Shown in pieces: positions 1-64,000 of a stretch of DNA of 64,000 nucleotides. The first letter of the stretch is position 1; each line of letters begins with the position of its first letter. Made by a program: the position numbers and the translations under genes. The stretch is from positions 62,001 through 126,000 of the forward strand of contig NZ_VAUW01000012.1 in assembly GCF_005771495.1 (NCBI RefSeq), read 5' to 3'. The notes under the pieces were generated by a model. It was not told where the DNA came from. It searched no databases and saw only the letters and a list, made by a program, of their open reading frames with translations. This DNA comes from Maribacter sp. ACAM166 (GTDB taxonomy: Bacteria > Bacteroidota > Bacteroidia > Flavobacteriales > Flavobacteriaceae).

Positions 1-714
1 TTGTCCTGTAGAAGTCAAGTCTTTTGCGCCAATAACATCTACAGGTAAAGGAGAATCTGTATTACTTCTAGGTGCCGTACGAGAACCAACTACAATAAAC
101 TCGTCTAATTGCATTCCTTCAGATAATTGTACGTTAATAGTAGTTTTTCCAGCAGTAGATACTTCTTGCGTAGCGAAACCTATGTAACTAAACACCAATT
201 TTGTGTTATCAGTAACATTTATGGAATAATTTCCATCAAAATCTGAAGTAGTACCGTTAGTTGTTCCTTTTTCTACAATATTTACACCTGCTAAGGGCAT
301 TCCAGAAGCATCTGTGATTTTACCGGCAACACTATTTTGAATAACGGTATTTAAAGTTAGAGCGGATAAACCAGTATTAAAAGAATTTACTCTTAATACT
401 TTAACTCTATCTGGCTTCTTATGGTGAATAACATAATATTTATTTCCGAGGTATTCAAAATTGAAACTAGTTTTACGTTCCAATTTATTGATAATTCTAT
501 CCAAAACAGGGAATTCATATTCCTCTGGATTTAAACTGGTAGTTGCCAGCAGGGTTGGATTGTAGGTGAAAAACACTTCGTGTTTTGCACTGATTTCATT
601 TAAAAACTCACTAAGAGTAACCTCTTTTTTAAGCTCATTTGATGCTTTTATGCTCATACTACTTGAAAAAAGTAGTGCCGCAAGCAGCATTCTCATTAAT
701 TTGTTAGTGTTCAT
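1..714 (-). CDS. TonB-dependent outer-membrane receptor with STN domain (partial, C-terminus off window)
   Basis: The frame runs from ATG at 714 to the window edge, giving 238 residues and no stop. Residues 1-24 look like a signal peptide. Residues about 30-100 resemble an STN (secretin/TonB N-terminal) signalling domain, and about 128-200 a carboxypeptidase-like regulatory domain (VAGKITDASGMPLAGVNI). The plug starts near 205 with GSRTAPRSNTDSPLPVDVI, the pattern of siderophore/cofactor-type receptors rather than the SusC type. It lies 15 bases after the FecR stop, so it is probably the receptor controlled by, and signalling to, the FecI/FecR pair. The substrate cannot be told from this fragment. 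Confidence 0.9.
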   Translation of the reverse strand, partial: MNTNKLMRMLLAALLFSSSMSIKASNELKKEVTLSEFLNEISAKHEVFFTYNPTLLATTSLNPEEYEFPVLDRIINKLERKTSFNFEYLGNKYYVIHHKKPDRVKVLRVNSFNTGLSALTLNTVIQNSVAGKITDASGMPLAGVNIVEKGTTNGTTSDFDGNYSINVTDNTKLVFSYIGFATQEVSTAGKTTINVQLSEGMQLDEFIVVGSRTAPRSNTDSPLPVDVIGAKDLTSTGQ

Positions 715-729
715 AAGTATATAGTTTAG

Positions 730-1743
730 TTAATTAATAGGGTCCTTTTGTACTTGTAAAATATTTCCTTTGTTAATAATTCTAGTTCCAGTAGCCTTTT
801 CAATAGCCGCTATACATATCTTCAAATTTTGATTTGGTATACCCCCAGAAATTGGTATTTCTTTTAAATGTTCAGATGAATATTTCACTTCAACACCATA
901 GGTTAATTCTAAATTGAACATGACTTCTTTCAATGGAATTTCATTAAATACATACGTACCACCTCTCCAAAGGGCATATGGGGTTTCAAGGGTAACTTTT
1001 TTGTGAATCAAATTTTCGCTTTCTTTGGAATAGGAGACTAACTCTCCTGGAATCATTTTGGTTACATCTCCATTGTTGAGCTCTAAATGGATTGAACCTT
1101 CATCTAAAACTACATTGGTTTTCTTTTCTCTGGTATTCACATGAAACTGTGTTCCTAAAACTTCTACTTTTAGGTCATTGGTTATCACCCAGAATTTTGC
1201 ATTAGTACTAGGTATAGATTTAACTATGAAATAAGCTTCTCCTTTTAAATTTAATAAACGGGGATTATCTTTATTGTAGGATATTTCTGAATTTCCGTTT
1301 AGTACAACAGAAGTTCCATCAGATAATTTAAGGTCAATAATTTCACCGAAATTTGTTTTATGAACTGTAGTGTTATGATTGTTGAATAGTGATAAACTTG
1401 TCCAACTCATTAAAATTAGTAGTACTGCAGCAGTTGAAAAATAGACTACTTTATGCGAAGCTCTTGATTTTTTGCTCGCTTTCTTTGGGGTAGGTTCTAG
1501 ACCTATTTTAGGTAGAATTTTAGCAAGTTCTTCGTTAACCTTATCAATTTTCGGAAATTGCTTCTCAAAATTTATTCCTATTATAATGGCTTTAGCGCTT
1601 TCTGCTGTTTCAATGTGTTGCGGATTATTTTGCAACCAATTGTTCCAGTATGCGATATCATTTTTATTTAGACTTTTGGCCCAATTTTCAAATGAGGTAT
1701 CATCTAAGAAATACTGTAAGTTGAATTTACTCTTGTTGATCAT
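730..1743 (-). CDS. FecR-family anti-sigma factor
   Basis: 337 residues. It has a cytoplasmic N-terminal region, one transmembrane segment at about 99-119, a periplasmic FecR domain at about 128-222 (FGEIIDLKLSDGTSVVLNG) and a C-terminal DUF4974-type domain at about 268-335. In known systems FecR binds the ECF sigma factor and relays the signal from the STN domain of an outer-membrane receptor. The sigma gene is 57 bases upstream and the receptor 15 bases downstream on the same strand, so a co-transcribed cell-surface signalling set is likely. The length is typical for the Bacteroidota family. Confidence 0.95.
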   Translation of the reverse strand: MINKSKFNLQYFLDDTSFENWAKSLNKNDIAYWNNWLQNNPQHIETAESAKAIIIGINFEKQFPKIDKVNEELAKILPKIGLEPTPKKASKKSRASHKVVYFSTAAVLLILMSWTSLSLFNNHNTTVHKTNFGEIIDLKLSDGTSVVLNGNSEISYNKDNPRLLNLKGEAYFIVKSIPSTNAKFWVITNDLKVEVLGTQFHVNTREKKTNVVLDEGSIHLELNNGDVTKMIPGELVSYSKESENLIHKKVTLETPYALWRGGTYVFNEIPLKEVMFNLELTYGVEVKYSSEHLKEIPISGGIPNQNLKICIAAIEKATGTRIINKGNILQVQKDPIN

Positions 1744-1800
1744 TTAGTAAGGTGTTCCATTGATAAGAGGTTTAATTCTTAAAAATATACCCTACTATTT

Positions 1801-2379
1801 TCAACTTTTTTTCAATATAGATTTAATTTGCTGATTTTCAGAGGCTATTCGTAGTTTTGTCATTGCCTTTTGTAGCGTATTTAAAACACTTTGGTAGTTC
1901 ATATCCATTACTTCTGCGATATCAGTACTATTCATATCACTGTAGTACTTCAAATAAATAACCTCTTTTTGCCTTGGAGATAATTGGTTGATTAAGTTTT
2001 TTAAGGTCTGGGTGCTTAGAAATCGTATCTCTTGATGTATTGAGAGTTCTTCTGAAGAAAATGTGAAATTAGATTTGAAAAATTGCGCTTCTGAAATTGG
2101 AATGTTATTATGATTTTTTTGCAACTCTTTAATTAGCCTTCTTTTAAAAGAAACAAATAGATACGCTTTTAGATTCTTTATGACTCTTGGCTTTTTCCTC
2201 TCCTCGTAAAGTTGAATGAAAAAATTCTGAAGACAATCTTCCGTTAGATGCGGTGCATTACTTATTTTAATTCCATAAACATGTAATTGCGGATAGAATT
2301 TTTTATAGAGGAGGGTAAAGGCGCTAGTTTCTCCTTTTTTAAAAAAATACCAAAGTGTCTCGTCAGAGTGAAGATCCAT
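1801..2379 (-). CDS. RNA polymerase ECF sigma-70 factor, FecI-like
   Basis: 192 residues. A sigma region 2 lies at about 20-90 and region 4 at about 128-180 (LSPRQKEVIYLKYYSDMNSTDIAEVM is the helix-turn-helix region). There is no region 3, as expected for the ECF group. It sits directly upstream of a FecR anti-sigma gene and a TonB receptor, which is the standard Bacteroidota surface-signalling arrangement. It probably drives transcription of the receptor locus. It is divergent from ychF. Confidence 0.94.
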   Translation of the reverse strand: MDLHSDETLWYFFKKGETSAFTLLYKKFYPQLHVYGIKISNAPHLTEDCLQNFFIQLYEERKKPRVIKNLKAYLFVSFKRRLIKELQKNHNNIPISEAQFFKSNFTFSSEELSIHQEIRFLSTQTLKNLINQLSPRQKEVIYLKYYSDMNSTDIAEVMDMNYQSVLNTLQKAMTKLRIASENQQIKSILKKS

Positions 2380-2551
2380 CTAATTTTATAGATTCTGTGG
2401 ATAAAGTATCAAAATTATTCTTAAAAAATGTTAAATACTAGAAATTTACTCATCCTTCGTCTAAAATATTTGCAAATAACACTAAAATTATGCGCGATTT
2501 TTTGTATAAAGTTTAGAGCGAAAATTGAAGGCAAAATGCATTAGTAAAAAC

Positions 2552-2559
2552 TATATTTG
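2552..2559 (+). promoter_or_regulatory. Bacteroidota-type -7 promoter element of ychF
   Basis: TATATTTG matches the TAnnTTTG -7 consensus of Bacteroidota sigma-A promoters exactly. It lies 22 bases before the ATG at 2582 and downstream of the longer possible start at 2525. It therefore supports 2582 as the real start. No clear -33 TTG was seen at normal spacing. Confidence 0.65.
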
Positions 2560-2581
2560 CACCCTTGAAATATTTTTAATT

Positions 2582-3676
2582 ATGAAAGCAGGTATTGTAG
2601 GATTGCCAAATGTTGGGAAATCAACACTTTTTAATTGTTTGTCTAATGCTAAAGCGCAAAGTGCGAATTTTCCATTTTGCACCATTGAACCTAATATAGG
2701 TGTTGTAAGTGTACCCGATGCACGATTAGAAAAACTGGAAGAATTAGTAAACCCAGAAAGAGTATTGCCTGCAACTGTTGAAATAGTTGATATTGCAGGT
2801 CTTGTCAAAGGTGCCAGTAAAGGGGAAGGATTAGGGAATCAATTTTTGGGTAATATTCGTGAAACAGATGCAATCTTACATGTATTACGTTGCTTTGATG
2901 ATGATAATATTATTCATGTAGATGGTAGTATTGATCCAATTCGTGATAAGGAGACTATAGATATGGAGCTTCAATTAAAAGATTTAGAAACAGTAGATAA
3001 GAAACTAGAGAAAGTAAAGAGAGCGGCCAGAACGGGTAATAAAGAAGCTCAAAAAGAAGAAGCGGTATTATTGGCAATTAAAAGCGGATTAGAAGCCGGT
3101 GTTTCAGTTCGAGCGATTAAGTTCGATAGCGAGTCTAGGGCAGAATTTGTAACACCGCTACAATTTATTACCGACAAGCCCGTGATGTATGTTTGTAATG
3201 TTGATGAAGATGCCGCATCGACTGGAAATGAATATGTTGAAAAGGTCAAGGCAGCTGTTGCAGGAGAGAATGCTGAAGTTATTTTTCTTGCAGTTGGGAC
3301 GGAAGCGGATATTACCGAATTGGAAACTTATGATGAGCGTAAGATGTTTTTAGAAGATTTAGGTTTAGAAGAACCCGGTTCTGCAAAATTAATTCGTGGA
3401 GCATATAAATTATTAGCGCTTGAAACATATTTCACAGCTGGTGTAAAAGAGGTGCGTGCTTGGACTATTCCTGTAGGCGCTACTGCGCCTCAAGCTGCTG
3501 GTGTAATCCATACCGATTTTGAAAAAGGATTTATACGGGCAGAGGTAATCTCTTATGCTGATTATGTAAATTACGGGAGTGAGGCAAAAGTGAAGGAAGC
3601 CGGCAAAATGAAAGTTGAGGGTAAAGAGTATGTTGTTAAGGATGGAGATGTGATGCATTTCCGTTTTAACGTTTAG
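2582..3676 (+). CDS. ychF: redox-regulated ATPase/GTPase YchF (Obg family)
   Basis: 364 residues, the usual YchF length. The G1 loop is GLPNVGKST at residues 7-15, followed by the Obg-like switch region (VDIAGLVKGASKGEGLGN) and the G4-like NVDE. A C-terminal TGS domain ends in KDGDVMHFRFNV. YchF is a ribosome-associated P-loop NTPase that in other bacteria prefers ATP and is linked to stress responses. The frame is open from 2525, but the start at 2582 fits the family and follows a promoter element. The stop overlaps the convergent cbpM-like gene by four bases. Confidence 0.97.
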   Translation: MKAGIVGLPNVGKSTLFNCLSNAKAQSANFPFCTIEPNIGVVSVPDARLEKLEELVNPERVLPATVEIVDIAGLVKGASKGEGLGNQFLGNIRETDAILHVLRCFDDDNIIHVDGSIDPIRDKETIDMELQLKDLETVDKKLEKVKRAARTGNKEAQKEEAVLLAIKSGLEAGVSVRAIKFDSESRAEFVTPLQFITDKPVMYVCNVDEDAASTGNEYVEKVKAAVAGENAEVIFLAVGTEADITELETYDERKMFLEDLGLEEPGSAKLIRGAYKLLALETYFTAGVKEVRAWTIPVGATAPQAAGVIHTDFEKGFIRAEVISYADYVNYGSEAKVKEAGKMKVEGKEYVVKDGDVMHFRFNV

Positions 3677-3966
3677 GGCTCATATATTTTAAGTCTGTTC
3701 TTTACAAGCTTTAATTCATGTTCAAGTTGATTAAGTTTTTGTGTCAAGTGATTTAAAGCGTCAACCCCCTCTAAGTTAATGCCCAGTTCATTCTGTAATC
3801 TACCAATACGTTCAATTTCTACAATAGTATGAGATTCAACGTATATGTTACTTTCTATTTGTTTTATTTCTATGAGTCCATATTCTTGTAAGGAGTAGAT
3901 GAAATCCACAGGGGTTTGTGTATACTCACAATAATGATCGATTAATACAAAGTTATCTGCTTGCAT
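3673..3966 (-). CDS. CbpM-like chaperone modulator (MerR-type HTH)
   Basis: 97 residues. The N-terminal half resembles the MerR-like helix-turn-helix of CbpM (FIYSLQEYGLIEI), and a coiled-coil helix closes the protein (about 68-95). It lies two bases after the cbpA-like gene on the same strand, an arrangement in which CbpM binds the J-domain of CbpA and restrains it. The function is inferred from family and neighbour. It could alternatively act as a DNA-binding regulator. The end overlaps ychF tail to tail. Confidence 0.8.
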   Translation of the reverse strand: MQADNFVLIDHYCEYTQTPVDFIYSLQEYGLIEIKQIESNIYVESHTIVEIERIGRLQNELGINLEGVDALNHLTQKLNQLEHELKLVKNRLKIYEP

Positions 3967-3968
3967 AA

Positions 3969-4871
3969 TTATCTTAATTTTTTAAGTTGCTGATAGAGCT
4001 TCCTTTCCTCTGAGGTTAGGTTCTTAGGCATCTCAATTTTATAGGTAATGTAAAGGTCTCCATGATTGCTTTTACGCTTGTAAACGGGCATTCCTTTTCC
4101 TTTTAATTTTACTTTTGTGTCATTTTGGGTTTCTGGTTTTACCTTGAGCTTTACTTTTCCTGTCAAGGTTTCTACCTCTATTTCACCTCCTAAAATAGAA
4201 TCATATAAAGTAATTGCCTGATTTTTATATAAATCATTCCCAACACGTTGAAATGCTGTTGTGTTATTAATCTCAAATGTGAGGTATAAATCTCCTTTAG
4301 GCCCACCATTTACACCCTCACCTCCGTAGCCAGCTATTTTTATAGTTTGGCCATCTTCAACTCCAGCAGGTATGGTAATTCTAATTTTCTTTTTACCTAA
4401 GTCTAACGTCTGTTTCTGGTCCTCCAAAACATCCAGAATATTAAGTTTTAGGGTGGCATTCAAATCCTGACCCTTAAATTGTGTAGACCTTCTTCCGCCG
4501 CCGCCGCCATAGCCTGCGCCCCCGAACATTGATTCAAAAAAATCTGAGAAATCCTCGTTACTATAATTGCCAGAGCCACCATTACCGGATCTTCTGCTTC
4601 CTGTAGAACTACGTTGATTTCTTTTTGCTTGTTCAAATGAATCGGCGTGTTCCCAATCTTTTCCATACTGATCATATTTCTTTCGTTTATCAGGATCGCT
4701 CAATACTTCATTGGCTTCATTGATTTGTTGAAATTTATGTTGGGCAGTTTTATCGTTCGGGTTTAAATCTGGGTGTAGTTTTCGTGCTAATTTGCGGTAG
4801 GCTTTTTTAATTTCGGCTTGAGAAGCCTTATTATTTATTTCAAGAATTTTATAATAATCAATAAACTCCAT
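3969..4871 (-). CDS. cbpA: DnaJ-class molecular chaperone, CbpA type
   Basis: 300 residues. An N-terminal J-domain (about 4-70) has HPD at 33-35, the motif that stimulates DnaK ATPase. A Gly/Phe-rich linker follows (about 85-130, with a GGGGG run encoded by a GC-rich ccg repeat). Two C-terminal DnaJ beta domains complete it. The cysteine-rich zinc finger of DnaJ is absent, which marks the CbpA/DnaJ class II type. It is followed two bases later by the putative inhibitor CbpM, so both are probably one transcript. Confidence 0.93.
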
Positions 4872-5111
4872 AAGTATTCATATTCTAGGTGAAAGATATA
4901 AAAAGGTAGAATTGTTTCCTATGACATTAGCAGGTATTTTACGATTACTTAACCTGTAAAATTATGTTGGTGTTTTGATAGCAGTTATTGAAAATTAATA
5001 ACTGCTATCAACAATTATGGAGTTTTCATTGTTAATTACTTTAACAGACAAGGGTTTTATTTTTTAGCGAGTGGTACTATCTTTAGCCTCACTTTCATAA
5101 ATCTTTATTTA

Positions 5112-6974
5112 ATGTCCCAAGACGCTCAATACACTGAAGATAATATACGTTCGCTTGATTGGAAAGAACATATTCGATTACGACCAGGTATGTATATTGG
5201 TAAATTGGGAGATGGCTCATCTGCAGATGATGGTATCTATATTCTATTAAAAGAAGTTATCGATAACTGTATTGATGAGTTTGTAATGGGCTCAGGAAAG
5301 ACCATTGAAATTTCTATAAAAGATAAAGTAGTCAAGGTTAGGGATTATGGTCGTGGTATCCCATTAGGTAAGGTAGTCGATGTAGTTTCTAAAATGAATA
5401 CCGGTGGTAAGTATGATAGTCGGGCTTTTAAGAAGTCTGTTGGTTTGAACGGCGTAGGTTCTAAAGCGGTTAATGCATTATCCAGTTTTTTTGAAGTTCA
5501 ATCGTCACGTGACAATAAGATGAAAACGGCTCAGTTCAGTTCTGGAAATTTAGAAAATGAAATAGGTCCGGAGGAAACTACTAAAAGAAAGGGTACAAAG
5601 GTGACTTTTATTCCAGATGAAGCCATCTTTAAAAATTATAAATATAGAAATGAGTATGTAGAACGCATGCTCAAAAACTACGTATATCTTAATCGTGGTC
5701 TTACTATTGTTTTTAATGGTGAGAAATTTTATTCTGAAAATGGATTAAAAGATCTTCTTGAGGATAATAATAATATGGATGACATGCTGTATCCTGTTAT
5801 TCATCTAAAAGGAGAGGATATTGAGATTGCTATTACGCATAGCAAAACACAATATAGCGAAGAATATCACTCTTTTGTGAATGGGCAGCACACGACACAT
5901 GGTGGAACTCATCAAGCTGCTTTTAGGGAGGCAATCGTTAAAACAATTCGTGATTTTTATGGTAAAAATTATGAAGCTTCAGATATTAGGAAGTCAATCA
6001 TTTCGGCGATTGCTTTAAAGGTCATGGAGCCAATTTTTGAAAGCCAGACAAAGACGAAATTAGGTTCAACGGATATGGGTGGTAATTTCCCGACAGTACG
6101 AACCTATATCAATGATTTTATTGGTAAATATTTAGATAATTACCTTCATAAGAATACTGATACAGCAGATAAGTTACAGCGAAAAATTATGATGGCCGAG
6201 AAGGAGCGAAAGGAACTTTCGGGTATTCGTAAGCTAGCAAAAGATAGAGCAAAAAAAGCAAGTCTTCATAATAAAAAGCTTCGAGATTGCAGAGTTCACT
6301 TTAGCGATATGAAGCATGACCGTAGATTAGAAAGTTCACTTTTTATTACTGAGGGTGATTCTGCTTCGGGATCCATTACGAAATCAAGAGACGTGAATAC
6401 TCAAGCGGTTTTTAGTTTAAAAGGAAAGCCCTTGAATTCGTACGGCATGTCAAAGAAAATTGTTTATGAAAATGAGGAATTCAACCTCTTACAGGCGGCA
6501 TTGAGAATCGAGGAATCTATTGAAGATTTAAGATATAATAATATAATTATAGCGACTGATGCAGATGTTGATGGTATGCATATTAGATTATTATTAATCA
6601 CCTTCTTTTTGCAATTTTTCCCAGAACTGATAAAGGAAAATCATCTTTACATTCTACAAACACCCTTATTTAGGGTGCGTAATAAAAAGGAGACCATTTA
6701 TTGTTATAGTGATGAAGAGCGACAAAACGCCCTAAACAAATTAACGGGTAAACCAGAGATAACACGTTTTAAAGGATTAGGGGAAATTTCACCAGATGAA
6801 TTCAGACATTTTATTGGTGATGATATTAGATTAGAACCCATAATGTTAGACAAGGCAATGTCTATTGAAGAACTATTAAGTTTTTATATGGGAAAAAACA
6901 CCCCAGATAGGCAGAAATTTATTATTAATAACCTTAAAGTGGAAGTTGATATAGCTAAGGATAAAGAATTATAA
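5112..6974 (+). CDS. parE: DNA topoisomerase IV subunit B (GyrB/ParE type)
   Basis: 620 residues. The GHKL ATPase domain comes first (RPGMYIG, DNCIDE, GRGIP), then the transducer, then the TOPRIM region with EGDSASGS and DADVDG. The short length without a GyrB insert, and the parC gene 25 bases downstream, identify it as the topoisomerase IV ATPase subunit, which decatenates chromosomes. A TATCTTTA box at 5078-5085, one base off the -7 consensus, may be its promoter. It probably forms an operon with parC and possibly mscL. Confidence 0.95.
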
Positions 6975-6999
6975 ACTAAGTAAATACGATTGCTTCTTA

Positions 7000-9663
7000 A
7001 TGGAAGAAAATGACGATTTTAACGATAAGAACAACGATAATATTTCTGAAGAGAACAGTGTAAATACAGACTCATCTGAAGCTTTGACCAGGGTGTCGGG
7101 TATGTATAAAGAATGGTTCTTAGATTACGCTTCATATGTTATACTAGAGCGAGCCGTACCCGCTATTGAAGACGGTTTTAAACCTGTACAGCGCAGAATC
7201 ATGCATTCTCTTAAAGAATTGGATGACGGTAGGTATAACAAGGTTGCCAACGTTGTTGGTCATACCATGCAGTACCATCCCCATGGGGATGCCAGTATTG
7301 CAGATGCGATGGTGCAAATAGGGCAGAAAGACCTATTAATTGATACCCAAGGTAACTGGGGTAATATTTTGACAGGAGATAGGGCTGCTGCCTCAAGGTA
7401 TATTGAAGCTAGGCTATCGAAATTTGCTCTAGAAGTAATTTTCAGCCCTAAAATAACCGAATGGCAATCATCTTATGATGGTAGAAAGAAAGAGCCGGTA
7501 AATCTCCCTGTGAAGTTTCCGTTATTACTCGCTCAAGGTGCGGAAGGAATTGCAGTAGGTCTTTCAACAAAAATACTTCCACATAATTTTATTGAGGTTA
7601 TAGATGCTTCCATTAAACATTTAAAAGGACAACGATTTAAACTATTTCCAGATTTCCCTACGGCGGGTATAATTGACGTTACAAATTATAATGAAGGATT
7701 ACGAGGAGGTAAAATAAGAGTTCGTGCTAAAATAGCTCAGTTAGATAAGAACACGTTGGTTATTAGTGAGATACCTTATGGAACCAATACTGGTTCTTTA
7801 ATTGATTCTATTTTGAAAGCCAATGAGAAAGGCAAAATTAAAATTAAAAAAATAGAGGATAACACGGCTGCCGATGTTGAGATTTTAGTACATCTGCCAG
7901 CTGGTATTTCTCCAGATAGAACTATTGATGCTCTTTATGCTTTTACGGCTTGTGAGTCCTCGATTTCACCTTTAGGCTGTATAATTGAAGACAATAAACC
8001 TTTGTTTATTGGCGTAACCGATATGCTTCAAAGGTCAACTGATTCTACAGTAGAGCTATTGAAGAAGGAGCTTGAAATACAGTTAAGCGAACTAGAAGAA
8101 CAGTGGCATTTTGCTTCATTGGAGCGAATCTTTATTGAGAATCGTATTTACCGTGATATTGAAGAAGAAGAGACTTGGGAGGGTGTTATTAAGGCTATCG
8201 ACAAAGGCCTAGCTCCATTTACCAAACATTTAAAACGTGCTGTTACCGAAGATGATATTGTTAGGCTAACTGAAATTCGAATCAAAAGAATATCAAAATT
8301 TGATTTGGATAAGGCGCAGCAACATTTAGAAAGTCTTCAGGAGCGTATAGCCGAAGTGAAAAATCATCTAGATCATTTAATAGAATTCGCAATTGATTAT
8401 TTTAAAAGACTTAAGGAAACCTACGGAAAGGATAGAGGGCGTCTTACTGAAATTAGAATATTTGATGATATTGAAGCTACTAAAGTGGCCATAAGAAACA
8501 CGAAACTCTATGTCAATAGAGAAGAGGGATTTGTAGGCACCTCTCTTAAGAAGGATGAATATGTAACGGACTGCAGTGACATTGATGATATAATCGTTAT
8601 CACCAATGATGGTAAAATTATGGTCTCTAAGGTTGACTCCAAGATTTTTGTAGGTAAAGGCATTATACACGTTGCCGTATTCAAGAAAAAGGATAAAAGA
8701 ACCACGTATAATTTAATTTATAAGGACGGTAAAGGTGGGCCTACATTTATTAAAAGGTTTAACGTAACTAGCGTTACGAGAGATAGGATTTATGATTTAA
8801 CTAACGGCAATTCTAATTCGCAAGTATTGTATTTTTCTGCCAATGCTAATGGAGAGGCTGAAGTCATCACCGTATTGCTGCGTCAAGTAGGCAGTGTCAA
8901 AAAATTGAAATGGGATATTGATTTTTCTGATGTATTAATCAAAGGACGATCATCTAAGGGGAATCTTGTTACGAAGTACTCTGTAAAAAGAATAGAACTT
9001 AAAGAGAAGGGGGTATCAACCCTAAAGCCGAGAAAAATTTGGTTCGATGATGTAGTTCGTAGGCTCAATGTTGATGGAAGAGGGGAGCTTTTGGGCGAGT
9101 TTAGGGGTGATGATTTATTACTGGTGATATCTCAAAAGGGAGTTGCTAAAACATTTCTTCCGGTATTGACATCGCATTTTGATGATGATATGATAGTTCT
9201 TGAGAAATGGATGCCAGAGAAACCCATTTCTGCCATTTATTGGGAAGGTGAAAAGGAGCGTTATTATGTTAAAAGATTTCTTGTTGAAAGCGAAAATAAA
9301 GAAGAGTTATTTATTTCAGAGCATCCAAAATCGTATTTAGAACTCGTAGCGACCGATTGGCGACCATTAATAGAAATAGAATTCCCTAAGCCAAGAGGTA
9401 AAGAGCCTAGAGAAAGTGAAACTGTTGATTTAGAGAATTTTATATCAATTAAAGGAATAAAAGCTTTAGGTAATCAACTCATCACCGAAAAAATAAAAAA
9501 CATCAATATTCTTGAGCCTTTGCCTTTTGAGCCCATTGTTCCAGAAAAAACAGAAGATATTGAGGTCGTAGATGAAGAATCTATAGAGCCTAATAAGAAG
9601 AACGGTATTTCTGATACAGAGAATGATGAACCAACAGATGATCCTAAAACGTTATTCGACTAG
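7000..9663 (+). CDS. parC: DNA topoisomerase IV subunit A
   Basis: 887 residues. The breakage-reunion core carries the catalytic tyrosine in AASRYIEARLS (Tyr134). A coiled-coil tower and a C-terminal beta-pinwheel-like region follow, and the tail is acidic and probably disordered (about 835-887). The length suits Bacteroidota ParC. With ParE it forms the A2B2 type IIA enzyme. It starts 25 bases after parE and ends 8 bases before mscL. Confidence 0.95.
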   Translation: MEENDDFNDKNNDNISEENSVNTDSSEALTRVSGMYKEWFLDYASYVILERAVPAIEDGFKPVQRRIMHSLKELDDGRYNKVANVVGHTMQYHPHGDASIADAMVQIGQKDLLIDTQGNWGNILTGDRAAASRYIEARLSKFALEVIFSPKITEWQSSYDGRKKEPVNLPVKFPLLLAQGAEGIAVGLSTKILPHNFIEVIDASIKHLKGQRFKLFPDFPTAGIIDVTNYNEGLRGGKIRVRAKIAQLDKNTLVISEIPYGTNTGSLIDSILKANEKGKIKIKKIEDNTAADVEILVHLPAGISPDRTIDALYAFTACESSISPLGCIIEDNKPLFIGVTDMLQRSTDSTVELLKKELEIQLSELEEQWHFASLERIFIENRIYRDIEEEETWEGVIKAIDKGLAPFTKHLKRAVTEDDIVRLTEIRIKRISKFDLDKAQQHLESLQERIAEVKNHLDHLIEFAIDYFKRLKETYGKDRGRLTEIRIFDDIEATKVAIRNTKLYVNREEGFVGTSLKKDEYVTDCSDIDDIIVITNDGKIMVSKVDSKIFVGKGIIHVAVFKKKDKRTTYNLIYKDGKGGPTFIKRFNVTSVTRDRIYDLTNGNSNSQVLYFSANANGEAEVITVLLRQVGSVKKLKWDIDFSDVLIKGRSSKGNLVTKYSVKRIELKEKGVSTLKPRKIWFDDVVRRLNVDGRGELLGEFRGDDLLLVISQKGVAKTFLPVLTSHFDDDMIVLEKWMPEKPISAIYWEGEKERYYVKRFLVESENKEELFISEHPKSYLELVATDWRPLIEIEFPKPRGKEPRESETVDLENFISIKGIKALGNQLITEKIKNINILEPLPFEPIVPEKTEDIEVVDEESIEPNKKNGISDTENDEPTDDPKTLFD

Positions 9664-9671
9664 ATTTTATT

Positions 9672-10100
9672 ATGAAGAATTTTTTTCAAGAGTTTAAAAA
9701 TTTTGCCATAAAAGGCAATATGATTGATTTGGCCATAGGTATCATTATAGGTACTGCCTTTAACAATGTGGTAAGTACTTTGGTATCCAAGATTATAATG
9801 CCTCCACTTTCATTATTGACAGATGATGTAAACTTGGCCAATAAAAAATGGATTCTTCGCAAGGCTATTGATAATGTAGAAGAAGTTGCTGTTGGTTATG
9901 GAGAATTGATTGAGTCTTTAGTAGATTTTTGTATAATCGCATTAACCATATTCATTGTAGTGAAATTTATAAATCGATTTAAAGAAAAAGCTGAAGATCC
10001 TGAAAATAAAGAAGTAGAAACACCAAAAAATATTGCATTGCTTTCTAGCATGGAGAAATTGCTAAAAGAGCAGAATAAGATTCTTAAAAACAGGAAATAA
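9672..10100 (+). CDS. mscL: large-conductance mechanosensitive channel
   Basis: 142 residues, typical for MscL. The N-terminal amphipathic helix and first membrane helix carry the family signature (FAIKGNMIDLAIGIIIGTAF). A second membrane helix lies at about 80-100 and a cytoplasmic helical bundle ends the protein. It opens under membrane tension to release solutes during hypo-osmotic shock. It follows parC by 8 bases, so it is probably co-transcribed. Confidence 0.97.
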   Translation: MKNFFQEFKNFAIKGNMIDLAIGIIIGTAFNNVVSTLVSKIIMPPLSLLTDDVNLANKKWILRKAIDNVEEVAVGYGELIESLVDFCIIALTIFIVVKFINRFKEKAEDPENKEVETPKNIALLSSMEKLLKEQNKILKNRK

Positions 10101-10209
10101 AATTTATCTGTTTAACTATTAATTTGTCTTATCCATAAATAGAAAGTTAAGATTAGACAACTTTTAGAATAAATGCTTTTATAACTATCTTTACCTAAAT
10201 TTTTAATTA

Positions 10210-11166
10210 ATGGATTTTACCAACCCTCTGGTATACGGTGCGCCCGCTTTTATCGCCTTTATTTTATTGGAATTAACCTATAGTAAAACTCATGGAGATG
10301 ATGATCTTTATGATTGGAAAGATTTTGCCGCTAGTAGCGTAATGGGAATTGGCTCAGCTATTATTGGCCCCTTGCTTAAAGTGGTGCTATTAGTTGTTCT
10401 ATTTGAATATGCCTATGAATTTTTCAACCCTGAGATTAATGGTGTCAGAACAAACATAATGGGGTATAAATCATTTGGGTACGCATGGTATATTTGGTTG
10501 CTATGTCAACTGGCCGATGACTTTACCTATTACTGGTTTCACAGAGCAAATCATGAAGTTCGAATTCTTTGGGCAGCACATATAGTGCATCATTCTTCTG
10601 ACAATTTTAACCTTGGAACTGCAATTCGTAATGGTTGGTTTACACTACTATATAAACCCTTTTTCTATGTTTGGATGCCTATTATTGGTTTTCCGGTAGA
10701 AATGGTAGTCGTGTGCTTAGCTATCGAATCTTTTTGGCAATTTCAATTACATTCGAAATATGTTCCTAAAATGGGAATTATCGAGAAAGTATTCAATACA
10801 CATACAATGCATCAAGTACATCATGCCCAAAATGTTGAATATTTGGATAAGAACCATGGTGGCTTTTTAAACTTCTTTGATAAAATATTTGGTACTTGGA
10901 AAGAGTACGATGAAGAAATTGAAGTTAAATTCGGTGTTATTCATGCTCCTGATTCAAATAATCCTATCGTAATATTAACGCATGAATTCAAGGATATTTG
11001 GGCCGATGTCAAAAAATCAAAGAAAATAAGCCACAAATTAAAGTACATATTTGGACGTCCGGGGTGGAGTCATGATGGTAGCACCATGACTGTAAAGCAG
11101 CAGCAACGTTTGTTTAAGGAGCAAAAAGAGGCAAATCCAGATGTTGCCTTTAATCGGCCAAATTAA
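10210..11166 (+). CDS. sterol desaturase / fatty acid hydroxylase family membrane enzyme
   Basis: 318 residues. There are several hydrophobic segments (about 8-25, 45-75, 95-115, 145-175) and the three histidine clusters of the membrane di-iron hydroxylase family: HRANH, HIVHHSS and HTMHQVHHAQN. These ligate the iron centre. The family hydroxylates or desaturates lipids or carotenoids; the substrate is unknown. A TATCTTTA box at 10186-10193 may be its promoter and a strong hairpin terminator follows, so it is probably monocistronic. Confidence 0.88.
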   Translation: MDFTNPLVYGAPAFIAFILLELTYSKTHGDDDLYDWKDFAASSVMGIGSAIIGPLLKVVLLVVLFEYAYEFFNPEINGVRTNIMGYKSFGYAWYIWLLCQLADDFTYYWFHRANHEVRILWAAHIVHHSSDNFNLGTAIRNGWFTLLYKPFFYVWMPIIGFPVEMVVVCLAIESFWQFQLHSKYVPKMGIIEKVFNTHTMHQVHHAQNVEYLDKNHGGFLNFFDKIFGTWKEYDEEIEVKFGVIHAPDSNNPIVILTHEFKDIWADVKKSKKISHKLKYIFGRPGWSHDGSTMTVKQQQRLFKEQKEANPDVAFNRPN

Positions 11167-11182
11167 AACTGATAATTAGTGT

Positions 11183-11220
11183 AAAAAATCCTGCGGGCTA
11201 GCCCGCAGGATTTTTTTTTA
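11183..11220 (+). terminator. Rho-independent terminator after the desaturase gene
   Basis: Arms AAAAAATCCTGCGGGC (11183-11198) and its exact complement (11201-11216) flank a two-base centre, and a T run follows to 11219. It lies 17 bases after the stop. The GC-rich centre makes it one of the strongest hairpins in the window. Confidence 0.92.
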
Positions 11221-11472
11221 AAGAAAATCTCAATAAATTATCTTTAAAATAGATATTAAATCAGTAGTGGATATCCAAAAATGTCTGTTACAAAATTCTA
11301 TCAACTTTTGTACTTAGTACAAATCGACGAAACTTGGTAGAGCAAACCAAATGTTACAGCAAAAGGGATGCCTTGTGCCTCGGATGAATATACGTACTAG
11401 AGCTCACACTCAAAATTACTGTTGTTCTTCATGCGCAGCAGTTTATCTTCCTAGAATTAAAAGAGGGCGCTG
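11221..11472. other. intergenic stretch with a 17-base palindrome, no gene recognised
   Basis: Together with the terminator this gap is 306 bases. No reading frame of recognisable family was found on either strand. The only structure seen is a perfect palindrome, TTTGTACTTAGTACAAA, at 11307-11323, which could be a protein-binding site or chance. Confidence 0.4.
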
Positions 11473-12942
11473 TTAAACCTCCCAACCTTTTCTATAGGTT
11501 CTTCCAACAAATTGATTGGCTTCTTCCATATTCGTAATTCTCATATTCTCACCATCCCATAATAGTTTTTTACGGGCAAAGAATTTCATAGCTCCTTCTG
11601 AGTTTTCCTTTTGAAGCATGTAGCTTCTAATAGCTAGATTACCCATGAGTACAGTTTCTGTCATGGGTCCTGCGTAATCAAAAGATGATGTAAGTCCTAA
11701 ATGCTCAGGACTTCCGAAACCGGCCTTACAAGCATCTACCCATTTTCTTTGGTGGCCATATTCTGGTTCTAAATTTTCTTCCACTTCTGGTCCGAACTCC
11801 GTAGTCCCGTCATTTAAATATAATTTTGGCATTAACGGAGAGCTGTCATTGATGTTAGTTGAAATAATTCCTTTTTCGCCTATTATCAATACTCCATTAG
11901 CACTGTCATTACCTCCTATGTCATCATTTGCAGGAATAATATCTGGATGTGACGGGCGTATACCGCCATCACTCCAAGTCATCTCTATAGGTGATTTTGT
12001 TTTGTCCGTTGCCGCAAAATGTAACGTGATAAATGAAGATGGAGGACATCCCTCTGGGTAATAATCGGGAGTCCACATTTTAGTAAATACCGAAGCTACA
12101 CTACATTCTGCATCGGTAGGGTATTTAAGATTTAGTGTCCTAAATGGAATATCTATTAAATGACAGCCAACATCCCCTAAAGCTCCCGTTCCAAAATCCC
12201 ACCAGCCTCTCCAATTGAAGGGGTGAAGGTTGGGAACAAAAGGACGCTCTGTTGCAGGTCCTAGCCATAAATCCCAATTTAGACTATCTGGTTTAAGACT
12301 TGCGTCTGGTTTTGGCATTTCAATCCCTTGCGGCCAAACAGGTCTATTTGTCCAAACTTGAACTTTGGATACTGCACCGATTTTATCTTCATCAATCCAA
12401 CGCTGAACGACACCTAAAAGCGGATTGGAACCACCTTGGTTACCCATCTGACTCACTATGCTATTTGTTCGAGCCATTTGCGTCAATGCACGAGCTTCTT
12501 TTATGTTGTGGGTCATCGGTTTTTGTACGTAGACATGAATTCCGCGCTCCATGGCCCATTTCGCTGCCGGTCCATGAACGTGATCCGGTGTAGAAATAGT
12601 CACTGCGTCAATATTTTTTTTCTTATCCAACATCACCCTAAAATCATCATATAATTTAGCCTTGGGAAAGTTTTTGACACTTTCAGCTGCTGATCCAGAA
12701 AAATCAACATCACATAATGCAGCTACACGCTCCCTACCCATAACAGATGCGTTTTTAATATCACTAATACCTTTGCCACCAGCGCCAATGGCAGCAATAT
12801 TTAGTCGGTCGCTAGGCGCAAGAAAGCCAGGTCCTCCCAAAACGTGTCTCGGTACTATAAACACGGAGGATGCTAAAGCTGTCTTTTTGACGAAATCACG
12901 ACGGTTAATGCCGACTGTTTTATCTTTATTGGAATTTTTCAT
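11473..12942 (-). CDS. Gfo/Idh/MocA family oxidoreductase with Tat signal
   Basis: 489 residues from ATG 12942, chosen because it places the twin-arginine motif near the N-terminus (INRRDFVKKTALASS, residues about 12-26). The frame is open to 13023, but that extension would put about 40 residues before the motif. A Rossmann NAD(P) fold follows (IGAGGKG, then CDVD), with the substrate region carrying VQKPMTHN. Exported Gfo/Idh proteins of this kind are common in Bacteroidota and are often linked to carbohydrate derivatives. The substrate is unknown here and no polysaccharide locus is adjacent. Confidence 0.9.
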   Translation of the reverse strand: MKNSNKDKTVGINRRDFVKKTALASSVFIVPRHVLGGPGFLAPSDRLNIAAIGAGGKGISDIKNASVMGRERVAALCDVDFSGSAAESVKNFPKAKLYDDFRVMLDKKKNIDAVTISTPDHVHGPAAKWAMERGIHVYVQKPMTHNIKEARALTQMARTNSIVSQMGNQGGSNPLLGVVQRWIDEDKIGAVSKVQVWTNRPVWPQGIEMPKPDASLKPDSLNWDLWLGPATERPFVPNLHPFNWRGWWDFGTGALGDVGCHLIDIPFRTLNLKYPTDAECSVASVFTKMWTPDYYPEGCPPSSFITLHFAATDKTKSPIEMTWSDGGIRPSHPDIIPANDDIGGNDSANGVLIIGEKGIISTNINDSSPLMPKLYLNDGTTEFGPEVEENLEPEYGHQRKWVDACKAGFGSPEHLGLTSSFDYAGPMTETVLMGNLAIRSYMLQKENSEGAMKFFARKKLLWDGENMRITNMEEANQFVGRTYRKGWEV

Positions 12943-13059
12943 AATTGGCCTTGATTTTAGTTTAATATGGTTAAACCAAGGTAGACAAAAGACCTCAAAA
13001 ATACAATCGAAAAACAACTGCACTCTTGGTGTATTGATTATTAGTTAGTTATGGTTTTT

Positions 13060-13859
13060 TTAATTCTCTATTGGAGTAGAGTGATCCTTGTTTTTCTTCA
13101 TTCGAAGGTCAAAGAATTAGACCATTATAGAAAATGCAATAGAGAATTATAAATACCTTTTAGATGGGGTATTGACTTGGTTTCCAAATACGATTTAGTG
13201 ACATATACGTGCCGACTCTGCAATAGGAATGAAGCTAATAAAGACTAAAAAGGTCTATCTTAAAATTTGAGTCGATGGGTGTTTATTGACAAATTCTCCA
13301 ACCGATATTGCAAAAAGCATCATTATTACGATGGAGATTACAACAGCTACAATCATTGATAATAGGTCTTCGTTAGGGTTAGGTGAAATACAGTTAGTCA
13401 TTTTTATCGCCTAAGTCGCAGTAGAATAAGAAAGTGGTGCTAATAATTGTTGTATGAAGAGTAGTGTTAGTTGAAGAGGTAGAGGTAACTTTTTCACCTC
13501 TCTCTATTACGCCCCTTGTCCGCAACTTTTTTATGAATTTCTTTGGTGCGCTTATAAAGTGGAAATACGTCTCTTAAAAACAAGACTATTCCCTTAGCCA
13601 CTAATGTCTCCGCTTGTTCATCACTACTAAAAATCCAGAAGGGCTTTTTCATTGATGTAAACAGGGATATTCCAAAAAACAAAACGATACGCATGACCAT
13701 CGCTAAATCGAACCCAAGATTAGTAGATTTTTTTCGTTGATTTGACTCTAATTTTCAACCAGCAATTGAAATAAGTAAACTGTCGTCAATTCCTAGTATA
13801 ATCTTTAGAAAGGTCAAGGTCAACAAATCGTGTTAAACATTTGCCAAAACTTCAAACAT
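13060..13859 (-). pseudogene. decayed TerC-family membrane protein gene
   Basis: Translating the minus strand from ATG 13859 gives a TerC-like N-terminus interrupted by TAA at codon 9 and TGA at codon 35: MFEVLANV, LTLTFLKIILGID, then NLGFDLAMVMRIVLFFGIS and YKRTKEIHKKV, closing with TGA at 13494-13496. After at least one frameshift the C-terminal half continues in another frame with SPNPNEDLLSMIVAVVIS, GEFVNKHPSTQIL, FIPIAESAR, FSIAFSIMV and FFDLRMKKNKDH, ending at TAA 13060-13062, with several more in-frame stops. The total of 800 bases fits an intact TerC gene of about 265 codons. An open piece at 13255-13401 (48 codons) and one at 13494-13700 are fragments. The call rests on recognised TerC motifs in order, not on a search. 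Confidence 0.85.
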
Positions 13860-13861
13860 GG

Positions 13862-14239
13862 TCAATCTATTTTAAAAGCGGTTCCTGTTTTTACAGTTAG
13901 TTCTTTATTTGGGTCTTTTACGGCACTCTTGTATTGAAATGTGTATGTTGAATCGGTTGTGCTTATTATTTTATACTGAATTGCAGTTTTGCTATTTATA
14001 TCCTGCAAGACAAACTCACAATCATTATACCAACGAACAGTGGCGCTATCCACTTTATTCTCATAATAATCTATACTATAATTATCATTTCTGGTAAACT
14101 TACCTTCTTTTTCAACGCCATCGAGCTCATAGTTGAATTTGAAAGTACCTGTTTTATAATCTTGGCAGTTTCGTTCGGGTTCATAACACGAATAAAAAAG
14201 TAAGCATGTAATTAAGGAGGTAAATATTTTTTTTATCAT
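13862..14239 (-). CDS. small lipoprotein of unknown function
   Basis: 125 residues with a lipoprotein signal peptide; the lipobox ends LLFYSC with Cys18. The mature part is short and beta-rich, with conserved-looking charged strands (KTGTFKF, KFTRNDNYSIDYYE, VRWYNDCEFVL). It is probably anchored in a membrane facing the periplasm. Similar small lipoproteins occur in other flavobacteria, but I know of no defined role. It ends two bases before the TerC relic, so the two may once have been one operon. Confidence 0.75.
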   Translation of the reverse strand: MIKKIFTSLITCLLFYSCYEPERNCQDYKTGTFKFNYELDGVEKEGKFTRNDNYSIDYYENKVDSATVRWYNDCEFVLQDINSKTAIQYKIISTTDSTYTFQYKSAVKDPNKELTVKTGTAFKID

Positions 14240-14311
14240 GATGTAAAAATAAAGAAAATAGGAGGGACGTATTGAGAAAAAACATAGAATAGTTTGATAT
14301 CGAAAGCAATA

Positions 14312-14674
14312 TTATTGCTCAATATAATTCTTATACGTGCCATCAGTATAAAAAATAACTACGCGCTCAATAGCCTTTTGAGAAGGTGCTTTTGATAATG
14401 GCGCAGCTTTATTTTTAGTGAATGAGTTGAGCTTATTTTCTGAAGTCACGTTAGGGAAAGTTCCTTTATCATAAAGTAACCATTGCAAGTCAGCTTCTGG
14501 AAATGCTTCATGAATCTTCATTATAAACTCTAAGCTAGGTTTGTTTCTACCATTGAGTAAATGCGAAATACTTGACCTCTGTACGTGAATTAAATCTGCA
14601 AAAGCGGCAGAGGAAAGTTCATGATGGGTTAAAATTAATTTTAACCTTTTAAGGAATGCAGTTGTATCTAGCAT
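14312..14674 (-). CDS. XRE-family transcriptional regulator
   Basis: 120 residues. A Cro/C1-type helix-turn-helix lies at about 8-62 (SSAAFADLIHVQRSSISHLLNGRNKPSLEFIMKI, read as helices 2-4), with a short tail of unknown function. Its start codon overlaps a TGTTTACAA motif whose complement TTGTAAACA occurs twice upstream of the divergent carboxypeptidase gene. It may therefore control itself and that gene. Confidence 0.85.
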   Translation of the reverse strand: MLDTTAFLKRLKLILTHHELSSAAFADLIHVQRSSISHLLNGRNKPSLEFIMKIHEAFPEADLQWLLYDKGTFPNVTSENKLNSFTKNKAAPLSKAPSQKAIERVVIFYTDGTYKNYIEQ

Positions 14675-14830
14675 GTTTACAAAGGTAATATATTATATAC
14701 CGAACCTAACAATTGCAATTCTATAAAAGACTCAAATACATGCTAATACATTAAACTATTAGTTTATGTAATATTACTTAAATACCTGATTTATATAATA
14801 ATAAATTGTTTTTATATATTAAAATTAATA

Positions 14831-14911
14831 TTGTAAACATTTTCAGCTAAATAGGTGCGCTTAATTATATTTAAATAGTTACAATTGTAAACAAGAGCTG
14901 TAGTATTTTTG
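14831..14911 (+). promoter_or_regulatory. promoter region of the M14 carboxypeptidase gene with two TTGTAAACA boxes
   Basis: TATTTTTG at 14904-14911 fits the TAnnTTTG -7 element and lies 17 bases before the ATG at 14929. TTGTAAACA occurs at 14831-14839 and 14885-14893, and in reverse orientation at 14674-14682 over the XRE start codon. The second box lies at about the -33 position, so a bound protein would block transcription. Confidence 0.5.
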
Positions 14912-14928
14912 TTGTTTATTAAGTAGCT

Positions 14929-16038
14929 ATGATGCAAGAAGAGATTGATTACAGTAAAATACATGTATCAGAAATACAAGGCAGGTATGTAACATATGAT
15001 CATCTAAAAGTATTTATTTCGAGTCTCCCACCAATGTTTAGTGTTGAGAATATTGGAACATCAGTTCGTGGTGAAGCAATAAAAAGCATCACATATGGTT
15101 TTGGTCCAAAACGTATTTTAATGTGGTCGCAGATGCACGGTAACGAATCTACTACTACAAAAGCGGTGTTGGATTTATTGAACTACTTGAAAGAGGATAA
15201 CCATGATATAACTGAAATAGCTACATCATGTACGTTAAAAATTATTCCTATATTAAATCCTGATGGAGCAAGAGGCTATACTCGGATAAATGCTAATAAA
15301 GTTGATCTTAATAGAGATGCACAAGATTTGACTCAACCAGAAAGTCGTATACTTAAAAAGGAATTTGAAGAGTTTAAGCCCGATTTTTGTTTTAATCTTC
15401 ATGATCAACGTACTATTTTTAATGTTGGTACAACCAATAAACCTGCAACTGTATCGTTTTTAGCGCCTGCCTTTGATATGGAAAGGAATAGCTCTCCCTC
15501 ACGTAAGATCAGCATGCAGTTAATTGCTGCTATGAACAGTAAATTACAAAAGTTAATACCTAATCAGGTAGGTAGATACGATGACGGATTTAATTCTAAT
15601 TGCGTTGGAGATGCGTTTCAAATGAGAGAAACTCCAACACTATTATTTGAAGCTGGTCATTATAAAGAAGATTATGAAAGGGAAAAGACACGAGAATTGA
15701 TTTTTCATGCTTTATTAAAAGGTATAGAAACCATTATTTCAGATTCTTTAGATGATTATACTGTTAATGATTATTTATCAATTCCAGAAAATGGAAAGCA
15801 ATATGTGGATATTCTAGTTAAAAATTCACATAAGTTAAAACCTAGTCTGAGTTCTAATCAGATTATTTATATCCATTATAAGGAAGTATTTAAAGATGGA
15901 AAGGTTGTTTTTAGTCCGGAAATTCTAAATTTCGATGCGATGCCATTAGATATTTTCGGACATAAAATGCTCAATTGCGATAATAGTATAGATATGAATT
16001 GGCTTAAAGAAAATGAAATATTAGCACTACTATATTGA
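14929..16038 (+). CDS. M14-family zinc carboxypeptidase
   Basis: 369 residues. The zinc motif HGNE (His70, Glu73) is in MWSQMHGNEST; NPDGARGY, DLNRD and the later zinc-ligand region FNLHDQ follow, and LFEAGHY supplies the probable catalytic Glu. There is no signal peptide, so it acts in the cytoplasm. Such M14 enzymes cleave C-terminal residues from peptides or muropeptide stems; the substrate is unknown. Two adjacent ATG codons (14929 and 14932) are possible starts. Confidence 0.88.
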   Translation: MMQEEIDYSKIHVSEIQGRYVTYDHLKVFISSLPPMFSVENIGTSVRGEAIKSITYGFGPKRILMWSQMHGNESTTTKAVLDLLNYLKEDNHDITEIATSCTLKIIPILNPDGARGYTRINANKVDLNRDAQDLTQPESRILKKEFEEFKPDFCFNLHDQRTIFNVGTTNKPATVSFLAPAFDMERNSSPSRKISMQLIAAMNSKLQKLIPNQVGRYDDGFNSNCVGDAFQMRETPTLLFEAGHYKEDYEREKTRELIFHALLKGIETIISDSLDDYTVNDYLSIPENGKQYVDILVKNSHKLKPSLSSNQIIYIHYKEVFKDGKVVFSPEILNFDAMPLDIFGHKMLNCDNSIDMNWLKENEILALLY

Positions 16039-16060
16039 TTTTCATTGCCTTATTTCTTAG

Positions 16061-16085
16061 AAAATGTAAAAATGTTTACATTTTT
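16061..16085 (+). terminator. AT-rich hairpin after the carboxypeptidase gene
   Basis: AAAATGTAAA (16061-16070) and TTTACATTTT (16075-16084) form a 10-bp stem with a four-base loop, 22 bases after the stop, followed by a short T run. The stem is AT-rich, so it may be a weak terminator. The right arm also contains a TGTTTACA-like box. Confidence 0.5.
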
Positions 16086-16129
16086 ATTAAAACAAATGGA
16101 GTTTTAATGAATTTAATGTGATTATTATT

Positions 16130-16137
16130 TATTTTTG
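16130..16137 (+). promoter_or_regulatory. -7 promoter element of the Lrp/AsnC gene
   Basis: TATTTTTG matches TAnnTTTG and lies 16 bases before the ATG at 16154. It overlaps the longer reading frame that opens at 16118, so it supports the shorter start. Confidence 0.55.
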
Positions 16138-16153
16138 CCAAAAAAATATTACA

Positions 16154-16633
16154 ATGGGTAAAGTCAAATTAGACGAAATAGATCACCAAATTCTGGATAT
16201 GTTAATAGATAACACCAGAACTCCATTTACCGATATCGCTAAAAAACTTCTTATATCTGCAGGTACTGTTCATGTAAGGGTAAAGAAAATGGAAGAGGCT
16301 GGAATTATTAAAGGTTCTTCACTAACATTGGATTATGTGAAACTGGGATATGCATTTATAGCATATGTTGGTATTTTTTTAGAAAAAACACACCAAACTA
16401 AATTTGTGCTCGAGCGCTTAAACCAAATCCCTAATGTTACAATTGCACATATAACCACTGGAAAGTTCAATATCTTCTGTAAAATACGAGCGAAGGATAC
16501 GACACATGCCAAGAATATTATTTTCAAAATAGATGATATTGATGGTATTAGCAGAACGGAAACGATGATTTCATTAGAAGAAAGTTTTAATGACAAGAAG
16601 CGTTTAATGCACACCATATTCAACGAATTATAA
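16154..16633 (+). CDS. Lrp/AsnC-family transcriptional regulator
   Basis: 159 residues from ATG 16154. An N-terminal winged helix-turn-helix (LDEIDHQILDMLIDNTRTPFTDIAKKL, read as helices 1-2) is followed by a RAM/AsnC effector-binding domain (about 72-145). These proteins form octamers that sense amino acids and regulate metabolism or transport. The target is not evident; aroB, proline dehydrogenase and alanine dehydrogenase are all within 6 kb but not in its operon. It is closed by a terminator at 16659. Confidence 0.92.
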   Translation: MGKVKLDEIDHQILDMLIDNTRTPFTDIAKKLLISAGTVHVRVKKMEEAGIIKGSSLTLDYVKLGYAFIAYVGIFLEKTHQTKFVLERLNQIPNVTIAHITTGKFNIFCKIRAKDTTHAKNIIFKIDDIDGISRTETMISLEESFNDKKRLMHTIFNEL

Positions 16634-16658
16634 TTTAGTTTTTCAACTAACTCGACAG

Positions 16659-16688
16659 AGCCCAATTATGTTGTAATTGGGCTTTTTT
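16659..16688 (+). terminator. Rho-independent terminator after the Lrp gene
   Basis: AGCCCAATTA (16659-16668) pairs with TAATTGGGCT (16674-16683) across a five-base loop, followed by a T run to 16688. It lies 25 bases after the stop. Confidence 0.88.
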
Positions 16689-16713
16689 GATTCTTAATTA
16701 CATACTTGATTAT

Positions 16714-17238
16714 ATGAGAATTACAGATTTACAGGAGAAAGAATTTAATTATTTTTATGGAACCTACCTTAATGCTCTTGACGAGAACGAAGATTTAATG
16801 GCTGCTTTACTAAATGGTAGAGTATGGTTTCAAGCTTTTATAAAGAACTTAACCGAAGAACAGTTAGGATTCAGTTATGGAGAAGGAAAATGGACTATAG
16901 CTGAAGTACTGGTGCATTTAATTGATACTGAAAGAATATTTCAACACCGTGCCTTCAGAATTTCTAGAAATGATAAAACGCCTTTGCCAGGTTTTGAACA
17001 AGATGATTATATAATTGAAAGCGACAGTAATGAACGTACGAAAAAGGAGATTTTAAATGAATACCTTTCAGTTCGTGATTCTTCAATTAATTTGTTCAGA
17101 GGAATGACAGAGGTAAGGTTAAAACGATTTGGTACAGCTAGCGGTATGCCGTGGTCTGTTGCTGCAATTGGGCTTGCCATAAGCGGTCACCAAAAACACC
17201 ATGAAATTATTTTAAATGAGCGCTATTTAAATAATTAA
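16714..17238 (+). CDS. DinB/YfiT-like metal-binding four-helix protein
   Basis: 174 residues from ATG 16714 (the frame opens at 16687 inside the preceding terminator region). The DinB superfamily histidines are visible: one in VLVHLIDTE and a pair in GHQKHHEIIL, the usual three-His nickel/zinc site. Related proteins are thiol S-transferases or damage-inducible proteins, but no activity can be assigned. It converges with the gene on the other strand with a four-base overlap. Confidence 0.85.
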   Translation: MRITDLQEKEFNYFYGTYLNALDENEDLMAALLNGRVWFQAFIKNLTEEQLGFSYGEGKWTIAEVLVHLIDTERIFQHRAFRISRNDKTPLPGFEQDDYIIESDSNERTKKEILNEYLSVRDSSINLFRGMTEVRLKRFGTASGMPWSVAAIGLAISGHQKHHEIILNERYLNN

Positions 17239-17564
17239 TCTAATTCAGTTTCTGACTCTCTTTCGAAATTTAGATAGAGTGCATTGGTCATATCTTCAGA
17301 TTGCATGACTTCTTCCGGCGTTTTCGGTTCTAATTCTTTTTCTAAGTTTTCTTCAAAATTTGCAATAAAATTTGAAAGACTTTTACTTATTTTAACTAGG
17401 TAAAGCGTGTCTTCAGTTCTTAATTGAACAGCCTCTACCTTATCGCCTTGTGTATTTTTGAAGGTGATGATATCTTCATCTCCATATCCGTAAGGATACG
17501 TTTCTATTAAAAGGGCTGCTAGACTGTGGTTTAATTTGCGGTAATCAATAAGTCGTCTGGTCAT
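17235..17564 (-). CDS. conserved hypothetical protein
   Basis: 109 residues, hydrophilic, with no signal peptide or membrane segment. The first 80 residues read as an alpha/beta domain (YPYGYGDEDIITFKN, DKVEAVQLRTEDTLYLVKIS); the C-terminus is acidic (ESETELD). I do not recognise a functional family, although it looks like a conserved flavobacterial protein. It overlaps the DinB gene tail to tail by four bases and lies 110 bases ahead of aroB on the minus strand. Confidence 0.7.
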   Translation of the reverse strand: MTRRLIDYRKLNHSLAALLIETYPYGYGDEDIITFKNTQGDKVEAVQLRTEDTLYLVKISKSLSNFIANFEENLEKELEPKTPEEVMQSEDMTNALYLNFERESETELD

Positions 17565-17674
17565 AACTAATTTAGGTTAAGAGGGTTGTATGATTTCTTT
17601 AATCTAATCTAGTAATAATACCAGCAATTAAATGTATAGTGTTGTGAAAGTGCTGTTTTAGGTATATGAACTTT

Positions 17675-18736
17675 TTAATCTTTGTAGTAAGCGAATGCTT
17701 CTTTGAATAATTTTAGGGGAATTTCAATATCTACTTCTGGAGTTCCGATAGATTTTAATAACACAAAATTTACTTTACCATGAGAATTTTTTTTGTCATA
17801 TTTCATTAGCTTCAGAATGTTCTCAATATCGTCATCTAAAAATTCAATCGTATCATATTTATTTAGAAAAGTATCCTTTATATCCTCTAATGAAATTAAA
17901 TTAAGACCTAATAATTTATGGGATAGATACCCTTCTAGAATCATACCTATTGCAATGGCCTCTCCGTGTAGTAACGTTTCTTTTGAATTATTTTCTAAAA
18001 AATAAGATTCTATAGCATGCCCCAATGTATGCCCATAGTTCAATATTTTTCTAATATTCTGTTCTGTAGGATCTTGTAAAACAACCTTATTCTTTATTTG
18101 AATAGAAGTGAGAATATGGCTCTTCATATCATCCAAATTTTCAACTCCTTTAAGAGATTCCCAATACGAAAGATTTTGAATGAGGCCGTGCTTAAGCATT
18201 TCTGCAAATCCACTTCTGACTTGTCTATTATCTAAGGTGTCGAGAAAGTCTGGTATAACCAATACCATAACTGGTTGGTTGATGACACCTACTTGATTTT
18301 TTAAAGAACCTAAATCTATCCCATTTTTTCCGCCAACAGAGGCATCGACCATAGCGAGTAGGGTAGTAGGAACATTAATAAAATCAATTCCTCTTTTAAA
18401 AGTAGAAGCCACAAAACCACCTAAGTCAGTTAATACACCGCCCCCAAGATTGATAAGAATACTTTTTCTGTCAGCACCTAATTCTGATAATGCTTCCCAA
18501 ACACCAACACAGGTTTCTATATTTTTATTAATCTCACCCGATTCTATTTCAATGATTTCAAACTGATAATCACCATTTATTTCAGCCATAAACTGCGGTA
18601 GGCAAAATTCATGTGTATTCTCATCCACTAAAATGAATAGTATAGAATATGCTTTTTCTGCTAAATGGGTGTTAAGAGCTTGAAACGCTTTTTCGTTAAA
18701 ATGTACTGCGTAAGAATCTGAAATTATGGATTCCAT
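17675..18736 (-). CDS. aroB: 3-dehydroquinate synthase
   Basis: 353 residues, normal length. It has the NAD-binding GGGVLTDLGGFVASTFKRG region, TTLLAMVDASVGGKNGID and the metal-binding GHTLGHAIE. AroB converts DAHP to 3-dehydroquinate, the second step of the shikimate pathway, in the cytoplasm. It is divergent from the proline dehydrogenase gene, with about 115 bases between the starts. Confidence 0.97.
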   Translation of the reverse strand: MESIISDSYAVHFNEKAFQALNTHLAEKAYSILFILVDENTHEFCLPQFMAEINGDYQFEIIEIESGEINKNIETCVGVWEALSELGADRKSILINLGGGVLTDLGGFVASTFKRGIDFINVPTTLLAMVDASVGGKNGIDLGSLKNQVGVINQPVMVLVIPDFLDTLDNRQVRSGFAEMLKHGLIQNLSYWESLKGVENLDDMKSHILTSIQIKNKVVLQDPTEQNIRKILNYGHTLGHAIESYFLENNSKETLLHGEAIAIGMILEGYLSHKLLGLNLISLEDIKDTFLNKYDTIEFLDDDIENILKLMKYDKKNSHGKVNFVLLKSIGTPEVDIEIPLKLFKEAFAYYKD

Positions 18737-18823
18737 ATAAGAGTAGTGTTTAGCTTATTATTTAATTCTATTGAAACACAAAATAAAGGTTATTTTTAAT
18801 CTTAGTAATATAAATTCTGTGAT

Positions 18824-18831
18824 TATATTTG
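18824..18831 (+). promoter_or_regulatory. -7 promoter element of the proline dehydrogenase gene
   Basis: TATATTTG is a perfect TAnnTTTG element 22 bases before ATG 18854. A TTG at 18833 would lie at about the transcription start, so the ATG is the better start. Confidence 0.65.
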
Positions 18832-18853
18832 ATTGTTATTGAAAAAATATAAA

Positions 18854-20020
18854 ATGAATCAAATCTTTGAAAACACGGCAACAGCTTTTGCCCTTAAATC
18901 GGACTCTGAATTAGAAAGAGCCTACTTTCTGTTTAAAATGATTTCCAATGAACCCTTGGTTAAAATGGGTTCAGCCATCACCAATTTTGCTTTAAAAGCA
19001 CATTTACCGGTTGAAAGCTTAATCAAGTCTACAGTATTTGACCATTTTTGTGGAGGAATAAGCGAAGAAGACTGTCTTCCTGTAGTAGACAGTTTGTGGG
19101 AAAAGGGGGTAAGTTCCGTTTTAGATTATTCAGTAGAAGGACAGGACGAAGAACATCCATTTGATACAGCAACTGATATGATTCTGAAAATTTTGGATTT
19201 CGTAAAAGAAAAGGATTCAATTCCTTTTGCAGTATTTAAGCCCACTGGGTTTGGTCGTTTTGCATTGTATCAAAAAATGGGTGAGAGAAAGAAACTTACT
19301 AAAGAGGAAGAGGCGGAATGGCAACGAATAGTAAATAGGTATGATAAAGTTTGTAAAAAAGCCCATGATCTTGAAGTATCCTTATTAATAGATGGGGAAG
19401 AGAGTTGGATGCAGGATGCTGCAGATGAACTTGTGGAAACCATGATGCGGAAATACAATAAAAATAAAACTATCGTATTTAATACATTACAGACCTATCG
19501 TTGGGACCGTTTACCATACTTGAAATCATTGAACGAACGAGCTAAAATTGATGGTTTTAGAGTTGGCATGAAAGTGGTTAGGGGTGCTTACATGGAAAAA
19601 GAAAACGAACGAGCTGAAGAGAAAAATTATCCTACTCCAATCTGTAAAAGTAAAAAAGAGACCGATGATAATTTTAATGCCACTATTGCTTATATGGTTA
19701 ATCACCTCGATACGATATCTATTTTTTCCGGAACCCATAACGAAGAAAGCTGTTATACGTTAATGGAGCTAATGGAAGAAAAGGGTCTTCCCAAAAACTA
19801 TGATTTTATATGGTTTGGTCAATTATACGGAATGAGTGACCATATCTCCTTTAATTTGGCAGCGCATGGTTATAACGTTGCAAAATACCTGCCTTTCGGT
19901 CCGGTAAGAGATGTTATGCCTTATTTGATACGAAGGGCAGACGAGAATACTTCTGTAGCGGGCCAGACAAGTAGAGAACTAACACTATTAAAAAAAGAGC
20001 GCAAGCGAAGAAAAATGTAA
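18854..20020 (+). CDS. proline dehydrogenase (monofunctional)
   Basis: 388 residues from ATG 18854. It has the PRODH beta/alpha-barrel of PutA: FAVFKPTGFGRFALY, VSLLIDGEESWMQ, the FAD/substrate region FRVGMKVVRGAYMEKE and the C-terminal YLPFGPVRDVMPYLIRRADENTS with the substrate-binding RR pair. It oxidises proline to pyrroline-5-carboxylate and passes electrons from FAD to quinone. The second enzyme of the pathway is not adjacent. Confidence 0.95.
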   Translation: MNQIFENTATAFALKSDSELERAYFLFKMISNEPLVKMGSAITNFALKAHLPVESLIKSTVFDHFCGGISEEDCLPVVDSLWEKGVSSVLDYSVEGQDEEHPFDTATDMILKILDFVKEKDSIPFAVFKPTGFGRFALYQKMGERKKLTKEEEAEWQRIVNRYDKVCKKAHDLEVSLLIDGEESWMQDAADELVETMMRKYNKNKTIVFNTLQTYRWDRLPYLKSLNERAKIDGFRVGMKVVRGAYMEKENERAEEKNYPTPICKSKKETDDNFNATIAYMVNHLDTISIFSGTHNEESCYTLMELMEEKGLPKNYDFIWFGQLYGMSDHISFNLAAHGYNVAKYLPFGPVRDVMPYLIRRADENTSVAGQTSRELTLLKKERKRRKM

Positions 20021-20033
20021 ATTAATAACGGTT

Positions 20034-20417
20034 CTATTGAACTTCGATTTGTTGAATAGTAGCTTTATTAATGCAGTTTTTCACAGTGAATTTCCATTCT
20101 CTTTCCTTTAATTTAGACGCTACGATATAAGTCTTACATGGAACAGTTTTGGTATTACTGTTACTGAAATCGACATCACCTTCGGTGAGTATATATGTTA
20201 CATCTAAAGAGTCTAATTGATATTGTACCAATTTCAGTTTTACCTCTTCACTATAATGCATGGATTTGGAACGAATATCCTTTAATGTTCGGCAATTAGG
20301 AAGATAGCAAAAATACACTCCTGCTTCTTGAGACTTCTTTTTCAAGAACATGGTTAGAAAAACAATGCCTATAGACATACCTATCAAATAAAATCCCAAC
20401 CTTTTAAGAAAATCCAT
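20034..20417 (-). CDS. membrane-anchored protein, probably DUF4258 type
   Basis: 127 residues. One N-terminal membrane anchor at about 6-25 (RLGFYLIGMSIGIVFLTMFL) is followed by a small cysteine-containing domain (CYLPNC, KTVPCKTYIVAS, KFTVKNCINKATI). The arrangement recalls DUF4258 proteins of flavobacteria, an assignment made from memory of the pattern only. The role is unknown. It converges with proline dehydrogenase and lies downstream of the alanine dehydrogenase gene. Confidence 0.72.
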   Translation of the reverse strand: MDFLKRLGFYLIGMSIGIVFLTMFLKKKSQEAGVYFCYLPNCRTLKDIRSKSMHYSEEVKLKLVQYQLDSLDVTYILTEGDVDFSNSNTKTVPCKTYIVASKLKEREWKFTVKNCINKATIQQIEVQ

Positions 20418-20495
20418 TTTAGTTCTTTAACGTGTTAAAAGAGATCGCAAAATTATGCCTTTTAAAAGGATAGGAAAAGGAATGCTTTCAGTATT

Positions 20496-21695
20496 CTAAA
20501 AAATTAAAAAATTGATGTCGCTATATTGTAGATCAAACCATTCTCCAACAGATTTATTGGTAAGGATGCCATGGTACATATACAGGCCATTGCGTAATCC
20601 TTTATCAAAACGAAGAGAATTTTCTAATCCGCCATCTTCTCCGATTTTCAATAAATAAGGGGTGAAAATATTACTGATGGATACTGAAGCAGTTTTTGGA
20701 TATCTAGATGGAATATTAGGAACACCATAATGAATGACGCCATACTTTTCCCTTGTAGGTTTATTATGATTAGTAATTTCGCTGGTTTCAAAACAGCCAC
20801 CCGTATCGATACTTACATCGATAATTACCGCGCCTTTTTTCATATGTTCAACCATTGTACTTGAAACAACAACAGGTGATCTATCTTTTCCTCTGGTCGC
20901 ACCTATGGCAACGTCACAGCGTTTTAAGGCTTTTAATAAATTTTTGGGTTGTATTGTTGATGTGTAAACAGTTTGCTTAAGATTAGTCTGAATATTTCGA
21001 AGTTTTGTTATTGAGTTGTCAAAAACCTTTACGTTTGCCCCGATACCAATTGCTGATCTGGCTGCAAATTCACCAACCGTACCAGCTCCTATAATAACAA
21101 CTTCTACCGGAGGCACGCCGCTAATGTTACCAAACATTAGTCCGTTACCATTATTATTGGCTGCCATTAATTCTGCAGCAATCAAAACAGAAGATATTCC
21201 CGCTATTTCACTTAGTGATCGTACCGCAGGATATTTTCCTTCTTCATCTCGTATATATTCAAAAGCTATAGCAGTGATTCGTTTTCTTGCTAGTTCCTCA
21301 AAATATTCTTTGTATTGAGTTTTAATTTGAAGCGCTGAAATAATAACGGTCTGCGGATTAATAAATCCTATTTCTGATAGCGTAGGAGGCTCTACTTTCA
21401 AAATAAGGGGACAGGCAAAAACTTTTTTTGTATCCCTTGTGATTTCTCCACCTGCTTTGGTGTAATCTAAATCTGAATAATGAGCTCCTTCACCAGCGCC
21501 CGATTCTATTAAAACACGATGCCCATTAGATGTAATTGCATTTACAGCATCTGGTGTTAGGCAAATTCGCTTTTCTTGGTTTTGATTTTCCTTAGGAATT
21601 CCGATATGTAATTCCCCCTTATGTCTAAAAATCTCTAAAGTTTCTTCTTGCGGAAGTAGTTGTTGTTTACTAAATGGTGAAGTGGGTTGGCTCAT
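20496..21695 (-). CDS. ald: alanine dehydrogenase
   Basis: 399 residues from ATG 21695; an in-frame ATG at 21710 is an alternative. It has the AlaDH/PNT N-terminal domain (IGIPKENQNQEKRICLTPDAV) and the NAD-binding VVIIGAGTVGEFAARSAIGIG. It interconverts L-alanine with pyruvate and ammonia using NAD. The length of about 400 residues is that of the Bacteroidota form. It appears to be a single gene with no obvious operon partner. Confidence 0.93.
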   Translation of the reverse strand: MSQPTSPFSKQQLLPQEETLEIFRHKGELHIGIPKENQNQEKRICLTPDAVNAITSNGHRVLIESGAGEGAHYSDLDYTKAGGEITRDTKKVFACPLILKVEPPTLSEIGFINPQTVIISALQIKTQYKEYFEELARKRITAIAFEYIRDEEGKYPAVRSLSEIAGISSVLIAAELMAANNNGNGLMFGNISGVPPVEVVIIGAGTVGEFAARSAIGIGANVKVFDNSITKLRNIQTNLKQTVYTSTIQPKNLLKALKRCDVAIGATRGKDRSPVVVSSTMVEHMKKGAVIIDVSIDTGGCFETSEITNHNKPTREKYGVIHYGVPNIPSRYPKTASVSISNIFTPYLLKIGEDGGLENSLRFDKGLRNGLYMYHGILTNKSVGEWFDLQYSDINFLIF

Positions 21696-21793
21696 AGATA
21701 ATATATACATTATTCAAATCAGAGATTTGAAACTCAAATGTACAATTTTTAAAGAAATGAATTTCTACTTGACACGTGTAGTGAACACTAGTT

Positions 21794-22453
21794 TTAAAAC
21801 TTAAAATGTAACCAACCTTGAATACGCTCTTGCAAGCCTTTTAAAATAGTCTCTATATTTCCGGTTGACATTTTTGTGTTTAATTCTTCAGACATTGATT
21901 TCATTTCAATTTCGTCTTCAATGTCAATTGATTTATCGAGCGATGTATGCTTATTATCAAAATCTTTTTGCTTCAGCTCTTCAAGTTCTGCATCTATTGC
22001 TTCCAAATCAATACCATGAACATGCTTATCGTATAAGGTTAGTCTAATAAAATACACAAATGGGATAGTTATCATACAGATAGGAATCAACCACCAAATA
22101 TTGTCAGTGTCGAGATAGGAATCGGAATCAAAAAAGACCTCGAATAATTGAAATGCAAACATTGCAATTGGAATGATGATAATGTGATACCACCAATCTC
22201 TAGATGTTAAAAACCAAAAAATGAGCAAATAAAGAGGAACTATTTTACTTGTAAGAAACCACAAGTAAGTTTGAGTATCAGCAAAGCCATTATTACCCAT
22301 AGTTAACCCTAAAATGGATACATCTCCATTAGATTCGTAAGGCAGATAATCATATACCTTGTATAAAAAAGGGGAAATAGCTATAAAAAACACAAGTAAA
22401 GATTCAAGAAAAATCTTTTTTTTGGCCTTCTTTTTTTTTACTTTATTTATCAT
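21794..22453 (-). CDS. integral membrane protein of unknown function
   Basis: 219 residues. After a lysine-rich start (KVKKKKAKKKIF) there are four likely membrane segments at about 14-32, 63-83, 88-106 and 119-138, followed by a long charged cytoplasmic tail with acidic repeats (DAELEEL, SIDIEDEIEMKSM). I recognise no family. It is alone between terminator-like sequences. Confidence 0.7.
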   Translation of the reverse strand: MINKVKKKKAKKKIFLESLLVFFIAISPFLYKVYDYLPYESNGDVSILGLTMGNNGFADTQTYLWFLTSKIVPLYLLIFWFLTSRDWWYHIIIIPIAMFAFQLFEVFFDSDSYLDTDNIWWLIPICMITIPFVYFIRLTLYDKHVHGIDLEAIDAELEELKQKDFDNKHTSLDKSIDIEDEIEMKSMSEELNTKMSTGNIETILKGLQERIQGWLHFKF

Positions 22454-22506
22454 TTGCAGTATAGAATTACTATATGCTAACGAAGTTTTAAGTAAATTAT
22501 TATAAA

Positions 22507-22534
22507 TAAAAAAAGAGCAATAAAATTGCTCTTT
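22507..22534 (-). terminator. terminator of the small exported peptide gene
   Basis: TTGCTCTTT (22526-22534) and AAAGAGCAA (22512-22520) form a 9-bp stem; on the minus strand a run of T follows at 22507-22511. It lies 24 bases after the stop of the 43-residue gene. Confidence 0.75.
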
Positions 22535-22557
22535 AATCTTTAATAGAAAAATTTAAA

Positions 22558-22689
22558 TTAAATCCTTCTATCCAATTTTCTTTTGTCAACATTTATGTCC
22601 TGATTATCAAGATTGATAATTGGAGCAGCCATAGCTAAAAGAAATACACCTAATGCCAAAGAGGCAAGAAAAGTTCTTTTGTTCTTCAT
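22558..22689 (-). CDS. 43-residue peptide with signal-like N-terminus
   Basis: From ATG 22689 the product is 43 residues: a basic start, a hydrophobic segment (SLALGVFLLAMAAPI) and a short charged tail ending KRKLDRRI. The frame opens further upstream at 22752, but the shorter start gives a normal signal peptide. A terminator follows directly. I recognise no family. Its being a real gene is supported by this and by the pattern of similar tiny exported peptides in flavobacteria. Confidence 0.55.
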   Translation of the reverse strand: MKNKRTFLASLALGVFLLAMAAPIINLDNQDINVDKRKLDRRI

Positions 22690-22907
22690 TTTCAAGGGAT
22701 TTTTGGTTAAACATTTATTTGTTCTATTGCAAACGTAATAAATATTATACAAATAAAATGTGATTAAACGTTAAAATTATACACTTTAACCGAAAAAATG
22801 AACGTTTTGTCGATTCATATGTTTTTCATCGAAAAAATACAATAAAATATCATCTTAAACGATGGAAAATAAACATGTAGTCTTACGTTGCTTTAAAAAC
22901 CAAAAAT

Positions 22908-23327
22908 TTAAAAATTGTTGACCAGTATTAACTTTCTCGTTTTCTCATCTACTATCTCAATTTTGACTATCTGCGCATCTTGAGGAACTAAATTGGGTAT
23001 TTTCTCCGGCCATTCCATAAAAACCCATTCATTTGTATTTAGATAGTCGTCTAGCCCCATGTCCATAGCTTCTATTTCATCATTTAATCGATAAAAATCA
23101 AAATGATAGCCAAGTAGTTCCCCATTTTCTAATGCATATTCATTTACAAGTCCGAATGTTGGGCTACTTACATTATCAGTACCGCCCAATTCTTTAACAA
23201 GTGCTTTTATTAACGTTGTTTTTCCAGCTCCCATGGGAGCGTAAAATGCGATAACCTTACTTTTAGAATATTGAATTATTTGGTTTGCAATTTTTTGCAG
23301 TCCATTTTCTCTATAAATAAATTCCAT
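22908..23327 (-). CDS. tsaE: tRNA threonylcarbamoyladenosine biosynthesis ATPase
   Basis: 139 residues. The Walker A motif is APMGAGKTTLIK, followed by SSPTFGLVNEY, HFDFYRL and FMEWPEKI, the diagnostic TsaE motifs. TsaE works with TsaB, TsaC and TsaD to make t6A at position 37 of ANN-decoding tRNAs. It starts 10 bases after porX on the same strand, so the two are likely co-transcribed. Confidence 0.95.
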   Translation of the reverse strand: MEFIYRENGLQKIANQIIQYSKSKVIAFYAPMGAGKTTLIKALVKELGGTDNVSSPTFGLVNEYALENGELLGYHFDFYRLNDEIEAMDMGLDDYLNTNEWVFMEWPEKIPNLVPQDAQIVKIEIVDEKTRKLILVNNF

Positions 23328-23337
23328 AAAATTTAAT

Positions 23338-24882
23338 TTATTTAGGTTCTAAAACTACAAATGGTATAATCATTTCCTCTAAAGAAACGCCACCATGTTG
23401 ATATGTATTTCTATAATAATTTACATAATGATTGTAGTTATTTGGATAGGCAAAAAAGAAATCATTTTTAGCAAAAATGTACGAACTACTCATGTTAATA
23501 CTGGGCAAATAAATAGATTTAGGGTTTTTTATTGCTAAAACGTCATTTTTTTCATGTGTAAGACTTCGACCTGTTTTATACCTTAAGTTCAAACTTGTCT
23601 CACGGTCACCTACAACCTTTGACGGTGATTTTACATTAATGGTGCCATGGTCTGTTGTAATAATTAGTTTCATACCCAGTACTTGTGCTTGCTGAATTAT
23701 TTCTAACATGGGTGAATTTTTAAACCAACTTGTCGTTAATGACCGATACGATTTGTCATTAGAGGCCAACTCTTTTATAACTTCCATTTCTGTTTTTGAA
23801 TGGGAGAGCATATCCACAAAATTATATACGATTACTGTTAGGTCGTTATCCTTTTGTGATTTGAAATTTTGACTTAAGTGTTTGCCTTGTTTTAGGCTAC
23901 TGATTTTGTGGTACTCCCACTTTAAATCAAGCCCGTTTCGCTTTAATTGCTCGCCTAAAAATTTGTTTTCGAATAAATTTTTACCTCCTTCATCGGTATC
24001 ATTTTTCCACCAGTCTGGATATTTTTTTTCCATATCCAATGGTGTTAACCCCGAAAATATAGCGTTACGTGCGTACTGGGTAGCTGTAGGTAGAATACTA
24101 TAGTAAGAATTTTCTTTTTTCTTTTTATAAAAGGAATTAACCGTGTCTTCAAATGCATACCACTGGTCATATCGTAAATTATCTACAACAAGTAATAGCG
24201 TCTTTTGGTTTTTAATTTCGGGTATAATCCACTCTTTAAATAGGGTATGTGACATTACTGGGGCATCTGCATCGGTGAACCAGTCTGTATAGTTGCGCTC
24301 TACAAATTTTCCAAATTGCTGATTAGCTTCAATCTTTTGAGATTCCAGTATTTCGAACATACCACTATCTTCGATCTCTTCTAACTGCAATTCCCAGTAA
24401 ATCAACTTCTTATATAAGTCAGCCCATTCTTGGTATGTATTCACCATAGAAAGGTCCATTGCTATTTTTCTGAATTCCTGTTGATAATTACTGGTTGTTT
24501 TTTCAGAAATCAATCTAGAGTGGTCTAAATTCTTTTTAAGGGAAAGTAAAATTTGATTTGGATTGACAGGCTTTATAAGATAATCAGCTATTTTTGAACC
24601 AATAGCTTCTTCCATTATAAATTCTTCTTCACTTTTCGTAATCATTACTACAGGTATAGAACTATCAATAATCTTTATTTCAGAAAGGGTCTCTAAACCT
24701 GAAATACCGGGCATATTTTCATCTAAGAAAACAATATCTACTCTATTTTCGGCTAATTCTTCTAGCGCCTCCTGACCGCTTTGACAGGTGATGACCTGAT
24801 AATTTTTTGCTTCTAAAAAAAGAATATGAGGCTTTAGTAAATCGATTTCATCGTCTACCCATAATATTTTTATCTTGTTCAT
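23338..24882 (-). CDS. porX: PorX: response regulator with PglZ/alkaline-phosphatase-like domain
   Basis: 514 residues. An N-terminal receiver domain (about 1-120) has the acidic pair in LWVDDE, the phospho-acceptor Asp54 in VFLDENMPG and a KP motif (LIKPVNPN). A C-terminal PglZ-type alkaline-phosphatase superfamily domain carries LLVVDNLRYDQW, FSGLTPLDMEKKYP and TTDHGT. PorX, with the kinase PorY, regulates type IX secretion genes in Porphyromonas and Flavobacterium. Its presence implies a T9SS elsewhere in the genome. It is divergent from the HD gene. Confidence 0.93.
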   Translation of the reverse strand: MNKIKILWVDDEIDLLKPHILFLEAKNYQVITCQSGQEALEELAENRVDIVFLDENMPGISGLETLSEIKIIDSSIPVVMITKSEEEFIMEEAIGSKIADYLIKPVNPNQILLSLKKNLDHSRLISEKTTSNYQQEFRKIAMDLSMVNTYQEWADLYKKLIYWELQLEEIEDSGMFEILESQKIEANQQFGKFVERNYTDWFTDADAPVMSHTLFKEWIIPEIKNQKTLLLVVDNLRYDQWYAFEDTVNSFYKKKKENSYYSILPTATQYARNAIFSGLTPLDMEKKYPDWWKNDTDEGGKNLFENKFLGEQLKRNGLDLKWEYHKISSLKQGKHLSQNFKSQKDNDLTVIVYNFVDMLSHSKTEMEVIKELASNDKSYRSLTTSWFKNSPMLEIIQQAQVLGMKLIITTDHGTINVKSPSKVVGDRETSLNLRYKTGRSLTHEKNDVLAIKNPKSIYLPSINMSSSYIFAKNDFFFAYPNNYNHYVNYYRNTYQHGGVSLEEMIIPFVVLEPK

Positions 24883-24929
24883 TGATTCATTAATTTGACG
24901 ATTATCAAATGCTATGTGATGCTTTTGTA

Positions 24930-24937
24930 TAACTTTG
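24930..24937 (+). promoter_or_regulatory. -7 promoter element of the HD hydrolase gene
   Basis: TAACTTTG matches TAnnTTTG and lies 31 bases before the TTG start at 24969. Confidence 0.5.
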
Positions 24938-24968
24938 AAATGTTAATTTCAGAAAAGACAAATCTATC

Positions 24969-26198
24969 TTGAAGACACCAAACAAATTGAAAATCTTTAA
25001 TGATCCAATTTACGGATTTATTAGAATTCCCAACACGCTCATATTCGACCTAATTGCTGATCCATATTTTCAAAGATTACGTAGAATTTCTCAAATGGGA
25101 TTGTCATATTTGGTTTATCCAGGTGCACATCATACTCGTTTTCATCATGCATTAGGGTGTATGTATTTAATGCAGAGGTCTATTCAAGTGCTTAGTTTTA
25201 AAGGAGTTGAGTTCACTCAAACTGAAGAAGATGGCTTATTGGGTGCGATACTTTTGCATGATATAGGACACGGTCCTTTTTCACATGCAATGGAACATAG
25301 TATCGTAGAAGGCGTGAGTCATGAGTTTATTTCGCTTCAGTTTATGCAGGAACTCAATGAGCGATTTAACGGAAGTTTAACGGAAGCAATTTCCATTTTT
25401 ACCGGAAAACATCCTAAAAAGTTCTTGAATCAGTTGGTTTCAAGTCAGTTAGATATGGATCGACTTGACTATTTAAAAAGAGACAGTTTCTATACAGGAG
25501 TGGCTGAAGGAAACACCAATGCTGAACGATTGATAACCATGCTAAACGTTGTTGATGGTAATCTTGTGGTTGAAGAAAAGGGAATATATTCTGTTGAAAA
25601 ATTCTTAATGGCAAGAAGGTTTATGTATTGGCAGGTCTATTTGCATAAAACCGGGGTAGTGGCCGAACAATTATTAATTAGTATTTTAAAAAGGGCACGA
25701 TTTCTTATAAGAAAGGGAGTATCATTAAATTGCAGCAAACCTTTACATTTTTTCTTGACACATAAAATTAATAATAACAATTTTGACAAGGAAACCTTGG
25801 AAACGTTCGCAAAGTTAGATGATGTTGATATTCTTGCTGCTTTGAAAGAATGGCAATTTGAGGATGATTTTGTGCTTTCTGAGCTTTGTGAAATGATTAT
25901 TAATAGGAAATTACTTCATATCAAGCTTAAAAAAGAGCCTATAAATGAGCGTAGATTTCAAGCTAAATTTGATAAAATTAAACAGCAGTATAGCTTAACC
26001 AATGAACAAACCTCCTATTTTGTTTTTAAGGGGGAATTGAAGAACAAGGCTTATGATAGGCAACATCAAAACATTAATATATTACGAAAAAATGGTAAAA
26101 TTACAGATGTCGCTAAGTTATCTGATCACCTTAATTTAAATGCACTTTCTAAAACGGTGACCAAATATTATATGTGTTACCCCAAAGTGGCAGTTTAA
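24969..26198 (+). CDS. HD-domain phosphohydrolase (dNTPase-like)
   Basis: 409 residues with a TTG start; the frame opens only at 24939 and has no ATG or GTG before this. The HD metal site is complete: HHTRFHHALG, HDIGHGPFSHAMEH and the later Asp in SQLDMDRLDYL. Proteins of this SAMHD1/dGTPase-like group hydrolyse dNTPs or related nucleotides; the substrate here is unproven. It stands at the head of the lipid A gene run, with 23 bases before lpxD. Confidence 0.88.
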   Translation: MKTPNKLKIFNDPIYGFIRIPNTLIFDLIADPYFQRLRRISQMGLSYLVYPGAHHTRFHHALGCMYLMQRSIQVLSFKGVEFTQTEEDGLLGAILLHDIGHGPFSHAMEHSIVEGVSHEFISLQFMQELNERFNGSLTEAISIFTGKHPKKFLNQLVSSQLDMDRLDYLKRDSFYTGVAEGNTNAERLITMLNVVDGNLVVEEKGIYSVEKFLMARRFMYWQVYLHKTGVVAEQLLISILKRARFLIRKGVSLNCSKPLHFFLTHKINNNNFDKETLETFAKLDDVDILAALKEWQFEDDFVLSELCEMIINRKLLHIKLKKEPINERRFQAKFDKIKQQYSLTNEQTSYFVFKGELKNKAYDRQHQNINILRKNGKITDVAKLSDHLNLNALSKTVTKYYMCYPKVAV

Positions 26199-26221
26199 CT
26201 ATTTTTCTTACTTTTACGCTC

Positions 26222-27238
26222 ATGAAATTCACAGCAGGTCAGATTGCGGGTATTTTAGAAGGAGAAGTACATGGGAATCCAGAAATAGCCGTGCATAAAC
26301 TTGCTAAAATTGAAGAGGGAGAGGAAGGTTCCCTAACATTTTTGGCGAATCCTAAATACACTTCTTTTATTTATAAGACCAAGTCTTCAGTTATCATAGT
26401 TAATAAAAGTTTTATTCCTGAGCAACACCTCACAACGACTTTGATAAAGGTAGATGATGCTTATAAATCATTTTCGAAATTGTTGGAGTATTATAACCAA
26501 GTAAAAAACAATAAGGTAGGAGTAGAGGAGCCTATTTTTAAATCTGATACGGCTACATATGGTTCGGATATTTATTTAGGTGCTTTTTCCTATTTAGGTA
26601 ATAATGTAACGCTAGGTGATAATGTAAAGGTGTATCCCAACGTATATATTGGAGACAATGTTACCGTAGGCAATAACGTTACAATTTTTGCGGGTGCTAA
26701 AATTTATTCTGAAACTATCATTGGCGATAATTGTGTTGTTCATAGTGGAGTGGTTCTTGGAGCGGACGGATTTGGATTTGCACCAAATGATAATGGTGAA
26801 TTTACCAAAGTGCCCCAGACCGGCAATGTGATATTAGAAGACAATGTAGATGTGGGTGCCGGCACCACTATAGATCGTGCTACATTGGGATCTACAATTT
26901 TAAGGAAAGGCGTAAAGTTGGATAACCAAATACAAATTGCCCACAACGTTGAAATTGGCGATCATACGGTTATTGCTGCTCAAACAGGTATTGCAGGGTC
27001 TACCAAAATAGGGAAACATTGTATGATTGGTGGGCAAGTGGGAATTGTTGGTCATATCATTATTGGTGACTTTGTAAAAATACAGGCACAATCAGGTATA
27101 GGAAGAAATGTAAAAGACCATGAAGTTTTACAGGGTTCACCTGCATTAAATTATGGCGAGTTTAATAAATCATATGTCCATTTTAAGAACTTATCAAGAA
27201 TAATAAGTAGAATCGACACTTTAGAAAAGAAAGACTGA
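26222..27238 (+). CDS. lpxD: UDP-3-O-acylglucosamine N-acyltransferase
   Basis: 338 residues from ATG 26222; the frame opens at 26174 inside the previous gene. An N-terminal LpxD uridine-binding domain is followed by hexapeptide repeats making a left-handed beta helix (about 105-300), with the catalytic His region LDNQIQIAHNVEIG. It adds the second 3-hydroxyacyl chain in lipid A synthesis. It is followed two bases later by lpxC-fabZ, so translation is probably linked. Confidence 0.96.
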   Translation: MKFTAGQIAGILEGEVHGNPEIAVHKLAKIEEGEEGSLTFLANPKYTSFIYKTKSSVIIVNKSFIPEQHLTTTLIKVDDAYKSFSKLLEYYNQVKNNKVGVEEPIFKSDTATYGSDIYLGAFSYLGNNVTLGDNVKVYPNVYIGDNVTVGNNVTIFAGAKIYSETIIGDNCVVHSGVVLGADGFGFAPNDNGEFTKVPQTGNVILEDNVDVGAGTTIDRATLGSTILRKGVKLDNQIQIAHNVEIGDHTVIAAQTGIAGSTKIGKHCMIGGQVGIVGHIIIGDFVKIQAQSGIGRNVKDHEVLQGSPALNYGEFNKSYVHFKNLSRIISRIDTLEKKD

Positions 27239-27240
27239 CG

Positions 27241-28641
27241 ATGAGTACAACAAGTATCAAACAAAGAACAATAAGTAAAGAGGTAAGTCTAACAGGTGTA
27301 GGTTTGCATACGGGTAGCGATGTTACCATAAAATTTTTACCTGCAAATGAAAACCATGGCTATGCTTTTAAAAGGATAGATTTGGAGGGCGAGCCTATTA
27401 TTCCTGCAGATGCCAACCTAGTGGTGAATACCCAAAGAGGCACCAATTTAGAGAAGAATGGTGTTAAAATTCAAACTTCTGAGCATGTTTTAGCGGCCTT
27501 AGTTGGTCTAGAAATTGATAATGTTTTAATTGAATTGAATGCAGCAGAACCACCGATAATGGATGGTTCCTCTAAGTTTTTTGTAGAAGTATTGGAAAAT
27601 GCTGGAATCATAGAGCAAAATGCGGTGCGGGAAGAATACATTGTTAAAGATGTTATCACTTTTAAAGATGATACTACTGGTAGTGAAATAACTGTTATTC
27701 CTTCTGATGAATATCAAGTGATGACCATGGTAGATTTTGGAACCAAAGTTTTAGGGACCCAAAATGCTACTTTAGATAAAATATCAGATTTTAAGTCGGA
27801 AATCTCTAATGCTCGTACCTTTAGTTTCCTTCATGAGTTAGAAATGCTTTTAGAAAATGGACTTATAAAAGGAGGGGATTTAAATAATGCCATCGTTTAT
27901 GTGGATAAGGAAATTTCTGAAGCCACAATGATGAAATTAGAAAAGGCGTTTGATAAAAAGAAGCTATCCGTAAAGGCAAACGGTATTTTAGATAATCTTA
28001 CATTACACCAACCTAATGAAGCAGCTAGGCATAAGCTTTTAGATGTCATAGGAGATTTGGCGTTAGTCGGAACTCGCATACGAGGTAAGGTTATTGCAAA
28101 TAAACCTGGGCATTATGTGAATAACCAGTTTGCTAAGAAGCTTGCGCAAATTATTAAATTGGAAAAGCGAAATAAAGTTCCTAAATACGATTTAAGTTTG
28201 CCTCCATTGATGGATATCCATAAGATTATGGATATGTTGCCACATAGACCTCCCTTTTTGTTAATAGATCGTATAATTGAACTTTCTAAAGAGCATGTAG
28301 TGGGTATGAAAAATGTGACCATGAACGAACCATTTTTTATGGGTCACTTTCCTGGAGCTCCAGTAATGCCTGGGGTACTTCAGGTAGAAGCTATGGCACA
28401 AACTGGCGGTATTTTGGTTTTAAGTACCGTTCCCGATCCAGAAAATTATTTGACTTTATTTATGAAAATTGATAAAGTGAAATTCAAAAGACAAGTATTA
28501 CCTGGTGATACATTAATATTCCATTGTAGTTTAATTACACCAATTAGAAGAGGTATCTGTCATATGCAAGCCTATGCCTATGCCAATGATAAATTGGTTA
28601 GCGAAGCTGAATTGATGGCGCAAATAGTTAAAAGAACATAG
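27241..28641 (+). CDS. lpxC/fabZ: bifunctional LpxC deacetylase / FabZ dehydratase fusion
   Basis: 466 residues. Residues 1-310 are LpxC, with zinc-site SEHVLAAL and HKLLDVIGDLAL. Residues about 320-466 are FabZ, with LPHRPPFLLIDRI and GHFPGAPVMPGVLQVEAMAQ. The fusion couples the committed step of lipid A synthesis to a fatty-acid dehydratase that competes for the same hydroxyacyl-ACP pool. The fusion is known across Bacteroidota. lpxA begins one base after its stop. Confidence 0.97.
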   Translation: MSTTSIKQRTISKEVSLTGVGLHTGSDVTIKFLPANENHGYAFKRIDLEGEPIIPADANLVVNTQRGTNLEKNGVKIQTSEHVLAALVGLEIDNVLIELNAAEPPIMDGSSKFFVEVLENAGIIEQNAVREEYIVKDVITFKDDTTGSEITVIPSDEYQVMTMVDFGTKVLGTQNATLDKISDFKSEISNARTFSFLHELEMLLENGLIKGGDLNNAIVYVDKEISEATMMKLEKAFDKKKLSVKANGILDNLTLHQPNEAARHKLLDVIGDLALVGTRIRGKVIANKPGHYVNNQFAKKLAQIIKLEKRNKVPKYDLSLPPLMDIHKIMDMLPHRPPFLLIDRIIELSKEHVVGMKNVTMNEPFFMGHFPGAPVMPGVLQVEAMAQTGGILVLSTVPDPENYLTLFMKIDKVKFKRQVLPGDTLIFHCSLITPIRRGICHMQAYAYANDKLVSEAELMAQIVKRT

Positions 28642-28642
28642 C

Positions 28643-29428
28643 ATGAACCAACCCTTGGCTTATATACATCCTGGAGCTAAAATCTCTAAAAATGTAGTAG
28701 TTGAACCCTTTACCACTATTCACAATAACGTGACCATCGGTGATGGAACATGGATAGGCTCTAATGTGACTATCATGGAAGGTGCTCGCATTGGAAAAAA
28801 TTGTAGTATTTTCCCAGGAGCTGTGATATCCGCGTCTCCCCAAGATTTAAAATATGATGATGAAGAAACTACCGTAATAATCGGTGATAATACCACTATT
28901 CGGGAATGCGCAACCATACATAAAGGAACTTCTGACCGTATGAAAACGGTTATTGGAAAAAACTGTCTAATCATGGCGTACTGTCATGTAGCCCATGATT
29001 GTTTGGTTGGTGATAACTGTATATTTTCGAACAATTCAACCTTGGCAGGTCATGTTACAATAGGAGATAATGTGATACTGGCAGGATTGGTAGCTGTGCA
29101 TCAATTTGTATCTGTAGGTCAACATGCTTTCGTTACCGGAGGTTCTTTGGTTCGAAAAGATGTGCCGCCTTATGTAAAGGCTGCAAGAGAGCCATTATCC
29201 TATGTTGGTATAAATTCCATAGGGTTAAGAAGACGAGGGTTTACATCTGATAAAATTAGTGAGATTCAAAATATTTATCGAATTCTATATCAAAAGAACT
29301 ATAATAATTCGCAAGCGCTTCAAATTATTGAAGCAGAAATGGAAGCAACACCTGAACGTGATGAAATACTTCAATTTATACGCGATTCTCAACGCGGTAT
29401 TATGAAAGGTTATTTCAGTAATAACTAG
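28643..29428 (+). CDS. lpxA: acyl-ACP--UDP-N-acetylglucosamine O-acyltransferase
   Basis: 261 residues, the standard size. It has a hexapeptide beta-helix with the catalytic His in AYCHVAHDC and a C-terminal helical domain (about 190-261). It starts lipid A synthesis by acylating UDP-GlcNAc. It follows lpxC-fabZ by one base. Confidence 0.97.
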   Translation: MNQPLAYIHPGAKISKNVVVEPFTTIHNNVTIGDGTWIGSNVTIMEGARIGKNCSIFPGAVISASPQDLKYDDEETTVIIGDNTTIRECATIHKGTSDRMKTVIGKNCLIMAYCHVAHDCLVGDNCIFSNNSTLAGHVTIGDNVILAGLVAVHQFVSVGQHAFVTGGSLVRKDVPPYVKAAREPLSYVGINSIGLRRRGFTSDKISEIQNIYRILYQKNYNNSQALQIIEAEMEATPERDEILQFIRDSQRGIMKGYFSNN

Positions 29429-29480
29429 GCTCATCTATTTTTATCTAAATTAAGTCAACAACACCTAATACTATATTTTA

Positions 29481-30047
29481 ATGGCATCTACTTCAGATAT
29501 TCGAAAAGGACTATGTATACGTTATAACAATGATATTTATAAGATTATTGAATTTTTACATGTAAAGCCAGGTAAAGGACCTGCATTTGTGCGCACAAAA
29601 TTAAGGAGTGTTACTTCGGGTAAAGTCTTGGATAATACTTTTTCAGCGGGACATAAAATTGAAGATGTACGGGTAGAAACTCGTTCTTATCAATATCTGT
29701 ATTCAGAGGAGGAAACCTATCATTTTATGAATACTGATGATTATAACCAAATTACATTACAAAAAACATCTTTAGATGCACCAGGCTTAATGAAAGAGGG
29801 TGTCGTTGTAACAATTTTATTTAATACTGAAGATAGCATGCCTTTATCAGTAGATATGCCTGCAAGTGTTGTTTTAGAAGTCAGTTATGCAGAACCAGGT
29901 GTAAAAGGAAATACAGCTACAAATGCTACAAAACCTGCAACTGTTGAAACAGGTGCAGAAGTGAATGTTCCTTTATTTATTAATGAGGGTGATAAAATTA
30001 AAGTAGATACTGCTACCGGTTCTTATATGGAGCGTGTAAAAGAATAA
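29481..30047 (+). CDS. efp: translation elongation factor P
   Basis: 188 residues in three beta domains. The N-terminal KOW-like domain carries the loop HVKPGKGPAFVRTK, whose lysine is the usual modification site. The C-terminal OB domain ends VPLFINEGDKIKVDTATGSY. EF-P relieves ribosome stalling at polyproline. Its position between lpxA and a second lpxD-like gene recurs in Bacteroidota as far as I recall. Confidence 0.97.
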   Translation: MASTSDIRKGLCIRYNNDIYKIIEFLHVKPGKGPAFVRTKLRSVTSGKVLDNTFSAGHKIEDVRVETRSYQYLYSEEETYHFMNTDDYNQITLQKTSLDAPGLMKEGVVVTILFNTEDSMPLSVDMPASVVLEVSYAEPGVKGNTATNATKPATVETGAEVNVPLFINEGDKIKVDTATGSYMERVKE

Positions 30048-30085
30048 TCTTATAGTACTTAACTACTAATAATCTAACCTTACTT

Positions 30086-31021
30086 TTGAAATTCCCTACT
30101 ACATTTTCATTAAAACAAATCGCAGAAATTATTTCATGTGAATATGTAGGTAATGAAGATTTTCCAGTATTTGGAATGAACGAAATTCATGTAGTTGAGA
30201 ACGGTGATATCGTATTTGTTGATCATCCTAAATATTATGATAAAGCTTTGAAATCTAAGGCTACAGTTGTTTTAATAAATAAAAAAGTGGATTGTCCAGA
30301 TGGGAAAGCCTTGTTGATTTCAGAAGACCCATTTAGAGATTTTAATAAACTGACTACTTTTTTTCAACCGTTTTTACCATCGAACTCCTCTATATCGAAT
30401 ACAGCAAAAATTGGAAAAAACACCATTATTCAGCCGAATGCTTTCATAGGGAACAATGTTGAAATAGGAGATAACTGCTGTATTCACTCTAATGTTTCAA
30501 TTTATGATAATTGCATTATTGGCAATAATGTAACTATTCATGCAGGAAGTGTATTAGGCGCCGATGCGTTCTATTATAAAAAACGCCCAGAAGGTTTTGA
30601 TAAGCTAATATCTGGCGGAAGGGTAGTTTTGAAAGATAATGTTGATATTGGTGCGCTTTGTACCATTGATAGGGGAGTGACAGGAGACACAACAATAGGA
30701 TTTGGGTCAAAACTGGATAATCAGGTGCATGTTGGGCATGATACAGTTATTGGTGAAAAATGTTTAATCGCTTCCCAAACGGGAATTGCAGGTTGTGTGA
30801 TACTAGAGGATGAAGTAACCCTTTGGGGTCAAGTTGGTACAAATAGCGGAATTACAATAGGTAAAAATGCAGTGATAATGGGTCAAACCGGTGTGACTAA
30901 ATCGGTGCCGGGAGGTAAAAGTTATTTTGGTACTCCGATAGAAGAATCTCGTGAGAAATTGAAACAATTAGCGTATATAAAGAAGATTCCAGAAATAATT
31001 AAAAAATTGGATAAGAAATAA
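30086..31021 (+). CDS. LpxD-like acyltransferase paralogue
   Basis: 311 residues with a TTG start at 30086. It has an LpxD-type N-terminal domain (FSLKQIAEIISCEYVGNEDF) and hexapeptide repeats, with the His in LDNQVHVGHDTVIG matching the LpxD active-site region. It is shorter and more divergent than the lpxD gene at 26222. It may be a second N-acyltransferase for a different chain or sugar, or an enzyme of another nucleotide sugar. It continues the lipid A gene run. Confidence 0.85.
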   Translation: MKFPTTFSLKQIAEIISCEYVGNEDFPVFGMNEIHVVENGDIVFVDHPKYYDKALKSKATVVLINKKVDCPDGKALLISEDPFRDFNKLTTFFQPFLPSNSSISNTAKIGKNTIIQPNAFIGNNVEIGDNCCIHSNVSIYDNCIIGNNVTIHAGSVLGADAFYYKKRPEGFDKLISGGRVVLKDNVDIGALCTIDRGVTGDTTIGFGSKLDNQVHVGHDTVIGEKCLIASQTGIAGCVILEDEVTLWGQVGTNSGITIGKNAVIMGQTGVTKSVPGGKSYFGTPIEESREKLKQLAYIKKIPEIIKKLDKK

Positions 31022-31056
31022 GCGTGTTAATGCTTTAAAATTCATTGGCAAACCTA

Positions 31057-31064
31057 TATTTTTG
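31057..31064 (+). promoter_or_regulatory. -7 promoter element of sucD
   Basis: TATTTTTG fits TAnnTTTG. It lies 22 bases before ATG 31087 and after the longer possible start at 31045, so it supports the 290-residue start. Confidence 0.6.
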
Positions 31065-31086
31065 TACAAATAAAAACTACAGTAGT

Positions 31087-31959
31087 ATGAGCGTATTAGT
31101 AAATAAGGATTCCAAAATAATCGTACAAGGGTTCACTGGTAGTGAAGGTACTTTTCATGCCGAGCAAATGATTGAGTACGGCACTAATATCGTAGGCGGT
31201 GTTACTCCAGGAAAAGGAGGACAAGAGCATTTAGGAAAACCTGTTTTTAATACGGTCTCTGAAGCTGTTGAAAAAGTTGGAGCCGATACAACTATTATAT
31301 TTGTTCCGCCAGCTTTTGCTGCAGATGCTATTATGGAAGCTGCAGAGGCAGGTATTAAAGTTATAATTACTATTACCGAAGGGATTCCTGTTGCCGATAT
31401 GGTAATGGTTGCAAACTATATCAAGAATAGAGATTGTCGTTTAATCGGTCCTAACTGTCCTGGTGTTATTACTCCAGGTGAGGCAAAAGTGGGTATTATG
31501 CCAGGTTTTGTCTTTAAGAAGGGTACTGTTGGTATCGTATCTAAGTCAGGTACTTTAACCTATGAAGCAGCTGATCAGGTTGTTCGTCAAGGTTTGGGTA
31601 TTACAACGGCTATTGGTATCGGTGGTGATCCAATTATTGGCACAACAACAAAAGAAGCTGTCGAACTTTTAATCAATGATCCAGAAACAAAATGTGTGGT
31701 TATGATTGGTGAGATTGGTGGTCAATTGGAAGCTGATGCTGCGCTATGGTACAAGGCAAGTGGTAGTAAGAAGCCAGTTGTTGGTTTTATTGCAGGTGAA
31801 ACTGCACCAGCTGGCAGAACAATGGGACATGCAGGTGCTATTGTTGGTGGTAGTGATGATACTGCCCAGGCTAAAAAGCGTATTATGCGTGAATGTGGAA
31901 TCCACGTTGTTGATTCTCCAGCAGAGATAGGTTTAAAAGTAAAAGAAGTAATGGGTTAA
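31087..31959 (+). CDS. sucD: succinate--CoA ligase subunit alpha
   Basis: 290 residues from ATG 31087, the normal family size; the frame opens at 31045, upstream of the -7 element. It has a CoA-binding Rossmann domain ([17 protein letters not shown]) and the phospho-histidine loop GHAGAIVGG. It catalyses succinyl-CoA to succinate with NTP formation in the TCA cycle. The beta subunit is not adjacent. A terminator follows. Confidence 0.97.
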
Positions 31960-31978
31960 TAACCCATATTGCTCATAT

Positions 31979-32006
31979 AAAATCCCGTTAGTAGCGGGAT
32001 TTTTTG
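31979..32006 (+). terminator. Rho-independent terminator after sucD
   Basis: AAAATCCCG (31979-31987) pairs with CGGGATTTT (31995-32003) across a seven-base loop and is followed by further T. It lies 19 bases after the stop. Confidence 0.88.
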
Positions 32007-32029
32007 TAGCCTATAAATTAAACAAAACT

Positions 32030-32037
32030 TATATTTG
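32030..32037 (+). promoter_or_regulatory. promoter of the FabG-like reductase gene
   Basis: TATATTTG is a perfect -7 element. TTTG at 32003-32006 lies 23 bases upstream and could be the -33 element, overlapping the sucD terminator. The ATG is at 32066. Confidence 0.6.
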
Positions 32038-32065
32038 GTAAACTACGGTAGTAAATAGTCGATAT

Positions 32066-32815
32066 ATGAAATTATTAGAAGGTAAAAATGTAATCATTAC
32101 AGGAGCAAGTAGGGGAATAGGAATGGGAATTGCCCAAGTATTTGCAGATCATGGTGCTAATGTTGCTTTTACATATAGTTCAAGCGAAGCACCAGCACTT
32201 CAATTAGAAAAAGAGTTAAATGCTAAAGGGGTAAAAGCCAAGGCCTATAAAAGTAATGCAGCGAATTTTCAAGAATCCGAAAAATTAGTGACTCAAGTTT
32301 TAGAGGATTTTGACGGTAGAATTGATGTTTTGATTAATAATGCTGGTATTACAAAAGATAATCTTCTAATGCGTATGTCCGAAGCAGATTTTGATGCGGT
32401 TATCGATATCAATTTAAAATCGGTTTTTAATATGACAAAAGCTGTTCAACGTACATTGTTGAAGCAACGTAGTGGTTCTATCATAAATATGAGTAGTGTG
32501 GTAGGGGTAAAAGGAAATGCAGGGCAAACAAATTATGCGGCATCTAAAGCTGGTATGATTGGATTTACAAAATCGGTCGCACTTGAATTAGGTTCTCGAA
32601 ATATAAGATGTAACGCCATTGCACCTGGATTTATCGAGACAGAAATGACCGAAAAACTTGATGAAAAGACCGTTCAAGGTTGGAGGGATGGAATTCCTTT
32701 AAAACGTGGTGGTTCTCCAGAAGATATTGCAAATGCATGTCTGTTCTTCGCTTCAGATTTATCAGGTTATGTTACTGGTCAAGTCTTGAATGTTGACGGT
32801 GGTATGTTGACCTAA
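32066..32815 (+). CDS. fabG: 3-oxoacyl-[ACP] reductase
   Basis: 249 residues, a short-chain dehydrogenase. It has the NADP-binding TGASRGIG, the NNAG motif and the catalytic Ser-Tyr-Lys set in MSSVVGVKGNAGQTNYAASKAG. The C-terminal SGYVTGQVLNVDGGM is typical of FabG. It reduces 3-oxoacyl-ACP in fatty acid synthesis. It has its own promoter and lies 69 bases before the VWA gene. Confidence 0.93.
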   Translation: MKLLEGKNVIITGASRGIGMGIAQVFADHGANVAFTYSSSEAPALQLEKELNAKGVKAKAYKSNAANFQESEKLVTQVLEDFDGRIDVLINNAGITKDNLLMRMSEADFDAVIDINLKSVFNMTKAVQRTLLKQRSGSIINMSSVVGVKGNAGQTNYAASKAGMIGFTKSVALELGSRNIRCNAIAPGFIETEMTEKLDEKTVQGWRDGIPLKRGGSPEDIANACLFFASDLSGYVTGQVLNVDGGMLT

Positions 32816-32884
32816 TTTGTTTAAAAATAATCTGCTCACTCGATTATTCAACTATTTCTATTGAAGCAAAATAGCATCTAATCC

Positions 32885-34912
32885 ATGGAAACCATAACAG
32901 TATTGTATATTATTCTTGCTGCTATTGTTGCTTTGGCTATTGTTGCGCTTCAGTATATATACAAACAAAAGGCTAAAAGTAAACTCTATTTACTTTTAGC
33001 CTTTTTTCGTTTTATAGGAATATTTGGTATTTTACTTCTGCTTATAAACCCTCAATTCTCTCAAAAATCTTATACGTTGGAAAAACCAAATTTGGTGATT
33101 TTGGCAGATAATTCAACTTCTGTTTCTGAAAGTGGAAATGAACTTATACATCTAATTTCTCAAATAGAAGATACCAAAGAAATTTCAGATAGGTTTAATA
33201 TAAGAACCTATCAATTTGGTGCAGAACTAAGTACGCTAGACAGTTTAACATTTAAGGATAAAAACACCAATATCTACAAACCGCTTTCTGCATTGAAAGA
33301 CGTTTATGCACGAGAACAGACGGCAATCCTATTATTGTCTGATGGTAATCAAACTGTTGGTCAAGATTATAGTTATTTTAAACCTGACAAGAATACTACC
33401 CTATATGCGGTTGTACTGGGTGATACTACTAAATATCAAGATGTATCGGTAGGGCCTATTTTAACTAATAAATATGCCTTTTTGAAAAATAAGTTTCCGT
33501 TAGAGACTTATGTCTCATACCAAGGAAAAACAAATATTTCAGCTACGGTATCTATAAAAATAAATGATAAAGTTATTTATAGGGAAAATATAAATTTGGA
33601 TTATGAGTCTAATTTAAAAACCATTTCTACTCAAATTGATGCGAATGTTGTAGGATTAACCAATATAGTAGTAGCGGTTACTCAATTACCAGAAGAAAGA
33701 AATATTTCCAACAACCAAAGATCAACACGTATTGAAGTTATTGACGAAAAGACTAAAATTGCGTTAATATCTGATATATTACATCCAGATTTAGGAACGC
33801 TAAAAAAATCGATTGAGAGCAATGAACAAAGAGAAGTAACTATTTTAAAATCGAATACTACATCTAGTACTTTGGAGGAAATGGACTTATTTATATTCTA
33901 TCAACCCACAGCTCGTTTTAAAAATAGTATGGACTATGCAACTAGTAAAAATGCCAACACCTTTTTCATAACTGGTACACATACTGATTATTCGTTTTTA
34001 AATAAAGCCAATATAGGTTTTGAAATTGAAAATGGTTATCCAAAACAAGAGGTTTTTGGATTGTTGAATAATGCGTTTACTACATATGATATTTCTGAAT
34101 TTGACCTAACCGATTTTCCGCCAATGGAAAGTGATGCTGGACCTATAGTTTTTCAAAAACCCTATGAAACCTTATTAGGTACGCAAATAAAAGGACTGAA
34201 TGTAGAGAGGCCCCTTTTGGCAATTTTAGAAGATGCTTCAAAAAAGCAATCATTGCTGTTGGGGGAGAACCTATGGAAATGGCGTATGCAGACGTATAGA
34301 AATACAGGTGATTTTATCAATTTTGATGAATTTATGGGCAACTTCATACGGTATCTAACGAGTGCGAAAAATAAATCGCGTTTAAATGTTGATTATGAAA
34401 AGATATATGAAGGTAGTACCAATGTTATAATCACCGCTACCTATTTTGATGAGGCCTTTTTGTTCGATTCTAATGCAAAAGTAAAAATTACGGTTACCAA
34501 TACGCAAACGAATAGGAGTCAAAGTAATCCTATGGTATTAAAGAATGGTTATTTTGAAGCAGATCTGTCTAACCTTATGGCAGGTGAATATGAATTTATT
34601 GTATCGGTAGAAAATGAATCTAAAACTGATAAGGGTTCGTTCGTTATTTCAGAATTTGACATGGAAAATCAGTTTGTATCTAGTGATTATTCAAAAATGA
34701 AAAAATTGGTAACTGATTCTGGTGGCAAGCATTTTTATGCTTCTCAAATGGAAGCTATAAAGCGGGAGTTAATAGATGACATTGCTTACGTTTCTACAGA
34801 GAAAAGCGTTGAAAATATCGTATCTTTGATACAATTGAGAATTCTTTTGGCCATCATAATTTCTGCTTTTGCAGCAGAGTGGTTTATTAGAAAATATAAC
34901 GGATTAATTTAA
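32885..34912 (+). CDS. membrane-anchored VWA-domain protein of unknown function
   Basis: 675 residues. Two N-terminal membrane helices (about 5-25 and 35-55) are followed by a von Willebrand A-like domain whose metal site starts LADNSTSV (Asp75, Ser77, Ser79, a DxSxS pattern). A long beta-rich extracytoplasmic region follows, and a C-terminal membrane helix lies at about 653-671. The layout resembles BatA/BatB-like or glutamine-amidotransferase-like membrane proteins, but no function can be assigned. A perfect terminator-like hairpin lies inside the gene at 32967. It is followed 9 bases later by a prohibitin-like gene. Confidence 0.85.
   Translation: METITVLYIILAAIVALAIVALQYIYKQKAKSKLYLLLAFFRFIGIFGILLLLINPQFSQKSYTLEKPNLVILADNSTSVSESGNELIHLISQIEDTKEISDRFNIRTYQFGAELSTLDSLTFKDKNTNIYKPLSALKDVYAREQTAILLLSDGNQTVGQDYSYFKPDKNTTLYAVVLGDTTKYQDVSVGPILTNKYAFLKNKFPLETYVSYQGKTNISATVSIKINDKVIYRENINLDYESNLKTISTQIDANVVGLTNIVVAVTQLPEERNISNNQRSTRIEVIDEKTKIALISDILHPDLGTLKKSIESNEQREVTILKSNTTSSTLEEMDLFIFYQPTARFKNSMDYATSKNANTFFITGTHTDYSFLNKANIGFEIENGYPKQEVFGLLNNAFTTYDISEFDLTDFPPMESDAGPIVFQKPYETLLGTQIKGLNVERPLLAILEDASKKQSLLLGENLWKWRMQTYRNTGDFINFDEFMGNFIRYLTSAKNKSRLNVDYEKIYEGSTNVIITATYFDEAFLFDSNAKVKITVTNTQTNRSQSNPMVLKNGYFEADLSNLMAGEYEFIVSVENESKTDKGSFVISEFDMENQFVSSDYSKMKKLVTDSGGKHFYASQMEAIKRELIDDIAYVSTEKSVENIVSLIQLRILLAIIISAFAAEWFIRKYNGLI
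32967..33007 (+). promoter_or_regulatory. terminator-like hairpin inside the VWA reading frame
   Basis: AAAAGGCTAAAAGTAAA (32967-32983) is the exact complement of 32989-33005, with a five-base loop and six T from 33002 to 33007. It begins 82 bases after the ATG. As RNA it is a textbook intrinsic terminator that a translating ribosome would disrupt, so it may make transcription depend on translation. Confidence 0.6.
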
Positions 34913-34921
34913 AAAAAACGA

Positions 34922-35734
34922 ATGGACAAATTACCAAAGATTGCATTACCTGCAATATTTATTTTTATTGTATTGATTATAGGAATATCAAAATCTACCG
35001 TCACCATAGACTCAGGTCAGGCAGGGGTTTTATATAAAACGTTTGGAGGAGGTGTTGTCACCGATGAGGCTCCAATGGGTGAGGGATTTCATATGGTAGC
35101 TCCTTGGAATCGGGTGACTATTTATGAAGTACGACAACAAGAAGTTCTTGAACAAATGAATGTATTGTCAAGTAATGGTCTGGATATTAAACTGGAAGCA
35201 TCTGCTTGGTTTGAACCAATACGTAAGGATTTAGGGAAATTGCATCAAGAAAAGGGACAAGATTATATACAAAGGGTTCTTTTGCCAACAATTAGATCAG
35301 CAGCTCGTTCAGTGGTTGGGCGATATACACCAGAACAATTGTACTCGAGTAAAAGAGATGCAATCCAACAAGAGATTTTTGACGAGACTCAGAAAATAGT
35401 GGAAGGACAATATATTCAATTGAATGAAATACTTGTAAGAGATGTTACATTGCCCCCGACTATAAAGGATGCTATCGAGAGAAAATTAAAGCAAGAACAA
35501 GAATCATTGGAATATCAATTTCGATTAGTTACCGCTAAAAAAGAGGCTGAAAAAGTTACCATTGAAGCACAAGGTAAAGCAGATGCTAACCGTATTTTAA
35601 GTGCGTCTTTAAATGATCAAATTTTAAAGGATAAAGGAATCGATGCTACCTTAAAATTAGCAGAATCACCTAATTCTAAAGTAGTCATTGTAGGCGGTAG
35701 CGACGGACTACCACTAATTTTAGGAGATAACTAA
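34922..35734 (+). CDS. prohibitin/SPFH (band 7) family protein
   Basis: 270 residues. One N-terminal membrane anchor (about 7-24) is followed by the SPFH domain (STVTIDSGQAGVLYKTFGG) and a long helical coiled-coil region with an Ala/Glu-rich end (KKEAEKVTIEAQGKADANRI). Such proteins form large ring assemblies in membranes and help regulate membrane proteases or organise lipids. It is probably co-transcribed with the VWA gene. Confidence 0.9.
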   Translation: MDKLPKIALPAIFIFIVLIIGISKSTVTIDSGQAGVLYKTFGGGVVTDEAPMGEGFHMVAPWNRVTIYEVRQQEVLEQMNVLSSNGLDIKLEASAWFEPIRKDLGKLHQEKGQDYIQRVLLPTIRSAARSVVGRYTPEQLYSSKRDAIQQEIFDETQKIVEGQYIQLNEILVRDVTLPPTIKDAIERKLKQEQESLEYQFRLVTAKKEAEKVTIEAQGKADANRILSASLNDQILKDKGIDATLKLAESPNSKVVIVGGSDGLPLILGDN

Positions 35735-35776
35735 AGTACTACTAGAACGTTTTTTTGATTCATTTTAAACATTTGT

Positions 35777-35807
35777 TTTGTGAAATCAAAAATACGTTTT
35801 ACTTTTA
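35777..35807 (+). promoter_or_regulatory. promoter of the histidine operon
   Basis: TTTG (35777-35780) and TACTTTTA (35800-35807) are separated by 19 bases, the ideal Bacteroidota -33/-7 spacing; the -7 box differs from TAnnTTTG only in its last base. The predicted transcript start is at about 35811-35814, next to the leader-peptide ATG at 35815. Confidence 0.7.
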
Positions 35808-35814
35808 CATCAGA

Positions 35815-35868
35815 ATGAAAAACAGAACTACACATCATCATTTCTATACAGACGCTCAGGCGAGGTAG
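35815..35868 (+). CDS. hisL: his operon leader peptide
   Basis: 17 codons encode MKNRTTHHHFYTDAQAR, with three consecutive CAT histidine codons at 35833-35841 and TAG at 35866. It sits between a promoter and a terminator just upstream of hisG, the classical arrangement for ribosome-mediated attenuation. The 3' half of the leader (35854-35866) is itself the antiterminator strand. The peptide has no function beyond its translation, as in enteric his and phe leaders. It is too short for automatic gene calling. Confidence 0.9.
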   Translation: MKNRTTHHHFYTDAQAR

Positions 35869-35930
35869 AAATGTATTGTAGTAGTACAACATATTTTAAA
35901 ACCCGTTTGAGCAATCAAACGGGTTTTGTA
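35854..35930 (+). promoter_or_regulatory. his attenuator: competing antiterminator and terminator stems
   Basis: The terminator is AAAACCCGTTTGA (35898-35910), loop GCAA, and its exact complement (35915-35927), then T-rich sequence. The antiterminator pairs GCTCAGGCGAGGT (35854-35866) with ACCCGTTTGAGC (35901-35912), giving 12 pairs with two G-U wobbles and one bulged A. The two share the left terminator arm and exclude each other. Stalling at the His codons would free 35854-35866 and let the operon be read; fast translation to TAG 35866 would cover it and allow termination. Confidence 0.85.
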
Positions 35931-35960
35931 TTTCATCCAGTTTTGATTGCCAAGCATTAA

Positions 35961-36827
35961 ATGAAACAAATGACAAAAATTAGAATTGCTATTCAGAAAT
36001 CAGGAAGGTTAAACGAAGAATCCCTTCAAATTTTAAAAGATTGTGGTATCTCAATCGATAATGGGAAAGAACAGTTAAAGGCATCTTCAAGAAATTTCCC
36101 TATGGAGGTGTTCTATCTTAGAAATGGTGATATTCCTCAATATCTAAGGGATGGTGTAGTCGATATCGCTATTATTGGAGAAAATGTTTTGGTTGAAAAA
36201 GGGGAAGATATTACCATTGCTGAAAAACTTGGTTTTTCGAAATGTAAAGTTTCTCTAGCGGTACCTAAGTCCTTCAAATATAACTCGGTATTGGATTTTG
36301 AAGGGAAACGTATTGCAACATCGTATCCAAATACCGTAATCAATTATTTGAAAGAAAAAGGGGTACGTGCTGAATTACACATTATTAGTGGTTCTGTAGA
36401 AATTGCCCCAAATATTGGTTTGGCCGATGCAATCTGTGATATTGTCTCTAGTGGAAGCACCCTGTTCAAAAATAATTTGAAAGAAGTCGAAGTAATGCTT
36501 ACAAGTGAAGCAGTATTGGCCGTTTCTCCAAAAATTTCTGAAGAGCGCAAAGGCTTACTAGAGAAATTGCAGTTTCGTATTCAGTCAGTTTTAAGAGCTA
36601 GAGGTTCTAAATATGTGTTACTCAACGCTCCAAATGAAAAGCTAGATGGAGTTTTAAGTCTATTGCCCGGAATGAGAAGTCCGACCGTACTTCCGTTAGC
36701 TGAAGAAGGTTGGAGCTCTGTTCACACGGTTATCAAGAAAGATTCTTTTTGGGAAGTTATCGATGAGTTGAAAAAAGTGGGAGCAGAAGGAATTTTGGTT
36801 TGCCCTATTGAGAAGATGGTATTGTAA
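35961..36827 (+). CDS. hisG: ATP phosphoribosyltransferase (long form)
   Basis: 288 residues; ATG at 35961 and 35970 are both possible starts. The catalytic domain begins IRIAIQKSGRLNEES and the C-terminal region (about 215-288) is the ACT-like regulatory domain of long-form HisG, which binds histidine for feedback inhibition. It catalyses the first step of histidine synthesis from ATP and PRPP. It is the first structural gene after the attenuator. Confidence 0.97.
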   Translation: MKQMTKIRIAIQKSGRLNEESLQILKDCGISIDNGKEQLKASSRNFPMEVFYLRNGDIPQYLRDGVVDIAIIGENVLVEKGEDITIAEKLGFSKCKVSLAVPKSFKYNSVLDFEGKRIATSYPNTVINYLKEKGVRAELHIISGSVEIAPNIGLADAICDIVSSGSTLFKNNLKEVEVMLTSEAVLAVSPKISEERKGLLEKLQFRIQSVLRARGSKYVLLNAPNEKLDGVLSLLPGMRSPTVLPLAEEGWSSVHTVIKKDSFWEVIDELKKVGAEGILVCPIEKMVL

Positions 36828-36949
36828 TCCATTATAGAAAGTACTATTTAATTTTGTGGTAAAGATGAAGGATAGCATTACAGTTGATAAATAACATGTT
36901 TGTGAAGTTCCAAAAAGCTAACAACTATCAACCAGCAACTAAATTTATA

Positions 36950-38233
36950 ATGAATAAAATTTATAATCCCAAAAGAGAAGACTGGAAAGACGTTCTAAAA
37001 CGTCCTACCCAAACGGTAGCAGATATTGAAGGATTGGTTAATGTTATTTTTAAAGAAGTAGCCCAAGCTGGTGATGTCACGTTAAAGAAATACACGCAAA
37101 AGTTTGATAAGGTCTACCAGGAAGATATGTTGGTGTCCGAATCTGAAATTGTAGAAGCTAAAGATTTAGTTTCTAATAATTTGAAAGAGGCTATTCTATT
37201 GGCTAAATCGAATATAGAAGTATTTCATAGAGCTCAAAAAACGGATAAGGTAGAAGTGGAAACGGTAAAGGGTGTTTTATGTTGGCAAGAAAAACGGCCT
37301 ATTCAAAAAGTCGGACTTTATATTCCTGGGGGTACGGCGCCTTTGTTTTCAACAATTTTGATGCTGGCGGTACCCGCTGCTATTGCTGGCTGCAAAGAAA
37401 TTGTGCTTTGTTCTCCTCCAGATAAAGAAGGGAAACTAAACCCTGCTATATTATATACCGCTAATTTATGTGGAGTTACTAAAATTGTAAAAGTAGGTGG
37501 GATACAGGCGATTGCGGGAATGACCTTTGGGACAAAGAGTATTCCACAGGTTTATAAAATTTTCGGACCAGGAAATCAATATGTTACCGTAGCCAAGCAA
37601 ATTGCTACAAAACATGGGGTAGCTATCGATATGCCTGCTGGTCCATCAGAATTATTAGTTGTGGCAGATGATTCGGCGAATGCTTCATTTGTAGCATCAG
37701 ATTTATTGAGTCAAGCAGAGCATGGCATTGACAGTCAGGTTATTTTAGTATCAACTTCACAATCATTGATTAATGCTGTTGAAAAGGAGGTTGAATTGCA
37801 ATTAGAAGATTTACCCCGTAAAGAAATTGCAAGACAAGCCATTGCCAACAGTAAACTTATTTATGTTGAAAGCGACCAAATAGCCATTGATTTAATTAAC
37901 GAATATGGTCCTGAACACTATATAGTCTGCGTAGAAAACGAAGATTTTTATATTGACAACACACAAAACGCTGGTTCAGTATTTATCGGTAATTATACAC
38001 CTGAAAGTGCGGGAGATTACGCATCAGGAACCAATCATACCCTACCTACCAATGGATATGCCAAGCAGTATAGTGGTGTGAATTTAGATAGTTTCTTGAA
38101 GAATATGACATTTCAGAAAATATCAGAAGAAGGCATTCAGTCCATTGGTAATGCAGTAGAATTAATGGCAGAGGCAGAAGGGCTACAAGCGCATAAAAAT
38201 GCGGTTACGTTGCGATTAAATAGTTTAAAATAA
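36950..38233 (+). CDS. hisD: histidinol dehydrogenase
   Basis: 427 residues from ATG 36950, the usual size; the frame opens at 36884 through a gap containing a repeat-like CAACTATCAAC stretch. Signatures are KIFGPGNQYVTVAK, DMPAGPSELLV, SQAEHGIDSQV and GTNHTLPT, the last two holding zinc and catalytic residues. It oxidises histidinol to histidine in two NAD-dependent steps. Confidence 0.97.
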   Translation: MNKIYNPKREDWKDVLKRPTQTVADIEGLVNVIFKEVAQAGDVTLKKYTQKFDKVYQEDMLVSESEIVEAKDLVSNNLKEAILLAKSNIEVFHRAQKTDKVEVETVKGVLCWQEKRPIQKVGLYIPGGTAPLFSTILMLAVPAAIAGCKEIVLCSPPDKEGKLNPAILYTANLCGVTKIVKVGGIQAIAGMTFGTKSIPQVYKIFGPGNQYVTVAKQIATKHGVAIDMPAGPSELLVVADDSANASFVASDLLSQAEHGIDSQVILVSTSQSLINAVEKEVELQLEDLPRKEIARQAIANSKLIYVESDQIAIDLINEYGPEHYIVCVENEDFYIDNTQNAGSVFIGNYTPESAGDYASGTNHTLPTNGYAKQYSGVNLDSFLKNMTFQKISEEGIQSIGNAVELMAEAEGLQAHKNAVTLRLNSLK

Positions 38234-38235
38234 TT

Positions 38236-38280
38236 GTCATTTCAGCTATGCCTACCTGCTAAAGAGGTAGACTCAATGAC
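38236..38280. repeat. palindromic element between hisD and hisC
   Basis: GTCATT (38236-38241) and AATGAC (38275-38280) enclose an inner pair CTACCT/AGGTAG (38252-38257 and 38265-38270). The whole 64-base gap can fold as a long interrupted hairpin. It is similar in style, but not clearly in sequence, to the repeats at 43726 and 44562. Confidence 0.45.
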
Positions 38281-38297
38281 CTTACAGTAATGAATTA

Positions 38298-39356
38298 ATG
38301 AATTTCAATTTAGATAGAATAACAAGAGAAAACGTGAAGGGTTTAAGTCCGTATTCCTCAGCACGAGATGAGTATGTGTCCGATGGGTCTATGATGGTTT
38401 TTTTAGATGCGAATGAGAATCCGTTCGAAAATGGTGTCAATCGATATCCGGATCCACAACAACGAGCCTTAAAAACTATAGTAGCTGAACAGAAGGGCAT
38501 TAAATGCGAAAATATTCTATTAGGCAATGGTAGTGATGAAGTGTTAGATTTATTGTTCAGAGCATTTTGTGAGCCTAAAGAGGATAACATCATCACCCTG
38601 CCTCCAACCTATGGCATGTATAAAGTCTTATCTGGTATTAACGTGGTTGAAAACAGAGAAGTTTTATTGACCGATGAATATCAACCCAATGTATCTGCAA
38701 TAAAAGAACAGATTAATAGCAATACTAAATTGTTGTTTATCTGTTCGCCAAATAACCCTACAGGAAATAGTTTTTCTAAGGAACGCATTCAAGAACTGTT
38801 AGAATCTTTTAATGGCCTAGTTGTTATTGATGAAGCGTATATTGATTTTTCATTGGAAGAAAGTTGGACTTCTAAATTAGCGAAGTACCCTAATTTAATA
38901 GTGACTCAAACCTTATCTAAAGCATATGGTATGGCGGGTATACGTTTGGGTATTTGTATAGCTTCCGCAGAAATCATTTCTGTATTGAATAAAATAAAAC
39001 CACCGTATAATGTAAATCAGTTGACTCAAGAACGAGCATTAAATAGGGTGTTGGACCAAAAATCTGTTCAAACAGAGGTAGCAACTATTTTAGCCGAACG
39101 GAAAAAGTTAATTACAACATTAGAAACGGTTTCATTTGTATCTAATATATACCCAACAGACGCCAATTTTATTTTAGTGAAAGTAGATGATGCTACCAAA
39201 CGCTACAATCAATTGCTAGAAAAGAGAATTGTAGTAAGAAACCGAACAACTCAACCATTATGCGAAAATACGTTGCGTTTTACGGTGGGGACATCCGAAG
39301 AAAATAGTAAAATAATTACCGCTTTAAAAACATTATCAAATTCATATGGAAAGTAA
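38298..39356 (+). CDS. hisC: histidinol-phosphate aminotransferase
   Basis: 352 residues, a class I/II PLP aminotransferase. The PLP lysine is in [16 protein letters not shown], preceded by SPNNPTGN and [10 protein letters not shown]. It converts imidazole acetol phosphate to histidinol phosphate. Its last 11 bases overlap hisB. Confidence 0.96.
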
Positions 39357-40488
39357 AAAACGTGTATTGTTTATTGACCGTGACGGTACCATGATTAAAG
39401 AAACTGTTGATGAGCAGATAGATGCTTTTGAAAAGATGATATTTTATCCAAAAGCCTTTTCCTTTCTGGGTAAAATAGCTAAAGAGCTAGATTATGAATT
39501 GGTAATGATTACGAATCAGGATGGCTTGGGTACTGATGTTTTCCCGGAAGATACATTTTGGCCGGTTCATAATTTCATTCTTAAATCTTTCGAAAATGAA
39601 GGGGTCTTCTTTGATAAGGTATTTTTAGATCGAACTTTTCCACATGAAAATGCTAATACTAGAAAACCTGGAACTGGATTGTTGACGGAGTATTTTTCTG
39701 AAGCGTATGATTTGGAAAACTCCTTTGTTATAGGTGACCGATTAACGGACATGGAATTGGCTAAGAACCTTGGCTCTAAGGGTATTTTTATTAATGATGA
39801 AACGAACTTAGGTACAGGAGAAATCACTGTGAAACGCGATGAATTAGATCCTTATATCGCTTTTGAGGATAATGATTGGGAGCAAATTTATGAGTTTTTA
39901 AAATTGAAGAACAGAACGGCTGAAATTCATAGAAAAACCAATGAAACTGATATTGTCATAAAACTCAATTTAGACGGAATAGGTAGAAGTGATATCAAAA
40001 CCGGATTAGCTTTTTTCGACCACATGTTGGATCAATTGGCACGTCACGGTCAGATGGATTTGACCATTAAGGTAGATGGTGATTTAGAAGTAGATGAGCA
40101 CCATACCATTGAAGATACGGGTATTGCCCTCGGAGAAGTTTTTAATACTGCCCTTGGTAATAAATTAGGGATTGAGCGATATGGTTTTTGCTTGCCAATG
40201 GATGATTGTTTGGCGCAGGTAGCAATCGATTTTGGAGGTCGTAATTGGCTGGTTTGGGATGCCGATTTTAAACGTGAGAAAGTAGGGGATATGCCTACCG
40301 AAATGTTCCATCACTTTTTTAAATCGTTCACCGATGGCGCCAAAGCTAATTTGAACATCAAAGCAGAAGGTACCAACGAACACCATAAAATAGAAGCCAT
40401 CTTTAAAGCTTTTGCAAAAAGCATAAAAATGGCCGTAAAAAGAGATGTAGAGAAAATGGTATTACCCAGTACCAAGGGAATTCTATAG
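39346..40488 (+). CDS. hisB: bifunctional histidinol-phosphatase / imidazoleglycerol-phosphate dehydratase
   Basis: 380 residues. The N-terminal HAD phosphatase (about 1-170) has the nucleophile motif [12 protein letters not shown] and a Cys/His-type metal region with [10 protein letters not shown]. The C-terminal IGPD (about 190-380) has [10 protein letters not shown] and [13 protein letters not shown], the manganese-binding histidines. It catalyses two non-consecutive steps. The start lies inside the end of hisC. Confidence 0.97.
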
Positions 40489-40554
40489 TAGTACTAAGTA
40501 TGGCGTACAAAGTCTTATGCTCACAAAATTTACTTTAGACTTAATACTTAAATA

Positions 40555-41136
40555 ATGAAAATTGTTATCATAAATTACGGAGCGGGAAACATTCAAAGCA
40601 TTAAGTTCGCTATTAAGCGCTTAGGTTATGATGCAGTGTTAAGCAGTGATGTTTCTGAAATACGAAATGCCGATAAAGTTATATTTCCCGGTGTTGGCGA
40701 GGCAAGTTCTGCCATGAAAAAGCTTAGGGGTTGCAGTCTAGATGAAATTATACCAACCTTAAAACAACCAGTACTCGGTATTTGTTTGGGCATGCAACTC
40801 ATGTGCAACTCATCTGAAGAAGGTCATACAATCGGACTTGGTATTTTTGATGTGGATGTTGTTAAGTTTGATTCTTCTGAGAAAGTCCCACAAATAGGAT
40901 GGAATCAGATTAATAATTTGAAATCCGATTTATTCGAAGGAGTAACTGAAAACGAACATATTTATTTAGTGCATAGTTTTTATGCTCCGTTGTGTGCAGA
41001 AACGTTAGCTGAATGTTCTTACGGAGTTGATTATAGTGCCGCCCTACGAAAAGATAATTTTTATGGGACTCAATTTCACCCGGAAAAGAGCAGTGATGTC
41101 GGTGAAAAGATTCTCGAGAATTTTTTGAACATGTAA
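40555..41136 (+). CDS. hisH: imidazole glycerol phosphate synthase, glutamine amidotransferase subunit
   Basis: 193 residues, a class I glutamine amidotransferase. The nucleophile is in LGICLGMQLM and the His-Glu pair is in TQFHPEKSS. It supplies ammonia to HisF. Its stop overlaps the start of the following GNAT gene (taatg), so translation is coupled. Confidence 0.97.
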   Translation: MKIVIINYGAGNIQSIKFAIKRLGYDAVLSSDVSEIRNADKVIFPGVGEASSAMKKLRGCSLDEIIPTLKQPVLGICLGMQLMCNSSEEGHTIGLGIFDVDVVKFDSSEKVPQIGWNQINNLKSDLFEGVTENEHIYLVHSFYAPLCAETLAECSYGVDYSAALRKDNFYGTQFHPEKSSDVGEKILENFLNM

Positions 41137-41558
41137 TGGAACAAGAATATTATATTTCCACGGATAAAAACCAATTGAATGTTGCTGCTATTCGACAGTT
41201 CATTACCACTTCGTATTGGGGTGATAATAGAACTTTAAATGAAGTAAAACAAACGATTGAAAACTCATATTGTTTTGGCATATATACCCAGAAAAATGAG
41301 CAAATTGGTTTTGCAAGGGTAGTTACCGATTATATTTATTTTGGATATTTTATGGACGTTATTATTTTTGAAAAATTCCAAGGAAAGGGGTTTGGTAAAA
41401 TATTAATAGAGCATATGTTAGAAGATGCTACCATAAAAAAACTTAAAACTTTAGCTTTAAAAACAAAGGACGCCCATGCATTATATGAGCGCTACGGATT
41501 TAATAAAATAGGAGATTCACCTTTGTGGATGTCAATTGATAGACAAATATTAGAGTAG
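41136..41558 (+). CDS. GNAT-family N-acetyltransferase embedded in the his operon
   Basis: 140 residues. The acetyl-CoA loop is FQGKGFGKILIEHML, and the C-terminus carries the ALYERYGFNKIG strand-helix typical of GNATs. The substrate is unknown. It overlaps hisH by one base and is three bases from hisA, so it is certainly in the operon. Its role in or beside histidine synthesis is open. Confidence 0.88.
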   Translation: MEQEYYISTDKNQLNVAAIRQFITTSYWGDNRTLNEVKQTIENSYCFGIYTQKNEQIGFARVVTDYIYFGYFMDVIIFEKFQGKGFGKILIEHMLEDATIKKLKTLALKTKDAHALYERYGFNKIGDSPLWMSIDRQILE

Positions 41559-41561
41559 AAA

Positions 41562-42290
41562 ATGAGAATTATTCCAGCTATAGATATTATTGATGGTAAG
41601 TGTGTTCGACTTTCGAAAGGAGATTATACAACCAAAAAAATATATAATGAGAATCCGTTAGAGGTTGCCAAAGAATTTGAGTCACATGGTATTAAACATT
41701 TACATTTGGTTGATTTAGATGGTGCCAAGTCCAAACACATTGTCAATCATAAAGTGCTGGAATCAATAGCGTCACAGACCAAGCTGCAAATCGATTTTGG
41801 TGGCGGATTAAAAACCGATGAAGATTTGCGTATTGCTTTTGAAAGTGGTGCTAAACAGATTACGGGTGGTAGTATTGCTGTAAAAGATGCAGAGACTTTT
41901 TTAGGATGGATTGAAAAACATGGAGCAGATAAAATAATATTAGGTGCTGATGCGATGGATGAAAAAGTAGCAGTTTCAGGATGGCAGGAGGAATCTAAGG
42001 AAGAGCTGATTCCCTTTATTCAGTTGTATCAAACCAAAGGAATACACTATGTAATTTGTACTGATATTAGTAAGGATGGTATGTTAGAAGGTCCTTCGTT
42101 TGAATTGTATCAACGTATCTTGGAACAGACGAAAAATTTAAAACTAATTGCTTCCGGAGGAATTTCTACTTTTGATGAATTGCCTAAATTGGCTAAAATG
42201 GGATGCGAGGGTACCATAATCGGTAAGGCAATCTATGAAAATCGAATTAGTTTGAAGCAGTTAGAAACTTATATTTTAAGCCATGGATAA
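41562..42290 (+). CDS. hisA: ProFAR isomerase
   Basis: 242 residues, a beta/alpha barrel. It starts [20 protein letters not shown] and has the second phosphate motif [16 protein letters not shown]. It opens the ribose ring of ProFAR to give PRFAR. Its end overlaps the next gene by eight bases. Confidence 0.97.
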
Positions 42291-42807
42291 GGAAACACAG
42301 TTAGTTGAAGAATTGGTTAAAAATGCGCTGTACCGAATAGATGAGAATACGCGTATGATTAAAAAAAGCCTGACCGAGATTTCTGAGGAGGAAGTTTGGC
42401 AGAAACCAAACGCATCATTGAATAGCATAGCAAATCTACTATTACATTTATGTGGTAATATTTCACAATACATTATTTCTTCTTTAGGAGAAAATGAAGA
42501 TGACCGACAACGTGATGGTGAATTCTCAGCAATGGGCGGACTCACTAAAGTTGAAGTACTTGAGAAATTGGAAGATGTAGTTGATACAGCAAAACGAGTC
42601 ATTTTTGATGCCACTCCAAACCAATTGGTGAAAATGAGGTCGGTACAAGGGTTTTCATTATCAGGGGTAGGGATTATTCTTCATGCTGTTGAACACTATT
42701 CTTATCATACTGGGCAAATTGCTTTTTGGGTAAAAGAATTGAAGAATAAAGATTTGGGCTTTTATGATGGGATGGATTTGAATTTCAAAAATGGTACTAC
42801 GTTATGA
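42283..42807 (+). CDS. DinB-like protein (DUF1572 type) embedded in the his operon
   Basis: 174 residues of four-helix-bundle character. Histidines that could form the DinB metal site lie in [13 protein letters not shown] and [15 protein letters not shown]. It overlaps hisA by eight bases and precedes hisF by 92 bases. The family includes metal-dependent thiol transferases and proteins of unknown activity. Its link to histidine synthesis is unknown. Confidence 0.83.
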
Positions 42808-42899
42808 GTACAAAAAACGAGGTAATTGGTGCAAAAAAACAAAAATAAAGAACAGACAAATACTTGGTACTTTTTACGCTGTACTAAATACTGAAAATT

Positions 42900-43655
42900 A
42901 TGTTAGCAAAAAGAATCATACCCTGCTTAGATATTAAAAACGGTAGAACCGTGAAAGGTATTAATTTCGTTGATTTACGTGATGCAGGAGATCCCGTAGA
43001 ACTGGCAGAAATCTATAGCAAAGAAGGTGCAGATGAATTGGTTTTTTTAGATATCTCTGCAACGGAACAAAAACGTAAAACCTTAGCGAATTTAGTATTT
43101 TGCGTAGCGGAAAAAGTAAATATTCCTTTTACCGTTGGTGGCGGCATTTCTTCTATTGAAGATGTAGATATTTTACTTCAGAACGGAGCTGATAAAGTAT
43201 CTATCAATTCCTCGGCCGTAAAGAATCCGCAACTAATTAATGATTTGTCGGCCAAATTCGGCTCGCAATGTATTGTGGTAGCCATAGATGCGAAACAGAT
43301 TGATGGTGAATGGATTGTACATTTAGTAGGTGGTAAAGTGCCTACTGAACGAAAATTGTTTGAGTGGGCCAAAGAAGTGGAAGAACGTGGTGCAGGTGAA
43401 ATATTATTTACCTCTATGGATCATGACGGCACAAAAGATGGCTTTGCTAATGAAGCGCTTGCAAAACTATCCACTAATCTGAATATTCCTATTATAGCTT
43501 CGGGTGGAGCAGGTAACAAGCAGCATTTTACGGATACCTTTGTAAAAGGTAAAGCAGATGCAGCATTGGCTGCCAGTGTATTTCACTTTAAGGAAATAGG
43601 AATTAAAGAGTTAAAGGAAGAGTTGAAGGAAAACGGAATTCCTATTAGGCTATAG
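42900..43655 (+). CDS. hisF: imidazole glycerol phosphate synthase, cyclase subunit
   Basis: 251 residues, a beta/alpha barrel related to HisA. It begins [18 protein letters not shown] and carries the catalytic Asp in LDISAT and [11 protein letters not shown]. With HisH it forms IGP and AICAR from PRFAR. The usual HisA-HisF neighbourhood is interrupted here by the DinB gene. Confidence 0.97.
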
Positions 43656-43725
43656 TTGTAAGTTCACTTTGGCTTGTGCTCAGTAAGGGTAGATGAAAAG
43701 TAGCATGTGACTGTTATTTTGGAGG

Positions 43726-43769
43726 CAGTCGAATTGATTGGAACAGAGAAGGTCTTCGACTGTGCGCAG
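43726..43769. repeat. degenerate palindromic intergenic repeat, copy A
   Basis: The unit reads AGTCGAA, six bases, GGAAC, then AGGTCTTCGACT and GCGCAG. AGTCGAA (43727-43733) is the complement of TTCGACT (43755-43761), so it can fold. It aligns closely to copy B at 44562-44604. It lies in the gap between hisF and the racemase gene. Confidence 0.65.
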
Positions 43770-43800
43770 CCTTACAAATTGATAGAAAAGAGTATAAGTA

Positions 43801-44493
43801 ATGAAAAAAATAGGATTAATCGGCGGAATCACATGGCAGTCCACGCAATTATATTATCAGTTGCTAAATAGCAAGATAGCGGAAGAATTGGGTGGACAAA
43901 GCTCTTGTGAGTGTGTACTAGAATCTGTGAATTTTGAGGATATAGCCGAAAAACAGACAAAAGGTAATTGGGATACCCTTCATGCCCAAATGACGGAAAT
44001 TGCATTACGACTTCAAAAGGCTGGTGCCGAAGTTATTCTAATCTGCGCCAACACCATGCACTTAAGTGTGCCTGCCATTAAAGAAAAGATAACCATTCCT
44101 TTATTACATATAGCTGAAGTAGCTGGTAAAGTAGTTAAAGAAAAGGGATGTAAAAAAGTAGTGTTACTGGGAACAAAATATACCATGGAACTGGACTTTT
44201 ACAAAGACATTCTTAAAAACCAGTTTGGTATCGAAGTATTGGTTCCAAATGAGGCGGACCGAAACATTGTACATCATATCATTTATGAGGAGCTTTCAAA
44301 AGGAATTATATCTGAAGACTCAAAACATGAGTATTTGAACATCATAAAGAAGGCTGAAAAAGAAGGCGCACAAGGAGTGATTTTAGGCTGTACGGAAATA
44401 CCATTATTAATTCAACAAGAAGATTGTGATATAGTGGTTATTGATACCACCAAAGAACATGCCTATGCCGCGGTGGCCTTTGCACTTTCATAA
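43801..44493 (+). CDS. aspartate/glutamate racemase family protein
   Basis: 230 residues. The two catalytic cysteines of the family are present, Cys82 in ICANTMH and Cys197 in LGCTEIP. The N-terminal IGLIGGITWQST is the YgeA-like signature. It is predicted to racemise aspartate, glutamate or a related amino acid without cofactor. It lies between hisF and hisIE with palindromic repeats on both sides, which suggests later insertion into the operon. Confidence 0.9.
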   Translation: MKKIGLIGGITWQSTQLYYQLLNSKIAEELGGQSSCECVLESVNFEDIAEKQTKGNWDTLHAQMTEIALRLQKAGAEVILICANTMHLSVPAIKEKITIPLLHIAEVAGKVVKEKGCKKVVLLGTKYTMELDFYKDILKNQFGIEVLVPNEADRNIVHHIIYEELSKGIISEDSKHEYLNIIKKAEKEGAQGVILGCTEIPLLIQQEDCDIVVIDTTKEHAYAAVAFALS

Positions 44494-44561
44494 TTTGGTT
44501 GATGAAAAATGATAAAAAATTAAAACCTAATAACATCCTGAACAATCCTTGACGGGAAACG

Positions 44562-44604
44562 TAGTCGAAAGGAATGGAACTCGAAAGGTCTTTGACTCCA
44601 CTCA
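44562..44604. repeat. degenerate palindromic intergenic repeat, copy B
   Basis: It has the same order as copy A: AGTCGAA (44563-44569), six bases, GGAAC, then AGGTCTTTGACT and CTCA. It lies between the racemase gene and hisIE. The shared order and spacing make common origin much more likely than chance. Confidence 0.65.
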
Positions 44605-44645
44605 AATGGCATGTACTGGCAACAGGCTGACAAATAAAAAATATA

Positions 44646-45269
44646 ATGATTGAAAATAACATGAAATTTAATAACCCAAACTGGGAGAAAACGACTGACG
44701 GATTAATCCCTGCCATCATACAAGATGCCCGCACCAAAAATGTATTGATGCTAGGCTATATGAATGCGGAAGCGTTGGAGAAAACTCAAAAATCTAATAG
44801 AGTGACCTTTTACAGCCGCTCCAAGAAGCGTTTATGGACAAAAGGGGAAGAGAGTGGTAATTTCCTCAATCTTGTTACTATTAAAAATGACTGTGATAAT
44901 GATTCACTTCTTATAACTGTGAATCCAGTTGGTCCAACTTGCCATAAAGGAACGGATACCTGTTGGGAAGAAGAAAACACTTCTAATTTTGGTTTCTTCT
45001 CTGAACTGGAAAGTACGATAGAAGAGCGTCGTACCGCTGCGGATGGTAGTAAGTCTTATGTGGCCTCATTATTTGATAAAGGTATTAACAAGATTGCCCA
45101 AAAAGTAGGTGAGGAAGCTGTAGAAACGGTGATTGAAGCTATGGACAATAATGATGAATTATTCCTCTACGAAAGTGGCGATTTACTTTTTCACTACCTT
45201 ATACTTTTACAGGCAAAAGGATTTACCTTGAAAGATATTGAGGCTGAGTTAATGAAGAGGAAAAAGTAA
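44646..45269 (+). CDS. hisIE: bifunctional phosphoribosyl-AMP cyclohydrolase / phosphoribosyl-ATP diphosphatase
   Basis: 207 residues. Residues 1-112 are HisI (VLMLGYMNAEAL, FYSRSKKRLWTKGEESGN and the zinc cysteines in NDCDNDS and GPTCHKGTDTCW). Residues about 118-207 are HisE (NKIAQKVGEEAVETVIEA). It catalyses steps two and three. ATG 44661 is an alternative start. It is the last gene of the operon, and the next gene converges. Confidence 0.96.
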   Translation: MIENNMKFNNPNWEKTTDGLIPAIIQDARTKNVLMLGYMNAEALEKTQKSNRVTFYSRSKKRLWTKGEESGNFLNLVTIKNDCDNDSLLITVNPVGPTCHKGTDTCWEEENTSNFGFFSELESTIEERRTAADGSKSYVASLFDKGINKIAQKVGEEAVETVIEAMDNNDELFLYESGDLLFHYLILLQAKGFTLKDIEAELMKRKK

Positions 45270-45282
45270 GTGATTTAATTAA

Positions 45283-46011
45283 TCATTTTAGCACTATATA
45301 AGAAGTTAAATAAGTCCTAGCTTTTAACGTGGTCATGTCAGAGTTTATTACTAAGCGTAGCTGTCGTGAAAGTTTAGTATAGAGATTGTTGGTTCCGAAT
45401 GCTGTAACCAATCTGACATAGTTATCCTTTGAAGATAGCAGTAAATGAGCTAAATCAGTAATTGCTATTTCTAAGGTAACCAAACTTTGAATTTCATTTT
45501 CTAATTTTAAAAACTGTTCATTTAGTCCTGAAAAATTTGTTTGATGGTCGTATTGAGTGGGTTGTTTTAAATCGTCATAAAGTTCTAATTGCACAAAGAC
45601 ATCCTCTAAAAATAGTTCAAAATCATAAATTATAATCTTGCATTTTTGTTTCGCAACCCTTACTATTTCATCAAGTATTGCTTGTGATTTGGCATAATAA
45701 AGAGAACCTGCAAACGTAACGATGTCAAAAACATCAGCATCAAAATTTAATTCATTAGCATGTATTATTTCATAAGTTACGTTGGGGTGGTCAAAAGATT
45801 TATCTAACATATCACTACTAGAATCGATACCTAAAACTTTGTTACAGTAATGTACTAAAGCAATAGAAGATTGGCCGGTACCACAACCAATATCTAATCC
45901 TACATCATATTTTTTATTAGATTTTAAATTTGTTTTTAGAATTTCTGAATGTAAATAAGGCCGATATGCGGCATAATGTAGCGCTGTAATTTGATCATAT
46001 TCTTTTAACAT
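45283..46011 (-). CDS. class I SAM-dependent methyltransferase
   Basis: 242 residues from ATG 46011; an in-frame ATG at 46044 is possible but gives an unusual extension. The SAM motif I is VGLDIGCGTGQSS, followed by VLGIDSSSDML. The N-terminus YDQITALHYAAYRPYLH is typical of a UbiE/SmtA-like group. The substrate is unknown. It converges with hisIE. Confidence 0.87.
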   Translation of the reverse strand: MLKEYDQITALHYAAYRPYLHSEILKTNLKSNKKYDVGLDIGCGTGQSSIALVHYCNKVLGIDSSSDMLDKSFDHPNVTYEIIHANELNFDADVFDIVTFAGSLYYAKSQAILDEIVRVAKQKCKIIIYDFELFLEDVFVQLELYDDLKQPTQYDHQTNFSGLNEQFLKLENEIQSLVTLEIAITDLAHLLLSSKDNYVRLVTAFGTNNLYTKLSRQLRLVINSDMTTLKARTYLTSYIVLK

Positions 46012-46093
46012 AGTAAAGTATTGGTCAGCAACTACTACTAACAAATTTTGGCTTAATAGTACTGTGTTTGTGTAAATAAAGCATGTTACAAAG

Positions 46094-46501
46094 TTAAAAT
46101 TTCCGCTCCATTACGACATAATCAATTCCCTTTTTTGAAAAGTAGGTATGGGTTACCCTCATACCGAATTTAGTATAATAGTTAATCTTGTTTACTCTGG
46201 CATTACACCACATTCTGGATAATTTTTCCTGTTGGACTATTCGCATAATTTCATTTAATAGTAGGGTGCCATACCCTTTTCCTTGATATTCAGTACATGT
46301 AGCGAATTTCCGAAACTGTACTTCTTTATGTTTCACAAACAAAGACACTACTGAAATCAATGTTTCATTTAAAAATAGACCGAAGTGTCTTCCTATGGCA
46401 TCATTAGGTAATATAACAAAATCAATTGGTTCATTTGGCCACAGGACTTCATGGCGAATAGGCGCCGTCTCTTCAGCTGTTATTTCAATAATATTTATCA
46501 T
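46094..46501 (-). CDS. GNAT-family N-acetyltransferase
   Basis: 135 residues. The acetyl-CoA loop is YQGKGYGTLLLNEI, preceded by the strand LISVVSLFVKHKEVQFRK. The substrate is unknown. It follows the HxlR regulator gene with no gap, so the two form an operon and the regulator may control it. Confidence 0.86.
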   Translation of the reverse strand: MINIIEITAEETAPIRHEVLWPNEPIDFVILPNDAIGRHFGLFLNETLISVVSLFVKHKEVQFRKFATCTEYQGKGYGTLLLNEIMRIVQQEKLSRMWCNARVNKINYYTKFGMRVTHTYFSKKGIDYVVMERKF

Positions 46502-46822
46502 TCAAATAGTAGCTGATTGATAATCTTTAGCCCCCCACGCATCCAAACTTTTTAAAATTGCTTTTAGGGAACTTCCTTTTTCGCTTAAGGTATATTCAAC
46601 CTTTGGAGGAACTACGGGAAAAACCTCTCTTTGAACGAGTCCGTCTTTTTCTAGTTCACGTACCGTTTGAGTGAACATTTTGTTTGAGATTCCGGGTATT
46701 TTTTTTTGTAAAATTCCCGAACGTAATGAACCTTCTATAAGATGGAAGAGTACGATTGGTTTCCATTTGGTACCAATTAAATTCATAGTATGGTCTAGGG
46801 GACAAAATTTTTCTTGATTCAT
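46502..46822 (-). CDS. HxlR-family transcriptional regulator
   Basis: 106 residues, a winged helix. The typical N-terminal Cys motif (FCPLDHTMNLIGTKWKPIVL) is present, and the wing is VPPKVEYTLSEKGSSL. HxlR proteins are small redox- or aldehyde-responsive regulators. It lies in the same operon as a GNAT and is divergent from the VOC gene at 46937, which it might control. Confidence 0.92.
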   Translation of the reverse strand: MNQEKFCPLDHTMNLIGTKWKPIVLFHLIEGSLRSGILQKKIPGISNKMFTQTVRELEKDGLVQREVFPVVPPKVEYTLSEKGSSLKAILKSLDAWGAKDYQSATI

Positions 46823-46936
46823 TTTACTTTTAACTATCTAATAATCATCAATTAACTCGTTTAGGTAACTATACTACTTTTTGGTTAGTTATTGCAATTA
46901 AGACAAATATAGTTTTATTTTGTACTATAAAAATAG

Positions 46937-47440
46937 ACTAGAGCGTATCCAAAATCATTCTCGCATATAGGTATTACCGTACCGAAAATAGACAAAGCCG
47001 TAAAATTCTATTCTGAGGTAATGGGCTGGTACGTAATTATGTCTCCATCTAAAGTGAAAAAGGAAGCGGATACCGCAATTGGCCAAATGTGTATCGATGT
47101 CTTCGGTGACAATTGGGAAGAATTTGAAATTGCCCATATGTCCACATCGGATGGTATCGGAATAGAACTGTTCTCTTTTCCACATGGAGTAAAAGAGGCA
47201 CCTGAATTTAATCCATTTCGTACTGGACTCTTTCACTTTTGTGTGCAAGACCCGAATATTGAAGACCTTATTGAAAAAATCGTAGCCCATGGTGGGAAGC
47301 AGCGAATGCCCATTCGATCATATTATCCGAATGATAAACCTTATAAAATGTGTTATGTCGAAGACCCCTTCGGTATTGTGTTCGAAATATACACCCATAG
47401 CTACGAATTGACCTATTCATCTGGAGCCTATTCTAACTAA
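46937..47440 (+). CDS. VOC-family (glyoxalase/dioxygenase-like) protein, start codon apparently lost
   Basis: The open frame runs from codon ACT at 46937. The first ATG in frame is 47021, but upstream codons encode a clear VOC opening, SFSHIGITVPKIDKAVKFYSE, with the metal-binding His. So the natural start is upstream. Just before the frame stands ATAG (46933-46936); removing the A at 46935 would restore ATG in frame with ACT AGA GCG. The rest is intact, including GLFHFCVQDP and EDPFGIVFEIYTHSYE. Translation from 47021 would lose the first beta strand and a metal ligand. It is either a recent start-codon mutation or a sequencing error. Confidence 0.75.
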   Translation, partial: TRAYPKSFSHIGITVPKIDKAVKFYSEVMGWYVIMSPSKVKKEADTAIGQMCIDVFGDNWEEFEIAHMSTSDGIGIELFSFPHGVKEAPEFNPFRTGLFHFCVQDPNIEDLIEKIVAHGGKQRMPIRSYYPNDKPYKMCYVEDPFGIVFEIYTHSYELTYSSGAYSN

Positions 47441-47474
47441 AAATTACTGGCATTATAAAATTAGGCGATTGGTT

Positions 47475-47506
47475 TTTGATAGTAAATCAATTGCCTTACT
47501 ATCAAA
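47475..47506. repeat. inverted repeat between convergent genes
   Basis: TTTGATAGTAA (47475-47485) and its exact complement (47496-47506) flank a ten-base loop. No T run follows on either strand, so it is not a normal terminator, although it lies between convergent genes. Its function is unknown. Confidence 0.45.
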
Positions 47507-47593
47507 TATGGTTAGAGTAAGCTATTGACTATCAATTAATTTTGTTGCGTTGAGTTAATCTGGTTTTATTTTTTCTAAATTTAGAATCTCTTT

Positions 47594-48352
47594 TCACCAC
47601 CATACCACAAAGAATTTTTCATACTCCGTATCGTTTTTTCTCATCCAAACCATCGGTGAACTTTGATTAAAATGACGCAATTCAATTTCAGGTAGTATTG
47701 TATTATAAGAAGTCCATTCTATAGTTTTATATGGTTGTATAACCCATTGACTTTTAGGGGGAATATAGAATTGGTAAGATGAAAAAGAATCGCTGTGTAA
47801 GTCCGCCAGTCGTAACCAATACCCTACAATGCAATTCGGGTTCAACGGATGTATAGTACTAGTCTGGCTCCCATATGGCTCAAATAGTTGCGCTTTATAA
47901 CAGGTTTGATGAACGATTTTAGAGGAATCTATACCTATATCGACAAGTGCTTTAGAACCAACTTTTGAATGGAGTAAGGTAAATTGTTTATCTCTTATTT
48001 TGACCATTTTGGTAAAGAACGTATCCCGTTTGTTAGGACCAATAAGTTGGTGAATGGGTTCTTGGATATCGGGATTTATAATGTAAAATTTATAGGTCAG
48101 TTCTACATGTACGATTTGTTCGGTAGCTTTTTCCCTAAGTATAAAATCAATTTCTCCTAAGGTCTGTTTTCCTTCCCGTATGGGTAAATTATGAACTAGC
48201 ACCTCATAGTGTTGACAATAGTCTAACAACTGTTTACAGACATATTCCATTTGGTGTCCCAAGCGAATATGTTGTGGTACAGGAGCAGGGGAGAAGTTCG
48301 TCAAATCCACCTCTGGAAACTCAAATTGCTGTATGCCAAGCTGAGAATTCAT
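47594..48352 (-). CDS. DUF1853 family protein
   Basis: 252 residues from ATG 48352. Core motifs are HIRLGHQMEYVCKQLL, LGEIDFI and HVELTYKFYI, a pattern that recalls PD-(D/E)xK nuclease-like folds (Asp, Glu, Lys), though activity is unproven. The frame continues upstream without a stop and encodes DFLTTPPIW, which resembles the expected N-terminus of the family. No ATG, GTG or TTG is available there, so the start is uncertain. It is divergent from the VWA gene. Confidence 0.78.
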   Translation of the reverse strand: MNSQLGIQQFEFPEVDLTNFSPAPVPQHIRLGHQMEYVCKQLLDYCQHYEVLVHNLPIREGKQTLGEIDFILREKATEQIVHVELTYKFYIINPDIQEPIHQLIGPNKRDTFFTKMVKIRDKQFTLLHSKVGSKALVDIGIDSSKIVHQTCYKAQLFEPYGSQTSTIHPLNPNCIVGYWLRLADLHSDSFSSYQFYIPPKSQWVIQPYKTIEWTSYNTILPEIELRHFNQSSPMVWMRKNDTEYEKFFVVWW

Positions 48353-48388
48353 CCAAATAGGCGGAGTAGTAAGAAAGTCATTGAATTG

Positions 48389-48440
48389 GATTTTGGTTAT
48401 TGGTTGTTCGTTGATAGTTAGTTGATTTTAGTTGTTGGAT
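48389..48440. repeat. TTG-rich stretch, complement of the CAACTATCAAC motif
   Basis: The sequence reads GGTTATTGGTTGTTCG, GTTGATAGTTAGTTG and GTTGTTGG. Its complement contains ACAACTA and CAACTATCAAC-like words also seen at 36917-36936 and 49872-49892. It is possibly a degenerate simple repeat scattered in gaps. Confidence 0.35.
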
Positions 48441-48497
48441 AAGAGTTTAAATCAGAGTTATTTCGTCTCAGCTCTATCTCCTTTAGCATTTGATACG

Positions 48498-48521
48498 GTA
48501 ACTGAGCGTAGCCGAAGTTAC
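48498..48521. repeat. short copy of the degenerate palindromic repeat
   Basis: GTAACT (48498-48503) and AGTTAC (48516-48521) enclose GAGCGTAGCCGA. On the minus strand it reads TTCGGCTACGCTCAG, close to TTCGACT(N)2GCGCAG of copy A. It lies in the gap upstream of the VWA gene. Confidence 0.5.
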
Positions 48522-48621
48522 TTTATATTTCACAATTGAATAGAACTAGCATACTTAAACAACAACGTTAACATTTCCCAAATACGACGGGCATCCAATT
48601 GAAATGTGTTAATTTTATAGT

Positions 48622-49773
48622 ATGGCTATGAATGTAAGAAAAGGATATCGATTTCAGAATTATGAAGCTCCCGAACAATCAATTTTTGATAGACTTTTTG
48701 ATGTTTTTCAAGAGCTAATTACGCATACTTCGGGTGATTTTGATGAAGCTATCGATTGGTTACGGGAATTGGATAAGGAATATGAACTGACTACAGAAGA
48801 GTACACGATTGAAAGTTTTATAGAGGAATTAAAGTCAAAAGGATATATACGAGAAGAGTTTGAAGATGGAGAAGGCGATGGAGAAAAGGGAGAGAATGAA
48901 GACGGGGGCGGAACCATTTCTATTACCGCTAAAATGGAACGTATTATTAGACAGCATGCGCTAGACCAAATTTTTGGGAAGTTAAAACGAAGTGGGGCAG
49001 GAAACCATAAAACTGGTAAATCTGGTCAAGGGGATGAGCATACAGGTGATTTTCGAGAATACCGCTATGGTGACGGCTTGGAGCATATTTCCATGACCGA
49101 GAGTCTCAAAAATGCCCAAATTAACCATGGAATAGGTAGTTTTCAATTGAGTGAGGAAGATTTAGTCGTAGAGGACACCCAATACAAAGCACAGATGAGC
49201 ACTGTGTTAATGATCGACATTAGCCATAGTATGATTCTTTATGGTGAAGACCGTATCACCCCTGCTAAAAAAGTGGCCATGGCCTTAGCAGAACTCATTA
49301 CCACTAGATACCCAAAGGACACGCTTGATATTTTAGTCTTTGGAAACGATGCTTGGCCAATTCCTATAAAGGATTTACCTTATTTAAAAGTCGGACCCTA
49401 TCATACCAACACTGTTGCTGGTTTGCAATTGGCAATGGATATGCTACGAAGAAAACGGAATACCAATAAGCAGATTTTTATGATCACCGATGGGAAACCA
49501 AGTTGCTTACGTATGCCTGACGGTACGTATTATAAGAATAGTGTGGGTCTTGATGATTTTATTGTAGAAAAATGTTACAATAAAGCACGAGAGGCTCGTA
49601 AACTACATATACCTATTACTACGTTTATGATAGCACAAGATCCGTATTTAATGCAGTTTATCCGTCATTTTACAGAAGCGAATAAAGGCAAGGCTTTCTT
49701 CACAGGTCTTAAAGGATTAGGAGAAATGATATTTGAGGATTATGAAGCGAATAGAAAGAAGAGGTTAAAATAG
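48622..49773 (+). CDS. VWA-domain protein of a MoxR/VWA pair
   Basis: 383 residues. An N-terminal helical region (about 1-75) and an acidic Gly/Glu-rich linker (about 80-97) precede a von Willebrand A domain (about 190-370) whose metal site is intact: MIDISHSMI gives the DxSxS motif. There is no signal peptide or membrane segment. VWA proteins beside MoxR-type ATPases act as substrate adaptors in chaperone or metal-insertion systems. The partner ATPase follows 127 bases downstream. Confidence 0.9.
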   Translation: MAMNVRKGYRFQNYEAPEQSIFDRLFDVFQELITHTSGDFDEAIDWLRELDKEYELTTEEYTIESFIEELKSKGYIREEFEDGEGDGEKGENEDGGGTISITAKMERIIRQHALDQIFGKLKRSGAGNHKTGKSGQGDEHTGDFREYRYGDGLEHISMTESLKNAQINHGIGSFQLSEEDLVVEDTQYKAQMSTVLMIDISHSMILYGEDRITPAKKVAMALAELITTRYPKDTLDILVFGNDAWPIPIKDLPYLKVGPYHTNTVAGLQLAMDMLRRKRNTNKQIFMITDGKPSCLRMPDGTYYKNSVGLDDFIVEKCYNKAREARKLHIPITTFMIAQDPYLMQFIRHFTEANKGKAFFTGLKGLGEMIFEDYEANRKKRLK

Positions 49774-49900
49774 GTGCAGCAGCGATCACTTATCATATTC
49801 TTACTCTATTGGAGATTTAATAAAGCAGAAATCGGAATTTAAAATAAAATAATTTTTGGTTGTCTAGAAATGCTACCAACCAACAACTATCAACAAAAAA

Positions 49901-51364
49901 ATGAATCATACAGAAATACATACATTAGGGCAATTAGTAAAGGCCGGATATCAAACCAAAAAAATAAAGGATGAACTACGTGATAACCTTCGACAAAATA
50001 TAATATCGGGGAAGGATAGTTTCGAGGGTGTTTGGGGTTATGAAGATTCCGTAATTCCAGAGTTGGAACGTGCCATTCTTTCCCGCCATAATATCAACTT
50101 TTTAGGATTACGTGGACAGGCTAAAACACGATTGGCCAGATTAATGGTCAACCTGTTGGATGAATGGATTCCAATAGTAGCAGGTTCTGAAATTAATGAC
50201 GACCCGCTACTACCAATGTCACGTTATGCTCTTGAACTTGTTGCTGAAAAAGGTGATGATACTCCAATTTCTTGGTTGCACCGTGAAGATCGCTTTTATG
50301 AAAAACTAGCTACACCAGATGTAACTGTTGCCGATTTGATTGGAGACGTTGACCCAATTAAAGCGGCGAACTTAAAACTATCGTATGCAGATGACCGGGT
50401 GATTCATTTTGGAATGATACCTCGTGCTAACCGTTGTATTTTCGTCATCAATGAATTGCCAGATTTACAGGCGCGAATTCAAGTATCGTTGTTTAATATT
50501 TTACAGGAAGGTGATATCCAAATACGTGGCTTTAAACTGCGATTACCACTAGACCTTCAATTTATTTTTACCGCCAACCCTGAAGATTACACGAATAGAG
50601 GGAGTATTGTTACACCCTTAAAAGATAGGATTGGATCACAGATACTTACCCATTATCCTGAGGATATTGAAACAGCACGTAAGATTACAGAACAAGAATC
50701 TAAATTAGATGCTAGACAATTAGAAAGTATATATGTACCCGATTTAGCAAAAGATTTATTAGAGCAAGTTAGTTTTGAGGCCCGCGAGAGCGAGTATGTA
50801 GATGCTAAAAGTGGGGTGAGCGCACGTACCAGTATTACCGCTTTTGAAAACCTGTTAAGTACTGCAGAGCGCAGAACTTTATTGAATGGTGCAGATAGTA
50901 CTATAGTACGTTTAAGCGATTTTACTGGAATTATTCCTGCAATAACAGGTAAGATAGAATTGGTTTATGAAGGAGAACAGGAAGGGGCAGATGGTGTTGC
51001 TGAAATTTTGATAGATGATGCAGTGAAGTCATTGTTTCCAAATTACTTTCCAAAAATCAAGAAGTTAGAACGTAAAGATGAAGAAACCGTTTATGACGAG
51101 TTATTGCATTGGTTCTTTCAAAGTGAAGGATTTGAAATCTTAGATGATTTCACAGATGAGGAATATAAACGTGCTTTAGACAGTATACCTGCTTTAAATC
51201 AATTAATTAAAGACCATCAGCCGGAGTATCCAGAAAAAGATATCTATTTTTTAAAGGAACTGTTATTATGGGGTTTGGTATCCTACAAAAAACTAAATAA
51301 GCAAAGATTCACGGATGGATATGAATTTAAAGATTTGTATAGCAGTTTTTTAAATGGAATTTAA
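49901..51364 (+). CDS. MoxR/magnesium-chelatase-like AAA+ ATPase
   Basis: 487 residues. Walker A is GLRGQAKTRLAR, with Ala in place of the third Gly as in MoxR/RavA proteins. Walker B is CIFVINELPDL. Sensor and arginine-finger regions follow (LQFIFTANPEDYTNRGSIVTPLKDR), with a C-terminal lid. It probably forms a hexamer that works with the VWA protein encoded upstream. The client is unknown. It ends in a strong bidirectional terminator. Confidence 0.9.
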   Translation: MNHTEIHTLGQLVKAGYQTKKIKDELRDNLRQNIISGKDSFEGVWGYEDSVIPELERAILSRHNINFLGLRGQAKTRLARLMVNLLDEWIPIVAGSEINDDPLLPMSRYALELVAEKGDDTPISWLHREDRFYEKLATPDVTVADLIGDVDPIKAANLKLSYADDRVIHFGMIPRANRCIFVINELPDLQARIQVSLFNILQEGDIQIRGFKLRLPLDLQFIFTANPEDYTNRGSIVTPLKDRIGSQILTHYPEDIETARKITEQESKLDARQLESIYVPDLAKDLLEQVSFEARESEYVDAKSGVSARTSITAFENLLSTAERRTLLNGADSTIVRLSDFTGIIPAITGKIELVYEGEQEGADGVAEILIDDAVKSLFPNYFPKIKKLERKDEETVYDELLHWFFQSEGFEILDDFTDEEYKRALDSIPALNQLIKDHQPEYPEKDIYFLKELLLWGLVSYKKLNKQRFTDGYEFKDLYSSFLNGI

Positions 51365-51380
51365 CACCTATGCAGTAAAA

Positions 51381-51420
51381 TAGAAAAGCCCTTTCATAAT
51401 GAAAGGGCTTTTCTATTTAT
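51381..51420. terminator. bidirectional terminator
   Basis: TAGAAAAGCCCTTTCA (51381-51396) pairs exactly with 51400-51415 across a three-base loop. AT-rich flanks lie on both sides. It lies between the convergent ATPase gene and the membrane protein gene at 51433. Confidence 0.9.
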
Positions 51421-51432
51421 AGGCCTTAGACT

Positions 51433-51915
51433 TTATTTCCAATGATCAACATGCTGATTCATATCATCGAAAAGATACGTGCCTACAATTTGCTTCCTAT
51501 AACTTACGGCTAAAAAAGTTAGTATTAAAAGTACAGCATATAACACTAATATGAAATATCCCAACGGTAAAAAAGTACTGGGTATAAGGTGATTATCAAA
51601 ATCGTTATAGCTTTTTAATATGATAAGTGTATCCACTAATTTATATACATAAACAAAAGATATAAAGTACAATATATATTCAAGGGTACGCATTGGTGGG
51701 TCGCTCAATTCATCTTCCTTTATCTTAAACCATAACACATAGAGAAAAACAAAATGTACTATCGATAATAGTGGGAATATGTAATTTTCTATTTTAAAAA
51801 AGTAAAATTTGTTAGTGTATAAGCCGTAAAAGCTCAAAATATTTAAAAGTATTAATACACTTAAAGAAATAATTAAGGTGTATTTCCATGTCAATAATCC
51901 TTTTATAAAACTCAT
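51433..51915 (-). CDS. small integral membrane protein
   Basis: 160 residues with four predicted membrane segments at about 11-31, 41-62, 82-104 and 119-142. The loop EDELSDPPMRTLEYIL is between the second and third. The C-terminus YLFDDMNQHVDHWK is hydrophilic. I do not recognise the family. Confidence 0.72.
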   Translation of the reverse strand: MSFIKGLLTWKYTLIISLSVLILLNILSFYGLYTNKFYFFKIENYIFPLLSIVHFVFLYVLWFKIKEDELSDPPMRTLEYILYFISFVYVYKLVDTLIILKSYNDFDNHLIPSTFLPLGYFILVLYAVLLILTFLAVSYRKQIVGTYLFDDMNQHVDHWK

Positions 51916-52040
51916 ATAAAGAAGGTTTTACGCCTTGGGAAACAATTAACCCAAGTATTAGAACGATTATGTTTTTCCTTTATTTTAAACAATACGATGA
52001 ACTGTAGGGAAATAATGATAAAAAACTTAAACAGCGTTCT

Positions 52041-52475
52041 TTACTTCAACCAACCATTTGATATAGAGTATTTTGCGTACCACATCAACAAGAATCCTAT
52101 TATTATTACGGCGATTGGTAATAAAAGATCCACAAGTCCTAAATCTAGTACTGCATCACTTAAGAAAAATATATAAAACTGTTGTCCTAAAATTCCTATT
52201 AATGAAAGAATGAAAAAGAATTCCGTTATTCTTTTTCTGATCAATAGAGCTATTGCACCCAAAGTTCCAGCAAATACAGCTAATGCATAAGCTATACTAC
52301 CCCAAAAGGATCTAGTTTCATAAAAGTTCCGATTCGTTTCACTCAATACTTCCAATTGTGAGGGATCTAATAGCAATTCACTTATGAAAGCCATTACGCC
52401 GACTAAATTCCATAAAAGAGCCAATATGGCTATTATCAAAAACCATATTGAGGGGCTAGTTTTTAAATTGCTCAT
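52041..52475 (-). CDS. four-helix membrane protein of unknown function
   Basis: 144 residues with four membrane segments at about 10-30, 58-78, 84-104 and 112-133. The pattern IWFLIIAILALLWNLVGVMAF, AVFAGTLGAIALLIRKR and a final WYAKYSISNGWLK belongs to a widespread small family sometimes labelled as sugar transporter without evidence. No function is assigned. Confidence 0.78.
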   Translation of the reverse strand: MSNLKTSPSIWFLIIAILALLWNLVGVMAFISELLLDPSQLEVLSETNRNFYETRSFWGSIAYALAVFAGTLGAIALLIRKRITEFFFILSLIGILGQQFYIFFLSDAVLDLGLVDLLLPIAVIIIGFLLMWYAKYSISNGWLK

Positions 52476-52557
52476 AATATTGGTTGTTTTTGTTTGTTCT
52501 AAAATACAAAAAAATGATACTTTTTTTTACTTTCACTAAGAAAGGGCAACAATAGAA

Positions 52558-52565
52558 TACATTTG
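52558..52565 (+). promoter_or_regulatory. -7 promoter element of the TruA-like gene
   Basis: TACATTTG matches TAnnTTTG exactly and lies 22 bases before ATG 52588. Confidence 0.6.
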
Positions 52566-52587
52566 CGAAATAATAGACAATTCTAAA

Positions 52588-53373
52588 ATGAGTCATTTTC
52601 ACAATTATTATTTAATCCGTTTAGAGTATTTAGGCTTTAGATATAGTGGGTGGCAAATACAACCCAAGCAGCGTACTATAGCCGGTATGTTAGACAAAAC
52701 CTTTACGTTTTTATATTCAAGTAAGAAATTTAAAATATTGGGAGCAGGTAGAACTGATGCTAAAGTATCAGCACTAGACGCCGCTTTTGAACTTTTTCTT
52801 GAAGAACCATTAGAAGAGTTAGATACTTTTCTAATCGATTTTAATAAAAACCTGCCTGCAGATATTCGATTACGCTCTATTGAGGCGGTAAACTCAGACT
52901 TCAATATCATTAAGGATAGTAAAAGCAAAGAATATCATTATTTTTTTTCCTTCGGAAAAAAAAATCACCCCTTTAGCGCACCGTTCATAACCAATTATAT
53001 CGACCAACTTAATTTGGAAATGATGAAGGAAGGAGCAGCATTATTTCAGGGTACTCATGATTTTTCGGTTTTTACAGCAGCACTAAAGCCGAATGCCAAA
53101 AGAATTCGAAGTATAGAATCTTGCTGTATTGAGAAGAACAGCCTATTGAAAGCTAATTTTTTTCCTGAAGAAAGCTATGTATTAAAAATTTATGGTGAAG
53201 GGTTTATGCGGTATCAAATACGTATGATTATGGGAGCTTTGGTGCAAATCGGTAAAAATGAACTTTCTCTTGAACAAATCATGGATTCATTGAAACCAGG
53301 TAGTGATATGAAACTTACAACTATTGCTCCTGGATCTGGTCTTTTATTAAACCAAGTTAATTTCAATGGTTAG
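52588..53373 (+). CDS. TruA-family pseudouridine synthase, divergent
   Basis: 261 residues. The catalytic Asp57 is kept in GAGRTDAKVSALD, but the TruA consensus RTDAGVHA is changed to RTDAKVSA. Other landmarks fit: YLGFRYSGWQIQP near the start, SKEYHYFFSFG, GTHDFSVFT and GEGFMRYQIRMIMGALV. Canonical TruA modifies uridines 38-40 of tRNA. The loop changes suggest a paralogue with another target or a variant enzyme. It lies 38 bases ahead of corA. Confidence 0.85.
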   Translation: MSHFHNYYLIRLEYLGFRYSGWQIQPKQRTIAGMLDKTFTFLYSSKKFKILGAGRTDAKVSALDAAFELFLEEPLEELDTFLIDFNKNLPADIRLRSIEAVNSDFNIIKDSKSKEYHYFFSFGKKNHPFSAPFITNYIDQLNLEMMKEGAALFQGTHDFSVFTAALKPNAKRIRSIESCCIEKNSLLKANFFPEESYVLKIYGEGFMRYQIRMIMGALVQIGKNELSLEQIMDSLKPGSDMKLTTIAPGSGLLLNQVNFNG

Positions 53374-53411
53374 TCTGCAGTTTTAGTATATTTAATAAAA
53401 AATATTACTAC

Positions 53412-54506
53412 ATGGCGCTTGGTAAAAAGCTCGTATTTCCGAAAAGAAAAAAGAAGAAGTCTCGTGTGCAGAACAAAATGGGAAAAGCTCCGGGAACCAT
53501 TAGCTATATGGGCGATAAGGAACGTTCGGATAGTGTTATTTTTAGTACTTTTTATAATACGGATGGTTTTCAAACTAAGGAATTTAGGACTTTAGATGAA
53601 TTTTTAAAATCGGAACAAACAGGTCATATTTCTTGGGTAAATATAATTGGTATTTCTGATGAACCTTTTATCGAACGACTAGGTAAACACTATAACTTGA
53701 ACCCTTTGGTACTCGAAGATGTTGTGAATACTGAACAACGCCCAAAGATTGATGAATATGAGGATTATATTTTCGGTGTGTTTAAAATGCTCTATATATC
53801 AGAAGAAGATGAAATTGTAGGGGAACATGTAGCCCTTGTATTACTTGAGAATACAGTTTTAGTTTTTCAAGAAGTAAAAGAAGATGTTTTTAATGGATTA
53901 CGTGATCGTATTACCGGTAAAATGGGTCGTATTAGAAGCAGAGGTGCAGATTATTTGTTTTTTGCTTTGCTTGATGCTATTGTAGATAATTACTTTTTAG
54001 TCATTGAAAATTTAAATCATAGAATTGAAGTTTTAGAAGAAGATGTATATAATAATCCAGAACCAATTGTTGCTAAAAACATTCAGCAATTAAAAAAAGA
54101 AATATTAAAGATTAGACGGTGGATTTACCCAGTAAAGGAATTAATCAGTAGACTGATAGATTCTGAACATCCCCTAATAAAAAAGGATACAAAATTATTT
54201 TTACGAGATGTTCATGATCATACAGTAGAAATTAATGAGAGCTTGCAGATATACCGTGAAATGTCTATGAGTTTGATGGAAATGTACATGAGTAACATGA
54301 GCAATAAAATGAACGAAGTCATGAAGGTCTTAACCATAATGGCGTCTATATTTATCCCACTAACTTTTATTGCTGGTGTTTATGGAATGAATTTTGAGCA
54401 TATGCCAGAGTTACACTTCAGATATGGATACTATGTGGTTTGGGTAGTAATGATTATTCTATTTATAGGAATGATGTTATATTTCAAAAAGAAAAAGTGG
54501 TTATAA
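53412..54506 (+). CDS. corA: CorA-family magnesium/cobalt transporter
   Basis: 364 residues. A large cytoplasmic domain with long helices is followed by two C-terminal membrane helices (about 303-322 and 337-357), and the first ends in the signature YGMNFEHMPE. It forms pentameric divalent cation channels in the inner membrane. An Arg/Lys-rich start (KLVFPKRKKKKSR) is unusual but consistent with flavobacterial homologues. It may share the promoter of the TruA-like gene. Confidence 0.95.
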   Translation: MALGKKLVFPKRKKKKSRVQNKMGKAPGTISYMGDKERSDSVIFSTFYNTDGFQTKEFRTLDEFLKSEQTGHISWVNIIGISDEPFIERLGKHYNLNPLVLEDVVNTEQRPKIDEYEDYIFGVFKMLYISEEDEIVGEHVALVLLENTVLVFQEVKEDVFNGLRDRITGKMGRIRSRGADYLFFALLDAIVDNYFLVIENLNHRIEVLEEDVYNNPEPIVAKNIQQLKKEILKIRRWIYPVKELISRLIDSEHPLIKKDTKLFLRDVHDHTVEINESLQIYREMSMSLMEMYMSNMSNKMNEVMKVLTIMASIFIPLTFIAGVYGMNFEHMPELHFRYGYYVVWVVMIILFIGMMLYFKKKKWL

Positions 54507-54970
54507 TAGATGTGCCCCACATAAGATTTTGCAGAAATAACTTTTTAGTAAATCAATTAAATAATTTTTGATTTGAATAAGGTCTAGCATTGTGTTGTGT
54601 ATTTGTTTTAGACTTATAATATATTTAATAACAAGAAGTTACTGTAATCATATATATGAATACTTTAAGTTAAATAGTCATACGATATAGGGCGTCAAGT
54701 GTTCTGAAAAGGAATATTATTATTCTTTAAATTAAAAAAGGTGGGTCATAGAATCTTCACAATTTCAATAGCTTGTTTATTTTTAGCAACTAGAAATTTA
54801 ACCGCATAAAATATTTATCCGTAAGTCTTAAAAGCAAAAATTTCTAAAGCATATACAATTAATAGCAGGGTTAAATTGATCAGAGGTATAGTAGAAATTA
54901 GTGTGTAGAGGTTAAATTCGATGGAGAGAAATAAAAAAGACTAGGTGGAATTGACCAAGAAAGAATATTG

Positions 54971-55000
54971 GATTGTCTTGTAACAATTAGCAAGACAATC
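54971..55000. repeat. 10-bp perfect inverted repeat in the corA-cysM gap
   Basis: GATTGTCTTG (54971-54980) and CAAGACAATC (54991-55000) flank a ten-base loop. There is no T run on either side, so it is more likely a binding site or RNA stem than a terminator. Confidence 0.5.
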
Positions 55001-55037
55001 ATGCTTTAAATAAATAGGGAGTATACTTAGCAACAAG

Positions 55038-55065
55038 AAAAAGAGCCGGAATATGGCTCTTTTTT
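55038..55065. terminator. terminator after cysM
   Basis: AAAAAGAGCC (55038-55047) pairs with GGCTCTTTTT (55055-55064) over a seven-base loop. T runs lie on both strands. It is 23 bases past the cysM stop on the minus strand. Confidence 0.85.
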
Positions 55066-55087
55066 CAGTTCAATATGTTAACTGCTA

Positions 55088-55972
55088 TTATTCAAACAAG
55101 TCTGAAGACAAATAACGGTCCCCTCGGTCACAAACAATAGAAACAATTACGCCATGCTCTAATTCTGCTGCCAAACGCAAGGCAACAGTAGCAGCGCCAC
55201 CACTACTCATACCAGAAAAGATACCCTCTTCTTTAGCAAGTCTTTTAGCCATTGATTTAGCTTCTTTCTCACTAACTTCCATAATTAGATCAACCTTAGT
55301 GGCATCAAAAATTTTCGGTAAATATTCTTTAGGCCATTTTCTTATTCCAGGTATACTAGAATTATCGGTTGGTTGTACACCAACTATCTGCACCTCATTA
55401 TTCTTTTCTTTAAGGTAAGTTGAAGTACCCATAATTGTACCTGTAGTGCCCATAGAGGAAACAAAATGGGTTACGTTACCCTCTGTTTCATTCCAGATTT
55501 CTGGGCCCGTAGTTTTATAATGGGCTTTCCAGTTATCAGGGTTGCCAAATTGGTTCATTATTATATACCCTTCTTTCTCAACTTTGCTTTCTGCATAATC
55601 ACGAGCACCCTCTATGCCAACATCAGCAGGAGTAAGGGTGACTTTAGCACCATAGGCACGCATGGTTTGTACGCGTTCTTTGGTAGCATTTTCAGGCATG
55701 ACGAGTTCTATATCTAGACCGTAAATACCAGCTATCATAGCCAATGCGATTCCAGTATTACCACTGGTAGCCTCAATAAGTTTATCATTGGCATTAAAAT
55801 CACCACGTTCTAAACCGGTTTTAATCATATTAAATGCGGCTCGGTCCTTTACACTACCACCAGGGTTGTGACCTTCCATCTTAAAGTACAACGTAACATT
55901 AGGGTTTGTGTTAAGAACCCTAGATTTTACCAGTGGGGTATTACCGATTAAGGATAGTATTGAATTAGACAT
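55088..55972 (-). CDS. cysM: cysteine synthase B
   Basis: 294 residues, a PLP enzyme. The PLP lysine is in [10 protein letters not shown], with [15 protein letters not shown] and the phosphate loop TTGTIMG. The length and sequence fit the CysM branch of O-acetylserine sulfhydrylases. It makes cysteine from O-acetylserine and sulfide. It overlaps cysE by eight bases, so substrate supply and use are co-expressed. Confidence 0.94.
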
Positions 55973-56756
55973 GGGGTAACGTTTTTATTTTAATTTCTGG
56001 TGTATGAAATACAGTAGAATGAGCTGGTACAGAGGCTGTAATCCATGCATTTCCACCAATTACACTATTGACACCAATAATGGTATCACCACCTAAAATA
56101 GTAGCATTAGCATAAATTGTAACATTGTTTTCAATAGTTGGATGACGTTTAGTCTTCTGAAGATTCTTGGCAACAAAAAGTCCACCTAAGGTAACCCCTT
56201 GATAGATTTTAACATCATTCTTTATAATTGCGGTTTCTCCAATAACTACGCCCGTACCATGATCAATATGGAACGATTTACCAATTTTCGCCCCCGGATT
56301 GATATCGACACCTGTTTGCCTATGTGCATATTCGGTCATTAATCTTGGGACCAACGGGAATCCGAAATTATATAGCTCATGTGCTAATCGATATACTGAA
56401 ATCGCATAAAAACCAGGATACGCCATATATACTTCTTCAATAGATAGCGACGCAGGGTCACAATTTACAGTTGCTTCTGCATCTAAATTCAGACTTTCCA
56501 ACACATGGGGAAGTTTTTCAACATAATTTTCCCATATTTTTTTACAGGGCTTATCACTTTCCCAACAAGCCAGATCAACAAGCTCGTCAAACTGCTCTTG
56601 AAGTTTACCTAAATTGTCGGCAACAGGAGTTTCAATATCGAACAACGTATAAAAAAGGAGGTCAGTGAATTTTTCAACATTTCTTTTTAAACGAAATCTA
56701 AGATTAGGCTGTTTCTTGTGAGCGTTAATTTTTTCGATTATCGATTGATGGTTCAT
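55965..56756 (-). CDS. cysE: serine O-acetyltransferase
   Basis: 263 residues. An N-terminal helical domain (about 1-145) is followed by a hexapeptide left-handed beta helix with the catalytic region [20 protein letters not shown]. It acetylates serine to O-acetylserine, the substrate of the overlapping cysM gene. Feedback by cysteine is typical of the family. The start is 55 bases from the divergent DUF2461 frame. Confidence 0.95.
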
Positions 56757-56850
56757 GGATATACTTTAGTCCGTCAAAATTAACCAAATAACTAAAAGGA
56801 CTTCTCATCTATTGGTTAACTTTAGCTTAAAATCACAAGAGCTAGGTCGT

Positions 56851-57531
56851 ATGTTAGAATCAACTATTACAGAGAGTACCTTACAATTTTTAAATACACT
56901 TAAAATAAACAACAATAGAGCGTGGTTTAATGATCATAAAAAGCAATTTAAAAAAGAGGATGATAGTATGAAGATTTTCTTTAACCATCTACTCGTAAAG
57001 CTAAAAATTCATGATGAAATCGAGCGTTTAAAAGTATTTAGAATTTATAGAGATGTTCGCTTTTCTAAAAACAAAACTCCCTATAAGAATAGTTTTTCAG
57101 CTTCTTACGCTAGGTCAGGGCAACACCGTCGTGGCGGTTATTATGTGCATATAGAGCCCGGTGCTAGTTTTATTGCTACAGGTTTCTGGAATCCAGAAAA
57201 ACACGATTTACTCCGTATTAGAAAAGAGTGGGAGATTGACACCGTTGAACTTGTAAATGTCATCGAAAATTCTGCATTTAAAAATACCTGGGGGCCAATG
57301 TTAGGTGAAGAATTAAAAACTGCTCCTAAGGGTTTCGATAAGGAAGATTCGAATATAGAATTCATTCGAAAAAAGCAATTTATATTTAAAATAAATTTTA
57401 CAGATAAAGAGGTGTTGGCCGATAGTTTTGCAGACCAGCTAAATGAAAGCTTTAAGACTATACGACCTTATTTCGATTTAATGAGTACTGTTTTAACGAC
57501 CAATTTGAATGGTGAATCGCTATTGGACTAA
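56851..57531 (+). CDS. DUF2461 family protein
   Basis: 226 residues from ATG 56851; a TTG frame start at 56812 precedes a probable -7 box TAACTTTA (56817-56824), so the ATG is favoured. Family landmarks are LKINNNRAWFNDHKKQF, VFRIYRDVRFSKNKTPYKNSFSA and GGYYVHIEPG. The function of the family is unknown. It overlaps the convergent gene by 12 bases. Confidence 0.88.
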   Translation: MLESTITESTLQFLNTLKINNNRAWFNDHKKQFKKEDDSMKIFFNHLLVKLKIHDEIERLKVFRIYRDVRFSKNKTPYKNSFSASYARSGQHRRGGYYVHIEPGASFIATGFWNPEKHDLLRIRKEWEIDTVELVNVIENSAFKNTWGPMLGEELKTAPKGFDKEDSNIEFIRKKQFIFKINFTDKEVLADSFADQLNESFKTIRPYFDLMSTVLTTNLNGESLLD

Positions 57532-57927
57532 ATGCAATTTATCAAAATATTGTAGTTGATCTTGTAATCGTTTTATGACCATATTCATCATTCGTTTATT
57601 GAATGCTGAAGAATTTTTACTATAAAGTTCATATTCTTCCGCTGTGAATTGACCTATAATCATTCCTTTTAATGAATTTCTGAATTTTAAATCTTTTTGT
57701 ATGGTATTGGTAATATAATCCATCCGTTTATCAAGCTTAACCTCATAAAAGGTATTCTTCATCTTTTTGATGTAATTCTGAAATGATATTAGAAATAAAT
57801 CGTTCTGTAATTTTAATATAGGCCGTAACGTTTGGTTCTGAAAACGTTCATCTTCACTCATATTAGGGACTATTTTAGCAGAAGGAATTAAGGGTCGTAT
57901 CGATAGTAATTTCTGAGATCTGTCCAT
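57520..57927 (-). CDS. conserved flavobacterial protein of unknown function
   Basis: 135 residues, mainly helical and basic. Conserved-looking parts are ERFQNQTLRPILKLQNDLFLI, KDLKFRNSLKGMIIGQFT and KNSSAFNKRMMNMVIKRL. There is no signal peptide or membrane segment. Homologues may carry a glyoxalase label, but no VOC motif is visible here. It overlaps the DUF2461 gene tail to tail. Confidence 0.75.
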   Translation of the reverse strand: MDRSQKLLSIRPLIPSAKIVPNMSEDERFQNQTLRPILKLQNDLFLISFQNYIKKMKNTFYEVKLDKRMDYITNTIQKDLKFRNSLKGMIIGQFTAEEYELYSKNSSAFNKRMMNMVIKRLQDQLQYFDKLHLVQ

Positions 57928-58207
57928 TTCTTTTATTGATTTTACTTAAAGATACATATTCGGAAAATACTTAAATAAAAGGAACTGATAAGTTTTTAAT
58001 CTATTATCAACAACCTTGATATCAGATTAAAATTTCTACTATAGAAATTCGGAAAATTGCAATTACTACACATACATATTATCAAAATGTAACTAAATTC
58101 TAATGGTAATTTTAATATTTGTAATTCTGTGGGGTTACTTTGAAAAAGTAGTATTATTCTTGATTTTCGGTATAACTTTATAATATATTTTTATAAAAAT
58201 TAGGGCT

Positions 58208-58612
58208 ATGAGATTTCATACTAGAAAATTAGTTAAACCTGGTGATTTAAATTCAAACGGGACTTTATTTGGTGGTCGGTTGTTAGCATGGATAGATGAA
58301 GAAGCTGCCCTATATGCTATCGTTCAACTGGAGAATGGTAAAATAGTGACCAAGTACATGTCGGAAATTAATTTTATGAGCGCTGCAAAACAGGGCGATG
58401 TTATTGAAATTGGTATAGAAGTTGTAAAATTTGGCAAAACATCATTGACCTTAAACTGTGAGGTTCGTAATAAAATGAACCACGAAACTATTGTAACGGT
58501 TGATAATATTATTATGGTAAACCTGGGTGACAACGGAAAACCTAAACCTCATGATAAATCGAAAGTTGAATATGTAAAAGATCGTTTAGCTGCCTTAGGA
58601 GAAGAAGATTAG
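58208..58612 (+). CDS. acyl-CoA thioesterase, hotdog fold (YciA-like)
   Basis: 134 residues. The hotdog helix has LVKPGDLNSNGTLFGGRLLAWIDEEAAL, with the catalytic Asp/Glu region, followed by beta strands INFMSAAKQGDVIEIG and TSLTLNCEVRN. It hydrolyses acyl-CoA to free acid and CoA; chain preference is unknown. It overlaps the convergent dipeptidase by four bases. The 280-base gap upstream holds no recognised gene. Confidence 0.9.
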   Translation: MRFHTRKLVKPGDLNSNGTLFGGRLLAWIDEEAALYAIVQLENGKIVTKYMSEINFMSAAKQGDVIEIGIEVVKFGKTSLTLNCEVRNKMNHETIVTVDNIIMVNLGDNGKPKPHDKSKVEYVKDRLAALGEED

Positions 58613-59898
58613 CTTTCGCTAATCTCTTTTGCAACGGCTTGAACTTCATCAAGTACACGCAGCAGATTCTCCCCCCATAATTTGGCAATTTCGTCTTGCG
58701 TATAACCACGCTCTACAAGTTCTAAGGTTACGTTAAAGGTTTCAGATGCATCATTCCAACCTTCAATACCGCCACCTCCATCAAAATCTGAACTTATACC
58801 GACATGGTCTATTCCTATTAACTTTACCATATAATCAATGTGGTTTACAAAATCCGTCACATTAACCGCTACTGGAGCTTCAGGTTGGTGTTTGACAAGG
58901 TTTTTGCCAATTTTGAGAACCTTAGGGTAATTCTCCAAATAGGATTCTTTTTCGACCTCTGTCAAACTAGAGATTTGAGAACGCTCATACCAATCAATTC
59001 CTAAAGAATCTGCCACTTGATTATAGATTGATTTCATATATACTGACCTAGCTTTATGCTTCTCGGTATTTAAATATGAACTGAAGGCTACAGTTTGAAC
59101 AACACCACCATTTTCTTTCATCAACATTAATTGTTCATCATCTAAATTTCTACTATGATTACAAAGTGCTCTGGCAGAAGAATGTGATGCAATTATTGGA
59201 GCTTTTGACAGTGCTATCATTTGCTTCATTGCTTCCTTTGAAGGATGAGAAACATCAATCATAATTCCAAGTCTATTTAATTCATTAACAGCGCTTTTAC
59301 CCAATTCACTTAAACCATTATGTAACCAAATGTCATCAGCCTCACCGGTATTTGAATCTGAGAATTGACTATGACCGTTATGCGCTAAAGAGATGTATCG
59401 TGCACCTAAATCGTAAAATGTCTTAAACTGACTCATATCAGTTCCTATGGGATATGCATTTTCTACACCAATCATAGCAACCTTCTTACCTGAACCCACT
59501 ATTTCACGAACATCAGAAGAGGTTAATGCCAAGGCAATTTCATCTGGTGCAATATCCTCGCAAAGCCTATGAATGGCTTCAAATTTCTGTATGGCATTCT
59601 GTTTTGCCTTTTCATAACCTATATCGGTAAGGGAATCTTGCCCTGTGTAAACAATTAGCCAACTAACATCTAATCCACCTTCTTTCATTTTAGGTAAATT
59701 AACTTGAGTTTCAAGGCGTTTGGTATAATTAATACTATCTGTAAAGTTATTGACATTGATATCGTTATGCGTATCAATTGTAATTACCTCTTCATGTATT
59801 CGTTTTGCTTTTTCATGCATAGTTTCTTCCAATTCCTTTGTCTTTTCTGCACAAGAAAATATCGATAATACGCATAATAAATAGGTCAATGATTTCAT
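58609..59898 (-). CDS. M19 membrane dipeptidase (renal dipeptidase family), lipoprotein
   Basis: 429 residues. A lipoprotein signal peptide has its lipobox at IFSC (Cys16). The zinc site begins ITIDTHNDINV (HxD), with SLAHNGHSQFS, MIDVSHPSKEAM and IASHSSARALCNH supplying further histidines, and GISSDFDGGGG near the end. It is predicted to cleave dipeptides, including D-residues, in the periplasm. Confidence 0.93.
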   Translation of the reverse strand: MKSLTYLLCVLSIFSCAEKTKELEETMHEKAKRIHEEVITIDTHNDINVNNFTDSINYTKRLETQVNLPKMKEGGLDVSWLIVYTGQDSLTDIGYEKAKQNAIQKFEAIHRLCEDIAPDEIALALTSSDVREIVGSGKKVAMIGVENAYPIGTDMSQFKTFYDLGARYISLAHNGHSQFSDSNTGEADDIWLHNGLSELGKSAVNELNRLGIMIDVSHPSKEAMKQMIALSKAPIIASHSSARALCNHSRNLDDEQLMLMKENGGVVQTVAFSSYLNTEKHKARSVYMKSIYNQVADSLGIDWYERSQISSLTEVEKESYLENYPKVLKIGKNLVKHQPEAPVAVNVTDFVNHIDYMVKLIGIDHVGISSDFDGGGGIEGWNDASETFNVTLELVERGYTQDEIAKLWGENLLRVLDEVQAVAKEISES

Positions 59899-60043
59899 TG
59901 GTTGTTTTTTAGACCTACAATTTAAGAGTATTCACAACAAATAACCAACCCTAGAAAACATTTTATTGTTGACCGAAGTATAAAGGCGCATTTTTAAATT
60001 CTTAAAGAATCCTTAAATTCCATTAATTAAAGAATCATATTTT

Positions 60044-61807
60044 ATGTCCATTTCAAAAAGTAAGGATTTAATCGGTCAATTGTCAAATCTGGAACGTACG
60101 GTAAGTGAATTTTCATTTGAAGAATTAAGTACGCAAGATTCCAAGGTGATACAATCGTATTTTAACAGCTTTAGAAATAGCTTAGAAAGTCATATTTATA
60201 ATCGAAATAATGGAACTAATCTTAAAGAACAGGTAGTTGAAAAAGAGGAAGTCGAAAAAGAACTACCTAATAAAAATCAATTTATTGCACATGTTAGCAA
60301 TCAAATTAGAACTCCATTGAATAGTATAATTGGCTTTGCAAATCTTTTGAACGAAGAAAAGTTAAATACCAGTCAACACAAAAAAGTTCAAGCCATACAA
60401 TTCGCTTCAATTTCGCTACTAAATCTTATTGATGAAGTTTTTGAATATTCTAAAATTTCTACGGGGTATATTAATTTTGAAACTATCGATTTTAATCTTC
60501 AGGGGTTACTAAACGATGTCATGTTTTTATGTGAGACCTTGATGGTTGATAGACAAATAGAATTGATTATTGATATAGATGAAAATGTGCCTAAAATTAT
60601 TAAAGGCGATCCTTCAAAATTATCTGAAGTACTACTAAACGTATTGGGCAACTCTATCAAATTTATAAATCAAGGTTACATTAAATTAGGAGTTTCCGCT
60701 AAAGAATGCGACGAAAATCAATTCATTTTAAAATTTTCAGTTGCTGATACAGGTATCGGTATAGCCAAAGAGAAACTTGAAACAATTTTTAATTGTTATG
60801 CACAAGCTAAGGATGACACTTTTGTAACGTATTGTGGTACTGGTTTGGGCTTATCAATAACTAAAGAAATCGTTGAAAAGCAAAATGGTGAAATTGATAT
60901 TATAAGTGAAGAAGGTATAGGTACTACCATAACCTTTAGTATTCCTTACGCTACAGGTAATATTAGTAATAGACCTGTTATACAAAATGAAAATTCAGAC
61001 ATTGAAAAAGGGAAAATAGTATTATCTGGAACTGAAATTTTGGTTTTTGAGGATAATTTAATGAATCAACACTTAATTAAAGCACAGTTAACTAAATGGG
61101 GCTGTAAGGTATATACCCATGCAAATCTAAAAGAAGGATTAAGCATTCTGGCTACTAAGAAAATTGACCTCATTTTAATGGATTTGAAGATGCCCAATCT
61201 AAACGGTTTTGACATTTCAAAAGTACTTAGAGCACATAAAGATGTACATATCAACACTGTGCCAATTGTAGCATTTAGTGCAGATTTTACAGAGCAAGAC
61301 AGTAAGGATTGTAAAGAAATAGGAATGAATGATTTTCTGTTAAAGCCTTACACGTTAGATGAATTGATGTCAACTATTATAAAAAATAAAAGAGAAGAAG
61401 ATACATCTATGAAGGTCGAGCACCTACTTCAAAAAATAATGATAGAACCGAAAGAAACCACTAGAGTTGACCTAAACGGACTTTTACAAGATTGTTTTGG
61501 TGAAATAGAAATTTTAAATGAGCTAATTAAACTTTTTAAAATGAATGCTCTTGAATTTAGTGGTAATGTAAAACTTCATTTACAAACCGATAACCTGAAG
61601 GAAGTTGCATTCGCAGCCCATAAACTAAAGGCTGGTTTTGCAATGTTGAAGGCAAATGGTATGCGACAATTAATCGTAGAATTAGAGGCGCAATGCAAAG
61701 CCAACAGACCAAATGAGGTTAAAGAATTGTATCAGTTATTCTTGAATGATTATCCGCTGCTAGAGCAAAACCTTGATACTAATTTGGCTGGATTAAATAA
61801 AATATAA
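60044..61807 (+). CDS. hybrid histidine kinase-like protein with inactive H-box (HisKA-HATPase-REC-HPt)
   Basis: 587 residues, no membrane segment and no recognisable sensor domain. The order is: short N-terminus, HisKA about 75-140, HATPase about 185-300, REC about 330-448, HPt about 485-570. In HisKA the usual SHEIRTPLN is SNQIRTPLN, so the phosphorylated His is Asn86 and the adjacent Glu is Gln87. The ATP site keeps Asn203, DTGIGI (235) and GTGLGL (265-270). REC keeps Asp380 and Lys434; HPt keeps His526 (AAHKLKAG). It probably binds ATP without autophosphorylating, while REC and HPt can relay phosphate from elsewhere. The response regulator gene follows two bases later. Confidence 0.92.
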   Translation: MSISKSKDLIGQLSNLERTVSEFSFEELSTQDSKVIQSYFNSFRNSLESHIYNRNNGTNLKEQVVEKEEVEKELPNKNQFIAHVSNQIRTPLNSIIGFANLLNEEKLNTSQHKKVQAIQFASISLLNLIDEVFEYSKISTGYINFETIDFNLQGLLNDVMFLCETLMVDRQIELIIDIDENVPKIIKGDPSKLSEVLLNVLGNSIKFINQGYIKLGVSAKECDENQFILKFSVADTGIGIAKEKLETIFNCYAQAKDDTFVTYCGTGLGLSITKEIVEKQNGEIDIISEEGIGTTITFSIPYATGNISNRPVIQNENSDIEKGKIVLSGTEILVFEDNLMNQHLIKAQLTKWGCKVYTHANLKEGLSILATKKIDLILMDLKMPNLNGFDISKVLRAHKDVHINTVPIVAFSADFTEQDSKDCKEIGMNDFLLKPYTLDELMSTIIKNKREEDTSMKVEHLLQKIMIEPKETTRVDLNGLLQDCFGEIEILNELIKLFKMNALEFSGNVKLHLQTDNLKEVAFAAHKLKAGFAMLKANGMRQLIVELEAQCKANRPNEVKELYQLFLNDYPLLEQNLDTNLAGLNKI

Positions 61808-61809
61808 TA

Positions 61810-62175
61810 ATGGGTAAACGTGTATTATTAGCAGATGATGATCAACTTTTAGCTTCGTTGCTAAACTTTAGGCTAAAAAAAAGTGGTTATGATGTACACC
61901 ATTCCTCAAACGGTAAAGAGGTTAAGGAATATCTTAAAACTGAAAGACCTGATATTATTGTAAGTGATATCATGATGCCATATTTTTCTGGTATTGAGCT
62001 AATAGATTTCGTGAGAAATGAATTAAAATTAAATACACCGATTATTATAATTTCATCTGCAGGTAATGAACAGAATGTGTTAAGTGCATTTGAACTAGGT
62101 GCAAATGATTTTATCACAAAACCAGTAAGTCCAACCGAATTATTAGTACGTGTTGGAAGAGAAATAAATAAATAA
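61810..62175 (+). CDS. single-domain response regulator
   Basis: 121 residues, a receiver domain only. It has the acidic pocket LLADDD, phospho-acceptor Asp53 in IIVSDIMMP, the switch Ser in IIISSAG and Lys in FITKPVSP. Without an output domain it must act through protein contacts. It lies two bases after the hybrid kinase gene and three bases before the HEAT gene, so the three form one operon. It may receive phosphate from the HPt domain. Confidence 0.95.
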   Translation: MGKRVLLADDDQLLASLLNFRLKKSGYDVHHSSNGKEVKEYLKTERPDIIVSDIMMPYFSGIELIDFVRNELKLNTPIIIISSAGNEQNVLSAFELGANDFITKPVSPTELLVRVGREINK

Positions 62176-62178
62176 AAT

Positions 62179-64000
62179 TTGTTAATTCCCCTCAAACAAA
62201 TCAAAATAACGCTAATTACAGCCCCAGAATTCAATGTTGAATTCTTAGGGTGGCTAACGCTTGTATTCTTAATCCTAGCGGTAGTATATTTTGTTGGAAC
62301 TTTCTTCATTAGAAATAGCATTGGCACGTATAATGGGCGTTCTAAGGATAAGAAAATGGAATTTTCTCCTATAATCAGTGAGTTTCTATTTTATGAAGAC
62401 TCTAATAGTAAGGAAGAAAAAAAGAATTATTTGAATCTTAAAGTACAAATTAGGGATTCTATCAAAGACAATTTTGATAGAATTATATTAACCGAAGTGC
62501 TTTTAGATTTACGTAAAGATCTATCGGGGCAATCACAGACTGTTCTAATTGAACTCTATAAGGATTTGGAGCTACATGCTACTGCATATGAAAAACTATC
62601 TAGTAGAAGATGGCAGGTTGTATCTAGCGGAATTTTGGAATTAACAGCAATGGAAGTATTGGATTCGTATGCCCTTATTCTAAAATTTATAAATCATAGA
62701 CAAAGTACTATTCGTAAGCAGGCCGAAAAAGCGGTTGTGACTTTAAAGGAAGAAGGTATTAATTATTTTCTAGATAATACTAAATACAAAATTTCTGAAT
62801 GGCAACAATTAAAGTTGTTAGATGTTCTTAGGCACAAACAAAATTTTGACCCTCCACAGTTTAGTCTTTGGTTGACCTCGACCAATACCCATGTTGTTCT
62901 TTTTTCATTAAGACTGATAAAATATTATAAGCAGAGTGATGCAGTACAATCTATTATTACGCTATTAAAACATAAGAATGGGGCTATACAATTAGAAGCT
63001 ATTGATTGTATTAAAGAATTCTATTTTGAAGAAGCTATACCTACATTGAAAATGGTCTATCCTAGAGCTAATAATGATGCTAAAATAGCAATCTTAGATA
63101 CACTTGGAGAGATTGGTTCAATAACTGAGGTTGAATTCTTAAAGCTATTAGAGAAAAAAGAAAAGAATTTCAATGTTAAGAGTAAGGTTATAAGTACTCT
63201 AAATAAGATTAATCCAGAGAGTATTCTTCCTACTAAAAATATTAAAGAGGATAATTATTTTACAAGCGACCTTGTTGAGGAAACCGAACTTAATGTCGAA
63301 TCAACCATTATAGATATAGAATATGAAGCAGACTCATCGGTACTTGTATCGCACAATACTATTGATATTAACGAAAGTCTAAAAATAGAAAAGCCTATTC
63401 CTTTTGAAATTACTAAATGTGGTGGGGTGCTGAATGATGATGATTTTAGTCATAATCTATTAATTGATACTTCACTAATAGTTCCCGTCTCTATCGAAAA
63501 GACAGAAGAAAAAACATTCCCTAATATACTTAATACTGATCCTAATAATTCTATTAATAATTTGGATAGTTCAGCAAAAACTGAGGATGAATTATTCATC
63601 GAATTTTCACCATTAGTGCTTTCTGAAATTGATGCAGCGATAGCGATACCCAATGATATACATAATGATATTGAACCAATGTTTTCGCTTGATAATAATT
63701 TTGTAAGTGAAATTCATACAACCGATAATAACTCGTTTGATGCTGTAAAAAATGATTTTATCGAATTAGATTGGTTTTCAATTTCAAAAATGGAACCTGC
63801 AGATGTTGCAGAAGAATTGAATACAGACCCAGATCCGTTGATCACTTTTGAAAACGATTCTATTTCATTTTCCGCAAATTTCATGGAAGAAGCAGAACTT
63901 GAAACTATGGTTTTTTTAGAAAATATTGCAGATATGGGTGATAGCCGAGAGTTACCCACACTTCATCAATTATTAGCTGCTAACACATCTCCACTTGTTT
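62179..64000 (+). CDS. membrane-anchored HEAT-repeat protein (partial, runs off window)
   Basis: The frame is open from a TTG at 62179 to the window end, 607 codons without a stop. There is no ATG before the membrane segment, so the TTG start is inferred. One membrane helix at about 23-44 (WLTLVFLILAVVYFVGTFFI) is followed by cytoplasmic HEAT-like helical repeats (about 60-390, for example GAIQLEAIDCIKEFYFEEAIPTL). A long acidic, Asn/Asp/Ser-rich region then follows. HEAT repeats bind proteins, so it may be the output partner of the response regulator. Confidence 0.8.
   Translation, partial: MLIPLKQIKITLITAPEFNVEFLGWLTLVFLILAVVYFVGTFFIRNSIGTYNGRSKDKKMEFSPIISEFLFYEDSNSKEEKKNYLNLKVQIRDSIKDNFDRIILTEVLLDLRKDLSGQSQTVLIELYKDLELHATAYEKLSSRRWQVVSSGILELTAMEVLDSYALILKFINHRQSTIRKQAEKAVVTLKEEGINYFLDNTKYKISEWQQLKLLDVLRHKQNFDPPQFSLWLTSTNTHVVLFSLRLIKYYKQSDAVQSIITLLKHKNGAIQLEAIDCIKEFYFEEAIPTLKMVYPRANNDAKIAILDTLGEIGSITEVEFLKLLEKKEKNFNVKSKVISTLNKINPESILPTKNIKEDNYFTSDLVEETELNVESTIIDIEYEADSSVLVSHNTIDINESLKIEKPIPFEITKCGGVLNDDDFSHNLLIDTSLIVPVSIEKTEEKTFPNILNTDPNNSINNLDSSAKTEDELFIEFSPLVLSEIDAAIAIPNDIHNDIEPMFSLDNNFVSEIHTTDNNSFDAVKNDFIELDWFSISKMEPADVAEELNTDPDPLITFENDSISFSANFMEEAELETMVFLENIADMGDSRELPTLHQLLAANTSPLV

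Follow-up and report, generated by a model that had tools for sequence, protein, structure and literature searches.

How transcription of the histidine operon of Maribacter sp. ACAM166 is matched to the supply of histidine is the question raised by the short DNA segment ahead of hisG in the window, that is, in the whole 64,000-nt stretch analysed here, whose first letter is position 1 and on whose + strand all the features described below lie. An original prediction had placed a complete "class-I" histidine attenuator in this segment, a label that, to our knowledge, is not in use for attenuators. The organization of the locus and its comparison with related genomes make it very probable that the segment is a ribosome-mediated (leader-peptide) transcription attenuator of the his operon.

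The gene at 35961-36827, which has an alternative in-frame ATG at 35970, is indeed hisG, as had been supposed: its product matches Pfam PF01634 (E 2.4e-49) and HisG_C (5e-30). It is the first gene of an operon whose remaining part (36956-45269) comprises hisD, an aminotransferase gene in the place of hisC, hisB, genes in the places of hisH, hisA and hisF, and an ORF (44646-45269) that we take to be hisIE-like. Gene names follow Pfam families, and those of hisC, hisH, hisA and hisF follow family and order. Three other ORFs are found among the his genes, at 41136-41558, 42283-42807 and 43801-44493; in this order they encode a GNAT acetyltransferase, a DinB/DUF1572 protein (Pfam) and, judged by eye, a racemase-like protein. 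On the other side, a co-directional gene encoding an SPFH/Band 7 protein (34922-35734) ends 80 nt before the ATG of the leader.

Between these two genes, a short His-rich ORF and an intrinsic terminator precede the first his gene, as in attenuators of this kind. The leader gene, of 17 codons, occupies 35815-35868 (ATG at 35815, stop codon TAG at 35866-35868) and encodes MKNRTTHHHFYTDAQAR; three consecutive CAT codons, codons 7-9, are located at 35833-35841, exactly as had been read from the sequence. When the terminator 3' arm is left out, the minimum-energy fold (-25.5 kcal/mol, z -6.8, equalled by 0 of 200 shuffles) is the antiterminator drawn in the original prediction: strand 2 (35854-35866), which coincides with the last leader codons as had been claimed, pairs with strand 3 (35901-35912, core CCCGTTTGA) through 12 pairs with a bulged A at 35863, and a central hairpin (35868-35897, formed by 35868-35874 with 35891-35897 and 35876-35880 with 35885-35889) closes it. 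Once the 3' arm is included, the terminator replaces the antiterminator (-38.3 kcal/mol, z -7.4, again 0 of 200 shuffles). The two structures have strand 3 in common and their pairing is mutually exclusive. By pattern scan the terminator extends over 35897-35928 (arms 35897-35910 and 35915-35928), with 14 pairs and a T-rich 3' end, and this hairpin pattern is found at one place in the whole genome. It had been expected at 35898-35927 as an overlapping, GC-rich hairpin; the overlap stands, but GC-rich is a loose description of a stem in which 5 of 14 pairs are G-C.

Conservation of the His codons and covariation in both stems among relatives had been proposed as a check. We took as close relatives the best 80 of 452 confirmed HisG matches, whose record names are mostly those of Flavobacteriaceae genera. 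A His leader stands ahead of hisG in all 80, with a run of HHH or HHHH except in L036 (YHH) and L058 (HQHH), so that the His codons are kept throughout; most of the peptides end in QAR, QAS or QAW. The terminator has a stem of 11-15 pairs in all 81 sequences (relatives and window), and hisD follows hisG in 79 of the 80 relatives, the exception (L021) being a locus cut short. The core CCCGTTTGA is present in 82 of 82 loci, two of which represent the window's own genome. Strand 3 is invariant among close relatives, while strands 2 and 4 (strand 4 being the terminator 3' arm) drift, mostly keeping G-U or A-U pairs, as would be expected if one strand has two partners. Because strand 3 does not vary at this distance, the stems of close relatives show changes in the outer strands only, mostly synonymous or G-U; both stems are kept there, but changes matched in all three strands appear only at greater distance. 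In L001-L003 and L032 an in-frame upstream ATG would extend the leader (e.g. MENTFYFYIIMKNR...), but this ATG falls within the predicted promoter.

The distribution of the unit was followed in two wider samples: 158 genomes drawn evenly from the class, 69 of them with hisG, and 149 genomes from the family, 129 with hisG, with 20 dinucleotide shuffles of each upstream region giving the chance level. A His leader precedes hisG in 126 of 129 family loci and 62 of 69 class loci, against 1.7% and 3.0% of the respective shuffles; leader and perfect-stem terminator occur together in 122 of 129 and 45 of 69, against 0.0% and 0.1%. No His leader was detected in three family loci (L155, L219, L227) and in seven class loci (L085, L093, L107, L120, L132, L140, L141), where the leader may have been lost, the operon may be ordered differently or the contig may be cut. 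The perfect-stem scan undercounts terminators: among the 24 of 69 class loci that fail the joint test, seven are those without a leader and at least six have an imperfect or differently shaped hairpin (L097, L105, L114, L116, L130 and L138, all scored as lacking a terminator). Other class loci, such as L106, L125, L126 and L128, have a His leader and seem to lack an intrinsic terminator, and control may perhaps be translational or Rho-dependent in them.

At these greater distances the three strands can be seen to change together. In 110 of the 122 loci from the family and 26 of the 45 from the class, strand 2 forms a better duplex with strand 3 than its shuffles do, no more than 5% of which pair equally well; 12 and 19 loci, respectively, fail at this level. 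The strands differ widely in sequence within the class (CCCGTTTGA type, GGCTTACC type and others), and the three-way match is still present in most of the 45 loci, being poor in L094, L117, L134, L139 and L144; when leader regions were exchanged among class loci, 24% of the foreign ones out-paired a locus's own with strand 3. Core positions were compared in 127 loci (122 of the family and 5 neighbours). Position 6 is C instead of T in 13 of them, and a G is found opposite in strand 2 in 13 of 13 and in strand 4 in 13 of 13. On a tree of 58 HisG proteins with few well-supported branches (58 of the 72 loci with a HisG region passed a length filter, which dropped the C-bearing L108, L151 and L157, 3 of the 13), two changes suffice to explain this difference, and the 13 of 13 therefore reflects mostly shared ancestry and not 13 events. 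The covariation looked for is present as matched changes, few of which arose independently within the family. L200 is the strongest individual case: its core departs twice from the usual one, and strands 2 and 4 both match each departure. The second, an A in strand 3 where G is usual, with T in strands 2 and 4, gives Val for the usual Ala of the leader.

The spacing between the His codons and the RNA structure is also fixed. A stalled ribosome has its leading edge about 15-16 nt beyond the P-site codon. The start of strand 2 falls 13 nt past the final His run in 111 of 127 loci, though the run is mostly three or four codons long, and the regulatory codons are thus placed as in an attenuator: with the usual footprint, a ribosome stalled at any His codon would leave strand 2 free, and one standing at the stop codon would cover it. 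A pause-type hairpin 1:2 can be folded in the window (35839-35873, 35839-35847 with 35865-35873) without above-chance conservation in relatives: strand-2 pairing is 0.43 against 0.43 in shuffled sequences over the 127 loci, and a second search gave 0.43 against 0.44, with good flanking arms in 5 of 62 loci (62 of 81 were used, the 19 others, in which the motif that places strand 2 was unmatched, being dropped). These comparisons do not support an enteric-style pause hairpin. The leader, the antiterminator and the terminator hold, but "complete" was too strong a word for an attenuator whose pause hairpin is foldable but unconserved.

The promoter that had been claimed calls for a distinction. 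A generic sigma-70 scan lists none on the + strand between 35194 and 36032; a promoter of the Bacteroidota type is likely present. It would consist of a -33-like element TTTTG (35776-35780) and, 19 nt past it, a -7 element TACTTTTA (35800-35807, consensus TAnnTTTG) ending 7 nt before the leader ATG. Among the 81 loci of the clade, a TAnnTTTG-like box ends 7 nt (55 loci) or 8 nt (11 loci) before the leader ATG in 66 and is 2 nt away in a 67th; the TTT of the upstream element is at the same place in 96-99% of these 67 aligned promoters. The remaining 14 loci belong to Aquimarina (13) and Kordia (one); a distance of 16-25 nt separates box and ATG in 13 of them, and L051 has no good box. In the window an equally scoring box, TACGTTTT (35793-35800), overlaps TACTTTTA; by eye, it is present in Zobellia- and Maribacter-like loci and absent from Muricauda-like loci. 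The base rate has to be kept in mind: of the 48 window ORFs that are 150 codons or longer, 6 show such a box no more than 11 nt from the first ATG. One box alone is therefore little proof, and it is the conservation of the box that carries the promoter claim. A rough scan of the family (122 loci with both parts) found a box with at least 5 of 6 matches in 102 loci, 33 of which have it no farther than 11 nt from the ATG; in the window it picked the equally scoring overlapping box, 14 nt away, and we rely on the clade-level scan of 81 loci. In the rough scan, longer distances between box and ATG are common among the family's other leaders and, with Aquimarina and Kordia, they indicate that the short form characterizes part of the family.

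In Flavobacterium psychrophilum the corresponding box is placed at -12 to -5 (PMC9723704). By this measure, a box that ends 7-8 nt upstream of the ATG should put the transcription start 3-4 nt ahead of the AUG, which in the window means a predicted start at 35812 and a predicted 5' UTR of 3 nt (35812-35814). The leader mRNA is accordingly predicted to be nearly leaderless, with a 5' UTR of 3-4 nt. Leaderless mRNAs make up 5.5% in F. psychrophilum (PMC9723704). For B. thetaiotaomicron, 5' UTRs shorter than 10 nt are put at about 3.7%.

Put together, these parts suggest the following switch. Transcription would begin a few nucleotides upstream of the leader AUG, with a ribosome following the RNA polymerase. 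When charged His-tRNA is short, the ribosome would stall at codons 7-9 with its leading edge just short of strand 2, which could then pair with strand 3 and let the polymerase continue into hisG. When charged His-tRNA is plentiful, the ribosome would proceed to the stop codon and cover strand 2; strand 3 would pair with strand 4, and transcription would end at about 35928.

Other explanations of the same segment have to be weighed. The hairpin could be the plain terminator of the SPFH/Band 7 gene and the short ORF a chance frame, and the proximity and direction of that gene, a homologue of which lies upstream in 66 of 80 relatives, would fit. In the other 14 relatives, however, the nearest upstream frame of at least 100 codons is on the opposite strand, and leader and terminator are still present, for which reason we rejected a terminator belonging to the upstream gene; moreover, leader and terminator accompany hisG throughout the class sample, and in a plain terminator neither strand 2 nor the spacing of the His codons would have any role. 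We consider this explanation highly improbable. The same low probability applies to a leader acting as a functional small His-rich protein, for example in metal binding, with an incidental RNA structure. The peptide is in fact alike over many genera, including its QAR/QAS/QAK-like tail, but its N-terminus varies among clades and the tail is missing from some loci that keep the RNA pairing: QA near the peptide end is absent from 20 of 127 loci that retain at least 7 of 8 strand-2 pairs, having been lost through stop codons, frame changes or substitutions. In L004, L005, L009, L177, L199 and L238 (L009 and L238 are probably one genome) a stop codon, TAG or TAA, replaces the Gln codon and the RNA strand is otherwise intact; in four of the 127 loci neither the QA tail nor good pairing of strand 2 is present. 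Since the tail is lost while the pairs are kept, selection seems to favour the RNA strand over the peptide tail, and the Val-for-Ala substitution of L200, which preserves pairing, tells against a functional peptide in the same way; this candidate was rejected on these grounds.

Slightly less remote, and still very unlikely, is a leader that works not through intrinsic termination but on hisG translation or through Rho-dependent termination. It would account for class members such as the four named above, with a His leader and no clear terminator. It is opposed by the perfect-stem hairpin with a T-rich end that separates the leader from hisG in 122 of 129 family loci, by the 32 nt that separate the end of the hairpin from the hisG start in the window, and by the imperfect or differently shaped hairpins of the six class loci named above. 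A T-box or another ligand-sensing riboswitch is the least probable alternative, with a chance close to nil. The his genes of Firmicutes and Actinobacteria are described as being under T-box control (PMC9413887), but no T-box or riboswitch family matches the window region up to E 5 or 20 relatives up to E 1, and a T-box was rejected for this reason.

The transcription attenuator that remains as the preferred reading is classic in its mechanism, long known from enterics. The enteric his attenuator (Rfam RF00514, His_leader) likewise has a His leader and an antiterminator and a terminator sharing a strand before hisG. It differs in that here the pause hairpin is not conserved, the predicted promoter leaves almost no 5' UTR, and most relatives have three or four His codons, against seven in the his leader of E. 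coli. No Rfam leader family matches the window region up to E 5. In 20 distant relatives, RF00514 gives sub-threshold matches, correctly placed and oriented, in three (best 36.7 bits in L144, gathering threshold 49), and RF00506 (Thr_leader) does so at the same place in four others, one of them better-scoring; weak Rfam matches therefore mean "attenuator-like" more than "His". The sub-cut-off Thr_leader matches over the His leader region are those of L113, L121, L130 (E 0.0002) and L212. A match of SSRC10 over the terminator (23.4 bits, gathering threshold 56) and five other sub-threshold Rfam matches in the window region were dismissed as chance.

Leader-peptide attenuation has already been suspected in a member of the same bacterial family: mapped 5' regions of F. 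psychrophilum gave "strong clues" of it upstream of amino-acid operons (PMC9723704), in a passage that names no operon and a paper from whose main text the word histidine is absent. In mycobacteria, polycysteine attenuators (Canestrari et al. 2020, described in PMC9031893) have an ORF that is read from a leaderless transcript; they are a likeness from another phylum, with Cys codons, and here the transcript is predicted to be nearly leaderless. The literature that we searched contained no his attenuator in Bacteroidota, and the wide survey of attenuation by Lopatovskaya et al. 2010 (cited in PMC4833913) may hold earlier predictions. With its predicted start so close to the AUG, the switch found here may be a leaderless variant of the attenuator.

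Similar leaders are found elsewhere in the same genome. The trpE gene (L277) is preceded by MNNLIVNTWWWNNLRTTT and a terminator-like hairpin, and ilvD (L276) by MKLKNIIINVVIVIPLKE and a terminator-like hairpin; by eye, an aromatic-rich ORF lies before the prephenate dehydratase gene (L283) and a Thr-containing ORF before the aspartate kinase gene (L278). These are probable Trp, Ile/Val, aromatic and Thr leader ORFs, respectively. The box lies 4-9 nt before the leader ATG in 19 of 23 trpE loci, mostly of one genus, and exactly 4 nt before it in 13 of 22 ilvD loci, where the scan missed the window genome's own; as the loci are closely related, they amount to few independent cases. The trpE and ilvD leaders of near relatives thus look similar to the his leader. 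One joint proposition is that the his, trp and ilv attenuators of this lineage are as a rule leaderless or nearly so, with transcription starting 0-4 nt before the AUG, and that histidine synthesis throughout the class (Bacteroidia) is ancestrally controlled by the His switch, the sequences of whose three strands have been rewritten; we hold it to be evenly balanced between true and false.

If it is true, a ribosome could load at once on the emerging RNA end and trail the polymerase closely without a pause hairpin. The comparative evidence suggests that an amino-acid operon is under the control of coupled translation and transcription in most members sampled from a class for which we found such control hardly documented, and coupling of this kind needs early and quick ribosome loading. 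The lineage scarcely uses Shine-Dalgarno signals. Their absence is also stated in PMC9723704. With Shine-Dalgarno initiation rare and the leader RNA apparently almost leaderless, the his attenuator of these bacteria would offer a small natural system in which initiation free of Shine-Dalgarno signals and the coupling of transcription and translation could both be measured.
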